64,000 nucleotides of DNA from Alkalihalobacillus bogoriensis ATCC BAA-922 (GTDB taxonomy: Bacteria; Bacillota; Bacilli; Bacillales; Bacillaceae_F): assembly GCF_000621445.1 (NCBI RefSeq), contig NZ_KK211278.1, positions 62,001 through 126,000 on the forward strand, written 5' to 3'. This document shows, piece by piece, positions 1 to 64,000 of this stretch; position 1 is the first letter of the stretch; every line of letters starts with the position of its first letter. A program made the position numbers and the translations under genes. The notes under the pieces are model-generated. The model had not been told where the DNA came from and did no database searches. It saw only the letters and a list, made by a program, of their open reading frames with translations.

Positions 1-638
1 TTGCGCGGTTTGTTACGCATCCAGTCGTGATCCCTATTTTATTATCCATTGGAAGTCTCGGATTAGTATTAGAATTGTATTCCCCTGGCTTTGGAATTCC
101 AGGTATTATGGGCTTAAGTGCATTACTGTTATTTTTCTTTGGCCATATGTTTGCGGGTTTTGCTGGATGGGAATCCATTATACTATTTGTAGTCGGAATT
201 CTGTTAATCTTGATAGAAATATTTGTGCCTGGTTTTGGAATTTTTGGGGTCCTTGGCATTGGTTCGATTATTGGAAGTATGGTGTTAGCATCATTTTCTA
301 CAATGAATATGCTGATTTCAATTTTAATCGCTGTTATCGTGTCAGCGGTTGCTTCCGTCATAGTATTTAAATACTTTGGTAATCGGGGTCCGATGAAGAA
401 AATTGTATTTAAAGGGGCAACAACGACAGAAGAAGGCTATATTTCTAATGTAACAAGGGAAGAACTAATCGGTCAAGTTGGTGAAACGCTTACCCCACTC
501 CGACCTTCAGGTTCAGCTGTCTTTAACCATGAACGACTTGACGTTGTTTCTGAAGGAGGCTATATTGGACAGGGGAAGAAAATCGAAGTCGTCTATACTT
601 CAGGTTCAAGAATTGTAGTAAGACAAGTAAAAGAATAA
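1..638 (+). CDS. yqeZ: NfeD-family membrane protein YqeZ, C-terminal part (5' end outside window)
   Basis: The reading frame is open from base 3 with no stop, so the gene starts before the window and the GTG at 27 is probably internal. What is visible are four or so hydrophobic segments rich in PGFG motifs (typical NfeD membrane domain, about residues 1-110 of the visible part) followed by a soluble tail with the NfeD OB-fold pattern (IGQVGETLTPLRPSG near the middle, IVVRQVKE at the end). Full-length family members carry an N-terminal ClpP-like serine protease domain, which would lie upstream. It is 20 bp from floA; NfeD and flotillin-like proteins are commonly paired and act in membrane microdomains. 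The family assignment is strong; protease activity cannot be judged from this part. Confidence 0.85.
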   Translation, partial: ARFVTHPVVIPILLSIGSLGLVLELYSPGFGIPGIMGLSALLLFFFGHMFAGFAGWESIILFVVGILLILIEIFVPGFGIFGVLGIGSIIGSMVLASFSTMNMLISILIAVIVSAVASVIVFKYFGNRGPMKKIVFKGATTTEEGYISNVTREELIGQVGETLTPLRPSGSAVFNHERLDVVSEGGYIGQGKKIEVVYTSGSRIVVRQVKE

Positions 639-658
639 TTTCGTAGGAGGAGATTGGA

Positions 659-1648
659 ATGCCAGATGTAGGAAGCATTATGTTTCTCGTTGTTGTAGGG
701 TTAATTATTATTGCGTTTGCTATTTTGTTTACGTTTGTTCCAGTTATGCTATGGATTTCAGCGTTAGCAGCAGGGGTAAAAGTAGGAATTTTTGAATTAG
801 TTGGGATGAGATTACGTCGTGTTATTCCAGCACGTGTAGTAAATCCGTTAATTAAAGCTGTTAAAGCTGGATTAGACTTAAATACTGGAAAGCTAGAAGG
901 TCATTATCTTGCAGGTGGTAATGTTGACCGCGTTGTCAATGCGTTAATTGCCGCTCAAAGAGCAAATATCGAGTTAACGTTTGAACGTTGTGCAGCGATT
1001 GATTTAGCAGGACGTGACGTATTAGAAGCAGTACAAATGAGTGTAAATCCGAAAGTTATTGAAACACCGTTTATTGCCGGTGTGGCTATGGACGGAATTG
1101 AAGTGAAAGCGAAAGCGCGTATTACTGTTCGCGCAAACATTGACCGCCTTGTTGGGGGTGCTGGTGAAGATACGGTTATTGCCCGTGTAGGGGAAGGGAT
1201 TGTATCGACAATCGGTTCAGCAAGTAATCATAAAAAAGTATTAGAAAATCCAGATATGATTTCGCAAACGGTGTTAGCGAAAGGATTAGATGCAGGGACA
1301 GCATTTGAAATTCTTTCGATTGATATTGCTGATATTGATATCGGTAAAAACATCGGTGCTGAGTTACAAACAGACCAAGCAGAAGCAGATAAGAAGATTG
1401 CCCAAGCGAAAGCCGAAGAGCGTCGTGCAATGGCTGTGGCGAAAGAACAAGAAATGAAAGCCCGTGTTGAAGAAATGCGTGCGAAAGTTGTGGAAGCAGA
1501 AGCAGATGTCCCTATGGCACTTGCAGAAGCGTTACGTTCAGGCAATATGGGTGTTATGGACTATGTGAATTATCAAAACGTCAATGCTGATACGGATATG
1601 AGAGATTCTATCGGAAAAGCAACGGGCGATAATAAAAAGAAAGACTAA
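659..1648 (+). CDS. floA: Flotillin-like protein FloA (YqfA)
   Basis: 329 aa, the usual family length. An N-terminal hydrophobic segment (about residues 5-40) anchors it to the membrane. It is followed by an SPFH-like domain and an Ala/Glu/Lys-rich coiled coil (about 235-290, [19 protein letters not shown]). Bacillus flotillins organise membrane microdomains and influence protease, secretion and signalling complexes. The start is supported by AGGAGG eight bases upstream of the ATG at 659. It lies just behind the NfeD gene, the typical nfeD-flotillin operon arrangement. Confidence 0.93.
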
Positions 1649-1687
1649 TGTGGAACGATAAGCTCCTTCGAAAGGAGAGTTCAAAAC

Positions 1688-2194
1688 ATGGAATTTAATC
1701 CTATATGGTTAATCATTATTTTAGGTGCATTATGGAATTTGTTTAGCCGAAGTGCTGAACAAAAGAAAGAACAGCAACCTAAGAAACCACAGCAACAAGG
1801 ACAAGAAAAACGAGACATCAACTGGGAAGAGATTTTTACTCAAGCTGAACAACAGCCACAACAAGAAACATCTCGACCAGCGCCACTACAACCGACAATG
1901 GATACAGAAACGATAACACAGCATGTAGAAGACAAACGAACAGAACTGCAAAAGGAACGCGATATATTAAAGAAAAAACAAGAGTTGCTTCAAAAGAAAG
2001 CGGAAGCGGGTTTAACCTTCATGAATGACCCGATTCGGCAAAGTCCAATTGAAACACGAGAAATTGGAAAAACGCCTTCTTTACAGCTACATTTTTCTGA
2101 GTTAACGCGAGAAGATGCAATGAAAGCTGTCGTTTGGTCGGAAGTATTAGGAAAACCAAAGGCGAAGCAACCAAGAAGAAGTGTTCGAATATAA
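1688..2194 (+). CDS. Hypothetical membrane-anchored Gln/Lys-rich protein (yqfB position)
   Basis: 168 aa. The first ~20 residues form one membrane segment (FNPIWLIIILGALWNLF). A highly charged Gln/Lys-rich linker and coiled-coil stretch follow (about 23-115), and then a short conserved-looking tail (about 130-168) ending in basic residues. RBS GAAAGGAG precedes the ATG. It is the last gene of the NfeD-floA cluster and ends at a strong terminator. It sits where B. subtilis has yqfB, but I do not recognise the sequence, so no function is given. Membrane anchoring next to flotillin would fit a microdomain-associated factor (inference). Confidence 0.7.
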   Translation: MEFNPIWLIIILGALWNLFSRSAEQKKEQQPKKPQQQGQEKRDINWEEIFTQAEQQPQQETSRPAPLQPTMDTETITQHVEDKRTELQKERDILKKKQELLQKKAEAGLTFMNDPIRQSPIETREIGKTPSLQLHFSELTREDAMKAVVWSEVLGKPKAKQPRRSVRI

Positions 2195-2241
2195 AAAAAG
2201 GAGCCACAAACGTGATTATCGCGTTTGTGGCTCCTTTTTTT
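2193..2241 (+). terminator. Intrinsic terminator of the nfeD-floA cluster
   Basis: Perfect stem GGAGCCACAAACG / CGTTTGTGGCTCC (one base in the loop region excepted) followed by a run of seven T. The flanking A-run makes it partly bidirectional. Confidence 0.9.
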
Positions 2242-2414
2242 AAAAGATAAGAAAGATAAAATTTTGGTCTAGCAGCTAATTTTGAAAGTAGAAGAACGAA
2301 GGCTTTTGCGCCTGCGTGTTTCACCCCAAGGAGAGAACTTGGGGTTCAATGTCAAAAGCGGACAGGGGTCCGCACTTCGCTTAAAAAGAAAAAGATGCTC
2401 TCGCGTTTTTCTTT
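2242..2414 (+). repeat. Interspersed multi-hairpin repeat, copy A (long form)
   Basis: This copy begins directly after the T-tract of the preceding terminator. Shared blocks are ATTTTGGTCTAGCAG near the start, CGAAGGC, CACCCCAAG..CTTGGGG (a hairpin), AAAAGCGGACAGGG, CCGCACTTCGCTT and the end block CGCGTTTTTCTT. It is the most diverged long copy. The rest of the gap to yqfC (2415-2559) shows nothing I can name. Confidence 0.85.
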
Positions 2415-2559
2415 ATTTGTAGTAACAAAGAATCGGAACTTGTGACAGTTCTTTGCAAGCGAAAAATGAGAATTCAGAAAAGACACGGACAAAATCGACT
2501 TTTTAGTGATAGTGGACCATCTTTCTTCATAAAAATGAGAGGAGAGGAGGTCTTGATGC

Positions 2560-2847
2560 ATGAAAAAATGGCAGCAACGAATGAGGAAATGGATAACAAA
2601 TCAGATGGACCTTCCAGCTGATGTGCTCATGGACCTACCGCGGATTACGATGATTGGACAATTACATATCTATATTGAAAATCATCGTGGTGTTCTTCAA
2701 TTTTCAAATGAAGAACTGCGGTTGTTACTATCCCAAGGACAAGGACAGTTAATTATTAAAGGGGAACAATTTGTCATCAAAACGATTCTTCCTGAAGAAT
2801 TGTTACTGGAAGGGAAAATCGATCAGGTCCTATATATTAACGAATAA
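2560..2847 (+). CDS. yqfC: Sporulation protein YqfC
   Basis: 95 aa, small and without membrane segments. It has a YabP/YqfC-type pattern: LPRITMIGQLHIYIENHRGVL and a C-terminal half with GQLIIKGEQFVIKTI. In B. subtilis yqfC is a mother-cell sporulation gene co-transcribed with yqfD, which also follows here 27 bp downstream. The start has GAGGAGG about ten bases upstream. A TTG closer to the RBS is an alternative. I could not make out a convincing sigma-E promoter in the preceding 145 bp. Confidence 0.85.
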   Translation: MKKWQQRMRKWITNQMDLPADVLMDLPRITMIGQLHIYIENHRGVLQFSNEELRLLLSQGQGQLIIKGEQFVIKTILPEELLLEGKIDQVLYINE

Positions 2848-2874
2848 ATTTATGATTTTGAGCTTAGGGGGATA

Positions 2875-4065
2875 ATGATGAAGAACGGGTGGGTGTCTTA
2901 TTTACAAGGTTATGTCAAAATGAGAATCGATGGACCTTACGGTGAACGATTCTTAAATCGTTGTATTCAAAAGAGGATAGATTTATGGAATATAAAAAGA
3001 TTAGGGAATGAACGAATTGTATGTTATATCTCTCTTGAGGATGCCAAAAGAGTAAAAGAAATAGTGAAACAAACAGAATGTAAAGTCACTTTTATGGAGA
3101 GAAGGGGTCTTCCTTTTTTACAAAAAAGTATGATAAAAAGAGGGGGATTCACTGCTGGAGTTGCCGGGTTTTTATTTCTTCTTTTTGTCCTATCCAATGT
3201 CGTGTGGAACATTTCGATTGAAGGGGCTTCACCAAAGGTGGAGCACCAACTTCAACAAGTGGTAGCTGACCTAGGGATTAAACGTGGCAAATTTATGTTT
3301 GTTCTTCCAAGTGTAGAAGATATTCAAAAAGAAGTATCAGACCGATTAGAAGATGCGACATGGGTTGGAGTCCGTTTAAATGGGACGACCTTTCACTTTG
3401 AAGTCGTTGAGCAAACATTACCTGAGGAAAAAGAATTAATCAGTCCGCGGCATTTAGTAGCTACAAAAAAAGCGATTGTTCATGATTTATTTGTTGAAAA
3501 AGGCCAAGCATTAGTAAAGCCGAATGAATTCGTAAATGAGGGTGATATTCTCGTTTCAGGGTTTATTGGAAAAGAAGGAAAGACAGAAATTGTACCAGCA
3601 CAAGCAGAAGTTTATGGAGAAATTTGGTACAAGTCAGACGTGTCCGTTCCGTTAGAAGCTACGTACGATACTTTAACAGGTAATTATGAGAAAAGGCATT
3701 ATTTAAGTTTTTTTGGAACGGACATTCCTTTTTGGGGTTTTTTTGGAGAGAAATATAATGAATATGAGATTTTTGAAAGAAACTATTCATTTCGACTTTT
3801 AAATTGGACGCTTCCTGTACAGTATAAGAGTAAGCAGTGGCTTGAAAAACAAAAAACAGAAATGACGTACACGGAAGAGGAAGCAAAAGAAGTGGCCAAA
3901 AAGCGCGCAAAAGAAGAACTGAAAGATAAAATTCAAGAGGATGCCACAATAAAAGGTGAAAAAGTTTTGCACGAGAGTGTTGAGAATGGTAAAGTTAAAT
4001 TAACGATACATTACCAAGTAATTGAAGAAATCACATCGGCACAACCGATTATTCAAGGAGACTGA
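2875..4065 (+). CDS. yqfD: Sporulation protein YqfD
   Basis: 396 aa, matching the family length. The N-terminal cytoplasmic domain (about 1-85) is followed by one membrane segment (about 90-112, FTAGVAGFLFLLFVLSNVVW) and a large beta-rich region likely exposed outside the cytoplasm. A Lys/Glu-rich C-terminal helix ends the protein. Known as a forespore/mother-cell stage protein of unknown biochemical role. RBS AGGGGG serves either the ATG at 2875 or the adjacent one at 2878. The gene ends five bases before phoH. Confidence 0.88.
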   Translation: MMKNGWVSYLQGYVKMRIDGPYGERFLNRCIQKRIDLWNIKRLGNERIVCYISLEDAKRVKEIVKQTECKVTFMERRGLPFLQKSMIKRGGFTAGVAGFLFLLFVLSNVVWNISIEGASPKVEHQLQQVVADLGIKRGKFMFVLPSVEDIQKEVSDRLEDATWVGVRLNGTTFHFEVVEQTLPEEKELISPRHLVATKKAIVHDLFVEKGQALVKPNEFVNEGDILVSGFIGKEGKTEIVPAQAEVYGEIWYKSDVSVPLEATYDTLTGNYEKRHYLSFFGTDIPFWGFFGEKYNEYEIFERNYSFRLLNWTLPVQYKSKQWLEKQKTEMTYTEEEAKEVAKKRAKEELKDKIQEDATIKGEKVLHESVENGKVKLTIHYQVIEEITSAQPIIQGD

Positions 4066-4070
4066 GGTTA

Positions 4071-5054
4071 TTGTCAGAAATGAAATTAATTCAATTAGAG
4101 GCAAAAGACCAAACTGAAACACAAACATTATTTGGACCCAATGACGTTCATTTAAAAAGGATCGAGGAAAAGTTAGGCATCTCTATAACGACTAGAGGCG
4201 AAACGGTTTCCGTCTTAGGAGATGAGAAACAAGTTGAAACTGTTGCGAATGTATTGCAAACATTGCTTACATTACTTCGGAAAGGTGCATCCATTTCTGA
4301 ACGTGATGTTGTTTACGCAATTCAATTAGCAGAAAAAAACTTGCTAGAGGAAATCGTAAACTTATACGGCGAAAAATTGGCTGTAAATACGAAAGGTAAG
4401 CCAATCGTTGTTAAAACATTAGGACAGAAGCATTATGTTTCAGCGATTCAAAAAAGGGATATGGTGTTTGGGATAGGTCCCGCTGGTACAGGGAAAACCT
4501 TTTTAGCTGTTGTTATGGCTGTAACTGCATTAAAAGATGGACGAGTTAAAAAAATTGTATTAACCCGCCCAGCAGTTGAAGCCGGAGAAAGCTTAGGTTT
4601 TTTACCAGGTGACTTAAAAGAAAAAGTTGACCCTTATTTACGACCGTTGTATGATGCCTTACATGAAGTGTTAGGTGCTGAACATACGACAAGATTGATG
4701 GAGCGAGGAACAATTGAAGTCGCGCCACTTGCTTATATGAGAGGTCGAACATTGGATGATTCGTTTGTCATTTTAGACGAAGCACAAAACACAACACAAG
4801 AGCAAATGAAAATGTTTCTAACCCGTCTTGGATTCGGATCGAAAATGGTCATTAATGGGGATTTAACACAAGTCGATTTACCAAAAGGAAAAAAATCAGG
4901 ATTAAAAGTCGCCATTCAAATATTAGAAAAAGTTAATGAGATTGATTTTATTTACCTACAACCAACAGATGTTGTTCGTCATACACTTGTGCAAAAGGTG
5001 TTAAATGCATATGAGCATGCTGAGGAAAAAGAAAAGGGAAATCAGCAACAGTAA
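4071..5054 (+). CDS. phoH: PhoH-family ATPase
   Basis: 327 aa with TTG start (AAGGAG ten bases upstream; an ATG at 4080 is the alternative). The N-terminal KH-like region (about 15-75) precedes the PhoH P-loop ATPase domain: Walker A GPAGTGKT at about 136-143, and Walker B in VILDEAQNTTQEQ. The family is a cytoplasmic ATPase linked to RNA metabolism. The neighbouring pgpH and ybeY (16S rRNA processing) are conserved partners across Firmicutes. It ends at a strong terminator, so pgpH may have its own promoter. Confidence 0.93.
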   Translation: MSEMKLIQLEAKDQTETQTLFGPNDVHLKRIEEKLGISITTRGETVSVLGDEKQVETVANVLQTLLTLLRKGASISERDVVYAIQLAEKNLLEEIVNLYGEKLAVNTKGKPIVVKTLGQKHYVSAIQKRDMVFGIGPAGTGKTFLAVVMAVTALKDGRVKKIVLTRPAVEAGESLGFLPGDLKEKVDPYLRPLYDALHEVLGAEHTTRLMERGTIEVAPLAYMRGRTLDDSFVILDEAQNTTQEQMKMFLTRLGFGSKMVINGDLTQVDLPKGKKSGLKVAIQILEKVNEIDFIYLQPTDVVRHTLVQKVLNAYEHAEEKEKGNQQQ

Positions 5055-5087
5055 GACCCTCAAATCTCTTGAGGGTCTTCCGTTTTC
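5053..5087 (+). terminator. Terminator after phoH
   Basis: Stem AAGACCCTCAA / TTGAGGGTCTT with a five-base loop, followed by CCGTTTTC. The T-tract is short, so read-through into pgpH is possible. Confidence 0.8.
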
Positions 5088-5132
5088 ATACTTAAGGGAA
5101 ACTGGTAAAGAAGAATGAAGGTGGTGAAACCA

Positions 5133-7325
5133 ATGAGAAAACGAGCACCTATTGACAATATTAGATGGTGGAACCGAATCAAAGACCACCGGTATATCCG
5201 AATTATACTATTTATGACACTGGGGATTGTCCTCTTTTTAGCAATGCTTGACAATGTGACACCAGAACGACTAAATATACAAATGTCATCGATTGCTGAT
5301 AGAGATATACGTTCTCCTATAACAGTCGAGAATAAAGTGGCAACAGAACAAAAACGTAAAGAAGCGGTTCAAGAAATTCGTCCCGTTTATTCTCAAAAAA
5401 ATGAGTATGCTCAACTCCAAATTGAAAAGATTAATGACATTTTTGAATTAATTAAACAACAAGCACATGAGGAAGTTGTTGTTGAAGACGTTGAGGAAGC
5501 GGATGAACAAGCAGAAGGACAGGAAGAGGAAAGTTTAGAAGAAAAATTAGAATATGTACAAAACGTCATTTCTACTGGGACGAGTAATGATTTATCAGAT
5601 GAAACAATTCTAACATTACTTCAAGCGAATGAAACGCAATTACAAATGGCTCGTGAAACGACAAAAAATGTTGTCTATGAAGTGATGAGTCAACGCATTG
5701 CAATCAATGATTTAGCGGATGCAAAACAATCAGTTCAAGAAAAAATTGCAATATCCACGGTAAGTAGTCGGTTACATACAGCGATGATTGAACTCGCTCA
5801 ATTTGCGATTATCCCTAACTATATTTATGATGACCAAGCAACAGAGCGGCTACAGCAAGAAGCTGTTGAACGAGTGGAACCTGTCATTATTCGTGAAGGG
5901 CAACTGTTAGTGAAAGCTGGTGAAATGGTCAATCATGAAGTATATGAACAGTTGCGGTTAGTTGGTCTTTTAGACGATACATTTAACGGATATCCCTATG
6001 CTGGTCTTGCCATACTAATATTATTAATGATTGGAATGTTAGCCTACTATTTAAATGAAGCGCAGACAAGTGTCAAAACAAACAATAGCCATCTATTAAT
6101 GTTTGTACTAATCTTTTTTGTAACCCTTGTCGTAATGAAAATCACAAGTTTATTAGAGAATTTAGATTATCCAGGGGTTGGATTGATTGTTCCCGTCGCG
6201 GTTGGGTCAATGTTGCTTACGATGCTTCTTCATGAACGAGTGGCACTGTTTGCGAGTATTTTCTTTGCTGTAGTTGCCAGTATTTTATTTAACAATGAAA
6301 CGGTGGGTACATTTAATTTTCAATACGGGATTTATGTGTTATTTAGCTCGTTTGCAGGTGTGTACTTTTTAGGGAAAACAAATAAAATTTCTCGCATTCT
6401 TCAAACGGGGTTATTTATTTCTTTTATTAATATATTAACCATCATGGCGATTTTATTATTAAAAAGTTTTCAACAAAGTGGCTTGGAAATTGGAATGCAT
6501 CTAGGGTTTGCTTTTCTGTCGGGGTTTCTTGCGGCTGTATTAACACTTGGATTGTTACCTTTTTTTGAAGCGGGTTTTGGAATTTTATCAACTACTAAAT
6601 TAATTGAGTTGTCCAATCCGAATCATCCGTTACTACGAAAGATTCTTTTGGAGGCACCGGGAACATATCACCATAGTGTCGTTGTTGGAAACTTAGCCGA
6701 GGCTGCTTGTGAGTCTGTTGGTGCAAATGGGTTACTAGCTAGAGTAGGGTCTTATTATCATGATTTAGGGAAAACGAGAAGGCCCCATTTCTTCATTGAA
6801 AATCAAATGAAAATGGATAATCCCCATGATAAAATTTCACCACAACTAAGTAAAACGATTATTATTTCACATCCTTATGATGGTGCGGAATTGCTTCGCG
6901 AATATAAAATGCCAAAGGAAATCGTTGATATTGCAGAACAGCATCATGGAACAACGTTATTGAAATTCTTTTACCATAAGGCAAATAAAGATTGTGATAA
7001 CCCCATACCAGAATCCCAATTCCGCTATCCCGGACCGAAAGCACAAACGAAAGTCGCTGCGATTGTCGGAATTGCTGATTCAGTTGAAGCAGCCGTACGG
7101 TCGATTTCAAAGCCTACGCCAGACAAGATAGAAAATTTAGTCCGAAAGATTATTAATGACCGTTTAGAAGATGGGCAATTTGATGAGTGTGACCTAACAA
7201 TGAAAGAGCTAGATAAGATTGCGATTTCGATTTGTGAAACGTTACAGGGAACATTCCATTCAAGAATTGAATATCCAGAAGACGTAAAAGAAAAAAAGGG
7301 TGAGTCAAATGGGAATAGAAATTGA
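5133..7325 (+). CDS. pgpH: Cyclic-di-AMP phosphodiesterase PgpH (YqfF), 7TM-HD
   Basis: 730 aa from the ATG at 5133, chosen because AAGGTGGTGA lies just upstream; the ATG at 5115 overlaps that RBS. Order: one N-terminal membrane helix, an extracytoplasmic 7TMR-HDED domain (about 45-280), seven membrane helices (about 285-470) and a cytoplasmic HD domain (about 500-700). HD signatures are HHSVVVGNLAE, SYYHDLGKTRRP, ISHPYDGAELL and EQHHGTTLL. The family hydrolyses c-di-AMP, which controls potassium and osmotic homeostasis. It overlaps the start region of ybeY. Confidence 0.93.
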   Translation: MRKRAPIDNIRWWNRIKDHRYIRIILFMTLGIVLFLAMLDNVTPERLNIQMSSIADRDIRSPITVENKVATEQKRKEAVQEIRPVYSQKNEYAQLQIEKINDIFELIKQQAHEEVVVEDVEEADEQAEGQEEESLEEKLEYVQNVISTGTSNDLSDETILTLLQANETQLQMARETTKNVVYEVMSQRIAINDLADAKQSVQEKIAISTVSSRLHTAMIELAQFAIIPNYIYDDQATERLQQEAVERVEPVIIREGQLLVKAGEMVNHEVYEQLRLVGLLDDTFNGYPYAGLAILILLMIGMLAYYLNEAQTSVKTNNSHLLMFVLIFFVTLVVMKITSLLENLDYPGVGLIVPVAVGSMLLTMLLHERVALFASIFFAVVASILFNNETVGTFNFQYGIYVLFSSFAGVYFLGKTNKISRILQTGLFISFINILTIMAILLLKSFQQSGLEIGMHLGFAFLSGFLAAVLTLGLLPFFEAGFGILSTTKLIELSNPNHPLLRKILLEAPGTYHHSVVVGNLAEAACESVGANGLLARVGSYYHDLGKTRRPHFFIENQMKMDNPHDKISPQLSKTIIISHPYDGAELLREYKMPKEIVDIAEQHHGTTLLKFFYHKANKDCDNPIPESQFRYPGPKAQTKVAAIVGIADSVEAAVRSISKPTPDKIENLVRKIINDRLEDGQFDECDLTMKELDKIAISICETLQGTFHSRIEYPEDVKEKKGESNGNRN

Positions 7326-7779
7326 TATTAACGATGAAACAGAACAAGTAGAATCAGTGCACGTTTCACTTATTAAAGAGGTTATTATCGCAACGTTAGA
7401 ACATGAAAAAGTTGAAGGTGACATCGAAGTGTCTGTTTCGTTAGTAGATAATAATACCATTCGTGAAATCAATAAGGAGTATCGAAATAAAGATGCTGTT
7501 ACAGATGTGATTTCATTTGCCTTAAATGACAATGAAGACGTGGAATTGCAAATTGTAGGTGGCGAAGAGGTAAATATGCTCGGGGATATTATCGTATCCA
7601 TTCCTCGAGCAAAAGAACAAGCTGATGAATACGAGCATTCGTTTGAGCGGGAGTTAGCTTTTTTAATTGTTCATGGGACATTACATTTGCTTGGGTATGA
7701 TCATATGACAGAACAAGAAGAAAAAGAAATGTTTTCTCTTCAAGAGGAAATTTTACAGGCATATGGACTTAAAAGATAA
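7309..7779 (+). CDS. ybeY: Endoribonuclease YbeY (rRNA maturation factor)
   Basis: 156 aa from the ATG at 7309, which is five bases after AAGGGTGA; the GTG at 7300 would leave no RBS spacing. The metal-binding motif HGTLHLLGYDH near residues 120-130 is the UPF0054/YbeY signature, and NKEYRNKDAVTDVISFAL is the conserved central block. YbeY is a zinc-dependent RNase involved in 16S rRNA 3'-end maturation and ribosome quality control. It overlaps both pgpH and dgkA, so the run is translationally linked. Confidence 0.93.
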   Translation: MGIEIDINDETEQVESVHVSLIKEVIIATLEHEKVEGDIEVSVSLVDNNTIREINKEYRNKDAVTDVISFALNDNEDVELQIVGGEEVNMLGDIIVSIPRAKEQADEYEHSFERELAFLIVHGTLHLLGYDHMTEQEEKEMFSLQEEILQAYGLKR

Positions 7780-8152
7780 AAATCGGTGGGGTCTAACTCG
7801 TCTATTGCGCTCGTTTGTTTATGCTTGGTCTGGGTTGCGTTATGTTTTAGTAAACGAACAAAATATGCGGATCCATCTGTTGATTGGTACTGTCGTCATG
7901 ACTATCGCCTTTTTGCTAGACGTGTCAAAGCTAGAAAAGGTTATTCTTTTACTTGTTATTGGTGTTGTATTTTCACTTGAAGTGATGAATACAGCGGTTG
8001 AAAGAACAATTGATTTTATCACGAATGAATACCATCCTTTAGCCAAAATTGCAAAAGATATTGCAGCGGCAGCTGTATTTGTGTTTAGTCTTATTGCTGT
8101 CATCATTGGACTTATAATTTTATTACCGCCGTTTATAGCTGTTTTGATGTAG
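7763..8152 (+). CDS. dgkA: Undecaprenol kinase / diacylglycerol kinase family (DgkA)
   Basis: 129 aa, with three membrane helices after an amphipathic N-terminus. The family signatures NEQNMRIHLLIG and LEVMNTAVERTID are present; the second holds the catalytic Glu and metal-binding Asn. In Gram-positives this enzyme phosphorylates undecaprenol for recycling of the cell-wall lipid carrier. The start overlaps ybeY by 17 bases and has only a weak RBS, suggesting coupling to ybeY translation. Confidence 0.9.
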   Translation: MDLKDKNRWGLTRLLRSFVYAWSGLRYVLVNEQNMRIHLLIGTVVMTIAFLLDVSKLEKVILLLVIGVVFSLEVMNTAVERTIDFITNEYHPLAKIAKDIAAAAVFVFSLIAVIIGLIILLPPFIAVLM

Positions 8153-8182
8153 GGTGAAGCCAAGAGAGGAGTATCGACGTAA

Positions 8183-10216
<2,034 letters not shown>

Positions 10217-10302
10217 TTTGTTATCTAAAAGTAAAACTGTTAATAAAGATTTAATATTATTAGTCAGTATGGAACCATTGTTTTTTTTGCTCATTGTATT
10301 TA

Positions 10303-10314
10303 AGATAATATTAT
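10303..10314 (+). promoter_or_regulatory. Candidate sigma-A promoter for yqzL-recO (-10 region)
   Basis: TTGCTC at 10287-10292, a 16-base spacer and TATTAT at 10309-10314 lie in the 204-bp gap between era and yqzL. The rest of that gap shows no gene. No terminator was seen after era, so this may be an internal promoter. Confidence 0.4.
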
Positions 10315-10420
10315 ACACAAGGAAATTTACAATATTTCCTTAACATGATTTTTGAAAACAAGGTCAAGCTATTATTATAGAGCGGTCTATTAATCCTTTT
10401 GTGAAAGGTGGAATCTCAAC

Positions 10421-10561
10421 ATGCTTGATTTTTCCTGGAAGGTATTTTCGAAAACAGGGAGCATTGACACATACTTGTTAATGAAGGAGCTAGAAAGAGA
10501 TTTAGATGACTCAGGTGATGAAGAGTTGGAAGAGCCAATGAACCAACTAGACGCTCATTAA
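10421..10561 (+). CDS. yqzL: Small conserved protein YqzL
   Basis: 46 aa. The sequence begins MLDFSWKVFSKTGSIDTYLL, followed by an acidic Glu/Asp-rich tail, matching the short YqzL proteins found between era and recO in Bacillus. AAAGGTGG sits about nine bases before the ATG. The function is unknown. It is too short for most automatic ORF cut-offs. Confidence 0.85.
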   Translation: MLDFSWKVFSKTGSIDTYLLMKELERDLDDSGDEELEEPMNQLDAH

Positions 10562-10601
10562 CGTTCACACCTTGTTTTACATGAAAATAAGTGGTGACAA
10601 T

Positions 10602-11366
10602 ATGCTACAAAAAGCAGAAGGCATTGTAATTCGATCGATTGATTATGGAGAATCAAATAAAATAATTACATTACTTACCCGTGAGTTTGGCAAAATAGGT
10701 GTAATGGCACGTGGTGCAAAAAAGCCGAAAAGTCGGTTGACTTCAATTTCTCAATTATTTGTCCATGGATATTTCTTGTTCTACAAAAGTACAGGATTAT
10801 CGACGTTGCAACAAGGGGAAATTATTGAGTCTTTTCGAGAGGTTCGGAATGATTTATTTCGAGCCTCTTATGCTTCTTACGTTATTGAATTAACAGACAG
10901 ACTAACTGAGGAACGTCATCCACACCCTGCTTTATTTGATTTGTTACAAAAAACCTTACATTATATTGATGAAGGCATTGATAGTGAAATATTAACTCGG
11001 ATTTATGAAGTTAAAATGTTCATTGTCGCTGGTATACAGCCTGAACTTCATCAATGCGCATCGTGTGGTCAGGTGGAAGGAGAATTTAGTTTTTCCATTA
11101 AGGAAGCAGGTTTCCTGTGTCACCGATGTTATTTTAAAGATCCTCACTTGATGAGAATATCACCTGCGACGATAAGGCTACTTCGTTTATTTTCAACGAT
11201 TAATCTCGATAAATTAGGTGCAATATCGGTAAAAAAAGAAACAAAAAAAGAACTAGCGACTGTGATTTCAGCTTATTACGATACATACTCTGGCATTCAG
11301 CTAAAATCTAAACGTTTTTTAGAACAATTAGAACGAATGGATGTTAATCAAGAAAATGAAAGTTGA
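10602..11366 (+). CDS. recO: DNA repair protein RecO
   Basis: 254 aa from the ATG at 10602 (AGTGGTGAC upstream). The longer ORF from 10572 adds ten residues not typical of the family, whose N-terminus is M-x-x-x-EGIVI as here. An N-terminal OB fold (about 1-80) is followed by a helical domain with a zinc ribbon, CASCG...CHRC (about 147-173). RecO loads RecA onto SSB-coated DNA with RecR. The glyQ leader promoter overlaps its stop codon. Confidence 0.95.
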   Translation: MLQKAEGIVIRSIDYGESNKIITLLTREFGKIGVMARGAKKPKSRLTSISQLFVHGYFLFYKSTGLSTLQQGEIIESFREVRNDLFRASYASYVIELTDRLTEERHPHPALFDLLQKTLHYIDEGIDSEILTRIYEVKMFIVAGIQPELHQCASCGQVEGEFSFSIKEAGFLCHRCYFKDPHLMRISPATIRLLRLFSTINLDKLGAISVKKETKKELATVISAYYDTYSGIQLKSKRFLEQLERMDVNQENES

Positions 11367-11392
11367 CAGAGTGGTTTGAGATCGAGTATTAT
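11363..11392 (+). promoter_or_regulatory. Promoter of the glyQS T-box leader
   Basis: TTGACA at 11363-11368, 18-base spacer, TATTAT at 11387-11392. The -35 box contains the recO stop codon. Transcription would start near 11400, just before the T-box structure. Confidence 0.75.
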
Positions 11393-11399
11393 TCAATTA

Positions 11400-11609
11400 A
11401 TTATATGGTGCAACGAAGGAAAGTAGTACTTATCCTCTTTGTTAAAAAGCGACTCTAGGGTGGTGTAAGCTAGAGAACAAATGATAAGGAAGGCAGTCTG
11501 GAGCGCGTAGTATTTTGAAAGTGGCTTTTCTAAAGAAAAGCAAATAGGGTGGAACCGCGGGTGAACTCCCGTCCCTATGTCTTAAGACATAGGGACGGGA
11601 GTTTTTTTA
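11400..11609 (+). promoter_or_regulatory. Glycine T-box riboswitch upstream of glyQS
   Basis: The conserved T-box sequence AGGGTGGAACCGCG is at 11546-11559. Stem I features GAAAGTAGTACTT and AAAGCGACTC..GGTGGTGTAAGCT match glyQS leaders. The specifier codon GGC (glycine) is at 11492-11494 in the context GGAAGGCAGTC. The leader ends in terminator stem ACTCCCGTCCCTATGTC / GACATAGGGACGGGAGT plus seven T (11564-11609). Uncharged tRNA-Gly binding would favour the antiterminator and expression of glyQS. Confidence 0.93.
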
Positions 11610-11727
11610 TTTAAAAATAAGAAAGTATAAAAATTTTGGTCTAGCAGTGAAGCTTTGAAAGCTATTTCAAGAAGAGCGAAGGCTCCGCACTTCGCTTGAA
11701 AGAAAAGACGCTCCGCGTTTTTCTTAT
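11610..11727 (+). repeat. Interspersed multi-hairpin repeat, copy B (short form) inside the glyQ leader
   Basis: The copy begins right after the T-box terminator T-tract and ends 38 bases before glyQ. It contains ATTTTGGTCTAGCAGTGAAG, AGCGAAGGCTCCGCACTTCGCT (7-bp hairpin) and GACGCTCCGCGTTTTTCTT. Compared with copy G, 64 bases between two GGCTCCGCAC blocks are missing. Confidence 0.85.
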
Positions 11728-11765
11728 TCGAGTACCTGTTAGGAAAAAATGAAGGAGGCAAAAAA

Positions 11766-12656
11766 ATGAATGTGCAAACGATGATTTTAACGTTGCAAAA
11801 CTTTTGGGCTGAACAAAATTGTATCATTGCTCAAGCGTATGATGTTGAAAAAGGGGCCGGAACGATGAATCCGATGACATACTTGCGAAGTATAGGTCCT
11901 GAACCTTGGAATGTCGCATATGTTGAACCATCCAGAAGGCCGGTAGATGGTCGTTATGGAGAGAATCCTAATCGTTTATATCAACATCATCAATTTCAGG
12001 TCATTATGAAACCATCTCCAGATAATATTCAAGAGCTTTATTTAGAAAGTTTAAAGCAATTAGGGGTAAACCCGCTTGAACATGATATCCGGTTTGTAGA
12101 AGACAACTGGGAGGCACCCACGTTAGGAGCGTGGGGATTAGGTTGGGAAGTTTGGTTAGATGGAATGGAAATCACTCAATTCACGTATTTCCAGCAAGTA
12201 GGTGGAATTGATGCCAATCCTGTTGCTGTTGAAATTACATATGGTATTGAACGGTTAGCATCTTATATTCAAGATAAAGAAAATGTATTTGATTTAGAAT
12301 GGGTAAATGGGTTTACATATGGCGATATCTTTTTACAGCCTGAATATGAGCATTCCAAATATACGTTCGAAGTTTCCGACAGTGCAATGCTATTTCAATT
12401 GTTTAGTACGTATGAGCAAGAAGCAAAACGTGCGTTAGATGAAAAGCTCGTGTTCCCTGCTTATGATTATGTTCTAAAATGTTCTCATGTGTTTAACTTA
12501 TTAGATGCAAGAGGGGCCATTTCGGTAACGGAGCGTACTGGTTATATTGGCAGAGTTCGAAATTTGGCGAGAACATGTGCCCGTGTTTATTATGAGGAGC
12601 GAGAGCGTTTAGGGTTTCCGATGTTGAAACAGAAAGGGGAGTCAACACATGAATAA
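11766..12656 (+). CDS. glyQ: Glycyl-tRNA synthetase alpha subunit
   Basis: 296 aa, the standard length of the alpha chain of the alpha2-beta2 enzyme. Class II core blocks: [27 protein letters not shown] (motif 2 region), [18 protein letters not shown] and [15 protein letters not shown]. It charges tRNA-Gly in the cytoplasm. AAGGAGG precedes the ATG. Regulated by the upstream glycine T-box and overlapping glyS by eight bases. Confidence 0.97.
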
Positions 12657-14730
12657 ACGTGATTTTTTATTAGAGGTTGGATTAGAAGAAATGCCTGCAC
12701 GCTTTGTCACGGATGCGATGAATCAATTGCAAGAAAAAGTGACGAATTGGCTGACGGAAGAACAAATTGAATTTGAACGAGTGGAAGCCTTTTCTACGCC
12801 GAGACGGTTAGCGGTCTTAGTGTACCAGTTGGCAGAAAAACAAGAAGATATTGAAGAAGAGAGCCGGGGACCTGCTAAAAAGATAGCAATGGATGAACAA
12901 GGAAACTGGACAAAAGCTGCACTTGGATTTGCAAGAGGCCAAGGAGTAGAGGAGAGTCAATTATTTTTTAAAGAGGTAAAAGGAACAGAATATGTTTTTG
13001 CAAAAAAATTCATTAAAGGGCAGGAAACAATATCTGTCTTACCAAAAATTCAAACTTTAATTACAAGCATGAGCTTCCCGAAAAATATGCGTTGGAATCA
13101 ATATGATTTACGGTTTGTCCGTCCGATCCAGTGGTTAGTTGCACTATATGGGCAAGATATTATCCCTATTGAGATTACAAATGTTTCAGCAGACCGCTAT
13201 ACATATGGACATCGATTCCTTGGTGGAAAAGTAGAAATTCAACATCCAACAGACTACAAAACTACATTGTTAGGTGAGCATGTTTTAGTTCAGCCAGAAG
13301 ACCGAAAAAATGCAATTCGCCAGCAAATAAAAGGAATAGAGGAAGAAAGAAATTGGACGATTCCTGTAGATGAGGGATTGCTTGAAGAAGTAACGAACTT
13401 AGTTGAATATCCGACCGCGTTATTTGGTGGATTTGAAGAAAGCTTTTTAGTGTTACCAGAAGAAGTGCTTATCACGTCAATGCGTGAACATCAACGTTAC
13501 TTCCCTGTTCAATCGAAAGAAGGTAAACTACTTCCTTACTTTATTACCGTTCGAAACGGAGACCATCAACATTTAGAGAACGTGAAAAAAGGAAATGAAA
13601 AAGTGCTTCGTGCAAGACTTTCAGATGCTGAGTTTTTCTATAAAGAAGACCAAAAAATGCAAATTAGCGATGCGCTTGCTCGCCTTGAGTCGATTGTATA
13701 TCATGAAGATTTAGGCACGACAGGAGACAAAGTCCGTCGGATTCAAAAAATTGCAAATCAGTTAGCGAAAAGAACTGGTGTGGAACAAAGTGAAGAAGTC
13801 GAGCGCGCAGCAAAATTATGTAAGTTCGACCTTGTGACACAAATGGTGTATGAATTCCCTGAACTTCAAGGAAGAATGGGGGAGGAATATGCGTTAAAAG
13901 CTGGAGAAAGTCCAGTTGTTTCCAAAGCGATAAAAGAACATTATATGCCACGGTTTTCAGGTGATCAAAGTCCATCAACGTTAGTTGGAACGATGGTAAG
14001 TATAGCAGATAAAATCGATACGATTGTGTCTTGTTTTTCCATTGGATTAATCCCGACAGGTTCCCAAGACCCGTATGCTCTTAGAAGACAAGCGGCTGGT
14101 ATCGTGCAAATGGTTGTCGACCACAAATTATCCATTTCAGTTGAAGAAATCATCGATGTTGCGTTATCTGTTGCAAAAAAAAATCAATTGTTAAAAAGAG
14201 AAGAAAAAGAGATTGTTCAAGATTTAACAGAGTTTTTCACATTAAGAATGAAAAACTTATTGCAAGAAAAGGGCGTTCGTTATGACATCATTGACGCTAT
14301 CCTCGTTGGCCAATTAGGAGAACTAACAACGGTCGTAAAAAAAGCAGATGTTCTTATGGAACAAGTAAACACACCTCGTTTTAAAGAGATTGTTGAGGCG
14401 TTGAGTCGGGTTACGAACATTGCAGCGAAAGCAAAGGATTTAAAATCGATACAAATTGATCCTTCTTTATTTGAAAAAGAAGAAGAAAAGGCATTGTTTG
14501 CGTTTTATGAAAATGCAAGTGAAAAAGTGGAACAACTAATGAATGAGGGAAATCCAACAGAAGCATTTCAATTATTAGCGTCAGGTCAGGAAGTCATCCA
14601 TCAATATTTTGATAATATTATGGTTATGGCAAAAGAGGATGCATTAAAAACAAACCGACTAAGCCAGATGAAGAAGTTAGCTGATACAATTGAATCATTT
14701 GCGCAGTTTAATGCTATTGTTTTTTCATAA
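12649..14730 (+). CDS. glyS: Glycyl-tRNA synthetase beta subunit
   Basis: 693 aa. N-terminal [16 protein letters not shown] is the beta-subunit signature; the chain also has an HD-like central region and a C-terminal helical anticodon-binding part. It binds tRNA-Gly and completes the heterotetramer with GlyQ. Translational coupling to glyQ is implied by the overlap. No terminator was seen before ccpN. Confidence 0.97.
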
Positions 14731-14835
14731 TGAACATGTACAATAAAAATAGACGTAATTAGGATGCTTACTGTGATAAAGGAACGGAAATAAGCTACGT
14801 TATTTTAACAATAGTATAGCACTGTTATGAAGGTG

Positions 14836-15480
14836 GTGAACACGATCGAACTAACGGTGAGGCAACAATACATTCTTGATTTAGTAAGAGACAATGGGCC
14901 AATAACAGGAGAACAGATCGCGGAAAGTTTGAATTTAACAAGAGCTACATTACGGCCAGATTTAGCGATTTTAACGATGGCAGGCTTTTTAGATGCTAGA
15001 CCAAGAGTCGGTTATTTTTACACGGGGAAAACAGGTTCGCAATTATTAACCGAAAAAGTAAAAAAGATTACAGTGCAGCAGTATCAATCGATTCCTGTTG
15101 TTGTGGATGATTCCTCGTCGGTGTACGACGCCATATGTACGATGTTTTTAGAAGATGTGGGAACGTTATTTGTTGTGGATAAACATTCATCTTTAACAGG
15201 AGTTCTGTCGCGTAAAGATTTGTTACGGGCTAGTCTAGGAAAACAGCAGTTAGAATCGATGCCTGTTAGTATTATTATGACGAGAATGCCCAATATTACG
15301 ATGTGTATGAAAGATGATTTAATTATTGAAGTCGCTAATACATTGATTACAAAGCAGATTGATGCACTTCCAGTCGTTCGAAAAATAGAGAAAGGTTCGG
15401 GTTATGAAGTCATTGGAAGAGTGACAAAGACAAGTATGACAAAAGTACTTGTAGATTTAGCCAATGATGAATTGCTCTAA
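14836..15480 (+). CDS. ccpN: Gluconeogenesis repressor CcpN (YqzB), HTH plus two CBS domains
   Basis: About 214 aa. N-terminal winged helix (about 5-60: GPITGEQIAESLNLTRATLRPDLAIL), then two CBS domains (about 80-140 and 145-205). CcpN represses gapB and pckA under glycolytic conditions and senses ATP/ADP through the CBS domains. The start is ambiguous: the ATG at 14827 has no RBS, and the GTG at 14836 lies inside AAGGTGGTGA. An ATC at 14845 is the only codon with ideal spacing. It precedes ppsR as in other Bacillus. Confidence 0.92.
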   Translation: MNTIELTVRQQYILDLVRDNGPITGEQIAESLNLTRATLRPDLAILTMAGFLDARPRVGYFYTGKTGSQLLTEKVKKITVQQYQSIPVVVDDSSSVYDAICTMFLEDVGTLFVVDKHSSLTGVLSRKDLLRASLGKQQLESMPVSIIMTRMPNITMCMKDDLIIEVANTLITKQIDALPVVRKIEKGSGYEVIGRVTKTSMTKVLVDLANDELL

Positions 15481-15528
15481 CTCCATTCGAAAATAATAGC
15501 GACTCTTTGAATCAGTAAGGAGGTTTGC

Positions 15529-16344
15529 ATGGTAGAATTTAAACATCGTCCTATCGTTTATGTCGTGTCTGACTCGGTAGGAGAAACAGCAGATTTAGTT
15601 GTTCGTGCAGGGGCAAGTCAATTTAGTGGAACAGGTATTGAAGTAAGGAGAATTCCTTATGTTGAAGATAAAGGGACGATCGATGAAGTCATCACGTTGG
15701 CAAAACAGGTGAATGCTGTCATAGCATTCACGCTTGTAATTCCAGATATTCGACATTATTTATTACGACAAGCCGAGGAAGCCGGCGTAGAAACGGTTGA
15801 TATTATCGGACCGGTTCTTGAGAAAATCGGGAATTTAACAAAACAAGAGCCACGCTATGAGCCAGGTCTTGTTTATCGCTTAGATGAAGATTATTTTAGG
15901 AAAGTGGAAGCGATCGAATTTGCAGTGAAATATGATGATGGTCGTGATCCACGCGGGATTATGAGAGCTGATATTGTATTAATAGGAGTGTCTAGAACGT
16001 CCAAAACCCCATTATCTCAATATTTGGCACATAAACGTCTGAAAGTAGCGAATGTTCCACTAGTACCTGAAGTAGAACCGCCAGAAGAATTATTTAAGGT
16101 GTCCGCAAAAAAATGTATTGGTTTAAAAATCAGTCCGGAAAAACTAAATGAAATCCGTTCAGAACGACTTCGTTCATTAGGACTAAAACCCGAAGCGAAT
16201 TATGCAAGTGTTGAGCGGATTAAACAAGAGTTGGACTATGCGGAAAAATTAATGAAGCGAATTGGATGTACAGTTATTGACGTTTCAAATAAAGCAGTTG
16301 AAGAAACCGCAAATTTAATTTCTAATATGTTTCAAGGTAAATAA
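15529..16344 (+). CDS. ppsR: Pyruvate,phosphate dikinase regulatory protein (PpsR, YqfL)
   Basis: 271 aa DUF299 protein. The N-terminus [18 protein letters not shown] and P-loop [15 protein letters not shown] (about 152-166) are the family signatures. The family is a bifunctional ADP-dependent kinase/phosphorylase that switches PPDK off and on. AAGGAGG lies seven bases before the ATG. Next to ccpN, in line with a carbon-flux role. No PPDK gene is in the window. Confidence 0.93.
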
Positions 16345-16389
16345 TGTTAAATCATGCTAGAGAGTAGAATAGTACTCATTATGGTTTAC

Positions 16390-16435
16390 GGGTGTCTCAA
16401 AGGGAAACAATCCTATTGGGACACCCTTTATTATT
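16390..16435 (+). terminator. Terminator after ppsR
   Basis: Stem GGGTGTCTCA / TGGGACACCC with AAAGGG/CCTATT extension, followed by TTTATTATTT. Confidence 0.8.
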
Positions 16436-16499
16436 TCTGGAAAATAGACCAATTTTATTTTTGAAAAATCAAGGAGAATTAAGCATAAAAGTAAAAAAG

Positions 16500-16541
16500 A
16501 ACAAATAAATTGAAAAAGTCAAGACTTTTATTTGTTTTTTT
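16500..16541 (+). terminator. A/T-rich terminator-like hairpin upstream of yqxD
   Basis: AACAAATAAA / TTTATTTGTT ten-base stem with inner AAGTC/GACTT, followed by a T-run. It stands 65 bases after the ppsR terminator and 98 before yqxD. It could belong to a short unannotated transcript or be a second terminator. Confidence 0.5.
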
Positions 16542-16638
16542 GGTAATGATAGTTATTGAAAGAAAGTTTGTCGACATTTTTCTAAGGGTAATTAAAAAGA
16601 AGGAAGGATTTTGTAAGGGGATGTAGAAATTAACACTC

Positions 16639-17100
16639 ATGCAAACTAAGAAACGGGTCGTTTATGTTGATGCAGATTCATGTCCAGTAAAACAAGAAAT
16701 CATGGTAATTGCTCAAGAGTTACATTATGATGTGATTTTCGTAACGTCTTATTCTCATCATGGAACAAAGATGGAAGGGAGTCAAACCGTCTTTGTGGAT
16801 AATGAAAAAGAAGCAGTAGATATGTACATTGTCAATCATGCTAAAAGTCACAATGTTGTTGTGACACAAGATCATGCATTGGCATCGATCCTACTTCCGA
16901 AAAAAGCCAAAGTCCTATCACCAAGAGGCATAATCTTTTCTGAAGAAAGAATCGAGAACATGCTTGAAGAACGGCATTTTTCTCAAAAACAAAGGAGGGC
17001 AGGAGCCAAGACAAAAGGTCCAAAGAAGTTCACAGACGAGGACCGAAATCAATTTTGTAAATCTTTTCGAAGAATTTTGTCTCAGGAAGAAGGGGAATGA
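16639..17100 (+). CDS. yqxD: UPF0178 protein YqxD (PIN-like fold)
   Basis: 153 aa. VYVDADSCPVKQEI at the N-terminus and the C-terminal basic tail (RRAGAKTKGPKKFTDEDR) are UPF0178/YaiI hallmarks. The family has a NYN/PIN-like nuclease fold, but activity is not established. It is immediately upstream of dnaG, as in B. subtilis. The RBS before the ATG is weak (GGGGATG lies ~18 bases away). Confidence 0.88.
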   Translation: MQTKKRVVYVDADSCPVKQEIMVIAQELHYDVIFVTSYSHHGTKMEGSQTVFVDNEKEAVDMYIVNHAKSHNVVVTQDHALASILLPKKAKVLSPRGIIFSEERIENMLEERHFSQKQRRAGAKTKGPKKFTDEDRNQFCKSFRRILSQEEGE

Positions 17101-17166
17101 CGAAAAAGGTCGAATTTATATATCTTGGTACGTATATTTTATCAAAAAGCATGGTGATGATTTCTA

Positions 17167-18981
17167 ATGGGAACACGTATCCCGGATGAAACAATCGAGC
17201 AAATTCGCAAATCATCCGATATTGTAGATGTGATTGGCGACTATGTTCAATTAAAAAAACAAGGGAAAAATTTTAGTGGTCTTTGTCCATTCCATGGAGA
17301 AAAGACACCTTCTTTTTCAGTTTCACCGGATAAACAGCTTTATCATTGTTTTGGATGTGGAGCTGGTGGTAATGTTTTTTCTTTTCTACGAGAAATAGAA
17401 GGATATACGTTTATTGAAGCTGTTCGACAATTGGCTAAGCGAGCAAATATTCATTTACCAGAAACAAGTCGTGAAGACAGTGATAGTTCCAATCATGAAC
17501 AAAAAGAAATTGCTAAGGGCCATGAGTTAGCAGCAAAGTTTTATCATCATATCTTATTAAACGTTAAAAATGGTGAAGAAGGGTTACACTATTTAAAAGA
17601 GCGTGGATTTACGGATGAAATGATTGAAACATTCCAAATTGGCTATGCGCCAGAAAGCTGGGACAGTTTAGTTTCGTTTTTTGAAAAAAGAAAACTGAAC
17701 ATGAAACTGTTAGAACAAAGTGGGTTACTTGGCATTAGGGAATTTGACCGAAAATTTTATGATCGGTTTCGAAAACGTGTGATGTTTCCAATCTGGGATG
17801 GACAAGGAAATGTGATTGCGTTTGGTGGAAGGACGTTAGGTGATGATAAGCCGAAATACTTAAATAGTCCTGAAACAATAATCTTTTCAAAAAGTAAAAC
17901 GATTTACGGTCTACATTTAGCTAGACCTACGATCCGAAAAGAAAATCAAGCTGTTTTATTTGAAGGTTATGTAGATGTTATTGCAGCCTGGGGAGCAGGT
18001 GTGAAAAATGGTGTTGCAACGTTAGGAACGTCATTAACTGAGATGCAGGCAAAAATTATTCGTCGAAATGCGGAGTCGGTTGTCATTTGTTATGACAGTG
18101 ATGAGGCGGGAATTCAAGCAGCTTTTCGAGCGGCTGGTATACTTGAAGCAACAGGCGCATATGTGAAGGTTGCTGCTTTGCCAGATAAATTTGATCCTGA
18201 TGACTACATTCAAAAATTTGGCGGTGAACGCTTTAAAACGGATGTAATAGGGGCAAGCTTAACATTAATGGCATTTAAAATGCAATATTTGCGTAGAGGG
18301 AAAAACCTTCAAGATGAAGGAGAACGGATGCGCTATATCGAAGAAGTACTAGGAGAAATTACCCGATTGCAAAATCCGGTTGAAAGAGACCATTATTTAC
18401 GCCAAATTGCAGAAGAATTCTCCCTTTCATTGGACGCATTAAAACAAGAACAGTATCGCATTTTCAGAGCAAGTCAATCATCGCGAAAAGAGCAAGAACA
18501 AAAACCGATGGTGGCTACTGAATTTAAGCGCAAGCCGCTTGAGAAAAAACGATTATTACCGGCTTTTCATAATGCTGAAAGAATGTTATTAGCCCATATG
18601 ATGCGTGATGCGGATGTTTGTGAAACGGTTCAACAACGAATCGGAGGGGATTTTAATGTCGATGAGTATCAAGCTATTTCCGCATACTTGTATGCCTATT
18701 ATGCAGAAGGGCATCATCCAAATCCGGGAGAATTTATTCATCGGATTCAAGATGAACGATTAGTAACGATAGCAACCGAAATAGCAATGATGAACATTTC
18801 TGAAGAATTATCCAGCCAAGAGCTTGATGACTATATGAAAAAGATTGAAACGTATCCGAAATGGATGGAAATTGAGAAAAAAGAAAAAGAAAAGAGAGAA
18901 GCTGAGAAGCGGCAAGATGTATTATTAGCAGCAAAAATCGGAATGGAAATTATTAAAATGACGCAAGACTTAAAACGCTAG
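17167..18981 (+). CDS. dnaG: DNA primase DnaG
   Basis: 604 aa. CHC2 zinc finger at the N-terminus (CPFH...CFGCGAGG, about 40-65), DnaG core, TOPRIM domain with FEGYVDVIA (about 262-270) and DSDEAG (about 309-314), and a C-terminal helicase-interaction domain. It synthesises primers for lagging-strand replication with DnaB-type helicase. It precedes sigA, the conserved macromolecular synthesis arrangement. Confidence 0.97.
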   Translation: MGTRIPDETIEQIRKSSDIVDVIGDYVQLKKQGKNFSGLCPFHGEKTPSFSVSPDKQLYHCFGCGAGGNVFSFLREIEGYTFIEAVRQLAKRANIHLPETSREDSDSSNHEQKEIAKGHELAAKFYHHILLNVKNGEEGLHYLKERGFTDEMIETFQIGYAPESWDSLVSFFEKRKLNMKLLEQSGLLGIREFDRKFYDRFRKRVMFPIWDGQGNVIAFGGRTLGDDKPKYLNSPETIIFSKSKTIYGLHLARPTIRKENQAVLFEGYVDVIAAWGAGVKNGVATLGTSLTEMQAKIIRRNAESVVICYDSDEAGIQAAFRAAGILEATGAYVKVAALPDKFDPDDYIQKFGGERFKTDVIGASLTLMAFKMQYLRRGKNLQDEGERMRYIEEVLGEITRLQNPVERDHYLRQIAEEFSLSLDALKQEQYRIFRASQSSRKEQEQKPMVATEFKRKPLEKKRLLPAFHNAERMLLAHMMRDADVCETVQQRIGGDFNVDEYQAISAYLYAYYAEGHHPNPGEFIHRIQDERLVTIATEIAMMNISEELSSQELDDYMKKIETYPKWMEIEKKEKEKREAEKRQDVLLAAKIGMEIIKMTQDLKR

Positions 18982-19029
18982 GCTACGAAGCTGCATGAAG
19001 TGTTGTGAACAATGGAAGGAGGGGATCGA

Positions 19030-20148
19030 ATGGCTGAGAAACCGTTACGCCCTTTGGCTGAAGGAGATTTGTCAATCGATCAAGTGAAAGAACAATTAGT
19101 TGAATTAGGGAAAAAAAGAGGGGTTTTAACATACGCCGACATTACAGAAAAGCTGGCGGTGTTTGATCAAGACTCTGATCAAATCGATGAATTTTTTGAT
19201 TATCTTGGGGAACAAGGAATTGAAATTATTAACGAAACAGACGAAGTACCTAATTTACAGCAACTAGGCAAAGAAGAAGAGGAATTTGATTTAAATGACT
19301 TAAGTGTACCACCTGGCATTAAAATCAATGACCCTGTTCGCATGTACTTAAAAGAAATTGGGCGTGTCCCATTATTATCAGCTGAAGAAGAAATTAATTT
19401 GGCAAAACGAATTGAAGATGGCGATGAAGAAGCGAAGCGAAGATTAGCAGAAGCTAACTTACGACTTGTTGTTAGTATTGCAAAACGCTATGTAGGTCGT
19501 GGTATGTTATTCCTTGACTTAATTCAAGAAGGCAACATGGGTCTTATTAAAGCCGTTGAGAAATTTGATTACCAAAAAGGATATAAATTTAGTACGTATG
19601 CAACATGGTGGATTCGTCAGGCTATAACAAGAGCCATCGCAGACCAAGCTCGTACGATTCGAATTCCGGTTCATATGGTAGAAACAATTAATAAGCTTAT
19701 CCGTGTCCAACGTCAATTATTACAAGATCTAGGACGTGAACCAACTCCAGAAGAAGTGTCTGAGGAAATGGATTTAACTCCGGATAAAGTCCGTGAAATT
19801 TTAAAGATTGCACAAGAGCCTGTTTCATTAGAAACACCAATTGGTGAAGAAGATGACTCTCACTTAGGTGATTTTATTGAAGACCAAGAAGCGCTTGCGC
19901 CTTCGGATGCGGCTGCTTATGAATTACTAAAAGAACAACTTGAAGATGTTCTTGATACATTAACAGACCGTGAAGAAAATGTGCTTCGTTTACGCTTTGG
20001 GTTAGATGATGGACGTACAAGAACTCTCGAGGAAGTTGGTAAAGTGTTTGGTGTAACTCGAGAAAGAATTCGTCAAATTGAAGCAAAAGCGTTACGTAAA
20101 TTAAGACACCCAAGCCGTAGTAAACGTTTAAAAGACTTTTTAGAATAA
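19030..20148 (+). CDS. sigA: RNA polymerase primary sigma factor SigA
   Basis: 372 aa from the ATG at 19030, chosen because GGAAGGAGGGG lies five bases upstream. The upstream ATG at 19012 overlaps that RBS. Region 1.1 (about 15-85), region 1.2/2 with [18 protein letters not shown] and [10 protein letters not shown], region 3 and region 4 with [18 protein letters not shown] (helix-turn-helix for the -35 box) are intact. Housekeeping sigma factor. Ends at an intrinsic terminator. Confidence 0.97.
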
Positions 20149-20155
20149 ATGTATC

Positions 20156-20191
20156 AAAAGGTTTGCTTCTATGAAGTGAACCTTTTTCTTT
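20156..20191 (+). terminator. Terminator after sigA
   Basis: AAAAGGTT-GCTTC / GAAG-AACCTTTT stem with a TAT loop and a T-rich tail. Confidence 0.75.
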
Positions 20192-20262
20192 TCTCAAAAA
20201 TCCTTTACATTTTTGTTCACGTAACCGATATTAACCATATCGTTGTTTATTTGGAGGACATG

Positions 20263-20799
20263 ATGAATCCAGAGCGTAAAGAAATAATTATCAATGAAAT
20301 TAAGCATTGGAAAAAATCGAAATTATTACCAGAACATTATTGTGATTTCCTTTTAACTCTTTATTCAGAAGGAGATGAACAATTTGAACCGGAACAAGAA
20401 AAAGCGGTTGCAAAGTTTAAATTGCTTTCTGTTGTATTCGTTCAAATATGTTTGTTGTTATCTGTTGTTGTCATTTATTTTACTGATTTTTTTCTAGTAA
20501 TGCAAATCGCCATTTGTGTTCTTTTTATAGGAATTACGATTTTTGCTGCTTATAAAATGGCGTCTTATAGCGTTTTGTTGTCACATTTTTATTATTTAGT
20601 CGCAGCAATTATTTTATTTTTGTTAATGGTGTATTGTACGAGTATAATGTTCGTAAATAATCAAATAGCAATGGGTGCTGTTATTTTTTTTACATGTATA
20701 GTTTGGCTAACGATTGGTCTAAAATGGAAAATGAGTTATTTTACGATTGCTGGTATCGGTGGGTTTCTCCTATTTGCGTTGTTTTTAACGTTAAATTAA
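20263..20799 (+). CDS. Uncharacterised membrane protein with DUF2157-like N-terminus
   Basis: 178 aa from the ATG at 20263, five bases after GGAGG; the earlier ORF start at 20149 would run through the sigA terminator. A soluble helical N-terminus (about 1-50, HWKKSKLLPEHYCDFLLTLY) resembles the start of DUF2157 membrane proteins. Five hydrophobic segments follow (about 58-178). I do not recognise the gene further and assign no function. It lies between sigA and cccA in its own short unit. Confidence 0.65.
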   Translation: MNPERKEIIINEIKHWKKSKLLPEHYCDFLLTLYSEGDEQFEPEQEKAVAKFKLLSVVFVQICLLLSVVVIYFTDFFLVMQIAICVLFIGITIFAAYKMASYSVLLSHFYYLVAAIILFLLMVYCTSIMFVNNQIAMGAVIFFTCIVWLTIGLKWKMSYFTIAGIGGFLLFALFLTLN

Positions 20800-20808
20800 A
20801 TGAAACAA

Positions 20809-20836
20809 TTGACAAAATCGGCAATTCTCACATTAT
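20809..20836 (+). promoter_or_regulatory. Candidate promoter of cccA
   Basis: TTGACA at 20809-20814, 16-base spacer, CATTAT at 20831-20836. A second possible -10 (TAAAAT near 20863) lacks a good -35 box. Confidence 0.4.
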
Positions 20837-20947
20837 CTCTTTCCTCTTTTGGTTTTTTCAAGTAAAATATAGAGGGAATTCGATTAAGAGTTCACTATAC
20901 ATAGTTCGTAGTGAATGAAATATTTTAATGTAAAGGGGGATATATAC

Positions 20948-21319
20948 ATGAAAGGACAACCACTACTTCCATTTGCAGTAACAGCAATAATAGGAATTCT
21001 CCTAATGTTAACTCTTTCTCTTGTTGGGTTAAATCAACAAGCGGGTGATGGTGAGGAAGAGGCGCAAGAAGAAATCGTGATTGATGACCCGATTGCTGCT
21101 GGTGAAGAACTTGCTGGCCGTTCTTGTATTGGCTGTCATGGCGGTGATTTAGAAGGTCTCGGTGGAAACCCTGCGATCAACCAACTAGCTGGAAAATATT
21201 CTGAAGAAGAAATTGTGGATATTATTACAGGTGGTATTGGCACTATGCCAGCTCAAGGGCATTTACAAGAAGCGGAAGCTGAAGCAATTGCAGCTTACTT
21301 GCTTTCTATTTCTCAATAA
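20948..21319 (+). CDS. cccA: Membrane-anchored cytochrome c-550 (CccA type)
   Basis: 123 aa from the ATG at 20948 (AAAGGGGGAT upstream). One N-terminal membrane anchor (about 8-28) is followed by an acidic linker (about 33-50) and a class I cytochrome c domain. The heme motif is CIGCH (about 59-63), with the distal Met ligand in GTMPAQ. It transfers electrons on the outer face of the membrane between the bc complex and oxidase. The strongly acidic linker is notable; such acidity is common in cytochromes c of alkaliphiles (inference). Confidence 0.9.
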   Translation: MKGQPLLPFAVTAIIGILLMLTLSLVGLNQQAGDGEEEAQEEIVIDDPIAAGEELAGRSCIGCHGGDLEGLGGNPAINQLAGKYSEEEIVDIITGGIGTMPAQGHLQEAEAEAIAAYLLSISQ

Positions 21320-21330
21320 GAACAAAAGTA

Positions 21331-21355
21331 AGAGGGCGTATGCTCTCTTTTTTTT
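21331..21355 (+). terminator. Terminator after cccA
   Basis: GAGGGC / GCTCTC (one G-T pair) with a GTAT tetraloop, followed by eight or more T. Confidence 0.75.
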
Positions 21356-21432
21356 GTTACTTGATGACTTGCAATTTTTCATATGAGAAGGATATCATGA
21401 ATAGAAAGATAATCAATAGGGAGAAATCATAA

Positions 21433-22143
21433 ATGAATGAATTACAATTATCGAAACGTCTTGAATGTGTTGCCAACTATGTGAAAGAAGGGAGTAAAGT
21501 AGCTGATATTGGTTCAGACCACGCTTATTTGCCTTCGTTTTTATATCATCAAGGAAAAATTACATTTGCGATTGCAGGAGAAGTAAATCAAGGACCATAC
21601 GAATCGGCCATGAATCAAGTGAGGAAATGTCGATATGAAGATGTAATATCGGTTCGACGAGGCGATGGACTTACAGTGATAGAAAATGGAGAGGTAGATA
21701 CGATAACGATAGCTGGAATGGGGGGAGCCTTAATCGCCCAAATTTTAGAGTCTGGAAAATCGAAATTAAGCGGTATGACTCGATTAATTTTGCAACCGAA
21801 TGTCATGGCAGATAAAGTTAGAATTTGGTTGAAAAACAATGATTGGGAATTAACAGCGGAAGAAATTCTCGAAGAAGATGGCAAAGTGTATGAAGTTCTT
21901 GTCGCAGAGCAAGGAAACCCTGATGCTCCATATTCAGAAAGTGAAGCTGTAGAATTATTACTTGGTCCTTTCTTAATGAAAGAGAAAAATGCAGCATTTC
22001 AAAAAAAATGGCGCAGTGAAATAGATAGCTGGAAACGTATCGTGGCGCAATTTTCTGAAGCAAAACAAACGGATGAAGTGAAGCAAAAAAAACAAGAGTT
22101 TCAAACGTTAATTCAAGATGTTGAGGAGGTTTTATCAACATGA
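21433..22143 (+). CDS. trmK: tRNA (adenine(22)-N1)-methyltransferase TrmK (YqfN)
   Basis: 236 aa. The Rossmann-type SAM-binding start VADIGSDHAYLPSFLY (about 22-37) and GMGGALIAQIL, plus LQPNVMADKVRIWLKNNDW, are COG2384/TrmK hallmarks. It methylates A22 in the D-arm of tRNA. GGGAG lies ahead of the ATG. It overlaps yqfO by four bases, a conserved pair. Confidence 0.92.
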   Translation: MNELQLSKRLECVANYVKEGSKVADIGSDHAYLPSFLYHQGKITFAIAGEVNQGPYESAMNQVRKCRYEDVISVRRGDGLTVIENGEVDTITIAGMGGALIAQILESGKSKLSGMTRLILQPNVMADKVRIWLKNNDWELTAEEILEEDGKVYEVLVAEQGNPDAPYSESEAVELLLGPFLMKEKNAAFQKKWRSEIDSWKRIVAQFSEAKQTDEVKQKKQEFQTLIQDVEEVLST

Positions 22144-23258
22144 AATATAGTCATGGTCAAACAATTATTCAAACTATTGAACAATGGGCACCAAAATCAC
22201 TTGCTGTTGAAGGTGATAAAAATGGTGTCATGGTCGGCACATTACAAAAGCAAGTGAAAAAAGTAATGATAGCATTAGATGTATTGGAAGACGTATTGGA
22301 TGAAGCGATTTCTGAACAAGTTGATTTGATTATCGCTCACCATCCGCTTATTTTCCGACCATTAAAACAAATTCGGACTGATCATACATATGGAAGAATC
22401 ATTGAAAAAGCAATCAAACATGATATTACAATTTATGCTGCCCATACGAATCTTGATGTAGCTATTGGTGGTGTTAATGATATGATGGCAGAAGCATTAG
22501 GCTTACAACAAACAGAAGTTCTAGCGCCAACGACAGAGAAAAAGCTTAAGAAATTTGTGGTATATGTCCCGCGTTCACATGAGGCGGTTGTTCGTGAAGC
22601 GATAGGAACGGCAGGAGCAGGACATATTGGCGATTATAGCCATTGTTCTTTTAGTAGTGAGGGAGTTGGCCGATTTACACCTTTGGAAGGCTCAACACCA
22701 TTTATAGGACAACAAGGAAAGTCAGAGTCCGTTGAAGAAATCAAACTAGAGACGATTATCCCAGCAGAACTCCAACAACATGTTATTCGAGCCATGATAA
22801 ATGCTCATCCTTATGAAGAGCCGGCATATGATATTTATCCACTTGACAACAGAGGCGGAAGTTTAGGTCTTGGAAGAATCGGATATTTACAAGAAGAAAT
22901 GACTTTAGAGCAATTTTCTCACCATGTAAAAAAAGTATTTGATGTTAGTGGAGCTAGAGTGGTTGGAAATTTCCAAGATAAAGTGAAAAAGGTTGCGGTC
23001 CTAGGTGGGGACGGAAATAAATATATGAACCAAGCGATTTTTAAAGGAGCAGATGTTTTCGTCACAGGTGATGTATATTACCATGTTGCTCATGATGCGA
23101 TGATGGATGGTCTTCGCATTGTCGACCCAGGTCATAATGTGGAAAAAATAATGAAAGACGGGGTTAAACGCTATTTAGACCGCTATTTGAAAGAAGCAAA
23201 CTCAAAAACAGAAGTCATTGTCTCTAAGATTCATACAGACCCGTTTACGTTTATTTAA
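22140..23258 (+). CDS. yqfO: Nif3-like dinuclear metal-centre protein YqfO
   Basis: 372 aa. The Nif3 core holds metal-binding residues in LIIAHHPLIF (about 61-70) and AAHTNLDVAIGGVND (about 99-113), and a C-terminal motif VFVTGDVYYHVAHDA. A CutA/PII-like insert (about 130-230) is the longer form typical of Firmicutes. Annotated elsewhere as GTP cyclohydrolase 1 type 2, but the true role is unsettled. Coupled to trmK by ATG overlap. Confidence 0.92.
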   Translation: MKYSHGQTIIQTIEQWAPKSLAVEGDKNGVMVGTLQKQVKKVMIALDVLEDVLDEAISEQVDLIIAHHPLIFRPLKQIRTDHTYGRIIEKAIKHDITIYAAHTNLDVAIGGVNDMMAEALGLQQTEVLAPTTEKKLKKFVVYVPRSHEAVVREAIGTAGAGHIGDYSHCSFSSEGVGRFTPLEGSTPFIGQQGKSESVEEIKLETIIPAELQQHVIRAMINAHPYEEPAYDIYPLDNRGGSLGLGRIGYLQEEMTLEQFSHHVKKVFDVSGARVVGNFQDKVKKVAVLGGDGNKYMNQAIFKGADVFVTGDVYYHVAHDAMMDGLRIVDPGHNVEKIMKDGVKRYLDRYLKEANSKTEVIVSKIHTDPFTFI

Positions 23259-23282
23259 GTGAAGACTTTTGTGTGTTTTGTT

Positions 23283-23461
23283 CGGACACAGGTTCCGCTA
23301 TTATATAAAAAATGGGCTTATTTCCAATTTTTACGGACATTGGTTCCGTTATTTCGTTAAAATTAACAGAGTTGAACGTTGTTTTGTCCATATAGAGGAA
23401 CCAATGTCCGTTAGCATTTGCCTAACGTCTCTGTTTGTAAAAATAGCGGAATAGATGTCCG
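23283..23461. repeat. 179-bp palindromic four-unit element, locus 1
   Basis: Four 19-nt units: CGGACACAGGTTCCGCTAT (23283), CGGACATTGGTTCCGTTAT (23334), then inverted ATAGAGGAACCAATGTCCG (23392) and ATAGCGGAATAGATGTCCG (23443). Start-to-start spacing is 51, 58 and 51 bases. AGCATTTGCCTAACG lies between units 3 and 4. The whole is the reverse complement in layout of locus 2 at 44559. Short ORFs here (for example 23269-23454) are by-products. Confidence 0.85.
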
Positions 23462-23480
23462 TAAGCTCAGTCTCTCTCGC

Positions 23481-23521
23481 AAACAAAACAACCACACCTT
23501 TTGTGTGGTTGTTTTGTTTTA
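23481..23521. terminator. Bidirectional terminator between yqfO side and ispH
   Basis: AAACAAAACAACCACAC / GTGTGGTTGTTTTGTTT, a 17-bp stem with a five-base loop. T-runs occur on both strands; it would serve ispH and stop transcripts from the left. Confidence 0.9.
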
Positions 23522-24463
23522 CTTTTTCTGTTTTACCTTTGGCAAAATTTTATTTAACGCAATTTTCCTCTCGCGTACCCAAGTAGATTCATCATTCGGA
23601 TCGTATTGTTCTAAAAAGGCAATGACCTCTTTTGTAATTGGTGTTGGGGTAGATGCCCCTGATGTAACTCCAACTATATTTACACCTTCTAGCCATTCTA
23701 ACTGAAGTTCTGTGACATCTCCAATTCGGTATGCTTTCGTTCCAGCGATATCTTCTGAAACTTGGGCAAGGCGATTTGAATTATTACTTTTAGGGTCTCC
23801 TACAACAATAACTAAATCGGTTTGCTTTGCTTGCTCTGCTACCGCTTCTTGTCGCACTTGGGTTGCAAGGCATATTTCATTATGAATTTCTGCATGAGGG
23901 AATTTCTTTAATGCATGATTCATAATATCAGAAACATCCCACTGACTCATTGTTGTTTGGTTTGTAATAATAATTTTATCTACGTTTAACTCTAGTTGCT
24001 CAACTTCTTCAACGTTTTGGACAAGATGAACGATATCGGGAGCTACACCTAACGCCCCTTCAGGTTCTGGGTGTCCTTTTTTACCAACATAAATGACATG
24101 ATAGCCTTCTGCTTTTTTCTCGCGTATTAAATCATGTGTTTTCGTTACATCTGGACAAGTCGCATCAACAACTGTCAGTCCTTTTTCGCGAGCGACTTTA
24201 CGAACTTCTGGAGAGACACCGTGTGCTGTAAAGATAACTGTTCCTTTTTCGACTTGTTTAATGATATCTAATCGATTGGGACCATCTAATGAAATAATTC
24301 CATCTTCTTCAAATGCGTCTGTCACATGCTTATTATGAACAATCATTCCAAGTATATAAATCGGTCTAGGCAAATCAAGATTTGCAGCTGCTTGTCTTGC
24401 AAGTACCATGGCGTCTACAACACCATAGCAATACCCACGAGGGGAAATTTTGATGACTTTCAT
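23519..24463 (-). CDS. ispH: 4-hydroxy-3-methylbut-2-enyl diphosphate reductase IspH
   Basis: 314 aa from the ATG at 24463 (GGAGG on the minus strand just upstream; the longer ORF adds 23 atypical residues). The three [4Fe-4S] cysteines lie in PRGYCYGVV (N-terminus), VVDATCPDV (about 96) and [13 protein letters not shown] (about 193). [11 protein letters not shown] and TSGASTPTP are further signatures. It catalyses the last step of the MEP isoprenoid pathway; the preceding step, ispG, is also in this window. Confidence 0.96.
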
Positions 24464-24543
24464 AGTCGTCCTCCTACATTTAGAAAAATTCTTTCTGTCC
24501 ATCATTATAAAGGAGGAAGGAGTGTGTGACAAACAAAAACTCG

Positions 24544-25233
24544 TTAAATGTAAAGTTTTGGAGCTGGAATACCATTAATTGTTTTTACTTTGTTTTCTTC
24601 TTCGGCTGCTTCATCTTCTTCTATGTCATCTATTGATATTTTTTTCGATTTTTGTTGTTTTTCATCGGAAGATTTTTTATTTTCTTTGGTCTCATCTATA
24701 GCTACGGATGTTTCTTCTTTTTCTTCCTTTTCTTCTGTTGTTAACTCACTTTCGTTTTTGGGATTTTCGGTTTCTGCTGCCTCGGTTTGCTCTTGCACGA
24801 CCGCTGATTCTGATTGATCCGTACTTTCCGTTGAGTTATTTGATTTTAACATTTGATATAAAGCAGGAACACTCTTTAATAGTGGTCCGTATTGTTGAAC
24901 CATTGGAGTAACAGTTTGGACTACACCCATGACCCTTTGGGCATTATTTAACATCGACATTAAATTTAAACCACCAAGTGCACTCCCAGCCCCAGATGCA
25001 CCTGCAGCACCTGCGGCAGCATTTGACATGGCTCCCATTCCTGCAGAAGCAGCATTTGCCCCAGCACTAGCACCACCGCCGAATAATTTTGATAGAAATC
25101 CGCCTGCTTGTGGCGCCATCGAACCGAGCTGGCCTGCTGCTTGCGTTGGCATTTGTTGCATCATTGGAGCACCCATGGATATGGGGTTTTGCATGGGGGG
25201 CATTGGTATGTTTTGATGAAGAGGTGGGAACAT
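24544..25233 (-). CDS. yqfQ: VrrA/YqfQ-family Ala/Gly/Met/Pro-rich protein
   Basis: 229 aa. The N-terminus is rich in Met, Pro and Gln ([20 protein letters not shown]). A Gly/Ala-rich low-complexity stretch follows (about 45-90), then a hydrophobic segment ([19 protein letters not shown]), and a long acidic Glu/Lys-rich tail (about 130-229). This is the composition of the VrrA/YqfQ family encoded next to ispH in Bacillus; the function is unknown, with a spore-coat link suggested. RBS GAAAGG precedes the ATG. Divergent from cshB. Confidence 0.8.
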
Positions 25234-25399
25234 TGACGGTCATTCCTTTCGCAAAATAATCTTCTCTATGATTAACTTATGCAATAAGGACGAAATGGTG
25301 AGGTAACAGGATGAAAACTGTATGTATAAGAATTGGCGTTTTTTGTTTAACCTATGATAGAATGGACAAGCAAGTAAGTAGTGAAAGTAGGAGAAGTAT

Positions 25400-26716
25400 A
25401 TGATGGAATCTAATTTTGCACGATTTGAAATTAAAGACTTTATTATAAAGTCGATACAAGAACAAGGGTTTTCGATGCCAACAGAAATTCAAGAACGGTT
25501 AATCCCAGCTATTCGAGGTGGCAAAGATGTAATCGGGCAATCGCAAACTGGGTCTGGGAAAACATTAGCGTTTCTCATTCCGATTATTGACAGGATTGAC
25601 GAAGCGAAAGATGAAGTCCAAGCTGTTATTACAGCACCGACACGAGAATTAGCTTCACAAATATATGATGAGCTTCAGTTGTTACTTAAACATGACGAAG
25701 ATACGATAGCAACAAGATTATTAGTTGGTGGAACAGATCGCCTCCGTACAATTGACCGCTTGAAATCCGTTCCTCATATTGTGGTCGGAACACCGGGGCG
25801 AATTAATGATATGGTCGATGAACAAGCACTACAATTGCATACAGCTACAATGCTAGTCGTTGATGAAGCAGATCAAATGTTAGATATGGGGTTTATTAGT
25901 GATGTGGACAAAACCGCCTCAAGAATGGCAGAACAGCTACAAATGCTCGTTTTTTCTGCCACGATTCCAGAAAAACTCCAGCCATTTCTGAAAAAATATA
26001 TGAATCAGCCTAGGCATGTTCATGTTAAACCGAAAAACGCAACAGCTCCTACGATCGAACATCGCTTAATTCCACTGAGACATCGGAACAAAATTGAGCT
26101 AACGGTTCAAATTGCCACCTTAGTGAATCCTTATTTGGCGTTAATATTTACAAATACAAAAGAACAAGCGGATGAATTGATGGCTGCTATGGCTTCAGCT
26201 GATTTAAATGTAGAAGCGATACACGGTGGCTTGTTACCTAGACAAAGAAAACAAGTCATGAAACAAGTGAAAGAGGGAAAGATCCAATATGTTGTAGCGA
26301 CGGATCTAGCTGCAAGAGGGTTAGATATTAAAGGAGTTTCTCATGTCATTAATTTCGCAATACCGAAGGATTTAGATTTTTACGTCCATCGTGTCGGTCG
26401 AACAGCTCGTGCTGGGGAAGACGGGATTGCGATTACGATTTATGACGAACAAGACCATGCTTCGATCGAAAAATTGATGAAACGTGGCATAGATTTTTCT
26501 TTTTCCGATGTGAAAAAAGGTGAATGGGTAGAGCTTGAAAAGCCTAGATTAGCGTCGTTAACAAGAGCGAAAAAGTCGACAGCATCACCTCAAGGCGGCC
26601 AGGGTGTTGCGAAAGCAAAACCGAAAAAAGTAAAGCCTGGATATAAAAAAAAGGCAAGGTGGGAGCAAGAAAAAGTTGCGCGTAGACAAAGAAGATTAAA
26701 CCGGAAAAAGAAATAA
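25400..26716 (+). CDS. cshB: DEAD-box RNA helicase CshB
   Basis: 438 aa. Motifs in order: Q-motif region [24 protein letters not shown], Ia [57 protein letters not shown]. The C-terminal tail is strongly basic ([19 protein letters not shown]...RRLNRKKK), an RNA-binding extension. CshB-type helicases act at low temperature and in RNA remodelling. GTAGGAG lies six bases before the first ATG. Confidence 0.93.
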
Positions 26717-26741
26717 CGGTTCCAAAGGGAGAGGGTTTGTT

Positions 26742-27632
26742 ATGATATTAGGATCACATGTATCCATGAGTGGGAAAAAGATGCTATTAGCTTCAAGTGA
26801 GGAAGCTGTTTCTTACGGGGCAAATACATTTATGATTTATACGGGTGCACCACAAAATACAAGGAGAAAGCCAATCGAGGAATTAAACCTTGAAGCGGGT
26901 GTTGCCCATATGAAAGAAAACGGGATTACCGATATTATTGTTCATGCGCCGTATATAATAAACATTGGGAATACGCAAAAAAAAGAAACCTTTGAATTAG
27001 GTGTTAACTTTCTTCGTGCTGAGATTGAACGGACCGATGCGATTGGAGCAAAACAAATTGTTCTTCATCCAGGTGCCCATGTCGGTGCAGGCGCAGACCA
27101 AGGAATTGCAAAAATAATTGAAGGATTAAATGAAGTATTAGAAAAAGAGCAACATGTTCATATTGCACTAGAAACGATGGCTGGAAAAGGTTCTGAGTGT
27201 GGAAGAAGTTTTGAAGAACTTGCTCAAATTATTGATGGAGTGACTCATAATGAAAAATTATCAATATGTTTTGATACGTGTCACACACATGATGCAGGTT
27301 ATAATATCGTCGAAGATTTTGACGGGGTTTTAGAAGAATTTGATAAAATCATTGGAATTGACAGAATACAAGTTCTTCATGTCAATGATAGTAAAAACGA
27401 GCGAGGAGCAAGAAAAGACCGACACGAAAATATCGGCTTTGGCCATATTGGCTATAAAGCACTCCATTATATCGTTCATCATCCACAATTAATGCATGTT
27501 CCAAAAATATTAGAAACACCATTTGTCGGAGAAGATAAAACATCCAAAAAAGCGCCATACAAACATGAAATTTCGATGTTAAAAGAAGGTGCATTTAACG
27601 AGAAGTTTAGAGAAATGCTCGTTATGGAATAA
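26742..27632 (+). CDS. nfo: Endonuclease IV (AP endonuclease Nfo)
   Basis: 296 aa TIM-barrel enzyme. [14 protein letters not shown] at the N-terminus and zinc-ligand blocks [35 protein letters not shown] and [21 protein letters not shown] are complete. It cleaves DNA 5' of abasic sites in base-excision repair; the B. subtilis orthologue is a spore-expressed protein. It follows cshB by 25 bases and ends in a terminator. Confidence 0.96.
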
Positions 27633-27641
27633 TTGTAAGAT

Positions 27642-27677
27642 AAAAAACGGTGTCCCGAAAAAGGGCACCGTTTTTTC
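27642..27677 (+). terminator. Terminator after nfo
   Basis: AAAAAACGGTG(T)CCC / GGG(C)ACCGTTTTTT with GAAAAA loop; the A- and T-runs make it usable from both sides, including for yqfT. Confidence 0.9.
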
Positions 27678-27757
27678 AGTCTATGTGAGGCTCGACTTAG
27701 TCTAGTACCTGCTCGCAAAAGCGCAAGGGACTGTAGCGCTATAATGTTTAAGTTAAC

Positions 27758-28030
27758 CTATATCGAATGTAAATAATGTCCATATTGGTCTAATAATTGC
27801 TTCACAACATTTGATACGTGAGGGTCGACTTCCGTTCTTAAGCGCTGGATCATTCTTTCTACTTGCTGCTTATTTGTAATATTGATGGTTTCTGAACGTA
27901 ACACGTTAAGTACTTGTTCTGCTTGTTTTTCAGTTATGGGCAAGTTATGCTGTTGTGATAGTGATAAAAGCTCTTCTTTAGATAGAGAATTAACTTTTAA
28001 ATTAATCATTTGTACAATAACAGGGTTCAT
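27758..28030 (-). CDS. yqfT: DUF2624 protein YqfT
   Basis: 90 aa from the ATG at 28030, eight bases after AAGGAG; an in-frame GTG at 28039 overlaps the RBS. All-helical, soluble and Gln-rich (NPVIVQMINLKVNSLSKEEL, then two further helices). It matches the short DUF2624 proteins of Bacillus at the yqfT position. Function unknown. Confidence 0.78.
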   Translation of the reverse strand: MNPVIVQMINLKVNSLSKEELLSLSQQHNLPITEKQAEQVLNVLRSETINITNKQQVERMIQRLRTEVDPHVSNVVKQLLDQYGHYLHSI

Positions 28031-28198
28031 ACCGTTCACTCCTTGAAATCAGATATGATACTATATGAAAAAAATGAAAAGGTGTGACCGTAATAGATAA
28101 AATAAAAAAAGAAAGGAAATTCTTTATTTTTGTGGAATTACTATCCAACGTGGTTATTTTTGCATCTGTCACGGCTAATGAGGTTTGAGGGGGACAGT

Positions 28199-29251
28199 AT
28201 GACAAATTCTAAAGAGAAAGAAGAATCGATAAGACCATTTTTGGATGGGGACACTAAAACACAAGATGAAGGACTTTGGAAAGAAATAGAGATTCCAATT
28301 ATAAAATTGAACGAGCATAATATTGTTGAAGATGTGAATGATGCATGCTATGGGAAGTTTTCAATTGATGAATCCCAAATACCGATTCATCAATTTTTGA
28401 AAGACTATCCGTTCCAAGAAAAGATATGTAACCTCGTTTACCAGGCAAGGCAAGAAAACCGTTCACTCGAAAATATCTTTGAAAACGAGCATTTCTTATT
28501 AAAATGTAAAGTTGTTCATATGAACAGAAATGATGTTGTATTTGTCTTTTTATATGATTACTCATTGCAAAAGCAATATGAACAATTACAAGCATTTCAT
28601 GAACAAATGAAAGCTGTGTCTCATGTTTCTGCGAGTGTGGCCCATGAACTAAGAAATCCATTGTCTGTCATTATTGGTTTTTTGCAATTAGCGAAATTAA
28701 CAGACAAGTTTTCTTTATATTACGATACGATCTTATCAGAACTTAACCGAATGAATAGTATTATCGAAAACTTTTTATCAGTTTCAAGAAAGAAAACAGA
28801 AAGAGAAACACAGTCACCAGAAGAAATAATGAAGTCGTTAGTTGAAATTATTAATCCAGAATGTTTGCTTCATAATGTTACATTTACATACCAGTTTTCA
28901 AAAACAGAAAAGAAGGTGAATGTTAATGTTGCGAATATTAAACAGGTGATGTTAAATTTACTGCGAAATTCGATTGAAGCCTATAGCGACAGTGTGGAAA
29001 AAAGGTTTCATATCGAGTCATGGAGTACGTCCAATGAATATGTCATTCAAGTCGAGGATAATGGAGTGGGTATCCCAAGTGATGTCATTGAACAATTAGG
29101 AGAACCTTTTTTCACAACAAAAAAACAGGGAACAGGGGTAGGTATTCCTCTTTGTAAAAAAATAATTGAAGAGCATGATGGTACTTTTTTTATTGAAAGT
29201 AAAGTAAATAAAGGAACGAAAATAACGATTACTCTTCCGTTCCATTCATGA
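28199..29251 (+). CDS. Soluble sporulation-type sensor histidine kinase
   Basis: 350 aa from the ATG at 28199 (GAGGGGG upstream). A PAS-like N-terminal domain (about 28-125) is followed by HisKA with the H-box SVAHELRNPLSVIIGF (phosphorylated His about 149). The HATPase domain has an N-box NLLRNSIEAY, G1 VEDNGVGIP and G2 GTGVGIPLCKK. No membrane segments and no response regulator next door: the pattern of orphan kinases feeding the Spo0A phosphorelay (inference). Closed by its own terminator. Confidence 0.82.
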   Translation: MTNSKEKEESIRPFLDGDTKTQDEGLWKEIEIPIIKLNEHNIVEDVNDACYGKFSIDESQIPIHQFLKDYPFQEKICNLVYQARQENRSLENIFENEHFLLKCKVVHMNRNDVVFVFLYDYSLQKQYEQLQAFHEQMKAVSHVSASVAHELRNPLSVIIGFLQLAKLTDKFSLYYDTILSELNRMNSIIENFLSVSRKKTERETQSPEEIMKSLVEIINPECLLHNVTFTYQFSKTEKKVNVNVANIKQVMLNLLRNSIEAYSDSVEKRFHIESWSTSNEYVIQVEDNGVGIPSDVIEQLGEPFFTTKKQGTGVGIPLCKKIIEEHDGTFFIESKVNKGTKITITLPFHS

Positions 29252-29293
29252 GAAAAGCTACAAAAGTTATATCAACTTTTGTAGCTTTTCTTT
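29252..29293 (+). terminator. Terminator after the histidine kinase
   Basis: GAAAAGCTACAAAAGTT / AACTTTTGTAGCTTTTC, 17-bp perfect stem with a short loop; followed by TTTA. Confidence 0.9.
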
Positions 29294-29330
29294 AGCTTGG
29301 AACAAAAATTCATTCATGAAGAAAAAAGGT

Positions 29331-29359
29331 TTGCAAGTTTTAACCGTTACTAATATAAT
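29331..29359 (+). promoter_or_regulatory. Promoter of the Mn-type ABC transporter
   Basis: TTGCAA at 29331-29336, 17-base spacer, perfect TATAAT at 29354-29359. Confidence 0.8.
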
Positions 29360-29376
29360 TGGTGATAGGATAAAAT

Positions 29377-29392
29377 GTTTCCTTAGTACAAC
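29377..29392 (+). promoter_or_regulatory. Candidate MntR operator
   Basis: GTTTCCTTAGTACAAC matches 12 of 16 positions of the reverse complement of the MntR consensus as I recall it (GTTTCCTTAAGGCAAA). It sits just downstream of the expected transcription start, a position suited to repression by Mn-bound MntR. Confidence 0.55.
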
Positions 29393-29483
29393 TTTTTATC
29401 ACACATCCATAAATAGTCACATATAATGATCCATATTCGATAAAAAATGATAATAGGACCACTTATGTTAGGAGGAGATGTTG

Positions 29484-30239
29484 TTGGGAGAGGTCGTTGA
29501 AATTAAAGGACTTTCTGTCTATTATGATCGATTACAAGCGATTAAAGATGTTACGTTTTGTGCGGAGGCAGGAAAACTCATTGGGATTATCGGACCAAAT
29601 GGTGCGGGGAAATCGACGTTAATTAAAGCGATATTAGGACTAGAACGTTCAAGGTACGAGTCTGTCAGTATTTTTAACCAACCAATCAAAAAAGTTCGAA
29701 AAAAGATTGCCTATGTTCCACAGCGGAGTCAAATTGATTGGGATTTTCCTGTCCTAGTTGAAGACGTAGTGATGATGGGCAGATACGTTCATTTGCCATG
29801 GTATAAAAAACCATCGAAAACAGATAAGGCTATTGTTACCGAAGCTTTAGAAAAAGTAGGGATGGAAGCTTATCGAAAACGCCAAATTGGCGAATTATCA
29901 GGTGGACAGCAACAACGTGTGTTCATCGCAAGAGCACTTTCTCAGCAGGCCGATATGTTTTTTTTAGATGAGCCTTTTGTTGGGATTGATGTCACTTCTG
30001 AAAACATTATTATTCAATTACTCCGTACCTTACGGAATGAAGGAAAAACTGTGTTTGTCGTTCACCATGACTTAAGTAAGGTTGAACAATATTTTGACGA
30101 AATTATGTTAATGAATAAAGAACTTATTAGCTTTGGTGCAGTAAAAGACACCTTTACACCTGAACTATTAAGTGAAACGTATAGAGGGCAAATTAAGCTC
30201 TTTAATCATAATGATCAAATGATGGTGGTGAGTAGCTAA
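29484..30239 (+). CDS. mntB: Manganese-type ABC transporter, ATP-binding protein
   Basis: About 251 aa. Walker A GPNGAGKST, signature LSGGQQQRVFIARALS and Walker B MFFLDEP are intact. YVPQRSQIDWDFPVLVEDVVMMGRY closely follows MntB rather than zinc ATPases. Start: GGAGG at 29471-29475 gives the best spacing to TTG 29484 (29481 is possible; ATG 29478 is too close). Its stop overlaps the permease start. No substrate-binding protein gene is adjacent. Confidence 0.85.
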   Translation: MGEVVEIKGLSVYYDRLQAIKDVTFCAEAGKLIGIIGPNGAGKSTLIKAILGLERSRYESVSIFNQPIKKVRKKIAYVPQRSQIDWDFPVLVEDVVMMGRYVHLPWYKKPSKTDKAIVTEALEKVGMEAYRKRQIGELSGGQQQRVFIARALSQQADMFFLDEPFVGIDVTSENIIIQLLRTLRNEGKTVFVVHHDLSKVEQYFDEIMLMNKELISFGAVKDTFTPELLSETYRGQIKLFNHNDQMMVVSS

Positions 30240-31105
30240 TGCAATCCATTATAGCTTTTGTTGACCAAGTAATCCGCTATCCATATTTACAACAAGCCTT
30301 GTTAGCAGCGATTTTGGTTGGGATAATTTGTGGTGTCATTGGTTGTTTTATCATTTTAAGAGGGATGGCTTTAATGGGAGATGCGATTTCTCATGCGGTG
30401 TTACCAGGAGTCGTCATCGCTTATATGATCGGAGCCAGTTTCTTTGTAGGAGCAGTTATTACAGGGATTATTACGGCGCTAGCCATTGGATATGTATCAC
30501 AAAACAGTCGGATTAAAGATGATTCTGCAATTGGGATTATGTTTACCGCTGCCTTTGCGTTAGGTATCGTTTTAATTACAGGGCTACGCGGAACAGGTGT
30601 TGACCTGTGGCATATTCTTTTTGGTAATGTGTTAGCCGTTTCACGTACCGATTTATGGATTACATTTGGTATCGGTATCTTTGTGTTAATTATGATATTT
30701 ATTTTTTATCGACCATTATTAATGAGCACATTTGACCCCACTGTCGCCAAAGGGGTAGGAATCCCTGTTCGATTTATCCATTACTTATTAATGTTACTGT
30801 TATCCTTAGTGACAGTTGCTTCATTAAAGACGGTTGGTATCATTCTAGTCGTCGCAATGTTAATTACTCCAGGAGCAACTGCATATTTATTAACAGACCG
30901 TCTTCCAACGATGATTTTCTTATCGTCATTGTTTGGTACAATTTCAGCCGTTGTAGGGATATACTTTTCTGTCTTTTATGATGTCGCTTCTGGAGCATCG
31001 ATTGTCCTTGTAGCCTCTGTTATGTTTGGTTTAGCATTTTTCTTTTCTCCTAAACAAGGAGTAGTTACAAAAATGGTACGTTCAAAACTACATCAAGTTG
31101 GCTAA
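30239..31105 (+). CDS. mntC: Manganese-type ABC transporter permease
   Basis: 288 aa with eight or so membrane helices of the ABC-3 family. GMALMGDAISHAVLPGVVIAY is the classic block of metal permeases (SHAVLPG), and GILLVVAMLITPGA-like GIILVVAMLITPGATAYLL is the second. It overlaps mntB by one base. It presumably forms a homodimer, as only one permease gene is present, whereas B. subtilis has two (mntC, mntD). Metal specificity is inferred from the ATPase and the MntR-like site. Confidence 0.85.
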   Translation: MQSIIAFVDQVIRYPYLQQALLAAILVGIICGVIGCFIILRGMALMGDAISHAVLPGVVIAYMIGASFFVGAVITGIITALAIGYVSQNSRIKDDSAIGIMFTAAFALGIVLITGLRGTGVDLWHILFGNVLAVSRTDLWITFGIGIFVLIMIFIFYRPLLMSTFDPTVAKGVGIPVRFIHYLLMLLLSLVTVASLKTVGIILVVAMLITPGATAYLLTDRLPTMIFLSSLFGTISAVVGIYFSVFYDVASGASIVLVASVMFGLAFFFSPKQGVVTKMVRSKLHQVG

Positions 31106-31110
31106 ATGAA

Positions 31111-31146
31111 AGAGAACTAAAGGATAATCCCTTTAGTTCTTTTTGT
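31111..31146 (+). terminator. Terminator after mntC
   Basis: AGAACTAAAGG / CCTTTAGTTCT stem with a short loop, then TTTTTG. Confidence 0.85.
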
Positions 31147-31226
31147 TAAAAGATAGGAAAGTATAAAATTTTGGTGTAGCAGTGAAGCTTTGAAAGCAAA
31201 GAAAAGACGCTCCCGCGTTTTTCTTA
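31146..31226 (+). repeat. Interspersed multi-hairpin repeat, copy C (shortest form)
   Basis: Starts directly after the mntC terminator: AAGATAGGAAAGTATAAAAT, TTTTGGTGTAGCAGTGAAGC, then a deletion joins GAAAGC to AAAGAAAAGACGC and the end block CCCGCGTTTTTCTTA. The last bases supply the ppk stop codon; on the minus strand the end block is an AAAAACGC/GCGTCTTTT hairpin that can terminate ppk. Confidence 0.8.
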
Positions 31227-33323
31227 ATCTTCCTCACCAAATTGGGCTGCCATATCATAAAAGGTAAGTTGACTTTGGACCGGTTGCTCATTTGGTTTTC
31301 GTTCGACATAAAGATAACGGCCAAATTTGTCTTGGAGACGTGCCTTCATATTATCTTGTAATGTAATGTCTAATATTTGTTTAATTCTGGCTTTGATTCT
31401 TGGACTAAACACAGGGAATAGTATTTCAATGCGTTTTTCCATATTTCTCGTCATCCAGTCTGCCGAAGATAAAAAGATTTTATCTTGCCCACTATGATGA
31501 AAATAAAAAATTCGACTATGTTCTAAAAATCGATCAACGATGCTGCGAACCCGTATATTCTCACTAACACCTTCAATTCCTGGGCGTAAACAACATGTTC
31601 CACGAATAACTAAATCGATAGAAACCCCTGCTTGTGATGCTTCATACAATTTTAAAATAATCGGTTTGTCTGTTAACGAGTTCATTTTTGCAATAATACG
31701 TCCGTCTCCATTTTCTTTATGATATTCAATTTCTTGTTCAATAAGTTCAATAAACGTGTCACGGATTTGAAACGGTGCGGTTGAGAGATGATTCCACTTT
31801 GGTTTTTCGCTATATCCACTTAAATAATTAAAGAAGTTCGTGGCGTCAATGCCAAATCCTTCATCAGAAGTTAACAATCCCATATCCGTGTAGAGTTTGG
31901 CCGTTGAATCATTATAGTTTCCTGTCCCGAGATGTACTAATCGTTGTATTTTTTCGTTTTCATGCCGAACAACTAATGAAATTTTACTATGTGTTTTTAA
32001 GCCGGTAATGCCATAAATGACATGGACCCCAGACTTTTCTAGCTTTTTAGCCCACTGTATATTATTTTCTTCATCAAATCGAGCTTTTAATTCTAACAAT
32101 ACTGTTACTTGTTTTCCGTTATCGGCAGCTCTTGATAACGCGCCTACTATCGGGGAATCTCCACTCACTCGGTACAGTGTCTGCTTTATCGCTAACACGT
32201 TTGGGTCTTCTGCTGCTTGGAGGATAAAGTCAACTATCGGTTGAAATGATTCATAAGGATGATGCAAAAATATATCCTTTTTTAAGATAGCTTGGAAGAT
32301 ATTTTCTTCGCCGGCCAAGTCTTCAGGAGGCTGTGGGACTAATGTTTCATTCGTTAAATGCTCCAAATCAGCCGCTAAATATCCGTATAATTTAAATAAA
32401 AACGTTAAATCTAATGGACCTTTAAAGGAATATACATCATTTCGATGAATTTCAAGGACGTCGAGTAGTAGTTTTAACACTTTTGATTCCATTAATCCTT
32501 CTTGCATTTCTAGACGAACCGCAGATCCCCATTTTCGCTTTTTAATTTCTTTCTCGATTTCAACTAATAAATCACGAGCTCCTTCTTCATGAATCGTTAA
32601 ATCTGCATTTCTTGTAATGCGAAAAGGAGAAACGGATTGGACACTGTAACCAGGAAATAAACGGTCAATAAAATGGCTTATGACATTTTCAAGTAATATA
32701 AATTGTTTTTTTCCCTCGCTAGGGAGGGGAAGGTATCGAGTGAGGACGCTCGGAACTTGGACTATTGCCAATTGTTCACGTGAATCTTCTTTTTCTTTTA
32801 ATACGACCGCTAAATTTAAACTTTTATTGAGTAACATTGGAAACGGTCGATACGCATCAACGGCCATCGGTGTAAGAACAGGAAATATATAATGATTAAA
32901 GCGGTCTTTAATAAACTGCATTTGTGCTTTGGTTAATTCATCAATTGCTAAAAATTGTACGCCTTCATTGTATAACATCGGTAAGAGTGTTTCTGTGTAC
33001 ACATTGTCTTGAAGACGAACGAGTTGTTGGGTTTGAGCTGAAATTCGCTTTAATTGTTGCTTCGGGGTTAGCCCCGCTTTATTTTCTGGACGGTTAAATC
33101 CGGCTTTTACTTGGTCTTTAAGACCTGCAACACGAACCATGAAAAATTCGTCTAAGTTTGAACTGAAGATGGCCAAAAACTTTAGGCGTTCTAATAACGG
33201 ATTGCGTTCATCAATCGCTTCCTCTAGAACTCTCTCGTTAAAAGCAAGCCAACTTAGTTCTCTGTTGTTATAAAAGTTTGGATCATTTAAATCGAGTTCT
33301 TTCAAGTAATTGTTCGATTCCAT
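31224..33323 (-). CDS. ppk: Polyphosphate kinase 1
   Basis: 699 aa from the ATG at 33323, nine bases after AGGAAGG; the ORF start at 33344 overlaps that RBS. NNRELSWLAFNERVLEEA marks the N-terminal domain. The catalytic phosphohistidine regions (KARFDEENNIQWAKKLE, GLKTHSKISLVVR, FFYFHHSGQ-like FYFHHSGQDKIFLSSADWM) are intact. It makes polyphosphate from ATP. A three-repeat Pho box lies immediately upstream. ppx, encoding the opposing enzyme, is just upstream on the same strand. Confidence 0.96.
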   Translation of the reverse strand: MESNNYLKELDLNDPNFYNNRELSWLAFNERVLEEAIDERNPLLERLKFLAIFSSNLDEFFMVRVAGLKDQVKAGFNRPENKAGLTPKQQLKRISAQTQQLVRLQDNVYTETLLPMLYNEGVQFLAIDELTKAQMQFIKDRFNHYIFPVLTPMAVDAYRPFPMLLNKSLNLAVVLKEKEDSREQLAIVQVPSVLTRYLPLPSEGKKQFILLENVISHFIDRLFPGYSVQSVSPFRITRNADLTIHEEGARDLLVEIEKEIKKRKWGSAVRLEMQEGLMESKVLKLLLDVLEIHRNDVYSFKGPLDLTFLFKLYGYLAADLEHLTNETLVPQPPEDLAGEENIFQAILKKDIFLHHPYESFQPIVDFILQAAEDPNVLAIKQTLYRVSGDSPIVGALSRAADNGKQVTVLLELKARFDEENNIQWAKKLEKSGVHVIYGITGLKTHSKISLVVRHENEKIQRLVHLGTGNYNDSTAKLYTDMGLLTSDEGFGIDATNFFNYLSGYSEKPKWNHLSTAPFQIRDTFIELIEQEIEYHKENGDGRIIAKMNSLTDKPIILKLYEASQAGVSIDLVIRGTCCLRPGIEGVSENIRVRSIVDRFLEHSRIFYFHHSGQDKIFLSSADWMTRNMEKRIEILFPVFSPRIKARIKQILDITLQDNMKARLQDKFGRYLYVERKPNEQPVQSQLTFYDMAAQFGEED

Positions 33324-33382
33324 TGAATTCAACCTTCCTGACATAAATATACATAATTATTTAAAAAAGACTATTTTTCTCC

Positions 33383-33425
33383 ATTGTAACAGTATATTGT
33401 AAATTTTATGTAAAATTTATGTAAA
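33383..33425 (-). promoter_or_regulatory. Candidate PhoP box and -10 for ppk
   Basis: On the minus strand TTTACA occurs three times with exact 11-base periodicity (33420-33425, 33409-33414, 33398-33403), plus an imperfect GTTACA at 33385-33390. A TACAAT at 33383-33388 can be the -10 box, which puts the repeats between about -22 and -49. This fits the TT(A/T/C)ACA direct-repeat PhoP consensus. Confidence 0.7.
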
Positions 33426-33434
33426 TTAGAAGAC

Positions 33435-34982
33435 TTAAGAGAGAAAATGTAACGAAATTTTTGCGTTAATCAGCTTTTCAATGTGCTTTTTATACTTATT
33501 TGCTAGTTGTTCTTCAAATGGATAGTCGTCATTACAATGAAAGTAGATCATGAAATGGTCTTCAGTTTCTTTCATTACAGAAATAGAAGTAACAATATTT
33601 CTTCTCGTTCGATTTAAAGCATAAGCTAGTTTTAAAATCGCGCCTAGAAACTCATATTGTTTTAACTGTTGTTTAGTTAAAAGAGATTCAAATGGGCCCG
33701 CGAATTTTTGTAAATACGATTTGGATTTAAACGACGAGATTAAAGCAATGGCAAGTCGCTCTTGATGTGTGAGACCATCAATGGACATATTGGTGATAAG
33801 ATAAAATGTATGCTGACTGCTTGCTTCATTACTTATGAATTCACCCATATATAACATTCTTGCGCTATATTTTAAAAGGGATAAATCATTTTCTTGTTCT
33901 GAAGAAGTCTCGTTTACATAGGGAACAAGCTGACGGTAAAGAGACTTAGCTAACTTCCACACTTGCTTTACATGATCTAAATTGATTTCATACATATGTG
34001 TAATTTGATAAAAGCTTTCTTCAGCAACATTTGGAAAATGCTCTAATCCTAGTTGTGTTAAGATTTCCTCATAAAAAAGTCCATCACGTAGCCCTCTGTT
34101 GCTCATCGTAAATGTTTTCGAGCCAGTCACATTAAGTAATGTTAATATGGCTTGTACAGCTGGAATAATAATATCTGAGCGGTCTTTTGAAAGACCATCA
34201 ATATTTTGACGTTCTTCAATGTTTACACTTGTAAATAAAGCTTGTGTCGATTCAACATCTTGTTTTGTTAGTTCATATTGATGTAAACCAGCTAATGGAT
34301 AGTCGACTTGTCGTTGGTGAACGAGCGATAGGTTTCGGGCTGTCCCGCCGATACCGATAACAGGAAGTTGACTTTGTACAATCCAATCAAGTGATTCATA
34401 TTGCTCCGTTAGAAAGGATGTAAGTGCATCAAGATTTTCTTGTAATGGCTCTGAGTCATTCATAAATTGTTGCTTTAGCGTAATTGCACCAAATGGAAAA
34501 CTTGTATAATGTATCATTTTTCGATTTTTAAATATGGTGACTTCTGTACTTCCACCACCAATATCAATGGTAATTCCATTTTCAATATTGGTTGAATTTA
34601 CGACGGCTAAATAACCATAGTAAGCTTCTTCATATTCTGATAGCACACGAAAGGAGAAGCCGGTTTCTTTTTTTATTGTATGAAGAACCTCTTCTTGGTT
34701 TGCGGCGCGACGGACTGCTGCAGTAGCGACACCGTTGACTTGGTCAACTTTATGGTATGAAATGATATTTTTAAATTGAAGTAAAGAAGAAATGATTATA
34801 GAAATTCCTTCTTTTGAAATATGCCCTTTTTGTGTCATATGGCTACTCAAGCGAGCGACGACTTTAAAATTATGTAATTGTGTATAACGACCATCATTAT
34901 CAATTTTATTTATGACTAAGCGTATGGAGTTTGAACCCATATCAATAATTGCAACTTTTTTTTCTTTCATTCTTACATCCAC
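33435..34982 (-). CDS. ppx: Exopolyphosphatase Ppx/GppA
   Basis: 515 aa. The N-terminal actin-like fold has AIIDMGSNSIRLVI and TIDIGGGSTEV (phosphate-binding loops). A C-terminal HD-type helical domain follows (about 310-515). It hydrolyses polyphosphate or pppGpp. Start: GTG at 34982 with AAAGG six bases upstream, or ATG at 34970 with poorer spacing. The gap to ppk is only 111 bases and holds the Pho box, so ppk can be induced separately from ppx. Confidence 0.93.
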   Translation of the reverse strand: MDVRMKEKKVAIIDMGSNSIRLVINKIDNDGRYTQLHNFKVVARLSSHMTQKGHISKEGISIIISSLLQFKNIISYHKVDQVNGVATAAVRRAANQEEVLHTIKKETGFSFRVLSEYEEAYYGYLAVVNSTNIENGITIDIGGGSTEVTIFKNRKMIHYTSFPFGAITLKQQFMNDSEPLQENLDALTSFLTEQYESLDWIVQSQLPVIGIGGTARNLSLVHQRQVDYPLAGLHQYELTKQDVESTQALFTSVNIEERQNIDGLSKDRSDIIIPAVQAILTLLNVTGSKTFTMSNRGLRDGLFYEEILTQLGLEHFPNVAEESFYQITHMYEINLDHVKQVWKLAKSLYRQLVPYVNETSSEQENDLSLLKYSARMLYMGEFISNEASSQHTFYLITNMSIDGLTHQERLAIALISSFKSKSYLQKFAGPFESLLTKQQLKQYEFLGAILKLAYALNRTRRNIVTSISVMKETEDHFMIYFHCNDDYPFEEQLANKYKKHIEKLINAKISLHFLS

Positions 34983-35057
34983 ATCCTACCTTTATGAGAC
35001 TTCTACTTATTATATAATGTTCCTAAATAAATTGCATGGCATACTCAATATAAACAA

Positions 35058-35086
35058 TTGGACAAAAGCTAATTATCCTTTATAAT
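35058..35086 (+). promoter_or_regulatory. Promoter of the zinc-type ABC operon
   Basis: TTGGAC at 35058-35063, 17-base spacer, perfect TATAAT at 35081-35086. Expected start near 35093. Confidence 0.8.
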
Positions 35087-35097
35087 AAAGAAGAAAA

Positions 35098-35118
35098 TAA
35101 TCGTAATTGTTCTTATTT
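35098..35118 (+). promoter_or_regulatory. Candidate Zur box
   Basis: AATCGTAATTGTTCTTATTT begins with the ATCGTAAT half of the Zur consensus and ends in ATTT; the right half is degenerate (C/G core replaced). ATTACG follows at 35120-35125 as a possible additional half-site. It lies just downstream of the expected transcription start. zur is the last gene of the operon, so this would be autoregulation. Confidence 0.55.
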
Positions 35119-35145
35119 AATTACGTTTTTGGCAAGGAGGAGCGA

Positions 35146-35901
35146 ATGAAAGAGTTGGCGATTGATATCGAACATGTTTCATTCCGGTATGGGGCACGCA
35201 ACGTTCTCGAGGATATCACATTAAAAGTTGAAAAAGGAGCTTTCCTTGGGCTTGTTGGTCCAAACGGGTCTGGAAAGTCGACGTTATTAAAATGTATGTT
35301 AGGACTTTTAACTCCACAGGAAGGTGAAATCCGCCTTTTTGGAGAAAATATAACGAAATTTAAGCAACGAGACAAAATTGGATTTGTGTCACAAAAGGCA
35401 AATAGCTTTAATAGTGGATTTCCCGCAACCGTTTTTGAAGTGGTTTCAATGGGTCTCTTTGCAAAAGTCGGTATGTTTCGGTTTTTAACAAAGAAACATA
35501 AAGAAAAAGTGAGAGAAGCGATTCATAATGTCGGGATGGAGAAGTTTATTCATCAAAATATAGGAGAATTATCTGGTGGACAACAGCAGCGAGTGTTTAT
35601 TGCAAGAGCACTTGTCAGTGAACCAGAGTTACTCATCTTGGATGAACCGACCGTTGGTGTGGATACAAATTCAGTTCGAAACTTTTATAATATGTTAAGT
35701 AAATTAAATATAAACGAAGGCATTACATTGTTGTTAGTCACTCATGATATCGGAGCGATGACGGAATTTGTTACAGATGTTGCCTGTTTAAATAAGAATT
35801 TACATTTTCATGGTAATGCCCAAGAGTTTGAAAATAACCACGATTTATCTTCGTTTTATGGTCATGATGTTCAATTACTGACACATCATCACGACCATTA
35901 G
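35146..35901 (+). CDS. znuC: Zinc-type ABC transporter, ATP-binding protein
   Basis: 251 aa from the ATG at 35146 (AAGGAGGAG upstream; the longer ORF start at 35107 lies in the operator). Walker A GPNGSGKST, signature ELSGGQQQRVFIARALV, Walker B LLILDEP. The C-terminus is His-rich (HDVQLLTHHHDH), typical of zinc importers. Operon with two permeases and zur. Confidence 0.9.
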   Translation: MKELAIDIEHVSFRYGARNVLEDITLKVEKGAFLGLVGPNGSGKSTLLKCMLGLLTPQEGEIRLFGENITKFKQRDKIGFVSQKANSFNSGFPATVFEVVSMGLFAKVGMFRFLTKKHKEKVREAIHNVGMEKFIHQNIGELSGGQQQRVFIARALVSEPELLILDEPTVGVDTNSVRNFYNMLSKLNINEGITLLLVTHDIGAMTEFVTDVACLNKNLHFHGNAQEFENNHDLSSFYGHDVQLLTHHHDH

Positions 35902-35914
35902 TTGGAGGCTTGGA

Positions 35915-36793
35915 ATGCTTGAAGTATTTTGGACATATCCCTTTTTACAAAATGCGTTTTTCACTGGAATATTAGTCGGGTTTATCGCACCCATCCTTGG
36001 TGTTTTTTTAGTCGTGAGACGATTATCATTAATCGCTGATGCACTCTCGCACATTACATTAACAGGAATCGCATTAAGCTTATTATTAGGAAAATATCAT
36101 TCCTTTTTTCAATTAATCAATCCGCTTTATATGGGAATGGTTTTTTCTGTTTTTGGCTCGTTATTAATCGAAAAATTACGTTCTGTTTATAAACATTACC
36201 AAGAGCTTGCTATACCCATTGTATTATCAAGCGGGATCGGGATTGGTGTTGTGTTTATATCATTAGCGGATGGATTTAATAATGATTTGTTTAATTATTT
36301 ATTTGGCAGTGTAATTGCAGTTAGTCGCTCTGATTTATGGACAATCTTAATCATTACTATAGTTGTTTTTTTCATTATTGTTTTTTTATATAAAGAATTG
36401 TTTTATTTGTCATTTGATGAGGAACAAGCAACTGTGTCTGGAATTCAAAAGAAATGGCTTCATTTTATTTTTATCGTAATGGTTGCCCTTGTCATTGCTG
36501 CTTCAATGCGAGTCGTTGGGATTTTACTCGTTTCCGCTCTCATGACATTGCCAGTTGCGGCTAGTATGCGGTTAGCAAGAGGGTTTAAGCAAATGTTTTT
36601 TTATGCGGTACTGTTTGGAGAGATTGCTGTAATTGGTGGGTTAGTTTTAGCGTATCATCTTGACTTAGCTCCTGGTGGAACGATAGTGCTATTATCTGTT
36701 TTTATCTTACTTTTTGTAATTTTACTCAAGAAACTGCAAATGGCCATCACCGGTCGCAAAAAAGTCGTGGCGAAAGAAGAAAGGTCATTTTAA
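35915..36793 (+). CDS. znuB: Zinc-type ABC transporter permease 1
   Basis: 292 aa, ABC-3 permease with about eight membrane helices. RRLSLIADALSHITLTGIAL is the conserved ABC-3 block, and VVGILLVSALMTLPVAASMRLA the second. It is a paralogue of the next gene: RLSLIADALSHITLTGIA versus RVSIISESLSHITLTGIT. Start ATG has TTGGAGG upstream. With two permease genes a heterodimeric channel is likely (inference). Confidence 0.88.
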   Translation: MLEVFWTYPFLQNAFFTGILVGFIAPILGVFLVVRRLSLIADALSHITLTGIALSLLLGKYHSFFQLINPLYMGMVFSVFGSLLIEKLRSVYKHYQELAIPIVLSSGIGIGVVFISLADGFNNDLFNYLFGSVIAVSRSDLWTILIITIVVFFIIVFLYKELFYLSFDEEQATVSGIQKKWLHFIFIVMVALVIAASMRVVGILLVSALMTLPVAASMRLARGFKQMFFYAVLFGEIAVIGGLVLAYHLDLAPGGTIVLLSVFILLFVILLKKLQMAITGRKKVVAKEERSF

Positions 36794-36823
36794 TAAATTT
36801 ATTTGGTTTTGGAGGATGTTCGT

Positions 36824-37657
36824 ATGCCTGAATGGCTTTTACAGTTAACGTTTATTGAGAGGGGGGGTGTTGCTGCCATATTAATTGGTGTAGTATGTCC
36901 GCTACTTGGTGCATTTTTGCTTGTGCGGCGTGTCTCCATTATCTCTGAATCACTCTCTCATATTACGTTAACTGGTATTACAGCTGGATTGGTCCTTATG
37001 CAAACGATGACCTTTTTTACAGTTGATCCGCTTTATGTTGGGTTTCTTTTCGCTTTTATCGGGTCGTTACTAATTGAAAAGCTCCGTCAAGAGTTTCCAC
37101 ATTTTCAAGAATTAGCAGTTCCCATTATTTTATCAACGGGAATCGGTTTAAGTGCGATTTTTATGAGCATGTCAACAGGTGGGTATAATGAATGGTTTAG
37201 CTATTTATTTGGCAGTATTGTCAGTGTTACAGCAGAAGACATTGTCTTTATGCTTGTTACGACACTAATTGTTCTTGTTATCATCGGATTGTTCTATAAA
37301 GAGTTTGTCGTCATTTCCTTTGATCAAGAGTTCTCAGAAGTGTCGGGTATCCAAAGCAAAAGATTAAATATTATTTTTTCCTTATTAGTGGCATTAGTTA
37401 TCGCCCTTTCGATGAAGGTTGTTGGAATTTTATTAGTCGGAGCGATGATTGTCTTACCAGCGGCTATGGCTATCCGAATCGCCAAAAGCTTTAAACAAAT
37501 GATTGTCTATTCCATTTTATTTGGGCAACTCACTATGGGGTGCGGCTTGTTTTTTTCTTATCACTTAAATATTGCAACTGGCGGTGGAATTGTTTTATTT
37601 GCGACAATCTTTTTAGCTCTTGTTATAATAGGTACAACGATGTATGAGAAGCGATAA
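36824..37657 (+). CDS. Zinc-type ABC transporter permease 2 (tandem paralogue)
   Basis: 277 aa from the ATG at 36824 (TTGGAGGATG upstream; the TTG at 36803 is too early). ABC-3 permease with the same block order as its neighbour: LVRRVSIISESLSHITLTGI and KVVGILLVGAMIVLPAAMA. Sits 30 bases after permease 1 and 12 before zur. The pair looks like an old tandem duplication within the operon. Confidence 0.87.
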   Translation: MPEWLLQLTFIERGGVAAILIGVVCPLLGAFLLVRRVSIISESLSHITLTGITAGLVLMQTMTFFTVDPLYVGFLFAFIGSLLIEKLRQEFPHFQELAVPIILSTGIGLSAIFMSMSTGGYNEWFSYLFGSIVSVTAEDIVFMLVTTLIVLVIIGLFYKEFVVISFDQEFSEVSGIQSKRLNIIFSLLVALVIALSMKVVGILLVGAMIVLPAAMAIRIAKSFKQMIVYSILFGQLTMGCGLFFSYHLNIATGGGIVLFATIFLALVIIGTTMYEKR

Positions 37658-37669
37658 GGAGGACCTACA

Positions 37670-38107
37670 ATGAATGTCACCGATGCGTTAAATATGTTAA
37701 AGGAAAAAGGATATAAACATACAGGGAAACGCGAAGATATGATTAAATTATTTGCGGATGAAAAACGATATTTATCTGCAAAAGATGTGTTAGAAAAAAT
37801 GAACAACGACTACCCTGGATTAAGCTTTGATACGATTTACCGGAATTTATCTTTGTTCGTGGATTTATCGATTTTAGAAATGACAGAGCTTGAAGGGGAA
37901 AAAAAGTTTCGCTTTAGTTGCACAACGGCCCATCACCATCACCATTTAATTTGTATGGATTGTGGGAAAACTGTAGAGGTGAAAGATTGTCCGATGGATG
38001 CCTTGAAAATTAACACAAACGATTTTGAAGTGATTGGACATAAATTTGAAATTTATGGATATTGTGCTGAATGTAAAAATCAGAATGTCAAAACATCAGC
38101 ACTATAA
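37670..38107 (+). CDS. zur: Fur-family zinc uptake regulator Zur
   Basis: 145 aa. The N-terminal winged helix (about 10-80: [21 protein letters not shown]...[11 protein letters not shown]) is followed by the dimerisation domain with [18 protein letters not shown] (regulatory His/Cys site) and a second CxxC in [11 protein letters not shown] (structural zinc). It represses zinc uptake when zinc is sufficient. AAGGAGG precedes the ATG. Position after the transporter matches yqfU-yqfV(zur) in B. subtilis. Confidence 0.93.
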
Positions 38108-38158
38108 ATATTGTGTTTTAGTAGTGTCGTAAGCGTTAAACGCTTAAACATAGCAGTA

Positions 38159-38329
38159 TAAGAAAAACGCGGAGCGTCTTTTCTTTCAAGCGAAGTGCGG
38201 AGCCCTGCCCGCTTTTGAAAGTGAGCCCCAAGTTGCTCTTCCTAGGATGAAACGCGCAGCCTTCGCTCTTCTTGAAATAGCTTTCAAGCTTCACTGCTAC
38301 ACCAAAATATTTATCCTTTCTTATCTCTA
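38159..38329 (-). repeat. Interspersed multi-hairpin repeat, copy D (long form, inverted)
   Basis: Reading on the minus strand, it starts at the T-tract of the yqfW terminator: GATAAGAAAGGATAAATATT, TTTTGGTGTAGCAGTGAAGC, GCGAAGGCTGCGCGTTTC, ACTTGGGGCTCAC, AAAAGCGGGCAGGGCTCC, GCACTTCGCTTGAAAG, GACGCTCCGCGTTTTTCTT. On the plus strand its far end, AAAAACGCGGAGCGTCTTTT, forms a hairpin that can terminate zur. 38108-38158 holds a palindrome AAGCGTT/AACGCTT and nothing else I can name. Confidence 0.88.
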
Positions 38330-38359
38330 AAAAAAGAACGCAAAAGAGCGTTCTTTTTT
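38329..38359 (-). terminator. Terminator after yqfW
   Basis: Minus strand AAAAAAGAACGC / GCGTTCTTTTTT with a short loop; the stop codon of yqfW overlaps its A-run. Confidence 0.85.
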
Positions 38360-38933
38360 ACGTTGTGGCCAGCCAATTATTGACCCACTCTGAAGCTGAT
38401 TTCCAATTTGAAGCTCGAACCACATTAGTAGGAGTCGGTTTTCGGTTATAAGGGGTATCCATGAGAATAACGGGAATGTTACAAGCTTCAGCAATGTCAC
38501 AGGCATTATCATGTTTATCTTCAAAAAAGATATCAATTTCATTTTGTTGAATCGCGTTGATTTTATCGTGGCTTCCAATCAACTCAATATGGTTATATGG
38601 AATGCGATGTTGGTTAAGCCAACCAGAAGTTATATCCATTAAATGCTCGCCACGTGCACTAATATAAATAAGGTCGTGATTATCTTTCCAGTGGTGAAGA
38701 GCATCTAAAAAATAATCTGCAATTTTTGCTTGTTCGTAAATGGCACCTTCATGTTGTTGGAGCCATGACCAAAATTGTTTTGAAGAAATTCCTAATAATG
38801 ATGTTAAATCATAATCGGTAATATCCTCTATGGTAATATTTTTATTGAAATGTTCGTTCAAATAAGGGATAAATGTCGCAGGATCGGTGACAGTCCCGTC
38901 AATATCTAGACCGAACGTTTTCTTTTTTGTCAT
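38358..38933 (-). CDS. yqfW: Putative 5'(3')-nucleotidase YqfW (HAD family)
   Basis: 191 aa. HAD motif I GLDIDGTVTDP (nucleophile Asp in DID), motif II YISARGE, motif III Lys region and motif IV IFFEDKHDNA. This is the NT5C-type nucleotidase pattern of YqfW. Substrate unknown. The RBS GGAGCT lies just upstream on the minus strand. Convergent with zur across repeat copy D. Confidence 0.85.
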   Translation of the reverse strand: MTKKKTFGLDIDGTVTDPATFIPYLNEHFNKNITIEDITDYDLTSLLGISSKQFWSWLQQHEGAIYEQAKIADYFLDALHHWKDNHDLIYISARGEHLMDITSGWLNQHRIPYNHIELIGSHDKINAIQQNEIDIFFEDKHDNACDIAEACNIPVILMDTPYNRKPTPTNVVRASNWKSASEWVNNWLATT

Positions 38934-39062
38934 GTTCTTTTCCAGCTCCTTACAAGTTTGGTCTCAGTATTTCCTATACAAGTAAAGATTAACACCTATA
39001 ATGAGCTGTTGTCGAGTCATACTATAAATGCTCCCCCAAAAACAGAAAGCGAGGGATCCAAC

Positions 39063-39443
39063 TTGACACAATATGATAAAGACAGACGATCACTTGAGCT
39101 TGAAGGCGGCGAGCGAGATTATAACCGAGTTGAAAATAATGAAGAAGAAACAGCTGCTGAGATCGCGCCGTTTAATACTGTAGGCACAGCTCCATATCGA
39201 GGGGTTGATGCTGATGATGCAGTAACTGAAACAGATGATGCAGCGGCAGGTAAAGGGGTAGGAACATTTGCTGTTGTTTTGTCTATCCTTTCTTTATTTT
39301 TCTTGCCAATCATTTTAGGGGCAGCTGGGATTATTGTCGGGTTTGTATCCCGTAGAAATGGTGCTACTGCTCTTGGAAACTGGGCAATCGGTATTGGTGC
39401 AGTTTCAATTATCTTAACGGTGTTTTTCTCACCTTTCTTTTAA
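39063..39443 (+). CDS. yqfX: DUF4190-type small membrane protein YqfX
   Basis: 126 aa with TTG start at 39063, seven bases after GAGGG; the longer ORF from 38958 has no RBS. The N-terminal half is soluble and acidic (about 1-60). Two membrane helices follow (about 66-90 and 98-122, FAVVLSILSLFFLPIILGAA and NWAIGIGAVSIILTVFF), typical of DUF4190. Function unknown. Confidence 0.82.
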   Translation: MTQYDKDRRSLELEGGERDYNRVENNEEETAAEIAPFNTVGTAPYRGVDADDAVTETDDAAAGKGVGTFAVVLSILSLFFLPIILGAAGIIVGFVSRRNGATALGNWAIGIGAVSIILTVFFSPFF

Positions 39444-39502
39444 CGAATTAACGTAAGTGTAAACGGGGAGAGCGTTCAACTGTTTGAAACTGTTGAATGT
39501 AG

Positions 39503-39543
39503 AGAAGCACACTCGCAAATCGCGAAGTGTGCTTCTTTTTTTG
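39503..39543 (+). terminator. Terminator after yqfX
   Basis: GAAGCACACTCGC / GCGAAGTGTGCTTC stem (one bulged position) followed by seven T. Confidence 0.9.
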
Positions 39544-39645
39544 TTATATAAGAAAATAGCAGTGAAGCGAGAAAGCTTTTACTAGATGAGCGAAGGCTCC
39601 GCACTTTGCTTGAAACGAAAAACGCTCCCGCGTTTTTCTTTATTT
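39544..39645 (+). repeat. Interspersed multi-hairpin repeat, copy E (short form)
   Basis: Follows the yqfX terminator directly: ATATAAGAAAATAGCAGTGA, GAGCGAAGGCTCCGCACTTT, CGAAAAACGCTCCCGCGTTT, then the ispG stop codon. Diverged at the left end (lacks TTTTGGTCTAG). The minus-strand end hairpin can terminate ispG. Confidence 0.8.
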
Positions 39646-40741
39646 ATACTTGTTGTTCTTGTTTGGCAAAATGTTCTTCCGCAATTTTATCAATTTCTTT
39701 TTTTAATTCCTCCACCATTGTTGCTTCTGGAACTTTCCGGACGATTTCACCATGACGGAATAACAATCCTTCACCTCTAGCTCCAGCAATACCAATGTCT
39801 GCTTCGCGCGCTTCTCCAGGACCGTTAACTGCACATCCAAGAACGGCAACTTTTATTGGGGCTTTAATTTTTGAAATGTATTCTTCAATTTCATTTGCAA
39901 TGCTGATTAAGTCAATTTCAATTCGACCGCATGTTGGGCATGAAATTAATGTAGCAGCATTGGCAGCTAAACCAAATGACTTTAATAACTCCCGGGCTAC
40001 TTTTATTTCTTCAACAGGATCTGCACTTAACGAAATACGAACAGTATTGCCGATTCCCATGTTTAAAATTGCTCCAAGACCAGCAGCGCTTTTAATAGTC
40101 CCAGCAAATAATGTCCCTGATTCTGTAATTCCAAGATGAAGTGGGTATTGAAACGCTTTTGCTGCTTTTTCATACGCTTCGATGGCTAAATTGACATCAG
40201 AAGCTTTCATGGAAACGACAATGTCATGAAAGTCTAAATCTTCAAGAATTTTAATATGGTGAAGGGCACTTTCGACCATGCCATCTGCTGTAGGATAGCC
40301 ATATTTATCTAAAATTCGTTTTTCTAAAGAGCCTGCATTCACACCAATTCGAATGGGAATACCTTTTTCTTTTGCTGCTTTAACAACAGCTTCGACTTTT
40401 TCGCGCTTTCCGATATTTCCAGGATTAATTCGGATTTTATCAGCGCCACCTTCAATGGCTTTTAATGCTAGCTTATAGTCAAAGTGAATGTCTACAACAA
40501 GTGGTATGTTAATTCGTGCTTTAATGTGAGGAATGGCTTCAGCAGCTCGCATATCAGGACATGCAACACGAACGACTTGGCAACCCGCTTCTTCTAATCG
40601 GTGAATCTCAGCAACAGTAGCTTCCACATCATGTGTTTTTGTTGTTGTCATACTTTGCACAACAACTTCATTGTTACCACCAATTGTTAAATTCCCAACT
40701 TTAACAGGTCTTGTTTTTGTACGATGCGTAATTTGGGTCAT
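39644..40741 (-). CDS. ispG: 4-hydroxy-3-methylbut-2-en-1-yl diphosphate synthase IspG (GcpE)
   Basis: 365 aa. [19 protein letters not shown] near the N-terminus; the [4Fe-4S] cysteines lie in SCPTCGR (about 268-274) and [10 protein letters not shown] (about 303-312); GVNAGSLE is the TIM-barrel signature. It catalyses the penultimate MEP pathway step. AGGGGCG lies before the ATG on the minus strand. Located at the yqfY position. Confidence 0.96.
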
Positions 40742-40841
40742 TTTAAAAATTCGCCCCTTTTAAGTTTCAAATAAAAATAATGTGGTAAACACACACCGTC
40801 TATTTTAGCAAGAGCTTGTTTTGTTTGGCAAGAACATTCTT

Positions 40842-41165
40842 TTATTCTTGATAAAGAGGAAACAAATATGTTTGACCAACTTGAATATCTTCAGGTTCGG
40901 TGCCACCGTTTAACTGTTTGAAATCATAAATAATTTCTTGAATAGAAGCACGAATGGGACCTTCATGTAGATGTTCCACGATTGAAAGGACAGTATAGCC
41001 ACTATCTACAACAACTTCTTGTGCTGGAATTGTAACTGGGCTTTGGCTAGGATTCGTTTGTTCAGATGGTGTTGCTGAAGCTTCAGGTAATGTACCAGTC
41101 GATAAATCATAATAAGTTGCATATAAAATGAGAACAATAACAAGGGAATAAAATAATTTTTTCAT
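40842..41165 (-). CDS. yqfZ: LysM-like membrane-anchored protein YqfZ
   Basis: 107 aa. An N-terminal membrane anchor or signal (about 2-20) precedes a Ser/Thr/Pro-rich linker (about 24-48) and a LysM-like domain (VDSGYTVLSIVEHLHEG...IQVGQTYLFPLY). GGAGGG lies seven bases before the ATG. Orthologous position to yqfZ, which is sporulation-related in B. subtilis. Likely faces the cell wall. Confidence 0.83.
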   Translation of the reverse strand: MKKLFYSLVIVLILYATYYDLSTGTLPEASATPSEQTNPSQSPVTIPAQEVVVDSGYTVLSIVEHLHEGPIRASIQEIIYDFKQLNGGTEPEDIQVGQTYLFPLYQE

Positions 41166-41293
41166 CAGGCTTGTCCCTCCACATCAAAAATAAGGTTATT
41201 ACTATTCACTATATGTTTGAAGGAGTGAAATTATTCCAATTTATTTGAATCGTATGAAAAAAATAGTCATAATTAAAAAAGGATGAAATAAAC

Positions 41294-42508
41294 ATGAATC
41301 AAACAAGCTCAAAAACAATCTTAGTTCCTATCTTAGGCTTGTTGCCATTAATCATGGTGTTAGGGAATTCGATGTTTATCCCCTTAATTCCAGAAGTGCA
41401 AGCAGAGTTGCAGCTTACTCCTGTGCAAGCCGGTTTAGTATTAACGGTATTTTCTATTCCTGCTGCCGTGATGATTCCATTAATCGGATTCATGTCTGAC
41501 CGTTTTGGTCGTAAAAAAATGGTTCTTTCCTCATTGGTATTGATTATGGTAGGCAGTTTGTGTTCGGCAATCGCTTTGTATTTGCATGAAGCGAGCTTTT
41601 CTTTTCTTTTGTTTGGGAGACTACTACAAGGGATAGGCGCGGGTGGAACAGCGCCACTAGCTATGGCATTAGTCGGTGACTTATTTGATGGTAAGGACCG
41701 AAGTCAAGCGTTAGGAGTTCTTGAAGTGTTTAATGGAGTTGGAAAAGTCATTAGTCCGATTTTAGGAGCGGTTATTGCGGCTGTTTTCGCATGGTACGGT
41801 TCTTTTTATTTTTACTTTCTATTGGCGGCTATTGCTTTTTTGGCTCTTCTTGTTTACTTGAAATCGTCTCCATTTGAGAGCGAACAACGCTTTTCTTTAA
41901 AGAAGTACGTTTCGATGATAGGGAGCGTCTTAAAACGAGAAGGAAAGTGGATCATCCCTATTTTTTTTACAAATGGTATCGCGTTGTTTTTGTTATTTGG
42001 AATGCTTTATTTTTTGTCCTTTGAGTTAGAAGGAGTGTATGATATTGTCGGGGTGATGCGAGGTGTGTATTTGGCGATACCATTATTTGCATTAGGTATT
42101 GTTTCTTATTGGACAGGCACGTTTGTAGGTGAGAACGTTCAAAAAATGAAACAAGCATTATTTATTGGTTTTTTTCTCATTGTGATGGCCTTTGCTTGTT
42201 TAATTTATTATCATCATTTGATTGGTTTGCTCCTATTTCTTTCCTTAGCTGCAGCGGGGATGGGGTTGTTTTTACCTGCTGCAAGTACAGCAGTTACATC
42301 ATCAATTGGGAAAGAGGAAAGAGGGTTTATTGTATCACTTTATAACATGGTTCGGTTTTTAGGTGTAGCATTTGGCCCGGTTATATTTAGTGTATGGATG
42401 GTCAATCTTACCCAAATGTATTACTGGTCATTTTTTCTCGCTTTCGTCTCAATATTTATATTAACAGCATTTTGGTCCTGCATTCCATTTGTAAAACAAT
42501 GTGTTTGA
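41294..42508 (+). CDS. MFS drug/siderophore exporter-like transporter
   Basis: 404 aa with twelve membrane helices. Motif A GFMSDRFGRKKMVLS after helix 2 and motif C-like LGVLEVFNGVGKVISPILGA in helix 5 mark a DHA1-type proton antiporter (exporter). It resembles Bacillus YmfD-like exporters; the substrate cannot be told. AAAAAGG lies ahead of the ATG. It stands alone between yqfZ (divergent) and a DUF1002 gene, an insert relative to the B. subtilis order. Confidence 0.85.
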   Translation: MNQTSSKTILVPILGLLPLIMVLGNSMFIPLIPEVQAELQLTPVQAGLVLTVFSIPAAVMIPLIGFMSDRFGRKKMVLSSLVLIMVGSLCSAIALYLHEASFSFLLFGRLLQGIGAGGTAPLAMALVGDLFDGKDRSQALGVLEVFNGVGKVISPILGAVIAAVFAWYGSFYFYFLLAAIAFLALLVYLKSSPFESEQRFSLKKYVSMIGSVLKREGKWIIPIFFTNGIALFLLFGMLYFLSFELEGVYDIVGVMRGVYLAIPLFALGIVSYWTGTFVGENVQKMKQALFIGFFLIVMAFACLIYYHHLIGLLLFLSLAAAGMGLFLPAASTAVTSSIGKEERGFIVSLYNMVRFLGVAFGPVIFSVWMVNLTQMYYWSFFLAFVSIFILTAFWSCIPFVKQCV

Positions 42509-42641
42509 TTTGACAATTTCACATAGGGAAAATAGGTCTAAAGTCTCTGTTTATTCTTTCTGAAACATTGTTATCTATAAATTAGGACAATAAAAGTTCT
42601 TGCGTTCAAAAAAGAACTTAAACAAAAAGGGGTCGAATAGG

Positions 42642-43514
42642 ATGAATTTGATAAAACGAAAGGTGTTACCACTTTTATTAATCTTGACATTACTTTTACC
42701 AAATCTTGCTTTAGCTGATGCGGTTGTTGGAGAAGTTGTTGTCACTTTAGGAGCAGATTTATCCGAACAACAACGTACTCAAATTTTAAATGAAATGGGT
42801 GTTTCCCAAGATATCGAAGTCATTCCTGTCACAAACGAAGAGGAGCATCAATATTTAGGGAATTATATTAGTCGTTCTGTCATTGGTAATAAAACATTCT
42901 CATCTGCTAAAATCACTATCGGTGAAGAAGGCTCTGGTCTTAATGTTGAAACGAACAACATAAATTGGGTTTCAGAAGCGATGTATGCCAATGCTTTAAT
43001 TACGGCAGGGATAAAAGATGCTGATATTTATGTAACAGCGCCATTTGCAGTTTCGGGTACTGGTGCTTTAACCGGCTTAATAAAAGCATATGAAATTACA
43101 GCTGATATTGAAATTCCAGAAGAGCAAAAGCAAATAGCTAATGAAGAATTAGTCAAAACAGGTCAGCTCGCGGAAAGCATCGGAATGGAAGAAGCAACAG
43201 AATTAATGAATCGAATCAAAGAGGAAATTGCGAAGAATCCTGTTGAGTCAGAGGAAGACCTTCGTGCATTAATCCAACGAGTAGCAGCGGAATTAGGAAT
43301 TACCTTAACGGATGAAGAGTTAAATGGGTTAGTTTCCTTGTTTATGCGGTTAAAAGATATGAACATCGATTGGGACCAAGTTCAAAATCAAATCGGAAAA
43401 GTTCGAGACAATCTAGGTGAATTTTTAAATAGAGAAGATACACAAGGATTTATTGCAAGTATTTTAGATGCTATTAATCGACTGATTGACCAAATTAAAG
43501 GATTCTTTAAATAG
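42642..43514 (+). CDS. Secreted DUF1002 protein (YpuA-like)
   Basis: 290 aa from the ATG at 42642 (AAAAAGGGG upstream). A signal peptide (about 1-24, KVLPLLLILTLLLPNLALA with AxA-type cleavage LADA) precedes the DUF1002 domain: VTLGADLSEQQRTQILNEMG and VTAPFAVSGTGALTGLIKAYE. The C-terminal 70 residues are helical and charged, ending in a putative amphipathic helix. Family role unknown, extracellular or wall-associated. Own terminator. Confidence 0.85.
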   Translation: MNLIKRKVLPLLLILTLLLPNLALADAVVGEVVVTLGADLSEQQRTQILNEMGVSQDIEVIPVTNEEEHQYLGNYISRSVIGNKTFSSAKITIGEEGSGLNVETNNINWVSEAMYANALITAGIKDADIYVTAPFAVSGTGALTGLIKAYEITADIEIPEEQKQIANEELVKTGQLAESIGMEEATELMNRIKEEIAKNPVESEEDLRALIQRVAAELGITLTDEELNGLVSLFMRLKDMNIDWDQVQNQIGKVRDNLGEFLNREDTQGFIASILDAINRLIDQIKGFFK

Positions 43515-43520
43515 GCAACA

Positions 43521-43557
43521 AAAGGGATGTCACGCTAAAATGTGACATCCCTTGTTT
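43521..43557 (+). terminator. Terminator after the DUF1002 gene
   Basis: AAGGGATGTCAC / GTGACATCCCTT with loop GCTAAAAT, then GTTTG. Confidence 0.85.
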
Positions 43558-43584
43558 GCCATTTTCCTATGTAACGTATTAAGA

Positions 43585-43689
43585 TTAGATGGACATTGTT
43601 TTTGATGGTAACACTAAGAATGCATGGTCGCTTTTCGTGCTTGCGTTCTTTTTGTTGGATTTCTTTAACGGTTTATCATGTTTTTTCAT
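43585..43689 (-). CDS. Small basic ORF, 34 aa
   Basis: Starts MKKHDKPLKKSNKKNASTKS and ends in a hydrophobic-then-polar tail FLVLPSKTMSI. Eight of the first 20 residues are Lys. GAGGTGA lies five bases before the ATG on the minus strand, a strong ribosome-binding site. It is divergent from the NfeD gene at 43798 and convergent with the DUF1002 gene. I do not recognise it; small basic spore proteins have similar composition. Confidence 0.55.
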   Translation of the reverse strand: MKKHDKPLKKSNKKNASTKSDHAFLVLPSKTMSI

Positions 43690-43797
43690 TCAAATCACCT
43701 CACTACTAGTATGAACGGCAAAAAAGAATAAAATAAGTGGTAGAAAATGAAACAATGATTAGAGTGAATCGTATATATAGAAGAGGAGGTTAGAGCG

Positions 43798-44442
43798 ATG
43801 GAAATGTTAGAAATTGCTTCGATTGGTTTTCTTGTTGTGTTTTTAGGCACATTATTTTTAATTGGTGAAATATTAGTTAAAGTTAAAGGATTGTTTGGCC
43901 TATTAGGCATTGGTATTATGACGATTTATTTTTCATATCATCTAACAGGGGAAACTGGGTTATGGGTCGTTTTGCTTTATATTCTCGGTTTATTATTGTT
44001 CATTGTCGATGGGAAAGTTGTGAACGATGGAACTATAGCATCATTAGGAGCTATTCTGATGGTACTTGGCCTAGCGATTCCAGCACCCAATGTCATTTAC
44101 GGTATTTTAGCTTCGATGGGGTTTCTCGTCGGAGGGTTTAGTTCCCTTTTATTTTTAAAAGTGTTTCCAGCCCGAAATATGTGGTCAAAAATGACATTAA
44201 AAAACAAACTTTCGAGTGAAGAAGGGTATAATTCCATAAATGAAACGTATGTTCAATTGATTGGACGTAAAGGAGTAACAGTCAGTCCGTTCCGCCCTAC
44301 AGGAACAGTGAAAATCGATGATGAGCTTTATAGTGCGACAAGCGGGAGTCAATGGCTATCAGAAGGTGAGGAAATTGAAGTTGTTTCAGTAGATGGTACA
44401 CGGATAGTTGTGAGAAGGGTAGAGCAGGATAATAAAGAGTAG
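43798..44442 (+). CDS. NfeD-family membrane protein (second copy, short form)
   Basis: 214 aa without a protease domain. About four membrane helices (about 5-130) are followed by an NfeD OB-fold: YVQLIGRKGVTVSPFRPTGT and EVVSVDGTRIVVRRVEQ, which parallels the tail of the YqeZ gene at the left edge. AGGAGGT precedes the ATG. No flotillin gene adjoins it. A role in membrane-domain organisation is inferred from the family only. Confidence 0.85.
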   Translation: MEMLEIASIGFLVVFLGTLFLIGEILVKVKGLFGLLGIGIMTIYFSYHLTGETGLWVVLLYILGLLLFIVDGKVVNDGTIASLGAILMVLGLAIPAPNVIYGILASMGFLVGGFSSLLFLKVFPARNMWSKMTLKNKLSSEEGYNSINETYVQLIGRKGVTVSPFRPTGTVKIDDELYSATSGSQWLSEGEEIEVVSVDGTRIVVRRVEQDNKE

Positions 44443-44454
44443 GAATGGAATAGA

Positions 44455-44501
44455 GAAGCCGCACAAAAAAAGAGTTGCTTTTGCGCGGCTTCAGTTTTTT
44501 T
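44455..44501 (+). terminator. Terminator after the second NfeD gene
   Basis: GAAGCCGC(A)CAAAA / TTTTG(C)GCGGCTTC, followed by AGTTTTTTT. Confidence 0.85.
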
Positions 44502-44550
44502 AAAAGATAAAATTTTTGGTCTAGCAGCGAAGCTTTGAAAGCTTATTCAA
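44501..44550 (+). repeat. Interspersed multi-hairpin repeat, copy F (left end only)
   Basis: AAAAGATAAAATTTTTGGTC, TAGCAGCGAAGCTTTGAAAG and CTTATTCAA, then abrupt switch into the 179-bp palindromic element. The right part including the CGCGTTTTTCTT end is absent. Confidence 0.75.
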
Positions 44551-44558
44551 AATGCCAT

Positions 44559-44737
44559 CGGACATGTATTCCTCTATTTTTGAAAAAAGTAGCGTTAGGC
44601 AAATGCTATCGGACATTGGTTCCGGTAAATTAGAAAAACGAGCCCAATTTAGCCTGTTTTTAGACATATAGCGGAACGGATGTCCGATAGCTCTCGGAAC
44701 AACGTAGTTTTTTGTGAAATAGCGGAATACATGTCCG
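44559..44737. repeat. 179-bp palindromic four-unit element, locus 2
   Basis: Units CGGACATGTATTCCTCTAT (44559), CGGACATTGGTTCCGGTAA (44610), then inverted ATAGCGGAACGGATGTCCG (44668) and ATAGCGGAATACATGTCCG (44719). Start-to-start spacing is 51, 58, 51, identical to locus 1. AGCGTTAGGCAAATGCT lies between units 1 and 2, the reverse complement of the block between units 3 and 4 of locus 1. Confidence 0.85.
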
Positions 44738-44770
44738 AATGTAATGTTAGAGTAAGCAAAAACCCAAAGA

Positions 44771-45616
44771 TTACTCTTTGGTTTTTTCATCATATGCATT
44801 ATGTTCCTCTTCGGAACCATCTTCAACAGGAGGCGTTGCTTGTTTGCGTTTAGGCTTTGGGACTTTTTTTACAACTAAAGTCAACATGGTTATTGCAATA
44901 AGCCAATAAAACAGGAAGGAGAATGGTACAGTGATTAGCAATTTAATATAAGAGAACAAAATCGTTGGTAATGTGACAGTATAAGCAGACATAATCCAAA
45001 GATGGCGATATTTCACATTCGCATGTAATGTTTCTTTAATAATTAAACCGATTACAGCAAGTACAGTAACGCCAATAAATTTTAATGCTGTATTGTACAA
45101 ATACATAATTACGGCAATCACCGCTATAATTAAAGGCATCATCCCTCCGACACTATTAACAATGCCTTCGATATTATCTTTTGTAAAATTGCCCATCCCC
45201 ATAGTAGCTAAATCGTCAAAAAAAATAGAGCTAGCTTGACCACTTTCAACCATCACTATTTCATGTTCTAAAATAGCTACAGCCGTATCATGTTGTACGA
45301 CGTCATCGTAAGTAACTTCTCCAGTTGTATCAAAAATAAAAACACCTTCGTCATCCTCTTCAATAATCGGTTCGTTCATATTAGAGGATAAAACCCCATT
45401 GTTCATTTCAAAATAAGGGATATCGTACTCAAATGCCTCTTGAACGGAATTGACTGCTTGTGATAAGGTTGTCCCGAATGAAATGATAGAAGGCAATGTC
45501 GCAATGAACATTAATAAAAATACATATAATATCGTTTTCCCAATTCCTTGAAAGCGAAAGAGGGCAATATCCTTTGGTGAATGCAAACTTTTTAAAAATT
45601 GTTTAAAAATATTCAT
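44771..45616 (-). CDS. yqgB: DUF1189 membrane protein (YqgB-like)
   Basis: 281 aa from the ATG at 45616 (AAAGGAG seven bases upstream; the longer ORF adds 44 unlikely residues). N-terminal FLKSLHSPKDIALFRFQGIGK is the DUF1189 start. One membrane helix (about 28-50), an extracytoplasmic domain (about 55-150), then four helices and a Lys/Pro-rich, acidic tail. Function unknown. Confidence 0.83.
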   Translation of the reverse strand: MNIFKQFLKSLHSPKDIALFRFQGIGKTILYVFLLMFIATLPSIISFGTTLSQAVNSVQEAFEYDIPYFEMNNGVLSSNMNEPIIEEDDEGVFIFDTTGEVTYDDVVQHDTAVAILEHEIVMVESGQASSIFFDDLATMGMGNFTKDNIEGIVNSVGGMMPLIIAVIAVIMYLYNTALKFIGVTVLAVIGLIIKETLHANVKYRHLWIMSAYTVTLPTILFSYIKLLITVPFSFLFYWLIAITMLTLVVKKVPKPKRKQATPPVEDGSEEEHNAYDEKTKE

Positions 45617-45759
45617 AGTGCAACTCCTTTGATAAATAATTCTTTTCTTATTGTAACGTGGACTCGCTGTAAGAACAATGAAAAATGAATCGATTTTTAG
45701 GATGAAAATAGTGTGTTTGAGGATACTAATAAAGCGAATGGATTTCACAATAGTAAATA

Positions 45760-45776
45760 TTTACAATTTATTTACA
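45760..45776 (+). promoter_or_regulatory. Upstream pair of TTTACA repeats (Pho-box-like)
   Basis: TTTACA at 45760 and 45771, 11 bases apart, far upstream of the main Pho box. Possibly an accessory PhoP site. Confidence 0.35.
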
Positions 45777-45903
45777 AAGTATCGAAGTGCCAGAAAATAA
45801 TATTAAGAAAATGTAAATAAATAAAATGTAGGTGCAAACAAACCCTTTAAACAGAAGGATTTTTTTATAGGTGAAAAAATAAATAAATTAACAATGTAAA
45901 AAA

Positions 45904-45957
45904 CTTAATAAATTCTTTACAAATCATTAACGTTTACTTAATAATAAACAGGTACGA
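45904..45957 (+). promoter_or_regulatory. PhoP box and -10 of the Na/phosphate symporter
   Basis: TTAATA 45904, TTTACA 45915, TTAACG 45926, TTAATA 45937: four TT-A-CA-like repeats at exact 11-base intervals. TACGAT at 45952-45957 is a plausible -10 box. With a start near 45964 the repeats span -60 to -22, the canonical position of activating PhoP boxes. An extra TTAACA is at 45888. Confidence 0.75.
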
Positions 45958-46018
45958 TTGTAAAGGTTTGTCGAATGAACAAATAATTAGGGGAATATTT
46001 TTGAAGGGATGAGAATAA

Positions 46019-47644
46019 TTGGATTTACAGACGTTGTTGTTTATGTTCTTCGGAGGGCTTGGTATTTTTCTATTTGGAATTAAGTACATGGGGGATGGCC
46101 TTCAAAATGTCGCAGGAGACCGATTACGAGAAGTGTTAGACCGGTTTACCTCGAATCCAGTGATGGGGGTTATTGCTGGACTAGTTGTAACAATTTTACT
46201 ACAAACAAGTACAGGAACAACAGTGTTAACAGTAGGACTCGTAAATGCGGGTTTTATGACGCTAAAGCAGGCGATTGGTGTTATTATGGGGGCGAATATC
46301 GGGACAACCGTTACTGCTTTTATAATCGGGATTAAAATTTCGCAATATGCCTTACCAATCATTGCAGCAGGTGCTGTTCTGCTATTCTTTTTTAAAAATA
46401 AAAAAATCAATTACTATGGTCAAGTAGTGTTTGGTTTTGGTGCGCTTTTTTATGGTCTCGAGACGATGGGGACAGGGTTAAAACCTTTACGTGAAGTGCA
46501 AGCATTTGCAGACTTAACGGTTTCGATGAGTGACAATCCATTATTAGGGGTATTAATTGGGACTTTATTTACTGTGTTAGTTCAAAGTTCTTCTGCTGCT
46601 ATTGGGATGTTGCAAACGTTATTTGCACAAGGGGCCATGTCCCTCGATGCTGCATTGCCGGTATTATTTGGGGATAATATTGGAACAACCATTACTGCTG
46701 TTTTAGCATCCATAGGAGCTTCGATTGCGGCGAGAAGAGCGGCGTTAACACATGTAATATTTAATGTCATTGGGACGGCTTTAATTTTAATCATTATTCG
46801 ACCATTTACTGTCTTTATCGCTCATATTCAAGAAACACTTGGCTTAAATCCTGAAATGACAATTGCGTTTGCTCATGGGATTTTTAATGTTTCTAACACA
46901 TTAATTCAATTGCCATTCGTTGCTGTTCTTGCTCTTATTGTGACGAAGTTAATTCCTGGTGAAGAGTATGAGATTGAATATAAAGCAAAGCACCTAGATG
47001 AGCGCTTTATTCGTAGCTCTCCAGCTATTGCGATTGGACAAGCTCGAGAAGAAGTACTACGTATGGGCGAATTTGCTGAAAAAGGGTTAACAGAAGCAAA
47101 GCAATATTTAATAACTGGTCAAAAGCGTCATTCTGAAATGACTGTTCAGTTTGAGGATGCGATAAATAATTTAGATCGAAAAATTACCGATTATTTAATA
47201 AAGGTTTCTGCTGGATCATTATCTGAACAAGATTCTAAGCTTCATTCGATGTTAATGGATACTGTTCGAGATATTGAACGTATTGGTGACCATATGGAAA
47301 ATATCGTCGAATTAAAAGATTACCAGCTCGCAAATAAAGTTCCGATGTCAGAAAGTGCATTAGAGGATTTACATGAAATGTTCGATTTAACAATCGAAAC
47401 AGTAGGCAAAGCGATTTCCTGTTTAGGGAATGGCGATCGTGATATCGCCCTATCTGTTGTGGACAAAGAAGATTTAATTGATAAGATGGAACGAAAGCTT
47501 CGTAAAAAGCATATTCTTCGTGTAAATGAAGGGAAATGTACTGGAGCTGCTGGTATTGTTTTTGTTGATATCGTTAGTAATTTAGAGCGTATTGGCGACC
47601 ATGCGGTTAATATCGCAGAAGCTGTCATTGGAGAAGAAAACTAA
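46019..47644 (+). CDS. Na+/phosphate symporter with PhoU-like domain (NptA/YjbB type)
   Basis: 541 aa with TTG start (GAAGGGATG upstream). Two inverted Na/Pi-cotransporter repeats carry the signature QTSTGTTVLTVGLVNAG and VQSSSAAIGMLQTL in about nine membrane helices (about 1-310). A C-terminal PhoU-like four-helix domain (about 340-540) contains ERIGDHMENIVE and ERIGDHAVNIAEA. Imports phosphate with sodium. The Pho box upstream supports phosphate-starvation induction. Confidence 0.92.
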   Translation: MDLQTLLFMFFGGLGIFLFGIKYMGDGLQNVAGDRLREVLDRFTSNPVMGVIAGLVVTILLQTSTGTTVLTVGLVNAGFMTLKQAIGVIMGANIGTTVTAFIIGIKISQYALPIIAAGAVLLFFFKNKKINYYGQVVFGFGALFYGLETMGTGLKPLREVQAFADLTVSMSDNPLLGVLIGTLFTVLVQSSSAAIGMLQTLFAQGAMSLDAALPVLFGDNIGTTITAVLASIGASIAARRAALTHVIFNVIGTALILIIIRPFTVFIAHIQETLGLNPEMTIAFAHGIFNVSNTLIQLPFVAVLALIVTKLIPGEEYEIEYKAKHLDERFIRSSPAIAIGQAREEVLRMGEFAEKGLTEAKQYLITGQKRHSEMTVQFEDAINNLDRKITDYLIKVSAGSLSEQDSKLHSMLMDTVRDIERIGDHMENIVELKDYQLANKVPMSESALEDLHEMFDLTIETVGKAISCLGNGDRDIALSVVDKEDLIDKMERKLRKKHILRVNEGKCTGAAGIVFVDIVSNLERIGDHAVNIAEAVIGEEN

Positions 47645-47660
47645 TAATATAAATGTAAGT

Positions 47661-47704
47661 CTGTGCCTGTTCACAAGTCGGATGGACAGGCACAGGGTTT
47701 TCTT
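47661..47704 (+). terminator. Terminator after the Na/Pi symporter
   Basis: CTGTGCCTGT / ACAGGCACAG stem, 15-base loop, GGTTTTCTT tail. Confidence 0.85.
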
Positions 47705-47800
47705 AGAAAAATGTAAAAATGGTTTGCATAATGTAAATCAGTATGTTATAGTAATTCTTGTGCTTATTTTTGAAATCTCACAAAAAAAATAAAAAAGTTA

Positions 47801-47829
47801 TTGACTATTCATATTGTCTGATGTAAAAT
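47801..47829 (+). promoter_or_regulatory. Promoter of the tRNA operon
   Basis: TTGACT 47801-47806, 17-base spacer, TAAAAT 47824-47829, 24 bases before tRNA-Asn. Confidence 0.75.
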
Positions 47830-47852
47830 AATCTTTGTCCTTTATGAAACAT

Positions 47853-47927
47853 TCCACAGTAGCTCAGTGGTAGAGCTATCGGCTGTTAACCGATCGGTCG
47901 TAGGTTCGAGTCCTACCTGTGGAGCCA
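47853..47927 (+). tRNA. tRNA-Asn (GTT)
   Basis: 75 nt, cloverleaf with acceptor TCCACAG/CTGTGGA, anticodon GTT in CTGTTAA, encoded CCA. Confidence 0.96.
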
Positions 47928-47930
47928 TTT

Positions 47931-48007
47931 GGCGGTGTAGCTCAGCTGGCTAGAGCGTACGGTTCATACCCGTGAGGTCGGGGGTTCGATCCCCTCCGCC
48001 GCTACCA
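47931..48007 (+). tRNA. tRNA-Met (CAT), elongator type
   Basis: 77 nt, anticodon loop TTCATAC, T-arm GGGGGTTCGATCCCC, encoded CCA. The sequence matches what I recall of Bacillus elongator tRNA-Met; it lacks the initiator CGCGGG start. Confidence 0.93.
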
Positions 48008-48032
48008 ATAATTGAATAGATGGTTTTAATAT

Positions 48033-48109
48033 GGCGGTTGTGGCGAAGTGGTTAACGCACCGGATTGTGGCTCCGGCATTCGTGGGTTCGATTCCCATCA
48101 ATCGCCCCA
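48033..48109 (+). tRNA. tRNA-His (GTG)
   Basis: Eight-base acceptor GGCGGTTG/CAATCGCC including the extra 5' G of tRNA-His, anticodon GTG in TTGTGGC, encoded CCA. Confidence 0.96.
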
Positions 48110-48115
48110 TATATT

Positions 48116-48192
48116 GGACCCTTAGCTCAGTTGGTCAGAGCGGTCGGCTCATAACCGATTGGTCGTAGGTTCGAGTCCTACAGGGTCCACCA
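48116..48192 (+). tRNA. tRNA with CAT anticodon, probably tRNA-Ile2 (lysidine type)
   Basis: 77 nt, acceptor GGACCCT/AGGGTCC, anticodon loop CTCATAA, encoded CCA. The GGACC start and CGGCTCATAACCG stem resemble Bacillus tRNA-Ile2, whose C34 is converted to lysidine to read AUA. The alternative is a second tRNA-Met. Confidence 0.85.
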
Positions 48193-48227
48193 TTATAACG
48201 AGGGACAAGCCCTCAAACGATAAATGC

Positions 48228-48320
48228 GGAGGAATACCCAAGTCCGGCTGAAGGGATCGGTCTTGAAAACCGACAGGCGGGTTAAACCGCGCGGGGGTTC
48301 GAATCCCTCTTCCTCCGCCA
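48228..48320 (+). tRNA. tRNA-Ser (TGA)
   Basis: 93 nt class II tRNA with long variable arm (GGCGGGTTAAACCGCG region), anticodon TGA in CTTGAAA, acceptor GGAGGAA/TTCCTCC, encoded CCA. Confidence 0.96.
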
Positions 48321-48332
48321 TACATAAGAATC

Positions 48333-48369
48333 AACTCTCTGTGATGCTTTCATCATAGGGAGTTTTTTT
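48333..48369 (+). terminator. Terminator of the tRNA operon
   Basis: AACTC(T)CT-GTGATG / CATCAT-AGGGAGTT stem with loop CTTT and seven T. The stretch 48370-48586 before sodA shows no gene. Confidence 0.8.
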
Positions 48370-48586
48370 ACGATAGAGTGATTATAAAAAACTCAATAGG
48401 GTATTGTATAAGAAGTCGGAAACAAGAAAACAATTGAATGGCATATTCATTGAAAGTTTCAATTGTTTCTGATAATCTAATACTTGAGCGACTTAGTAAA
48501 CATTTTTGTTGCTTATATTTATTTACTATTTTTGAGGAAATTTCCTCGAAATTAAAATTGAAAAGAAACAAGGAGGAGTTTTAATC

Positions 48587-49195
48587 ATGGCTTATGAATT
48601 ACCAGCATTACCTTATGCAGCAAACGCTTTAGAACCACACATTGATGAAGACACAATGAATATTCATCACGGGAAACACCACAACACGTACATTCAAAAA
48701 TTAAATGCAGCACTAGAGGGACATGATGAGCTTGCGAGCAAATCTGTTGAAGATTTAATCAAAAACTTAGATGCAGTTCCTGAAAACATCCGTACGGCTG
48801 TTCGTAATAATGGTGGTGGACATGCTAACCATACATTGTTCTGGACACTTCTTAGCCCGAATGGTGGCGGCGAGCCAACAGGTGAGCTTGCTGAAGCAAT
48901 CAACAAAACATTTGGTAGCTTAGAAAGCTTCAAAGAGCAATTTGCGAATGCAGGTGCTAATCGCTTTGGTTCTGGTTGGGCTTGGTTAGTTGTAAACAAT
49001 GGTGAACTAGAAGTAACAAGTACACCAAACCAAGACTCTCCAGTAATGGAAGGAAAAACACCAATTCTAGGATTGGATGTTTGGGAGCATGCTTATTACT
49101 TAAAGTATCAAAACCGTCGTCCTGATTACATTTCGGCATTCTGGAATGTTGTAAACTGGGATGAAGTTGCAAAGCTATATAGCGCTGCAAAATAA
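48587..49195 (+). CDS. sodA: Superoxide dismutase (Mn type)
   Basis: 202 aa. N-terminal [17 protein letters not shown]; metal ligands in [18 protein letters not shown] and the signature [18 protein letters not shown]. Active-site pattern [11 protein letters not shown] and no secretion signal point to a cytoplasmic Mn-SOD. AAGGAGGAG lies ahead of the ATG. The Mn-type ABC importer in the same window could feed it (inference). Confidence 0.96.
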
Positions 49196-49204
49196 CATAA
49201 CCTT

Positions 49205-49241
49205 AAGCCTTATGACTATCTGTAGTCATAAGGCTTTTTTT
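49205..49241 (+). terminator. Terminator after sodA
   Basis: AAGCCTTATGACTA / TAGTCATAAGGCTT with loop TCTG and seven T. Confidence 0.92.
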
Positions 49242-49387
49242 CTTAAAGCTTTGAAAGCTATTTCAAGAAGAGCGAAGGCTCCGCACCTGCGCGTTTCACC
49301 CCAAGAAGAGCACTTGGGGCTCACTGTCAAAAGCGGGCAGGGCTCCGCACTTCGCTTGAAAGAAAAGACGCTCCGCGTTTTTCTTAT
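49242..49387 (+). repeat. Interspersed multi-hairpin repeat, copy G (long form, left end missing)
   Basis: Starts at AAAGCTTTGAAAGCTATTTC directly after the sodA terminator. Hairpin CCCCAAG/CTTGGGG, direct repeats GGCTCCGCAC at 49277 and 49341, end block GACGCTCCGCGTTTTTCTT. Best-conserved copy of the inner part. Confidence 0.87.
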
Positions 49388-49480
49388 TTATTTTGATTTC
49401 TTTCTTTCGATTGTCGGTTTGTTCTGCATAAAGGAGCCTCTGTAGAGCAAACTACAATTATGTAAGGTGGTGAGTCGTCA

Positions 49481-50770
49481 ATGAAAGCGATACTGAAAAA
49501 GATGATTGGGGAAGTTGAGGTTAATCGCGATTTAACATTGCTACTTGTCATTGGGGGAATGTATTCGTTAAGTATTGCATTGTCCAATACGTTTGTAAAT
49601 GTGTACTTATGGAAGCAGTCTGGGGAATTCATGGATATCGCGCTTTACAATTTAGCTTCCGTATTTATGCAACCTATCGCGTTTATCGTTGCGGGGTTAT
49701 GGGCGAAAAAGATCGACCGAGTAATTGTATTGCGGTTAGGTGTAAGCTTCCTTTCCGTATTCTTTTTTACTGTGCTTTTTTTAGGCGGTAATGCAAATGA
49801 GTATCTTTTATTATTAGGAGCCTTACTAGGAATTGGTTTTGGCTTTTATTGGCTCGCTTTTAATGTACTCACCTTTGAGATTACTGAACCGGAAACACGT
49901 GTTTTTTTTAACGGCTTTTTAGGTTTAGTCACTTCACTTGCTGGGATGATCGGACCAATTTTTGCAGGGGTATTAATTACGAGAATGGAGAAATTTACTG
50001 GGTATACGTATATTTTTGCCATCTCTTTGATTTTATTTATCGCTGCAGTCATTACAAGCTTTTTTTTGGAAAGACGTTCAGCAAGAGGTTCATTTCACTT
50101 TTTGAAAATTTTAAAAGAACGGAAAAACAACAAAAACTGGAAACATGTGCTACATGCTCATTTTTTCCAAGGGTTGCGTGAAGGTACGTTTGTCTTTGTT
50201 ATTTCAGTTTGGGTATATATAACGACACAAAGTGAACTGGCATTAGGAACGTATGGCTTAGTCGCGTCTGCCGTTTCCTTTGTTAGTTATTATGTTGCTA
50301 CTCGAGTCATAAAAGAACAATTTAGGAAAAAATCAATTTTGCTAGGTGGGATTATTCTCTACCTCGCCATTTTCCTTATCATTTTTGATTTAACATTTAC
50401 GAAACTCATCATATATGCCGTTGTCATTTCCATTGCATATCCAACCTTACTTGTTCCGTATGTCTCATTAACATATGATGTGATCGGAAAAGGATGGAAA
50501 GCAGCTGAGATGAGAGTCGAGTATATTGTCGTGCGTGAACTTTTCCTTAATGGAGGTAGAATTGTATCGATTCTTGCCTTTTTAGCTACCATTACTTTGT
50601 TTAATGAAGAACAAGGTATTCCAGGTCTACTGCTTGTGATTGGAGCTGGTCATTTGATTCTATACTTCTTTATTCGACATGTCCACCTTCCTGTGAATGA
50701 AGGAGGAAAAAGTTACGCGTTTTCTAGGCAAGATAAAGGTGAGGGAGATAGTGGTGGAACGACGGTTTAA
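49481..50770 (+). CDS. yqgE: MFS transporter YqgE
   Basis: 429 aa with about twelve membrane helices. The N-terminus MKAILKKMIGEVEVNRDLTL precedes helix 1 (LVIGGMYSLSIALSNTFVNVYLW). The helix 2-3 loop AKKIDRVIVLRLG is a degenerate motif A. It sits between sodA and pbpA as yqgE does in B. subtilis. Substrate unknown. RBS AAGGTGGTGA. Confidence 0.86.
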   Translation: MKAILKKMIGEVEVNRDLTLLLVIGGMYSLSIALSNTFVNVYLWKQSGEFMDIALYNLASVFMQPIAFIVAGLWAKKIDRVIVLRLGVSFLSVFFFTVLFLGGNANEYLLLLGALLGIGFGFYWLAFNVLTFEITEPETRVFFNGFLGLVTSLAGMIGPIFAGVLITRMEKFTGYTYIFAISLILFIAAVITSFFLERRSARGSFHFLKILKERKNNKNWKHVLHAHFFQGLREGTFVFVISVWVYITTQSELALGTYGLVASAVSFVSYYVATRVIKEQFRKKSILLGGIILYLAIFLIIFDLTFTKLIIYAVVISIAYPTLLVPYVSLTYDVIGKGWKAAEMRVEYIVVRELFLNGGRIVSILAFLATITLFNEEQGIPGLLLVIGAGHLILYFFIRHVHLPVNEGGKSYAFSRQDKGEGDSGGTTV

Positions 50771-50803
50771 TTTGTGTGAGAATATGGAAATGCTCTTACC
50801 GTC

Positions 50804-50832
50804 TTTAAATGGGAGAGGAGTTATGGTATACT
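50804..50832 (+). promoter_or_regulatory. Extended -10 promoter of the RNA upstream of pbpA
   Basis: TTATGGTATACT carries the TGn extension before TATACT (50827-50832); TTTAAA at 50804-50809 is a weak -35 box at 17 bases. Confidence 0.6.
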
Positions 50833-50838
50833 AACAAC

Positions 50839-51061
50839 AATCATATAAACAAGAAGCCTGCCGTGTTTGTTAGCTTCTCTTTGTTTCGAACCGTGAATAA
50901 GAAACGGGAGCTCCACATTAACCGGTTGACAACAAGCCTCTCGTTGTGGAAGTTGGAGATTGGTTTGCGAGCACCCACCTGCGAGAGTAGGTTCTTGAAA
51001 CATCGAGGCAACGGCATTCGCGGGTTTCCGTTTTAGACACCAACAACGCTGTTAGGTGTCT
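50839..51061 (+). ncRNA. Unidentified structured RNA with a 5S rRNA-like block
   Basis: About 220 nt between its own promoter and a hairpin AGACACC/GGTGTCT (51035-51061). It holds AAACAAGAAGC/GCTTC..TTGTTT hairpin (50847-50886) with TGCCGT in its loop, complementary to ACGGCA at 51011-51016. A second helix is CTCCA (50911)/TGGAG (50954) enclosing ACAAC/GTTGT. TGCGAGAGTAGG at 50980-50991 is the loop E block of 5S rRNA, and GGAAGTT at 50948 is another 5S-like piece. No ORF with RBS fits. It could also be a pbpA leader. I do not recognise a known family. Confidence 0.6.
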
Positions 51062-51108
51062 ATTGTCATGTCTTATAATGAATAAACAGATAAAGAAGGG
51101 AAGAAACG

Positions 51109-53163
51109 ATGGGGAATAATAAAAAGAAGAAACGTAATCATGTACCTGCACGCCTTAATTTCCTTTTTTTAGTTGTATTTCTTTTGTTTTCTGCACTTAT
51201 ATTACGATTAGGTGTTGTCCAAATTGTACAAGGGGAAGAATACGTAAAAGAGCTAGAACGCACGACAAATGTTACAGCTAGAATCGATGCACCACGAGGA
51301 TTAATGTATGATCGCTTTGGTAATATTGTCGTTGATAATGAATTAGAATTATCGATTACGTACACGCCACAAAAAAAGACGACACATGCGGAAAAATTAG
51401 AAGTCGCACAAAAATTAGAAAAGTTAATCGAAGTGGATGAGGAAATGATTGATAATATTATTCCACGCGACAGAATCGATTATTGGATTATTACTCGTCC
51501 GGATGAAGCGAAAGAAAAGCTTACAGATGAAGAACGTCGAAAGATAAATGACCCGACAGAAGAGTACAGATTAACGGTTGAGAGAATTACGGATGAAGAT
51601 TTAAGTGAAATTACAAAGCAAGAAGAGCGGGTGCTCGCAATTAAACGCGAAATGGATCGTGGCTATGCATTAGCACCACAACGAATTAAGCAAGGGATTA
51701 CAGAAGAAGAAGCTCATATTGTGGGAGAGCACTTGTTTGAGCTTCCAGGTGTCGATATTTTACGAGATTCTACGAGAACGTATGTATATGACGATACATT
51801 CCGAAGTTTTTTTGGACGGACAGGTTCAATCCCACGCGAAAAGCTAGATTATTATTTATCAAGAGGATATGAACGGTCTGACCAAGTCGGTACGAGTTTT
51901 CTTGAGCTCCAATATGAAGAAGCGCTCCGTGGTCAAAAAGCATTAGTTGAAAGTGTGACAAGTCGAGGGGCCGTTGTTGGTGAACGAGAACAACTAGGTC
52001 AACGTGGGAACGACTTAGTGTTAACTGTTGATATGGAGCTTCAACAAATTGTAGAAGGTATTGTAAAAAAAGAAGTTGAAACAGGCGCAGCCTCATTTAT
52101 CGATGAAAAAGCAGCCTATATCGTAATGATGAATCCGAAAACAGGTGAAATTTTAGCGATGAACGGCTATGAAGATGACACAGGTGCTTTAAATAAAGCG
52201 TATGCGATGGGGTCATCGATAAAAGGTGCTACAATGTTAATGGGGTTTCATGAAGGCTCCGTTCATCCTAATAAATACATTTATGACCGTCCAATTCAGA
52301 TCGGAGGACAAACAAAAAAGTCAATTTCCAATCTAGGTAGTATTAATGACCTTCAAGCGTTAGAAAAATCCTCGAACGTTTATATGTTTTTTATTGCTAT
52401 GGAAATGGCTGGCTTTCGGTATGGAACGAATTGTTGCTGGAATGATATTCCTGGTACTTATGATAAAATGCGATATTATTATAGTCAGTTTGGATTAGGG
52501 TCTGAAACAGCGATTGATTTGCCATCAGTTTCTACTGGTTTAAGTGGTGGTATTGGTCAAGGGGGGAACTTGCTTGACTTTTCGATTGGCCAGTTTGACA
52601 CGTATACAACATTACAGCTAGCTCAATATATTTCAACAATTGCTAATGACGGATATCGAATGCAACCACATCTCGTTAAAGAAATTCGGCAGCCGAGTCC
52701 CATAAAAGATGAATTAGGACCGGTTGTGTATCAAAATGACCCAAAAATATTAAACCGAATTGATATGAGTGATGCCCATATTAAAAGGGTACAAGACGGA
52801 TTAAAGCGTGTAGTAAACCCAAATCTATCTGGAACATGGAGAAATGCTGGTTTCTCTTATGATGTTGCAGCGAAAACAGGAACAGCCGAAGTTCGTGTCG
52901 CGGTTACAAGAAGTGACGGTACTCGTTACTTAGTTGATGGAACAAACCAAACATTAGTTGCATATGCACCGTTTGATGATCCTGAAATCGCGGTTGCAGT
53001 CGTTGTCCCACATGTTCGTGGGAAAAATCCACATCCATTTTCACGAAATATTTTAAAGCAATCCATGGATGCTTATTTTGAACTAAAAGATAATCGAAAT
53101 GGTCCTCTTTCAAATGGAGAAGAGCGCCCTGTTCAAAATGATGAAGAGGAAGAAAACAATTAA
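51109..53163 (+). CDS. pbpA: Penicillin-binding protein 2A-type transpeptidase (class B PBP)
   Basis: 684 aa. A basic N-terminal tail and one membrane helix (about 15-40) precede the PBP dimer domain (about 58-290, APRGLMYDRFGNIVVDN) and the transpeptidase domain. Active-site motifs: SxxK as SSIK (369-372), SxN as SSN (421-423), KTG (589-591, AAKTGTAE). It cross-links peptidoglycan during side-wall elongation and spore outgrowth in Bacillus. The ATG at 51109 follows GAAGGGAAG. Confidence 0.95.
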   Translation: MGNNKKKKRNHVPARLNFLFLVVFLLFSALILRLGVVQIVQGEEYVKELERTTNVTARIDAPRGLMYDRFGNIVVDNELELSITYTPQKKTTHAEKLEVAQKLEKLIEVDEEMIDNIIPRDRIDYWIITRPDEAKEKLTDEERRKINDPTEEYRLTVERITDEDLSEITKQEERVLAIKREMDRGYALAPQRIKQGITEEEAHIVGEHLFELPGVDILRDSTRTYVYDDTFRSFFGRTGSIPREKLDYYLSRGYERSDQVGTSFLELQYEEALRGQKALVESVTSRGAVVGEREQLGQRGNDLVLTVDMELQQIVEGIVKKEVETGAASFIDEKAAYIVMMNPKTGEILAMNGYEDDTGALNKAYAMGSSIKGATMLMGFHEGSVHPNKYIYDRPIQIGGQTKKSISNLGSINDLQALEKSSNVYMFFIAMEMAGFRYGTNCCWNDIPGTYDKMRYYYSQFGLGSETAIDLPSVSTGLSGGIGQGGNLLDFSIGQFDTYTTLQLAQYISTIANDGYRMQPHLVKEIRQPSPIKDELGPVVYQNDPKILNRIDMSDAHIKRVQDGLKRVVNPNLSGTWRNAGFSYDVAAKTGTAEVRVAVTRSDGTRYLVDGTNQTLVAYAPFDDPEIAVAVVVPHVRGKNPHPFSRNILKQSMDAYFELKDNRNGPLSNGEERPVQNDEEEENN

Positions 53164-53174
53164 ATATTGGAAAA

Positions 53175-53214
53175 AGAGGAGAACCATTCTACTTTGAATG
53201 GTCCTCCTTTTTTA
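53175..53214 (+). terminator. Terminator after pbpA
   Basis: GAGGAgAACCATTC / GAATGGTCCTCC with loop TACTTT, followed by six T. Confidence 0.88.
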
Positions 53215-53235
53215 TTTTATTTATGGGCACAGCAG

Positions 53236-53510
53236 ATGAAGGACAAAACTAGTGAGAAACAGAGGAGAAGTGTCCTTCATAAAGGGAATGAAGGACAAAA
53301 CTAGTGAGAAACAGAGGAGAAGTGTCCTTCATAAAGGGAATGAAGGACAAAACTAGTGAGAAACAGAGGAGAAGTGTCCTTCATAAAGGAGATGAAGGAC
53401 AAAACTGATGAAAGAAAGAGGAAAAGTGTCCTTCATAAAGGGAATGAAGGACAAAACTGATGAAAGAAAGAAGAAAAGTGTCCTTCATCAACATAATGAA
53501 GGACACTAGC
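53236..53510. repeat. 52-bp tandem repeat array of hairpin units
   Basis: Unit starts at 53236, 53288, 53340, 53392 and 53444, with a partial sixth (53496). Each unit begins ATGAAGGACAAAACT and contains AGTGTCCTTCATAAAGG, so ATGAAGGACA pairs with TGTCCTTCAT. Units 1-3 are nearly identical; units 4-5 share a variant centre (TGATGAAAGAAAGA). No ORF runs through it; 52 is not a multiple of three. Confidence 0.95.
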
Positions 53511-53522
53511 TAAAGTTCGTAT

Positions 53523-53969
53523 TTACGTAATGATTTCAATAATCTCTTCAAAGCTCATTTCATTGTGTAACAAATATTCTCCGCGTCTAATTTGTGAAGA
53601 GGCATTTTGTTCTTCAACAAAAGTAATAAACTCATGATGATCAGAAATAATTTCAGCTTCTTCTAGAGCGAGTGCGACATCTGTACTGCTCATGCCTTGC
53701 TCAATCGTTACAGTCGCTTCAATTCTTTCAACCTCTTCTTCAGTAGCCGTTTTTTCAAGCAATGAGTTATATTGTTGTTCCTCTAATATAATAAAACCTT
53801 GTTCTTCTAGGATAGCCATCATTTCTTCACTTGAAAGCTGAATTTCAGGCATCGTTTCTTCTTTCTTATCAGTTTCCGCTTGTGTTGTTTGAAAAAAATA
53901 CATATATCCTAACACGCTCGTTGCAATAAATAGTCCGGTTGCAAGACCACGTAATCCTTTTTTGGACAT
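53523..53969 (-). CDS. Membrane-anchored protein with MltG/LysM-like C-terminal segment
   Basis: 148 aa. An N-terminal membrane anchor (about 8-28, GLATGLFIATSVLGYMYFF) is followed by an acidic, Glu-rich helical region (about 33-95). The C-terminal piece, VTIEQGMSSTDVALALEEAEIISD...FEEIIEIIT, resembles the N-terminal LysM-like part of MltG proteins. No catalytic Glu region of MltG is present, so it is not a transglycosylase by itself. AGGGGA lies ahead of the ATG. Sits 14 bases after the next gene on the same strand. Confidence 0.65.
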   Translation of the reverse strand: MSKKGLRGLATGLFIATSVLGYMYFFQTTQAETDKKEETMPEIQLSSEEMMAILEEQGFIILEEQQYNSLLEKTATEEEVERIEATVTIEQGMSSTDVALALEEAEIISDHHEFITFVEEQNASSQIRRGEYLLHNEMSFEEIIEIIT

Positions 53970-53983
53970 GATATCCCCTCATT

Positions 53984-54337
53984 TCATTCTTTTCGAAGGT
54001 AGTTCGCTAATAGGCTTTGTACTTCAGTTTCTGTTAAACCAGTTAGTTGAGAAATTCGTTCAATCGAATAGCCATTTTCATAGTGCTGGGCAACTTCGTT
54101 CATTAAACTTCCAGTTGTTTGTTTTTGTTGTTGGGCGTAATAAGGTTCACTGTTAGAAGATAATAACTCTTCTTCTACAATTTTTATTTTCTTTTTAAGC
54201 TGATAAATTTCTTGCATGAGCGTAATTGAAAAGTTTTCTATTTGATTTTCTAAATCTTTTGTTCGGTCTTTTTGAACAAAAGAAAGAATAAATAATAGTA
54301 TCGACAGTATAAACAAGATGATGATGACAAGTTCCAA
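53984..54337 (-). CDS. Membrane-anchored coiled-coil protein with C-terminal HTH-like segment
   Basis: 117 aa. One N-terminal membrane helix (about 2-22) is followed by a coiled coil (about 25-62, DLENQIENFSITLMQEIYQL). The C-terminal segment EVAQHYENGYSIERISQL plus TGLTETEVQSLL looks like a DUF6115/SwrB-type helix-turn-helix. AAAGGGG lies ahead of the ATG. Function unknown; likely co-transcribed with the gene at 53523. Confidence 0.68.
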   Translation of the reverse strand: MELVIIILFILSILLFILSFVQKDRTKDLENQIENFSITLMQEIYQLKKKIKIVEEELLSSNSEPYYAQQQKQTTGSLMNEVAQHYENGYSIERISQLTGLTETEVQSLLANYLRKE

Positions 54338-54514
54338 GATAAAGGCCCCTTTCCCGTTGAATAAAAAAATTCTAGATTGTCCATTTCCTATTATACACGT
54401 CGAGTAAGGAAAAGAGAATGGAAAGAACTAGGTCAAAGATTTGTCAAAAGTTCTTGTCCCTTCTTTATAGAGCAAGTAAGATAAAGAAAATAAACAAGCT
54501 AAAGGATGTCCTAT

Positions 54515-54937
54515 ATGTTCAAATGGCCTGAAATCAATCGTTGCCTTACCGTCCTCATACAAAATCCAAATACGCTTTATGTCGCTTGGGACAAGCTGTT
54601 GCCCAAACAACGGTTTGCTGAACTTGTATTGCATATGAATTGGGATGATTTAGACAAAATAATACGCGTATTAAGTATAAAGAACGAAGTCATTTTTGAA
54701 CAATCTGTGACACAATCAAAATCGCTTTTCTTATTTTGTTCAGAAATGGAACAAATTGAGGAAGTTCAATTCGGTGTGAAAAGCAAAAGCGGGGGCTTTT
54801 TATTGCTAGAAAAAGTAACACTATCACATCAAGGACCGAAAGATAGCAACAAACAGGTGAAAATGAAAAAAAGATGGCAAGAAGGATTTTCAGGTTATTC
54901 AATTTCAGAGGGGAGAAAAAACATTGGCGACGCATAG
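54515..54937 (+). CDS. DUF4912-like protein, coupled to the GH57-GT4 gene
   Basis: 140 aa from the ATG at 54515 (AAAGGATG upstream; the ATG at 54506 overlaps that RBS). The core LTVLIQNPNTLYVAWDKLLP has the DUF4912 pattern (a carbohydrate-binding-like beta domain seen beside alpha-glucan enzymes). It overlaps the next gene by 14 bases, so the two products are probably made together. Family assignment is from pattern only. Confidence 0.6.
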   Translation: MFKWPEINRCLTVLIQNPNTLYVAWDKLLPKQRFAELVLHMNWDDLDKIIRVLSIKNEVIFEQSVTQSKSLFLFCSEMEQIEEVQFGVKSKSGGFLLLEKVTLSHQGPKDSNKQVKMKKRWQEGFSGYSISEGRKNIGDA

Positions 54938-57461
54938 TATTTTTTTATTACATGCCCATCTTCCTGATTATCGAACGAGCAATAATTTACGACTAGAAGA
55001 ACGAGCGTTATTTCAAGCGATTTTCGAATCATATCTTCCGCTTTTAGAAACATTGTCAAATAGGAAAAGTGAAGCTGTAGTAACGATGTCGTTTTCTCCA
55101 ACATTATTACAAATGCTCACTGATGATGAAGTGTTATTACGGTTTGAAACTTATACTGAACAAACGCTCGCACTCCTCCGTATTGAAAAGCAAACCGTAC
55201 CCTCAGAAGTTGAGAGAGAGATTGTATGCATGTATGAAAAAAGATATGAAAAGCTGTTTCAGTCGTTTTATCAAATGAACAAAAACATTGTGTTCACTTT
55301 TCGTAAGTTAGTTGAAGAAGGGATAGTCGAAGCAATAACGACAGCTGCCACACATCCGTTTTTGCCTTATATTCAAACAAGGAAAGGAAAACAAGAACAA
55401 ATCCGTTATGGACTCGACATTTTTATTGAACATTTTGGTTTTCAGCCTAAAGGGTTCTGGCTACCGGAATGTGGCTATAGTGCAGAAGTAGGAGATGTGT
55501 TAGTTCAAGAAGGACTTGAATACACCTTTTTATCTGATGCAACCATTTGCGAGCCTAGTCAAACTGAGCAAGGGCTTGTTTTGCTTCCTATAAATCGAAT
55601 CCTTGCAGAAAGAGTCTGGTCAAGTACAACGGGGTATCCTGCACATCCTTTGTACCGCGAATATTATTGGGATATTTCTTTTAAACGTGATTGGAACCAA
55701 CTTTCTCCTTATGTAAATACACCCGTTCCTGTCGATACAGGATTAAAGTACTGGAAAGTAACAGGGCATGAGGAGAAAGATTGGTATAACAGAGAAGAGG
55801 CGATACATCAGGCAAAAATCGATAGTACACATTTCACACAGAAATTACTTGAACTTGACAAAGAACTTGCCGTACTCGCATTTGATGCCGAGCTCTTTGG
55901 CCATTGGTGGTATGAAGGACCAGATTGGCTAGCTCATGTCATATCAGAACAAAAATCGATACCATTTGTCTCACCACAAAAATGGATTTCGATGCAGTCG
56001 AAACCATTACCACTGAAAACACCTCAGCTTTTATCTTCTTGGGGGCGGGGAGGGTATGGGGAAGTTTGGTTAAATGAAAGAAATGCTTCGTTTTATAAAA
56101 TATTTCATGAGATGGAAGATATATTATTTTCAAGACTTCAACCAGAAGGGTTTGTTTATGAACAAATGAAAAATGAATGGCGATTAGCGATAAGCTCAGA
56201 TTGGCTATTCATGATTGACGCCAACCGAAATGCGAACTATGGGTATAAACGAATTCAAGAGCATATCGAGTGTTTCTTTCGGCTTTATAAGCAACAACAA
56301 AAGACTAAGAATAAACAAGAGGCGACAGGTGACCGAAAAGTTTTGCTTCTTTTATCGTTTGAATACCCACCAACTATATTTGGTGGGTTAGGAATTCATG
56401 TACACCATCTAGCTGAAACAATAGCGAAACGTGGAGAAAGGGTCCATGTCGTCACGTATAACGACAAAGAAAAGATCGTTGTTGAAAAAAGAAACGGGGT
56501 TATCATTCATCGCATTCCCGCTTCTGTTTCAGAAGATTTCTATCTCTCCATTGCTGACTGGAACCGAGAAATTATTGACTATGTTCTATCCTTATCGAAT
56601 CGAGTTTCATTTTCTATTATTCATGCTCATGATTGGTTAGTGGCCTCATCCGCTTTAGTACTAAAAGAATCTTTACATTGTCCGCTATTAGCGACAATTC
56701 ATGCGACAGAAGCAGGAAGAAATCAAGGAATTAAAACTTCATTACAGCAAGCGATTCATCATCTAGAACGGAAATTCGTTCAGCAAGCCAATCATATTAT
56801 TGTTTGTAGTCAGTTTATGAAAACTGAAATCCATACATCATTTAAAACGTCACTCGAGAAAATTTCCATTATACCGAATGGAGTGATTCTAAAAGAAAAA
56901 CATAAAGTTAACGTAGAGGATGGACAGACAGTGATCGCGATAGGTAGGTTTGTCTATGAGAAAGGTTTTACTGTTTTCATTGATGCGGCAAAACATGTTC
57001 TTCTGAAATATCCAAAAACTAGATTTATTCTAGCGGGACAAGGAGAAATGAAACAAGACTATGTGAAGCAAATACAGCAAGTAAACATAGCAGAATCCTT
57101 TCACATAAAAGGGTTTCTTCAAGAAAATGAGAAATGGGATCTATATCATGAAGCGTCTGTCGTTTGTATCCCAAGTGTTTATGAGCCTTTTGGGATTGTG
57201 GCACTTGAGGCGATGGCTTGTGGGAAACCGATTGTGGCATCAAATACAGGTGGGCTAAAAGAAGTGGTTGTCCATAATCAAACAGGAATTATCGTGCCAC
57301 CATGTGACAGCGAGCGATTAGCAGAAGGAATCATAGAATTGTTATCAAAGCCAAATCGGGCAGAACAACTAGGAGAAAGAGGGCGACAAGAAGTACAACA
57401 GTATTGTTGGTCGGAAGTGACCGCACAAACAACGAATGTATATCGGCAACTCCTTTCTTAA
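54924..57461 (+). CDS. Fused GH57 branching-type enzyme and GT4 glycosyltransferase
   Basis: 845 aa with TTG start (GAGGGGAG upstream). Residues 1-460 are a GH57/DUF1957 domain: HAHLPD (10-15), FWLPECGY with nucleophile Glu182, and FDAELFGHWW with acid/base Asp321. SWGRGGYGEVWLN is a further conserved block. From about 470 a GT4 synthase follows: FGGLGIHVHHLAE, IIHAHDW, IGRFVYEKG and EPFGIVALE (EX7E, 754/762). The whole looks like a bifunctional alpha-glucan synthase and branching enzyme. GH57 specificity (branching versus hydrolysis) is inferred. Confidence 0.85.
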   Translation: MATHSIFLLHAHLPDYRTSNNLRLEERALFQAIFESYLPLLETLSNRKSEAVVTMSFSPTLLQMLTDDEVLLRFETYTEQTLALLRIEKQTVPSEVEREIVCMYEKRYEKLFQSFYQMNKNIVFTFRKLVEEGIVEAITTAATHPFLPYIQTRKGKQEQIRYGLDIFIEHFGFQPKGFWLPECGYSAEVGDVLVQEGLEYTFLSDATICEPSQTEQGLVLLPINRILAERVWSSTTGYPAHPLYREYYWDISFKRDWNQLSPYVNTPVPVDTGLKYWKVTGHEEKDWYNREEAIHQAKIDSTHFTQKLLELDKELAVLAFDAELFGHWWYEGPDWLAHVISEQKSIPFVSPQKWISMQSKPLPLKTPQLLSSWGRGGYGEVWLNERNASFYKIFHEMEDILFSRLQPEGFVYEQMKNEWRLAISSDWLFMIDANRNANYGYKRIQEHIECFFRLYKQQQKTKNKQEATGDRKVLLLLSFEYPPTIFGGLGIHVHHLAETIAKRGERVHVVTYNDKEKIVVEKRNGVIIHRIPASVSEDFYLSIADWNREIIDYVLSLSNRVSFSIIHAHDWLVASSALVLKESLHCPLLATIHATEAGRNQGIKTSLQQAIHHLERKFVQQANHIIVCSQFMKTEIHTSFKTSLEKISIIPNGVILKEKHKVNVEDGQTVIAIGRFVYEKGFTVFIDAAKHVLLKYPKTRFILAGQGEMKQDYVKQIQQVNIAESFHIKGFLQENEKWDLYHEASVVCIPSVYEPFGIVALEAMACGKPIVASNTGGLKEVVVHNQTGIIVPPCDSERLAEGIIELLSKPNRAEQLGERGRQEVQQYCWSEVTAQTTNVYRQLLS

Positions 57462-57481
57462 TAAGTAGATAGAAATTCTAC

Positions 57482-57510
57482 TTGCTCAATCGACAATCTT
57501 TTGCTATTAT
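57482..57510 (+). promoter_or_regulatory. Promoter of rpmG
   Basis: TTGCTC 57482-57487, 17-base spacer, TATTAT 57505-57510. Confidence 0.65.
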
Positions 57511-57552
57511 TGAAAAGTATGAGTGAAAATAGAACGTTTGGAGGGATAACAC

Positions 57553-57702
57553 ATGCGCGTAAATGTAACATTAGCTTGCACTGAAACGGGTGATCGTAAC
57601 TACATCACTACTAAAAATAAACGTAATAATCCTGAGCGTATTGAGCTAAAAAAATACAGCCCAAGACTTAAAAAGCACACTTTGCACCGTGAAACAAAAT
57701 AA
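57553..57702 (+). CDS. rpmG: 50S ribosomal protein L33, zinc-free type
   Basis: 49 aa: [17 protein letters not shown]...[18 protein letters not shown]. The overall L33 pattern is clear, but the two CxxC zinc pairs of the C+ form are absent (CTET and YSPR instead), so this is the C- paralogue. AGGGAT precedes the ATG. Own promoter and terminator. Shorter than usual ORF cut-offs. Confidence 0.95.
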
Positions 57703-57707
57703 AGAAT

Positions 57708-57745
57708 AAAAAAACCGCACCGACTCAAAGGTTGCGGTTTTTTTA
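57708..57745 (+). terminator. Terminator after rpmG
   Basis: AAAAAACCGCA-CC / GG-TTGCGGTTTTTT with loop GACTCAAA. Confidence 0.88.
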
Positions 57746-57822
57746 TTCGTTGATGTTTAAAGTTTCTTCTCAAGAGGTATAGGAGAGTAAAGCATGTCCA
57801 TACTTTGTAGGAGGGATTTTAC

Positions 57823-57975
57823 ATGTTTGTATACACGACTTCTTCAAATAGTTTACGTCACTTAAGCGAGGAAAATTTATATAAGGCATATGAAACCGCT
57901 ATTCAATTAAAACTCGAGCCCGAATTTATATATTTGTTGAAAACAGAAATCAAACGAAGAAGCCGGATTGCGTAA
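57823..57975 (+). CDS. Sda-like sporulation kinase inhibitor
   Basis: 50 aa. LSEENLYKAYETAIQLKLEP and EFIYLLKTEIKRRS form the helical-hairpin pattern of Sda, which binds sporulation histidine kinases and blocks autophosphorylation. GTAGGAGGG lies eight bases before the ATG. It has a slightly longer N-terminus than Sda and is not in the sda position of B. subtilis, so it may be a paralogue. Confidence 0.75.
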   Translation: MFVYTTSSNSLRHLSEENLYKAYETAIQLKLEPEFIYLLKTEIKRRSRIA

Positions 57976-57992
57976 TAAATTATTGATATTCA

Positions 57993-58036
57993 TAGCACCT
58001 TTCTTGTTCTACTAAAACAGGGAAGGTGCTTTTTAG
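57993..58036 (+). terminator. Terminator after the Sda-like gene
   Basis: AGCACCTT / AAGGTGCT stem, about 20-base loop, five T. Confidence 0.75.
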
Positions 58037-58121
58037 TTCTTTTGCAAGAAAGTCTTTTCATAGCGTTTTTTCTTGTAGAAAGGTAGAATAGAAAACGAGA
58101 ATAGGGAAAGGAGTTGCAACA

Positions 58122-58691
58122 ATGTTAGAAAAAAAACAGCTCCGGAAATGGACACAACAAAAATTACAACAAATGAGCGAAGAAGAACGGGAACAGCATG
58201 CAGCGATTATTGCAGCGAAAGTACAGCAACTGTCTAGTTGGAAAAATGCTCAAACCATCGCTATAACGATTTCAAGGCAAACAGAAGTTCATACTCATTC
58301 CTTACTTGAAGTCGGTTGGCAACAAAACAAGACGATTGTCGTTCCAAAGACCGATCAAAAAAATAAAACGATGATCTTTTATAAAATTGATTCTTTTTCA
58401 GATTTGGAAGAAACATATTACAATCTCCTTGAGCCAATCCCAAGCCGTTGTATACAGGTGAACAAAACGGATATTGACTTTGTCATTGTTCCAGGGCTTG
58501 CTTACGATGAGCAAGGGTATCGTCTCGGTTTTGGTGGCGGGTATTATGACCGATTTCTTTCTACATACGACGGGGAAACGTGTTCGATTGCATTTGAAAC
58601 ACAAATAAGAGATGACATTCCAAAAGAGTCCTTTGATATACCAGTCCAAAAAATAGTGACAGAAAAGCGGGTTATTCAATGCTTGGCTTAA
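58122..58691 (+). CDS. yqgN: 5-formyltetrahydrofolate cyclo-ligase (YqgN)
   Basis: 189 aa. The C-terminal signature PGLAYDEQGYRLGFGGGYYDRFL holds the ATP/phosphate-binding GFGGGYYD. It converts 5-formyl-THF to 5,10-methenyl-THF. AAAGGAG precedes the ATG. It overlaps the DUF92 gene by 13 bases. Confidence 0.93.
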   Translation: MLEKKQLRKWTQQKLQQMSEEEREQHAAIIAAKVQQLSSWKNAQTIAITISRQTEVHTHSLLEVGWQQNKTIVVPKTDQKNKTMIFYKIDSFSDLEETYYNLLEPIPSRCIQVNKTDIDFVIVPGLAYDEQGYRLGFGGGYYDRFLSTYDGETCSIAFETQIRDDIPKESFDIPVQKIVTEKRVIQCLA

Positions 58692-59455
58692 TTGTTGTCG
58701 TATTTTTACTTTCTTTCACAGCGTTTTTTTTTAAAAAACTATCTATGTCAGGCTCATTTATGGCATTTATTGTGGGAACGATGATTGTATATGGGTTACA
58801 ACTAGAAGGGCTTGTATTACTAGGTATATTTTTTGTCAGTTCCACAGCATTGGGAGCATTTTTTCAAAAGAAAAAGCAAAATGATATAGTAGAAAAAGGT
58901 GACAGGCGAGATGGCTTTCAAGTAATCGCAAACGGAGGTGTCGCTGCTGTTTGTGCGAGTATGTTTGGTGTGACGAATGAGCCATTATGGGTGGTAGCGT
59001 TCGTTGGGTCACTTGCTGCGGCTAATGCAGACACATGGGCTTCTGAGATCGGAACATTAAGCCGTAAGAAGCCGATTTCCATTTTATCTTTTCAACGAGT
59101 GGAACGTGGTACCTCAGGTGCTATTTCTTTTCTTGGAACAGTTGCTTCACTTTGCGGAGCCATTGCAATTGCAGTGCCAGCTGTTATTTTATTTGAATCA
59201 CTGATTTCGTGGACTTCCGTTTATATTTTTGTATTATTTGTACTTGCAGGATGGTTTGGAAGTACAGTTGATACTCTTATTGGAGCTTTTATGCAAAATG
59301 TAAATGAATGTTCAGTCTGTCAAAGGAAAACAGAAAAACGTTACCATTGTCAGCAAAAGACAATACCCGTCTTTGGATTTCGATGGATAACAAATGACAC
59401 AGTTAACTTATGCTGTACAATTACCGGTGCAGTTGTAGCAGTTTTGTTCATATAA
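58679..59455 (+). CDS. DUF92 family membrane protein
   Basis: 258 aa with about six membrane helices. GSLAAANADTWASEIGTLSRKKPISIL and VERGTSGAISFLGTVAS are DUF92/TIGR00297 signatures; this family includes the plant phytyl-phosphate kinase VTE6. It might phosphorylate a prenyl phosphate (inference). Coupled to yqgN by overlap; no B. subtilis counterpart at this position that I recall. Confidence 0.83.
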   Translation: MLGLIVVVFLLSFTAFFFKKLSMSGSFMAFIVGTMIVYGLQLEGLVLLGIFFVSSTALGAFFQKKKQNDIVEKGDRRDGFQVIANGGVAAVCASMFGVTNEPLWVVAFVGSLAAANADTWASEIGTLSRKKPISILSFQRVERGTSGAISFLGTVASLCGAIAIAVPAVILFESLISWTSVYIFVLFVLAGWFGSTVDTLIGAFMQNVNECSVCQRKTEKRYHCQQKTIPVFGFRWITNDTVNLCCTITGAVVAVLFI

Positions 59456-59469
59456 ACTAAAGGAGAAAT

Positions 59470-60495
59470 GTGAAGATGGAACAGCAAAGAGAGCGGTATT
59501 CTAGACAAATATTATTTTCGCCAATTGGGGAAGAAGGACAAGCGTTGTTACTTGAAAAAAAAGTGCTCATCGTTGGGATGGGAGCACTTGGAACGGTATT
59601 AGCTAGTCATCTTGTCCGGGCAGGGGTAGGCACGGTTACTTTTGCTGACCGAGATTATGTTGAAAAAAGCAATCTTCAACGCCAAGTGTTATTTGATGAA
59701 GACGATGTAGCTGAAGCGTTGCCAAAAGCGGTGGCGGCTGAGAGAAAATTGAGAAAAGTAAATTCTGACATTACAATTCAAGGTATTGTGGCAGATGTAA
59801 CGAGAGATAATATGGATGACTTGTTAGACGGCGTCGACTTAGTATTAGATGGAACAGATAATTTTCAAACTAGGTTTTTAATTAATGATGCTTGTTTTAA
59901 AAAAGGAATTCCTTTTGTTTATGGCGGTGCGGTTAGTTCAAGAGGGATGACGGCAATTTTTATTCCAGGTGAAACACCGTGCTTACGTTGCTTTATAAAA
60001 GAAGGTGATACAGGTGGACAAACTTGTGACATGATTGGTGTTATTTCTCCTGTTGTTGATATTGTAGGTTCGTTTCAAGCTGTTGAAGCGATAAAATTTT
60101 TAGTTCAAGCGAATAAATCACAACGTAACAGTTTACTTTCTTTTGATATTTGGAACTATCATATGTTTGAATTGAAGTTCTCTACACCTGATCATGATTG
60201 TCCGACATGTCAGTTACATGAATACCCAGCTCTTCAAATGGAAGAGGGGGAAATGGTGACATCGCTTTGTGGAAGAGAAACGGTTCAAATCAATGCAAGG
60301 TCATCTTTTGATTTAAAAGAATGGGCAACAAAATTGCAAGTCATTGGCACAGTGAAAGAGACGCCTTTTCTTCTTAGAGTAGAGTTGGACAATGGGATGA
60401 AATTCGTGCTATTCCCGGATGGCCGGACACTTGTCCAAGGTACGGAAGATGTTACAGAAGCGAAAGCATTATATCGGAAATATATAGGGCTTTAG
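59470..60495 (+). CDS. thiF: ThiF/MoeB-family adenylyltransferase
   Basis: 341 aa (GTG at 59470; ATG 59476 is the alternative, AAAGGAG upstream). E1-like fold: ERYSRQILFSPIGEEGQ, ATP-binding VGMGALGTVLASHLVRAG, LDGTDNFQTRFLIND, ETPCLRCF and HDCPTC (structural zinc cysteines). It adenylates the C-terminus of a sulfur-carrier protein (ThiS or MoaD). The C-terminal 80 residues (LCGRETVQIN...) are the Bacillus long form. No carrier gene is adjacent. Confidence 0.85.
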   Translation: MKMEQQRERYSRQILFSPIGEEGQALLLEKKVLIVGMGALGTVLASHLVRAGVGTVTFADRDYVEKSNLQRQVLFDEDDVAEALPKAVAAERKLRKVNSDITIQGIVADVTRDNMDDLLDGVDLVLDGTDNFQTRFLINDACFKKGIPFVYGGAVSSRGMTAIFIPGETPCLRCFIKEGDTGGQTCDMIGVISPVVDIVGSFQAVEAIKFLVQANKSQRNSLLSFDIWNYHMFELKFSTPDHDCPTCQLHEYPALQMEEGEMVTSLCGRETVQINARSSFDLKEWATKLQVIGTVKETPFLLRVELDNGMKFVLFPDGRTLVQGTEDVTEAKALYRKYIGL

Positions 60496-60579
60496 TGATG
60501 AGTCCTTCATCTCCTAGTATTTTTAGCTATATTACGTCAAGATAAAGGCAAATCATTTGTTGAAAGGTGGAGGTAATAA

Positions 60580-61521
<942 letters not shown>

Positions 61522-61588
61522 GTTAGCCCAATGATAAACGGATAATTCAATAGAAAATGCACAAAGTATGGATAAGGAGGAATGTAAT

Positions 61589-61777
61589 ATGATCTCAAGA
61601 ATATTGTCATTACTATCCATGATTACATCAGGTGTTGTTATTTACAAATACAGATATCGTATTCTAAACGCTGTCCTCGGACAACGAACACTACGAAAAG
61701 CAGCCATCGCCCTATCCATGCAAATCCCATTCGTCCGTCAAAAACTCCTGAGCAACTTCGTCTTCACCCAAAGATAG
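61589..61777 (+). CDS. Small membrane-associated protein, unidentified
   Basis: 62 aa from the ATG at 61589 (AAGGAGG upstream; the longer ORF start has none). One hydrophobic helix (ILSLLSMITSGVVIYKYRY) followed by a basic amphipathic tail (RTLRKAAIALSMQIPFVRQK). Function unknown; sits between ldh and a hairpin-rich region. Confidence 0.6.
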   Translation: MISRILSLLSMITSGVVIYKYRYRILNAVLGQRTLRKAAIALSMQIPFVRQKLLSNFVFTQR

Positions 61778-61779
61778 AG

Positions 61780-61932
61780 AACAAGCACCAAAAGGCGCCT
61801 TTCCTTTTGGTGCTTGTTCGTTAGCAAGGCGAAGCCGGGGCAATCTTTAAAGTCCAATTGGAGCGTTTTTCTCCAAATGGACGCGCCCCGAGCGAAGCCC
61901 ACCAAAAGGCGCCTTTCCTTTTGGTGCTTGTT
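61780..61932 (+). repeat. Twin 33-nt hairpin repeat with nested hairpins between
   Basis: The same 33-nt block CACCAAAAGGCGCCTTTCCT...TTGGTGCTTGTT is at 61786-61818 and 61900-61932. The first is extended to a 16-bp perfect stem AACAAGCACCAAAAGG/CCTTTTGGTGCTTGTT (61780-61818), a strong terminator. Between them are TCCAATTGGAG/CTCCAAATGGA and CGGGGC/GCCCCG stems plus two GCGAAGCC blocks. Confidence 0.85.
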
Positions 61933-61984
61933 TTATTCGTAAACCGAAAGAAAGCTTGCTATAATGAAGTGAAGAGGTGATGGA

Positions 61985-62740
61985 ATGAGATGGAAAACCA
62001 TTTGCTTTGATTTGGATAATACATTGTTCAGCCATGAAGCGGCGTTCGAAAAAGCAATCAAAAATTGTTATGAAAAAACAGTGACTTTGTGGAAAAAGGA
62101 TAAGCAAATAAAACACGCCCCAAGTACGGACGAATGGTTTTTTCTGTTTAAACAAAACAGTGATCGGTTTTGGCGTCAATTCGAGCAAAAAACGATCGAT
62201 AGGAGAACGTACCGTAGATTGCGCTATCAACAAACGATGCTAGCTTTTAACCTACCTTATTCAGACACAGAGGCAGACCAATTTCATGAACAATATAATC
62301 AAACGGTTTACGAATTTACTGAACCTTATGAAGGACTTGCCTCATTGCTTGAGTTCTTACAAGAAAACGGCATAAAACTAGGGATTATTACGAACGGACC
62401 AGCAGACACACAATATGAAAAAATAAAAAGATTAGGGATTTCTCAGTATATAACATCAGAACATATATTTATTTCTGAACAGCTAACCGTCGCTAAGCCG
62501 AACCCAGCTATTTTCAACTATGCCCTTACACAACTACAGCATCAACCACAAGAAGGAAAATTATATGTAGGAGATTCGTGGGAACAGGATATTATCGGTG
62601 CACGACATGCTGGCTGGGAAGCCATTTATATGAACACAAGAAATGTTGATCCACATTCAACTGAACCTGTAGTAGCGACTTGTCATACACTTACTGAAGT
62701 GAAAAACATCATCGAGAGAGAATTGAACTTGAAGGGATGA
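61985..62740 (+). CDS. HAD-superfamily hydrolase (YjjG-like phosphatase)
   Basis: 251 aa. Motif I CFDLDNTLFSHEA (nucleophile Asp), a helical cap (about 20-100), motif II GIITNGPADTQ, motif III KPNPAIFNYAL, motif IV YVGDSWEQDIIGARHAGW. A C1-capped HAD phosphatase, probably acting on nucleotides or small phosphates. GAGGTG precedes the ATG. It ends five bases before gluP. Confidence 0.88.
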   Translation: MRWKTICFDLDNTLFSHEAAFEKAIKNCYEKTVTLWKKDKQIKHAPSTDEWFFLFKQNSDRFWRQFEQKTIDRRTYRRLRYQQTMLAFNLPYSDTEADQFHEQYNQTVYEFTEPYEGLASLLEFLQENGIKLGIITNGPADTQYEKIKRLGISQYITSEHIFISEQLTVAKPNPAIFNYALTQLQHQPQEGKLYVGDSWEQDIIGARHAGWEAIYMNTRNVDPHSTEPVVATCHTLTEVKNIIERELNLKG

Positions 62741-62744
62741 GGAT

Positions 62745-64000
62745 ATGGACGTTTATCGTCATGATTTACTGTATTGGCAAATAGCCCATTACTTTATCTT
62801 GAATGGAATGAAAGTACTTGATATTCATTCGAGTCATAAAGAAGTATGGTTAGAACATGAAAACGCCAATACGGTAGTTCGACTTGTAAGGACAGAGTTA
62901 GATTGGGGAAATGCATTAAAAAAAGATATTGATAACACGTTAGCGGCAGTTGAGCGTGTTAGAAAAAAATTAGGATATCGAACACTTACAGTAGAAAATG
63001 TGTATGTTTCTATGTATCCACCGGTTGATTCCTATGAGCATCTAATTAACGAACCTACTCAATTAGGAAGAAATTATGCTACAACTGTGTATACGTCTTT
63101 ATTAGAGGCAGAAGAACAAAATAAAGAAGCAACATTGAAAAAACTTTGTCAAAGGTTACATATTACTCTCCCATCGATGGGAGAGTGGGATAAACAAAGT
63201 TATGAAAATATTCCGCTCATTCGTCATGAGGTTAGGATGATTCATGAGCAGCGCATCCAGCAGGAAAAAGCATTGTTTCAGTTTGCAAAGCCTAAATTAA
63301 CTTATGTATTGTTACTTCTCATAGGTGTTATGTTTGGGATTGTAGAATATAGTGGGGGAAGTCAAAGTATATCAGTTTTAATTGAATTTGGAGCTAAATA
63401 CAATCCTGCGATTGAAGAAGGAGAATGGTGGCGTTTTTTTACCTCCATGTTTTTACATATAGGATTACTTCATCTGTTTATGAATTCACTAGCCTTGTAT
63501 TTTTTAGGAACGGCGGTGGAACGAATTTACGGTAGTTTTCGTTTTCTATTTATTTATGTTATCGCAGGAATAGTAGGCTCAATCGCAAGTTATGCATTTA
63601 GCGAACAAATCTCAGCAGGAGCTTCTGGGGCGATTTTTGGCTGTTTTGGAGCTTTGTTATATTTTGGTCTCATTCATAAAAGAATCTTTCTTCGAACAAT
63701 GGGGACAAGTTTATTTGTTATTTTAGCGATAAATTTAGCTATAGGCTTTGCTATTCCGGTTATTGACAATGCAGCTCATATCGGTGGATTAGTCGGTGGA
63801 TTTTTCGCATCAGGACTAATGCATTTACCGAAACATAAAAAGAGTGGAAAGCAGTTTGTTTATTTTCTCTTTGTTTGTCTGGCGGTCGGTGGCTTATTTT
63901 TTTATGGTATGCAAAATGAATCGAAATCAGGGGCTGATCTTGCTCACCTACAATATATCCAAGAACTTTTAGTAGAGGAAGAAGTAGAAGAAGCTTATCA
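62745..64000 (+). CDS. gluP: Rhomboid intramembrane protease GluP (YqgP), 3' end outside window
   Basis: 418 codons visible with no stop, so truncated by the window edge. An N-terminal cytoplasmic domain (about 1-180) precedes the rhomboid core: WWRFFTSMFLHIGLLHLFMNSLAL, catalytic Ser in SAGASGAIFGCFGAL and catalytic His in IDNAAHIGGLVGG. YqgP-type rhomboids cleave membrane proteins, including the Mg transporter MgtE in B. subtilis. The remaining C-terminus would carry TPR repeats. GAAGGGATGAGGAT precedes the ATG. Confidence 0.93.
   Translation, partial: MDVYRHDLLYWQIAHYFILNGMKVLDIHSSHKEVWLEHENANTVVRLVRTELDWGNALKKDIDNTLAAVERVRKKLGYRTLTVENVYVSMYPPVDSYEHLINEPTQLGRNYATTVYTSLLEAEEQNKEATLKKLCQRLHITLPSMGEWDKQSYENIPLIRHEVRMIHEQRIQQEKALFQFAKPKLTYVLLLLIGVMFGIVEYSGGSQSISVLIEFGAKYNPAIEEGEWWRFFTSMFLHIGLLHLFMNSLALYFLGTAVERIYGSFRFLFIYVIAGIVGSIASYAFSEQISAGASGAIFGCFGALLYFGLIHKRIFLRTMGTSLFVILAINLAIGFAIPVIDNAAHIGGLVGGFFASGLMHLPKHKKSGKQFVYFLFVCLAVGGLFFYGMQNESKSGADLAHLQYIQELLVEEEVEEAY

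Follow-up and report, generated by a model that had tools for sequence, protein, structure and literature searches.

Results and discussion

A 6S RNA between yqgE and pbpA

The window analysed here is a stretch of 64,000 nucleotides, in which a structured RNA, preceded by an extended -10 promoter, lies in a 338-bp gap between yqgE and pbpA (Table 1). The gap is bordered by an MFS gene in the yqgE position, downstream of sodA, and by the gene for a class B penicillin-binding protein (pbpA). An ordinary cluster of five tRNA genes lies upstream of sodA (47853-48317, + strand). The single RNA that Rfam identifies in the gap is 6S/SsrS RNA (RF00013), at 50852-51030 on the + strand, and the match covers the full length of the model (positions 1-187 of 187). 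Its whole-model covariance score of 87.1 bits lies well above the gathering cut-off of 46.4 bits, which places the RNA in RF00013. The pbpA-gap RNA is a 6S RNA, an additional member of a well-known family of small RNAs that restrain RNA polymerase. A preliminary description of this DNA had presented it as an unknown RNA, a view overturned by the clear match, an outcome that it had itself listed as refuting; its suggestion of a regulatory RNA was right, the family being 6S. A match to osmY RNA (51037-51111) was discarded as sub-threshold (18 bits against a gathering score of 46.9), and the 75-aa ORF at 50809-51036, which overlaps the 6S RNA, is unsupported as a gene.

Table 1. Features of the pbpA-gap 6S locus, in window coordinates.
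Feature	Position	Strand	Basis
sigmaA-type promoter, extended -10 (TTTAAA ... TATGGTATACT)	50804-50832	+	motif; extended -10 in aligned relatives
probable 5' extension, putative TSS to 6S domain	50839-50851	+	inferred from -10 position
6S RNA (RF00013), pbpA-linked lineage	50852-51030	+	87.1 bits; covariation in 37 relatives
closing stem, 5' strand	50855-50876	+	pairs with 51006-51026; fold, covariation
helix P2, 5' strand, part of likely pRNA template	50882-50888	+	pairs with 50996-51002; role by analogy with B. subtilis 6S-1 (PMC8876501)
central bubble, 5' side	50889-50905	+	unpaired in consensus fold; inferred pRNA start near 50894-50895
apical (internal) arm	50906-50976	+	consensus fold; majority of covarying pairs
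3'-bubble hairpin, includes "5S-like" 12-mer (50980-50991)	50977-50992	+	paired at every position in 37/37
closing stem, 3' strand	51006-51026	+	fold, covariation
downstream hairpin (TAGACACC/GGTGTCTA)	51034-51062	+	in fold; similar in several relatives

The fold is conserved as a 6S rod

The RNA folds far better than shuffled sequence (-80 kcal/mol, MFE z-score -4.3), and the fold is that of a 6S rod, with a closing stem, a central bubble, an apical arm and a hairpin on the 3' side of the bubble. Closing stem, bubble and apical arm all recur in the consensus fold and are supported by covariation in sets of 12 and of 37 sequences. In the alignment of the 37 pbpA-linked sequences, 93.5% of cells in the consensus rod are paired, as against 37.7-44.4% in slid controls, and two-sided changes occur at 22 of the 52 pairs. 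These compensatory changes maintain pairing across at least five families, bearing out the earlier expectation of a structured RNA with covarying helices in relatives. The 3'-bubble hairpin of the B. subtilis type is present at 50977-50992 in all 37 relatives (100% of cells paired), and its stem is kept while the loop varies.

A pseudoknot between a loop hexamer, TGCCGT (50859), and ACGGCA (51011) had also been proposed. The two are indeed complementary, but each sits in a different strand of the closing stem and TGCCGT is not a loop; the pairing is therefore nested, a slipped register of that stem rather than a pseudoknot. Forcing it costs about 7 kcal/mol relative to the standard pairing of the closing stem, its predicted ensemble probability is about 0, and a pseudoknot is not supported. 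Most relatives retain the complementarity, and 14 sequences of a single family (f25) share one coupled C-G to G-C swap, so that a minor alternative pairing is possible. The swap can also be read in the standard closing stem, where the changed C has a possible partner in a G two bases on; in five sequences, the hexamer is broken at a position whose standard pair still holds.

Promoter and 3' end

The extended -10 promoter reported earlier is confirmed: a TTTAAA box at 50804 is followed, after a 17-nt spacer, by a TATACT box that ends at 50832 and has TG just before it. An extended -10 of the TATG type is present too in the aligned relatives of the first survey. At the other end of the RNA, the closing hairpin that had been noted before pbpA was found at 51034-51062, and it may be a weak terminator or a processing signal. 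A search for a U-run terminator downstream of the 6S RNA found none. The stretch from the 6S RNA to pbpA is poorly conserved among the aligned relatives. Between the hairpin and pbpA lies a TATAAT-like box (window positions 51070-51080), which could be a separate pbpA promoter.

Three 6S genes and a pbpA-linked lineage

This genome has three 6S loci, all above the cut-off: its own 6S-1, which adjoins yrvM (G000:C8, 107 bits), the pbpA-gap copy (C2, 87 bits) and a third copy (C5, 74 bits). The C5 copy (L003:1501-1681, equivalent to G000:C5:200937-201117) has neither aspS/yrvM nor pbpA next to it; a small-protein gene lies upstream and a diguanylate-cyclase-like gene downstream, and it clusters with copies from the same family whose loci differ. 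At least one 6S RNA was found in 60 of the 61 genomes surveyed, and 11 of these 60 carry three copies. Sorted by neighbouring genes, 60 loci lie at aspS/yrvM, 12 between yqgE and pbpA, and 40 elsewhere. One genome (G027), alone among the 61, gave no 6S match though nearly complete; a 6S RNA may have been missed there because stricter filters were used. Another (G009) holds two near-identical, very divergent copies (L111 and L112) that sit on a long branch and lack the usual ACCCAC motif.

Further pbpA-type copies were sought by a pattern search in 399 genomes of the order. The RNA is carried by 25 of the 30 stretches fetched, in every case (25/25) directly before pbpA and mostly also after yqgE; the other five are chance pattern matches. 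The stable 6S position before pbpA is real. No 6S RNA precedes pbpA in the named pbpA contigs of Alkalihalobacillus, Sediminibacillus and Halalkalibacter, and the linkage is therefore not universal.

Three clades appear in a 137-sequence tree: one of the 37 pbpA-linked copies (100/99), one of the 60 aspS-linked copies (100/99) and one of 22 among the remaining copies (100/91). The third was named after the first tree had been seen. That first tree, with only 12 pbpA copies, neither resolved nor rejected the pbpA clade. One member of the third clade (L052) adjoins the genes for a RecQ helicase and a YocK-like protein, the neighbourhood of B. subtilis bsrB (6S-2). The third clade is presumably 6S-2-like, and its recQ/yocK-linked member bsrB-like. 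Two genomes (G008 and G047) each hold aspS-linked, pbpA-linked and third-clade copies; the pbpA copy is thus not merely a relocated third-clade 6S-2. Nor is it an orthologue of 6S-1 (bsrA), since it lies at yqgE-pbpA and falls outside the 60-member aspS clade. Sequence relationships thus lend good support to the view that the pbpA-linked copies represent a 6S lineage distinct from both the 6S-1 clade and the 6S-2-like clade. The pbpA-gap 6S is only mildly unusual, in being one of three copies and in belonging to a separate pbpA-adjacent lineage found in many relatives.

Alternative explanations

The RNA could control pbpA in cis, as a leader (5' UTR), alongside or in place of a 6S role, as the preliminary description had suggested. 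It lies on the pbpA strand, about 80 nt from the pbpA start and without a strong terminator, and its position before pbpA is conserved in 37 genomes. A 6S RNA is the better reading, since the sequence forms a complete 6S with a promoter of its own; paralogues of the same fold sit elsewhere, and both the poor conservation of the 6S-pbpA stretch and the TATAAT-like box within it also speak against a leader, which we consider unlikely. Even less probable is a degenerate, non-functional 6S duplicate: the RNA is one of three copies and, with 87 bits, scores lower than the aspS-linked copy (107 bits), but compensatory changes in at least five families preserve its pairing, and its promoter motif is retained.

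Resemblance to 5S rRNA had led to the idea of a decoy for ribosomal proteins. The 12-mer TGCGAGAGTAGG lies at 50980-50991, with GGAAGTT upstream (50948-50954), as described. Its reported identity to 5S loop E holds for E. coli 5S rRNA and fails for the host, whose own 5S reads TGTGAGAGTAGG, one base off. This mismatch, and the presence of the 12-mer in only 2 of the 112 6S loci surveyed, indicate a chance likeness. With the 12-mer not kept by relatives, the hairpin stem preserved while its loop varies, and no 5S model match at the RNA in the Rfam search of the window, a 5S mimic titrating L5, L18 or L25/Ctc can be set aside.

The best explanation overall, and almost certainly the correct one, is a 6S gene whose RNA would bind sigmaA-RNAP and be released by pRNA synthesis, one of three in the genome and part of a pbpA-anchored lineage.

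Proposed mechanism

RNAs of the 6S family mimic an open promoter, bind the sigmaA holoenzyme and are freed by pRNA synthesis, which opens helix P2 (PMC8876501, PMC11077062). In B. subtilis, 6S-1 (encoded between aspS and yrvM) and 6S-2 both bind sigmaA-RNAP (PMC11077062). By analogy, the pbpA-gap 6S most likely also binds sigmaA-RNAP and is set free through pRNA synthesis. Its own sigmaA promoter would drive its transcription, and the RNA would fold into a rod whose central bubble resembles an open promoter, allowing it to bind the sigmaA-RNA polymerase and compete with promoters. The polymerase would then use the 5' bubble as template for a short pRNA, upon which P2 would open and the RNA would be released. 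The candidate pRNA template likely spans 50881-50895, in the 5' bubble and P2, with a putative pRNA start near 50894-50895. The window lineage lacks four 5'-bubble bases found in one family of pbpA-linked copies, and because of this difference the alignment does not fix the start. When the template is masked in folding, P2 opens in the predicted structure while the other arms and the 3' hairpin stay intact, which is compatible with the pRNA-release mechanism.

Comparison with known 6S RNAs

Two 6S copies have been described for B. subtilis, B. halodurans and others (PMC8414754), and a tandem 6S pair for the B. cereus group (PMC7726162). The literature searched, which lay outside the surveys Barrick 2005 and Wehner 2014, holds no mention of a third or pbpA-linked 6S lineage and describes no Bacilli with more than two copies. 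The pbpA-gap RNA can be struck off the list of supposed unknown RNAs, and some Bacillus relatives carry three 6S RNAs that belong to separate lineages, of which one keeps a stable syntenic place beside pbpA. What 6S-2 does in B. subtilis has long been obscure, and the three-copy genomes therefore lend themselves well to the question of why a bacterium should maintain several 6S RNAs. In part of the Bacillus-type Firmicutes, the pbpA-linked RNA might even be a functionally distinct third kind of 6S, with its own expression, pRNA or promoter preference and possibly coupled to the cell wall through its position at pbpA; we offer this tentatively, as the less probable case.

The pbpA-gap RNA shares with RF00013 the full-length match, the rod with its central bubble and a length of ~180 nt, and shows no difference that would exclude membership. 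It has the same fold as B. subtilis 6S-1 (bsrA, aspS-yrvM), including the 3'-bubble hairpin, but differs from it in locus and in clade (100/99). Like B. subtilis 6S-2 (bsrB), it is a secondary 6S paralogue beside 6S-1, and it falls outside the recQ-linked 22-member clade (100/91) in a tree built without B. subtilis sequences, bsrB included.
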